Shown: piece by piece, positions 1 to 6,329 of the stretch
Numbering within the stretch: position 1 is the first letter of the stretch
Layout of the letters: each line of letters starts with the position of its first letter
Source: a bacterium
GTDB taxonomy: Bacteria > ARS69
Length of the DNA stretch: 6,329 nucleotides
NCBI GenBank assembly: GCA_025774865.1
Contig: JALGZO010000553.1
Coordinates: 1 to 6,329, forward strand
Direction of reading: 5' to 3'
Made by a program: the position numbers and the translations under genes
The notes under the pieces: model-generated
What the model saw: only the letters and a program-made list of their open reading frames with translations
The model's database searches: none
Told to the model about the DNA's origin: nothing

Positions 1-161
1 AGGAGGTGGAACTGCGGCATGACGCTCGGACCGACATCTCTCTAGGTCTGGTCGAGGCGCGAAGCCGGCGCGTCGGGCGGATCAAACGAGATCGATTGGG
101 GGGGGCCCTTCGCAGTGCATGTGACCGTTGAGCTGCGGCTCACAACAAGAACGAGGTGCAA
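1..161. other. Upstream region without a convincing gene
   Basis: This stretch precedes the radical SAM gene. One plus-strand frame is open from position 3 to a TGA at 129-131 (about 42 codons, Arg-rich, with only moderate third-position G/C bias). It could be the 3' end of a gene that starts outside the window, but the peptide resembles no family I know. An AGGAGG at 1-6 precedes an ATG at 19 that opens only eight codons before a TAG. A run of eight G lies at 98-105. I see no clear promoter hexamers. Confidence 0.3.
153..156 (+). promoter_or_regulatory. Ribosome binding site of the radical SAM gene
   Basis: GAGG lies five bases before the ATG at 162. It overlaps the in-frame GTG at 156, which would be a start only two codons earlier with no Shine-Dalgarno sequence at normal spacing. 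This favours ATG 162 as the start. Confidence 0.6.
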
Positions 162-2060
162 ATGAGTTTCGCCGGCAAAGTGCTACAGGCCACCGGACAA
201 CTGGCCTGGGGAGCCCTCCAAGTCGTCAATACTCGCCTGCCGGAGACGCCGGCCGGAAAGCCGTCCTGGGCCCCGGCACCGTTGCTCAAGTCCCACGAGC
301 GTTCGAAGCCGCCGCTGGGGTACCCGCGAGAGACCGATTCCCTCTGCCCCGTGTGCGTGATCGAGACGCGCAATCAGATCCTCGACGGCAGCCGCGACGT
401 CTCCGAGCTGGTCGACGGCCACATCGGCGAGATCAAGGCACAGCTTTACGAGGACGAGCAGGGTCACGTCCGTGTGAAGAAGACGTGTCCCGAGCACGGC
501 ACGTTCGAGGACCTGCTCTCGATCGACTCCGCGTTCAGCCGCAAGATCGAGAGCCGGTTCCCAGGCCGCGACTACCGCACGCTCGGCGACGCCCTGATCC
601 ACGACCACGGCACGTCGTCGATCAAGTACGGTCGCGGCGCCGTGCTGACGATCGACCTGACGAACCGCTGCAACATGATGTGCAACCCATGCTTCATGGA
701 CGCGAACCAGGTGGGGTACGTCCACGAGCTCACTCTCGACGACATCAAGAGGATCCTGGACGACTCGATCTCGTTCAAACCGCGCCGGCAGATGTCCGTT
801 CAGTTCTCCGGCGGCGAGCCGACGCTGTCGCCGCACTTCCTGGACGCGTGCCGTTACGCGAAGAAGATCGGCTACGTGATGGTGCAGGCCGCGACGAACG
901 GCATCCGCTTCGCCCTCGAGCCCGAGTTCGCCCAGCAGGCGAAGGACGCCGGCTTCGACTTGGCGTACCTGCAGTTCGACGGCATCACGAACGAGGACAA
1001 CGCCCATCGCAAGGTGTCGAACCTGTTCGACGTCCGGCGCCAGGCCATCGATAGAATGGCCGCGGCGGGGATCCACGTCACGCCCGTCGTCACGGTCATC
1101 AACGGTGTCAACAACCACGTCGTCGGCGAGATCCTTCAGTACTCCATGGACAACCACCACATGATCGACGGTCCGGCGTTCCAGCCCGTCTCCTTCACGG
1201 GCCGCGACGAGGAGATCAGCGACGAGCAGCGACACCGCCAGCGCTACACGACCTCGCATCTCGCCCGGGACATCCAGCAGTACTTCGACGGGCGCATCGA
1301 CCCGTTGCGGGACTGGTTCCCGCTCGGCGCTGGAACGGCCCTGGCCGCCCTCGTCGACCACATCCGCGGCCCGGACACCACCTGGGGGCAGCTCTCCTGT
1401 TCCTGCCATCCGAACTGCGGTGCTTGTGTCTTGCTGGCTCGCAACAAGAAGACCAAGGACTGGGCACCCGTCTCGTCGTTCTTCGACCTCGACGCGTTCC
1501 TGGCGGACATCGACACCATCGTCGACTCCGGGCGCGGGAGGAAGCTGTCTCAGGCGCAGGTGGCGATGTCCCTGATCCGCAACTTCGACGAGAGCAAGGC
1601 GCCGGTGGGCCTGACCAGCCGCATTCTGATCGACATCCTGCGCAACCGACTCGGTGGGAAGAAGATCGACCCCGACGGGCCCGCAGCGCAGTGGGAAGTC
1701 ATGTGGTTCGCGAGCATGTGGTTCCAGGACCTGTGGACGTATGACTTCCGGCGCACCGAGATGTGCGTGATCCCCTACGGCACGCAGGAGGGGGAGATCT
1801 CCTTCTGCGCGTACAACACCGGCGTCGGATGGCGGCAGGTCGTGGAGAAGATGCACATGGTGGCGACGACCAAGGAGTGGTTCAAGACCCAGGGGCGCCA
1901 CCCCGTCTACGCGGGCGACCGCCCGATCCCGCTGAAGAAACTCCCGCTACAGGTCGTCTCGGTGCAGCCCAACGGTTCCGCGCCAGGAAACGGAGAAGAG
2001 CCGAACTCCCACGTGTCGCCAGCGAAGGAGAAGATCAGCACGCAGAGCGCCAGAACATAG
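162..2060 (+). CDS. Radical SAM protein, Tes-like (tetraether/membrane-spanning lipid synthase type)
   Basis: This is a 632-residue radical SAM enzyme. The core CxxxCxxC is C170, C174 and C177, which should bind the SAM-cleaving [4Fe-4S] cluster. FSGGEP at 215-220 is the SAM-binding GGE-type motif. The N-terminal module has CPVC (C62, C65) and CPEHG (C109-G113), a pattern I associate with the Tes/MJ0619 group, whose N-terminal domain binds a mononuclear metal. Further cysteines that could hold auxiliary clusters are C413, C415, C419 and C422 (SCSCHPNCGAC), C535, and C549 in FCAYN. Archaeal Tes joins lipid tails of membrane lipids by C-C bonds between unactivated carbons. Bacterial relatives have been proposed to make membrane-spanning lipids, and a similar role here is inference. 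Residues 1-25 could form an amphipathic helix, and the tail after about 597 is polar and probably disordered. The frame is intact. The next gene converges, so the gene is probably monocistronic or the last in its operon. Radical SAM assignment is near certain; substrate is not known. Confidence 0.9.
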   Translation: MSFAGKVLQATGQLAWGALQVVNTRLPETPAGKPSWAPAPLLKSHERSKPPLGYPRETDSLCPVCVIETRNQILDGSRDVSELVDGHIGEIKAQLYEDEQGHVRVKKTCPEHGTFEDLLSIDSAFSRKIESRFPGRDYRTLGDALIHDHGTSSIKYGRGAVLTIDLTNRCNMMCNPCFMDANQVGYVHELTLDDIKRILDDSISFKPRRQMSVQFSGGEPTLSPHFLDACRYAKKIGYVMVQAATNGIRFALEPEFAQQAKDAGFDLAYLQFDGITNEDNAHRKVSNLFDVRRQAIDRMAAAGIHVTPVVTVINGVNNHVVGEILQYSMDNHHMIDGPAFQPVSFTGRDEEISDEQRHRQRYTTSHLARDIQQYFDGRIDPLRDWFPLGAGTALAALVDHIRGPDTTWGQLSCSCHPNCGACVLLARNKKTKDWAPVSSFFDLDAFLADIDTIVDSGRGRKLSQAQVAMSLIRNFDESKAPVGLTSRILIDILRNRLGGKKIDPDGPAAQWEVMWFASMWFQDLWTYDFRRTEMCVIPYGTQEGEISFCAYNTGVGWRQVVEKMHMVATTKEWFKTQGRHPVYAGDRPIPLKKLPLQVVSVQPNGSAPGNGEEPNSHVSPAKEKISTQSART

Positions 2061-2063
2061 CCA

Positions 2064-2090
2064 CCGGAGGGCTTTGCCCGATTCCTCCGG
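2064..2090 (+). terminator. Possible hairpin terminator after the radical SAM gene
   Basis: A perfect 7-bp inverted repeat, CCGGAGG (2064-2070) and CCTCCGG (2084-2090), with a 13-base loop, starts four bases after the stop codon. An alternative inner stem is GGGC-TTT-GCCC (2069-2079). The position suits transcript termination, but no T-tract follows on either strand. It may be only a transcript-stabilising hairpin. Confidence 0.35.
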
Positions 2091-2184
2091 AAACACGGTG
2101 CATCATCGACTCGGGTCAGGGCCGGGATTCCGTTCGCTCGCTGCACGGGAGGCCGCCGGCGACTTGCGCCGTCGCGGTGACGCG

Positions 2185-2490
2185 CTAACTGGCCTTCTTG
2201 TAGCGCCCGACTTCCCGCTCGAGGCGACCCTCGAGACGGTCGCGCTCGACCTCGAGCTCGTAGTCCATCTGAAGGCCGAGCCAGAACCCCGGCGACATGT
2301 TGAAGTAGCGGGCCAGCCGAAGTGCCGTGTCTGCCGTAACCCGTCGTTTCCCGAGCACGATCTCGTTCACGCGACGGGGAGGCACGCCGATCTCACGCGC
2401 CAGGTAATTCTGGCTCAGCTCCATGGGGATCAGGAACTCCTCGAGCAGGATTTCCCCAGGGTGAACGGGATCGAGTCTCTTACGGGCCAT
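2185..2490 (-). CDS. higA: HigA-family antitoxin, XRE-type HTH regulator
   Basis: This 101-residue protein has the typical length and features of the HigA antidote family. HPGEILLEEFL at 10-20 is the family's N-terminal signature. A Cro/CI-type helix-turn-helix follows at about 25-63 (LSQNYLAREIGV, then RRVNEIVLGKR), and then the conserved NMSPGFWLGLQ at 64-74. The C-terminal tail (about 76-101) is charged and helical. HigA proteins bind and neutralise the mRNA-cleaving toxin HigB and repress their own operon. The start is ATG 2490, with GAGG at 2496-2499 five bases before it. A TTG further upstream (2511) would add seven residues and lacks support. In higBA operons the toxin gene comes first, and here the C-terminal codons of such a gene end seven bases upstream. 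The toxin is broken, so HigA now appears to be an orphan that might act only as a repressor or protect against a HigB encoded elsewhere. Confidence 0.9.
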   Translation of the reverse strand: MARKRLDPVHPGEILLEEFLIPMELSQNYLAREIGVPPRRVNEIVLGKRRVTADTALRLARYFNMSPGFWLGLQMDYELEVERDRLEGRLEREVGRYKKAS

Positions 2491-2495
2491 GATCG

Positions 2496-2499
2496 CCTC
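2496..2499 (-). promoter_or_regulatory. Ribosome binding site of higA overlapping the higB stop
   Basis: On the minus strand GAGG lies five bases before ATG 2490, and its first bases are part of the TGA (2500-2498) that ends the higB remnant. This arrangement is typical of translationally coupled toxin-antitoxin pairs and supports ATG 2490 as the start. Confidence 0.6.
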
Positions 2500-2563
2500 A
2501 GTGGTAGTCAACGATCTCTACGTCGAGGGCATCCCCGCGAGCCATCGATTTCCAGCGCCTTGA
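2498..2563 (-). pseudogene. higB: C-terminal remnant of a HigB/RelE-type toxin gene
   Basis: On the minus strand, the codons directly before higA read GDALDVEIVDYH followed by TGA. The ending DVEIVDYH is characteristic of HigB toxins (RelE/ParE superfamily ribosome-dependent mRNases), and it sits exactly where a higB gene should end. An intact HigB has about 90-115 residues. Here the frame meets a stop (TGA, 2566-2564) only 21 codons upstream, and none of the three frames further upstream shows recognisable HigB sequence. The stub cannot encode a working toxin, since most of the fold is absent. An internal deletion or replacement has probably removed the rest. The identification rests on a short match, made much stronger by its position and frame. 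Confidence 0.7.
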
Positions 2564-2602
2564 TCATGCGGCCGCCAGTTCAGAAGTGATCCTGCGGCCG
2601 AC
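2561..2602. repeat. Imperfect 16-bp direct repeat, 26-bp period
   Basis: TGATCATGCGGCCGCC at 2561-2576 and TGATCCTGCGGCCGAC at 2587-2602 match at 14 of 16 positions. The pair lies between the transporter stop codon and the higB stub. It might be a scar of the event that removed higB, a pair of regulator sites, or coincidence in GC-rich DNA. Confidence 0.4.
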
Positions 2603-2639
2603 GAGATGGTCCACGACATCGCGCCGCACGCTGTGTCGG

Positions 2640-3962
2640 TTAGGGCCCCGCTCGAGCCGCATTCTGCTTCCGTTTCGTCATGAGCGGGAGGAGGAAGATG
2701 CAGAGCAGCCCGAAGCACCCGTCCACGAGGAGGGTGTTGGGGTAGCCGAACCGCTCGATCCACCACCCCTGCCACTTCGCGCTGTAGGCGATCACCAAGT
2801 TCAGAACCGCCATGTAGGCGGTGAATTGGGTGGCCGCCACCGCGGGCGTGGTCACGTCCATGAACAGCGCGGTCCGCGTTCCGTACATGAGCCCGTTAAC
2901 GACCGCGTACAGCAGGGTCGCGATCCAGAAGGCCTGGAAGAGCGCCGGCGGCGCGATCGGGCGGTCCGCAGCCAGGACGTCCACGGGCATGATCCATCCG
3001 TGATGCTTGAGCACAACGGAGAGGTAGAACACGGGGATCGAGATCAGAGCGATGTAGATGCCGAGCGCGCGACGCCGCCCGATCCGATCGGAGAGCTGGC
3101 CGCCGGCGATGCACCCGCCGGCGGAAAGAACCGTCGACCAGAAGGCGAGGTTGGCGATGCCCGCATCGGTCATGCCGATCTCGACCGCAAGGTTCGACTG
3201 GAGGGCCAGGCCCAGGCTCATCGCCCCCGCCGGGAGCAGGGCGAACAGGAAACCGACGAACGCCGGCCGCGAGCCGAACATGGCCTTCACCGAGTCCTTC
3301 AGGAACGTCCAGATCTCGTGGAGGATGTGCGCGGCGGCCCCCTCGCCGCCGTCGTCGGGCGTGGCCTCCACCCTCGGTTCCTTGAGGGGTAGGGCCACCA
3401 GCAGGGTGACGGACAGGATGCACGCGCCCACGAAGAAGAACGTGCTCGAGAAGGGCATGAAGGCGGTGAGCCAGAGGACGCCCGAGCCGCCGATGGTCTG
3501 ACCCAGATATGCCGCCCCGAACATGAGTCCGTTGGCCAGGCCGCGCTCGTGCTCCCCGAGCACCTGGACCGCGAGCGCGTCGATGGCTACGTCTTGAGTG
3601 GCCGCGAAGACATTGTGCACAAGGAGCAGGATCGTGAAGAGCTTGAGCTCGTCGGGCAGATCCACCCCCACCGTGGCGACGAGGGTGAGGACCATGAGGC
3701 ACTGGCAGCCGACGATCCACATTCGCCGCCGCCCCCATCGCTCGACGTGAATGAGGTCGACGACCGGGCCGACCACGAACTTGAAGGACCAGGGAATGTA
3801 GAACGACGCGATGAAGGCGCCGATCTCCTCCGGGCCCACGCCCTGGCGGCGGAGCTGGGTGGCCACCGCGGTGGCCACGAACCCCAGGGGGATGCCTTCC
3901 GTCAGGTAGAGGAAGAAGAACGCGGTGAGTCGCCCGCGCTTGCTCGCCAGCAGGTTCGGCAT
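2640..3962 (-). CDS. MFS transporter, AmpG/PAT family (12 TM)
   Basis: This 440-residue integral membrane protein has about 12 hydrophobic segments: roughly 12-35, 47-71, 80-100, 106-134, 145-165, 168-192, 232-255, 265-290, 300-320, 340-360, 370-392 and 403-425. A charged loop lies between TM6 and TM7. Family signatures are WSFKF with GPVVD (58-69), the basic GRRR loop (77-80) and ATQDVAIDA (121-129), which corresponds to the QD-D element of AmpG. The second half has GGQLSDRIGRRR, a form of MFS motif A. AmpG of Proteobacteria imports anhydro-muropeptides for cell-wall recycling, and eukaryotic relatives carry acetyl-CoA. The substrate here is unknown, and no muropeptide-recycling gene lies nearby. 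The start is bounded by an in-frame TAG (3974-3972) four codons before the ATG, although no good ribosome site is visible. The gene precedes the higB stub on the same strand with a gap of about 75 bases, so co-transcription with higA is possible. Confidence 0.85.
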   Translation of the reverse strand: MPNLLASKRGRLTAFFFLYLTEGIPLGFVATAVATQLRRQGVGPEEIGAFIASFYIPWSFKFVVGPVVDLIHVERWGRRRMWIVGCQCLMVLTLVATVGVDLPDELKLFTILLLVHNVFAATQDVAIDALAVQVLGEHERGLANGLMFGAAYLGQTIGGSGVLWLTAFMPFSSTFFFVGACILSVTLLVALPLKEPRVEATPDDGGEGAAAHILHEIWTFLKDSVKAMFGSRPAFVGFLFALLPAGAMSLGLALQSNLAVEIGMTDAGIANLAFWSTVLSAGGCIAGGQLSDRIGRRRALGIYIALISIPVFYLSVVLKHHGWIMPVDVLAADRPIAPPALFQAFWIATLLYAVVNGLMYGTRTALFMDVTTPAVAATQFTAYMAVLNLVIAYSAKWQGWWIERFGYPNTLLVDGCFGLLCIFLLPLMTKRKQNAARAGP

Positions 3963-4295
3963 TCGGGGAGACTAAGGCCTCGCGCGGTCCGGTGCCATCG
4001 TAGACCCGGCAGCCGCCCGGCGTGGGTGCGAGACAATGGGAGCTTCTCCAAGCGGTGGGTTCGTCGTGGGACTCGAGGCCGGCAACAAGGGCGAAGGGAT
4101 CAACATCAGGACGACGGAGACATGGAAGCGCACGCGAACATCCTGGTACCGCTGCAGGCGGCCTACACCCCACGTATCAGTCCGCCCAGACGCCCGTCCG
4201 TGATTCAAAGGCGGATCAGGGACTCATCTACCAGGCCCGGAGTCCGAGAGGCCATTGCACGCACTCCGAGCCCGGGGCGTCGTAGGAGGGACAGG
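3963..4295. other. Divergent intergenic region
   Basis: This 333-base gap separates the 5' ends of the transporter gene (-) and the FG-GAP gene (+), so it should hold promoters for both. I found no pair of hexamers at proper spacing that I would call. A TACGAT on the minus strand resembles a -10 element but has no partner at -35. CGGAGT (4238-4243) and ACTCCG (4263-4268) could form a weak 6-bp hairpin just before the FG-GAP ribosome site. Open frames cross the gap, but their translations are Arg/Pro/Ser-rich and resemble nothing known. Confidence 0.5.
4284..4290 (+). promoter_or_regulatory. Strong ribosome binding site of the FG-GAP gene
   Basis: AGGAGGG lies five bases before the ATG at 4296. 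The reading frame stays open far upstream, into the divergent transporter gene, so this site together with the signal peptide that begins at 4296 decides the start. Confidence 0.85.
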
Positions 4296-6329
4296 ATGAA
4301 CAGAATACGCGCGGCGCTCGCGGTCATGACACTGACCGCGGCGTTCCTCGGGCACGCGGCGATCGGCTCCGCCCAGACCGGCGTGGATGTGGAGAGCTAC
4401 TTCGTGGCTCCGTGGCGGGCCTGGGATGCCGGCTATTTCGCGAGCACCGCCGGCATTCCGGACGGCGGGTTCGGCCCGGAGGCGATGGCCGTCGGAGACA
4501 TGAATGGCGACGGCATTGCGGACGTGGTGATGTCGCACTCGTATTTCGGGTTCCCGGGCGTCTCCGTCATGTTCGGACAGGGCGCCGGGATCTTCGGCGA
4601 GCCGGTCTATTACGGCACGTCGCACAGCGTGAACGTGATCGACCTCGAGCTCCACGACTTCGACGCCGACGGCGACCTGGACGTCTTCGGGGCGATCTAC
4701 GGCAACTCCGGCTCCGGTACCGCCGTGGGGCTCTGGCGCAACAACGGAAACGGCGCTCTCGGGCCGCGTCAAAACCTCACTGTCGGCCAGGGCCCGTGGG
4801 ACATCGAGCTCGCCGACGTCACCGGCGACGGGATCGCCGACCTCGTCGTCACCGAACAGGGCCTCATCAACGGGAACAACACGCTTTCCATGAGGGAGCA
4901 CAACGGGCTCTCCGGCGGCGCCGCGGGCTTCCTGGCACCGGTGGTCTCGACGACCGTCAACGGGGCGCAGGGTCTCGCCGTGGTCGACATGGACGGCGAC
5001 GGGTTGCGGGACGTCGTTGTGGGGGGCAACTACTTCCGCAACATGGGCGTGGGGATCAACACGGGCGGAGGCTCGTTCGCACCGCCGTCGGTGACGTACG
5101 ACCTCGACTACTACACGAGCTACACCTCGGCCAACCTGTTCGCGGCGGATTTCGACAACGACGGCGACAACGACGTCGCGACCTCCTCGGGCGGCGCGCT
5201 CTGCATCTGGCGCAACGACGGCACGGGTGCTCTCACCGGGGCCAACGGCGCCGAGTCCTATCTTTTCGCGCGGCCCGATCCCCTGGCGCCGGGCGGCACC
5301 GCCTCGGGAGTCAACTCGCACCGACTGAAGGCGATCGACATCAACGGGGACGGCTGGCTGGACATCCTGAGCGCCAACTCCAGCGGCCGCTCGGGCGAGA
5401 GCTGGAACGTGGTGCTCAATGACGGCACGGGCACGTTCCTCGATCCGGTGGCGTACCACTGCTCGCAGAACACCTACGACATCGATGTCGCCGACGTCGA
5501 TGCGGACGGCGACCTGGACGTGCTCACGATCGCCCACTTCTCGAGCGCGCTCACCGTCCACCTGAACCAGGGCGGAGCGGACTTCCGCGTGATTCCGCCG
5601 TCTGCGCCGGCCGAGGGGGCGGCCCAGCAGCTCGCGGTCGCGGACCTGGAGCTCGACGGAGACATGGACGCCGTCACCATCGGCAACCGGGCGACAATCC
5701 TGCGGAACCCGGGCGACGGCACGCTCGTTCCCGACCCGTCCTCCTACATCACTCCGATGAACGGCAAGGATGTCGTCCTCGAAGATTTCAACGGGGATTC
5801 CTACCCGGACATGGTCATCGGGCCGGACTCGGCGTATCCGCCCTACGTCATCGGCGTGTCGCTGAACGACGGGACGGGGTCGTTCCTCCCCGGAACGATC
5901 TTTTGGCCGTTGGGAGGCAGCTGCGGGACGGGGACGCTCGCGACCGGCGACTTCGACCACGACGGGGACGTGGACATCGCCCTGAACGAGGAGCAACGCT
6001 GCTTCGGGGACCTGTACAGACTCTCGTCGGCGGCTTCGGGCTCGCGACGGCCGACTTCGACAACGACGGAAATCTGGATCTCATCACGGCCCCGGTCGAC
6101 TTCAACAAGACCTTCACGGTCTACCCGGGGAACGGTGACATGACGTTCGGGGCGGGCATCACCACCACCGGCCCGCTTCCCCCGAGCCGTACGTACCTCG
6201 GGCTCTTTCGGGTCGCCGACTTTGATCAGAACGGAATCCTGGACGTCGCCACGCTGCTCGATGAGCAGGCGTTCGGCACCAACATCGCGGGGGTATTCCT
6301 TGGCAACGGGGACGGCACGTTCGCCTCGA
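4296..6329 (+). CDS. Exported FG-GAP/VCBS repeat beta-propeller protein, frameshifted, 3' partial
   Basis: The protein starts with a clear Sec signal peptide: N-terminal Arg residues, a hydrophobic core at about 6-23, and a probable cleavage after GSA (residue 26). After it come repeats of the type DxNxDGxxDxxx, which bind calcium within FG-GAP/VCBS beta-propeller blades. Their first Asp residues are at 68, 121, 174, 231, 285, 348, 400, 450 (degenerate), 497 and 552, a period of about 53 residues. Between them recur the companion phrases NDGTG or NNGNG followed by F or L. The original frame then derails after CFGDLY and would stop at TGA 6141-6143 (615 residues). The repeats continue in another frame (VGGFGLATADFDNDGNLDL and VADFDQNGILDVATL) to the window edge. 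One base therefore appears to be missing near 6014-6022, by mutation or by assembly error. No C-terminal sorting domain can be seen because the gene is cut off. Such proteins are usually extracellular or cell-surface adhesins or structural proteins. The partner is unknown. Confidence 0.85.
4497..6253 (+). repeat. At least 12 FG-GAP/VCBS calcium-binding repeats
   Basis: Coding repeats, diverged at the DNA level, each contain one Asp-rich calcium loop. The first Asp codons are at 4497, 4656, 4815, 4986, 5148, 5337, 5493, 5643, 5784 and 5949 in the first frame, then at 6053 and 6218 in the shifted frame. The spacing is mostly 140-190 bases. The array continues beyond the right edge. Confidence 0.85.

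Follow-up and report, generated by a model that had tools for sequence, protein, structure and literature searches.

The closest described system is tetraether synthase (Tes, or GDGT-MAS; NF045702), represented by MJ0619 (7TOL, 7TOM), which joins saturated sp3 carbons and stores a radical on an [Fe4S4] cluster (PMC9433317). Three [Fe4S4] clusters are present in MJ0619, along with an iron in a rubredoxin-type site. The iron is bound by C9, C12, C33 and H36, and the N-terminal cluster by C73, C77, C80 and a histidine; Met439 binds the C-terminal cluster as a labile ligand, and the protein has a conserved Tyr459 (PMC9433317). Bacterial Tes homologues as such are already known. In the accessible part of their paper, Zeng et al. 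(2022) proposed them for brGDGT synthesis and named Acidobacteria (PMC8941075), and the accessible text of another report proposes two homologues for brGDGT synthesis in Solibacter usitatus (PMC10087280). As of 2025, activity of a bacterial Tes homologue was still described as unconfirmed in the accessible part of a Black Sea study (PMC11868695).

The window, i.e., the whole stretch of 6,329 nucleotides analysed here, is the entire contig C557 of a 4.7 Mb genome assembled in 785 contigs (92.65% complete and 8.3% contaminated according to its record). It encodes a Tes-like radical SAM protein (Table 1) which is probably a membrane-associated enzyme that joins the fatty-acyl tails of bacterial lipids. 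The reading frame is open throughout, a ribosome-binding-like sequence (GAGGTG) lies directly 5' of the ATG, and GC by codon position is 0.61/0.43/0.90, the third-position value indicating real coding sequence. The 572-aa frame on the opposite strand, which several relatives show too, was rejected as a gene and is a GC-rich shadow of the Tes-like gene.

Table 1 Features of the window and of the Tes-like protein (residue numbers refer to the 632-aa product).
Feature	Position	Strand	Remarks
Upstream frame end	3..131	+	Truncated by contig start; stop 30 bp 5' of the ATG
Tes-like radical SAM gene	162..2060	+	632 aa; ATG at 162
N-terminal amphipathic helix, residues 3-23	168..230	+	AlphaFold helix, pLDDT 78-90
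Rubredoxin-type iron site C62, C65, C109, H112 (= MJ0619 C9, C12, C33, H36)	345..497	+	79/79; Pfam Zn_ribbon_HMPTM
Lost N-terminal cluster site, now H147-x-H149-G150	579..641	+	Ligands absent in 79/79
Radical SAM motif C170x3C174x2C177	669..692	+	79/79; PF04055
GGEP, residues 217-220	810..821	+	Invariant in alignment A1
SAM-closing loop Q341, S344, R348 (= MJ0619 Q268, S271, R275)	1182..1205	+	79/79; roles from PMC9433317
C413-x-C415-HPN-C419	1398..1418	+	C-terminal cluster C419 (= MJ0619 C338) in 79/79; two extra cysteines
C-terminal cluster M519 (= MJ0619 M439), C535, Y539 (= MJ0619 Y459), C549	1716..1808	+	79/79
Opposite-strand frame, 572 aa	183..1901	-	
Small HTH_3-type protein	2185..2511	-	
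MFS transporter	2640..3962	-	
FG-GAP repeat protein	about 4290..6143	+	Repeat pattern runs on in a second frame to 6328

Sequence and predicted fold both place this protein with Tes. The best NCBIfam model is Tes itself (NF045702; E 2.8e-90, 303.3 bits), although the equivalog cut-off of 450 bits is missed, and the second is TrsS (NF045646; 197.7 bits, cut-off of 490 bits not reached); Pfam assigns Radical_SAM (PF04055) and Zn_ribbon_HMPTM. When PDB sequences were searched with phmmer, MJ0619 (7TOL/7TOM) was the sole match covering most of the protein (E 1.4e-61), and these NCBIfam and PDB E-values put the similarity to Tes far beyond chance. The AlphaFold2 model (mean pLDDT 81.5, pTM 0.86) aligns with 7TOL over 474 residues (VIA-align; Z 36.2, rmsd 3.0, 27% identity), and the Foldseek E-value between model and Tes is 2e-33. 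The next fold family is MoaA, at Z 21.8 vs 36.2 for Tes. In the predicted structure, the Tes superfamily fold (GDGT-MAS) extends over the whole length. These results bear out the Tes-family placement that an earlier note had made from the letters alone, as sequence, tree and fold all lead to Tes. That note had also named placement in another radical SAM family, such as a peptide-modifying SPASM clade, as an outcome that would speak against it, and no SPASM family was recovered: the best SPASM-type maturase fold, SkfB (6efn), reaches Z 17.1 vs 36.2 for Tes, and SPASM-type models score far under their cut-offs.

All motifs on which this early placement was based are present, both the N-terminal and core motifs (C62PVC65, C109PEH112G, C170x3C174x2C177, G217GEP220) and the late ones (S-C413-S-C415-HPN-C419-GA-C422, F-C549-AYN). 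Their conservation was evaluated in an alignment (A1) of the window protein and 78 close relatives (n = 79) with two canonical bacterial Tes and MJ0619. Of the late cysteines, C413 (78/79) and C415 (79/79) are indeed conserved, C415 being found in some canonical proteins as well, while C422 occurs in only 1 of the 79 aligned proteins. The expectation that the extra cysteines would fall on Tes cluster sites proved right for the rubredoxin site and the C-terminal cluster, whose cysteines align, and wrong for the N-terminal [Fe4S4] cluster, whose ligands are absent. From their conservation, MJ0619 C338, C455 and C470 would be the ligands of the C-terminal cluster. Taken together, the retention of the radical SAM cluster, the C-terminal cluster cysteines and the equivalents of M439, Y459 and the SAM loop would support a coupling reaction.

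Loss of the N-terminal cluster is uniform across the window protein and its 78 relatives (79/79), with gaps in place of MJ0619 C73 and C77, serine or alanine for C80, and lysine, arginine, glutamine or threonine for H83. Second copies in the genomes of relatives (L105, L106, L108 and L111) lack the ligands too; these four alone were counted as new, since rows L102-L121 mostly duplicate genes already in the alignment. By contrast, all ligands are kept in the canonical bacterial Tes L002, L003 and L101. Because of this absence, the window protein is not a Tes equivalog and belongs to a separate sister clade found in bacteria.

The clade has also gained features of its own. H147 and H149 are invariant (79/79), and the HxH pair together with the CxC pair may form a replacement metal site. 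Residues 141-160, which include the HxH stretch, have low pLDDT (54/52), and the C413-x-C415 stretch is likewise poorly ordered in the model, a low order that would fit a metal site folding on binding. At the N-terminus, the clade-specific extension before the first CxxC, with W16, W36 and K43 in 79/79, includes a predicted amphipathic helix that MJ0619 lacks, with a hydrophobic moment of 0.40 in the window protein and 0.51-0.62 in seven relatives. This helix is a possible membrane anchor.

Phylogenetic analysis (44 rows, LG+C20, PMSF) recovered the proteins without the N-terminal cluster as a monophyletic group (support 100/100) whose stem has a length of 2.69 changes per column, indicating one origin for the shared cluster loss and the gain of HxH and CxC. 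Within the clade, the window protein pairs with L021 and L023, from metagenome-assembled genomes (MAGs) labelled Acidobacteria (100/99). Canonical bacterial Tes and MJ0619 fall outside; the order of these outside rows is unsure because the long branch L101 joins near the clade stem, as flagged by a program warning. The same partition is seen in NF045702 scores, with canonical Tes at 472-619 bits, the clade at about 285-350 bits, and a clean gap between. Given its overall similarity to Tes, the protein could in principle be an ordinary Tes making isoprenoid GDGT in its host bacterium, yet this reading is very improbable when it scores 303 bits against a cut-off of 450, lies across this gap from canonical Tes, and has lost the N-terminal cluster ligands.

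A small-molecule or peptide substrate, as in the pterin methyltransferase (HMPTM) role earlier given to MJ0619 or in the TrsS selenoprotein branch, is also improbable, albeit less so. The N-terminal ribbon is labelled HMPTM by Pfam, and the TrsS model ranks second in NCBIfam (198 bits), but TrsS-like proteins lie further outside in the tree (100/99) and carry a histidine at the labile Met position. In addition, Lloyd et al. were unable to corroborate the earlier role of MJ0619 and judged methanopterin binding unlikely (PMC9433317), and no peptide gene stood out among frames of at least 80 aa in the neighbourhoods.

The clade is widespread in Acidobacteriota. Canonical Tes was detected in 34 of 297 sampled Acidobacteriota genomes, about 11 of which also hold the clade, and in 124 further genomes the best match lies in the clade score band (a count omitting 13 genomes with a best E-value weaker than about 1e-84), for a clade total of about 135/297 (45%). 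In a bacteria-wide sample the clade was found in 6 of 290 genomes, including the window genome and at least one from Acidobacteriota, while plasmid records gave distant relatives only. By their MAG labels as given, named clade loci belong to Acidobacteria, Gemmatimonadota, Latescibacterota, Calditrichaeota, KSB1, Planctomycetota and others. To our knowledge, some of these carriers belong to groups without known membrane-spanning lipids, which counts against a coupling role. On the other hand, many clade genes are carried by the family of Pyrinomonas, an obligately aerobic organism with >40% ether and membrane-spanning lipids (PMC4644332), and iso-diabolic acid is made by Acidobacteria of subdivisions 1, 3, 4 and 6 (accessible part of PMC13274423). 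A more specific proposal, possible though doubtful, is that the clade is the missing oxygen-tolerant synthase of membrane-spanning lipids in aerobic Acidobacteria, a Tes-type enzyme that has lost the N-terminal cluster at its surface, acquired a new His2Cys2 site (H147-x-H149, C413-x-C415), and converts ester-linked iso-branched tails to iso-diabolic acid.

Gene neighbourhoods differ by lineage. In the nearest relatives of the window protein, ChaC-like and AMP-binding-like genes precede the enzyme, the AMP-binding (acyl-activating-like) gene lying directly upstream in seven of them. The truncated frame at the start of the window is a possible upstream operon gene; it had no significant match to these ChaC-like or AMP-binding-like genes, and an AMP-binding relative was not found in the host genome, an empty answer which shows little. 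B12 radical SAM genes recur in other lineages: an HpnR-like gene lies 2 kb upstream in three Gemmatimonadota loci (L030, L031, L034), its product (331 bits vs the HpnR cut-off of 650) being a candidate methylase of the same lipids, and HpnJ/BchE-like genes adjoin the enzyme in L027 and L035. Three Acidobacteriota genomes (L124, L125, L126) have a canonical Tes 0.2-6 kb from the clade member. In 16 loci (L037, L039, L044, L047 and others), one or more copies of a ~200-aa protein with a signal-peptide-like start follow the enzyme; the one member tested had no Pfam or NCBIfam match.

Lipid A genes are the other frequent neighbours, with lpxA, lpxB or lpxD within 4 kb of the enzyme in 12 of the 52 loci with enough flank. 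These occur in at least three arrangements and in many Acidobacteria loci, including lpxD-lpxC/fabZ-lpxA-lpxB followed by the Tes-like enzyme (L036) and lpxD directly downstream of it (L051, L052, L066), and the lpx neighbours tested pass their own family cut-offs. Since loci of a lineage share ancestry, such neighbour counts are not independent events, and the association could be inherited synteny. The lpx neighbours in several lineages nevertheless raise the alternative of a lipid-tail modification other than in glycerolipid tetra-ester or tetra-ether cores, either on lipid A or outer-membrane acyl chains or through a bond that is not tail to tail. The long clade stem and altered cofactor set fit this alternative. 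Some genomes, moreover, encode a pair of clade members, or one alongside a canonical Tes, which suggests divided labour. We consider it unlikely, given that the parts of Tes used for tail-tail coupling (the C-terminal cluster with its labile Met, and the Tyr) are invariant, and that different genes flank the enzyme in the nearest relatives of the window protein. Independently of these neighbours, the distance between the clade and Tes (stem 2.69, 27% identity) means that the substrate may have changed.

Coupling of lipid tails remains best supported by the combination of retained catalytic parts, neighbours and taxonomic distribution. The analysis establishes the family, the fold, which ligands are retained or lost, monophyly, neighbours and distribution, whereas substrate, reaction, membrane binding and metal site are inferred. 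The likely substrates would be a pair of unactivated fatty-acyl tails in bacterial glycerolipids; if both were iso-C15, for instance, the products would be membrane-spanning lipids of the iso-diabolic acid type. The radical SAM cluster would cleave SAM, and the resulting 5'-deoxyadenosyl radical would abstract a hydrogen from the end of a tail lying in a hydrophobic tunnel. By forming a C-S bond with the C-terminal [Fe4S4] cluster, which has a labile Met ligand, the resulting carbon radical could then be parked until a second tail radical displaces the parked carbon and the C-C bond is formed. With the N-terminal [Fe4S4] cluster lost, electron delivery must differ from that of Tes, and electrons may pass via the rubredoxin iron or by some other route. 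The DUF2229 domain, which occurs in PlsA/Ger-type proteins and was considered as a marker for ether lipids, is present in the host and in each of the four canonical-Tes genomes tested, vs 3 of 15 others; the domain is not specific, and the pattern is a weak hint that the clade is independent of the PlsA/Ger ether route and may use ester-linked lipids.

The host context counts against the coupling role in two respects. The contig shows no other lipid gene, just as the earlier note had observed for the window, and the Tes-like gene is absent from all four other genomes examined of the host phylum (five genomes, one family). The contig may or may not be mis-binned; its MFS transporter matches Acatn and BT1 and has relatives of 43-57% identity in three of those four genomes, which are of the same family. 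The small HTH_3-type protein resembles HigA-family antitoxins, and no HigB-like frame was seen in the stretch before its gene. In the FG-GAP repeat gene, the frame change near position 6000 is a frameshift or assembly error.

Soil Acidobacteria contain membrane-spanning lipids, and the clade is a strong candidate for their synthesis. An enzyme for iso-diabolic acid or branched tetraethers in this phylum bears on widely used palaeothermometers, and the split between canonical proteins and those without the N-terminal cluster changes which gene to test and to count in environmental surveys. The clade also represents a natural experiment on the purpose of the Tes N-terminal cluster, left open by the authors of the Tes structure. 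In the accessible parts of the literature, with supplements and subscription papers outside this scope, we came across no account of a bacterial class without that cluster; as far as the accessible texts of Zeng et al. and the Black Sea study indicate, their homologues very likely include the clade, undivided by cofactor content (PMC8941075, PMC11868695).

Among described enzymes, Mss couples bacterial fatty-acyl tails and is said to have the Tes catalytic architecture (accessible part of PMC13274423), a likeness by description only, and is linked mostly to anaerobic conditions in the accessible part of the Black Sea study (PMC11868695). TrsS (NF045646) resembles the clade in its radical SAM core and in having a related N-terminal part; unlike the clade, TrsS-like proteins keep the N-terminal cluster cysteines, carry His where the clade has the labile Met, and form a long separate branch. 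Canonical bacterial Tes (L002, L003, L101, and L125 at 7821-9596) have the same architecture as the clade and sometimes share a genome or neighbourhood with it, but score 483-593 bits, and L002, L003 and L101 retain all N-terminal cluster ligands. With Tes (GDGT-MAS), finally, the clade has in common its fold, the rubredoxin site, the radical SAM core with the SAM-closing loop, and, at the C-terminal cluster, the cysteines, the labile Met and the conserved Tyr, whereas it differs from MJ0619 in being bacterial, scoring below the cut-off, lacking the N-terminal [Fe4S4] cluster, and carrying the additional HxH, CxC and amphipathic helix.
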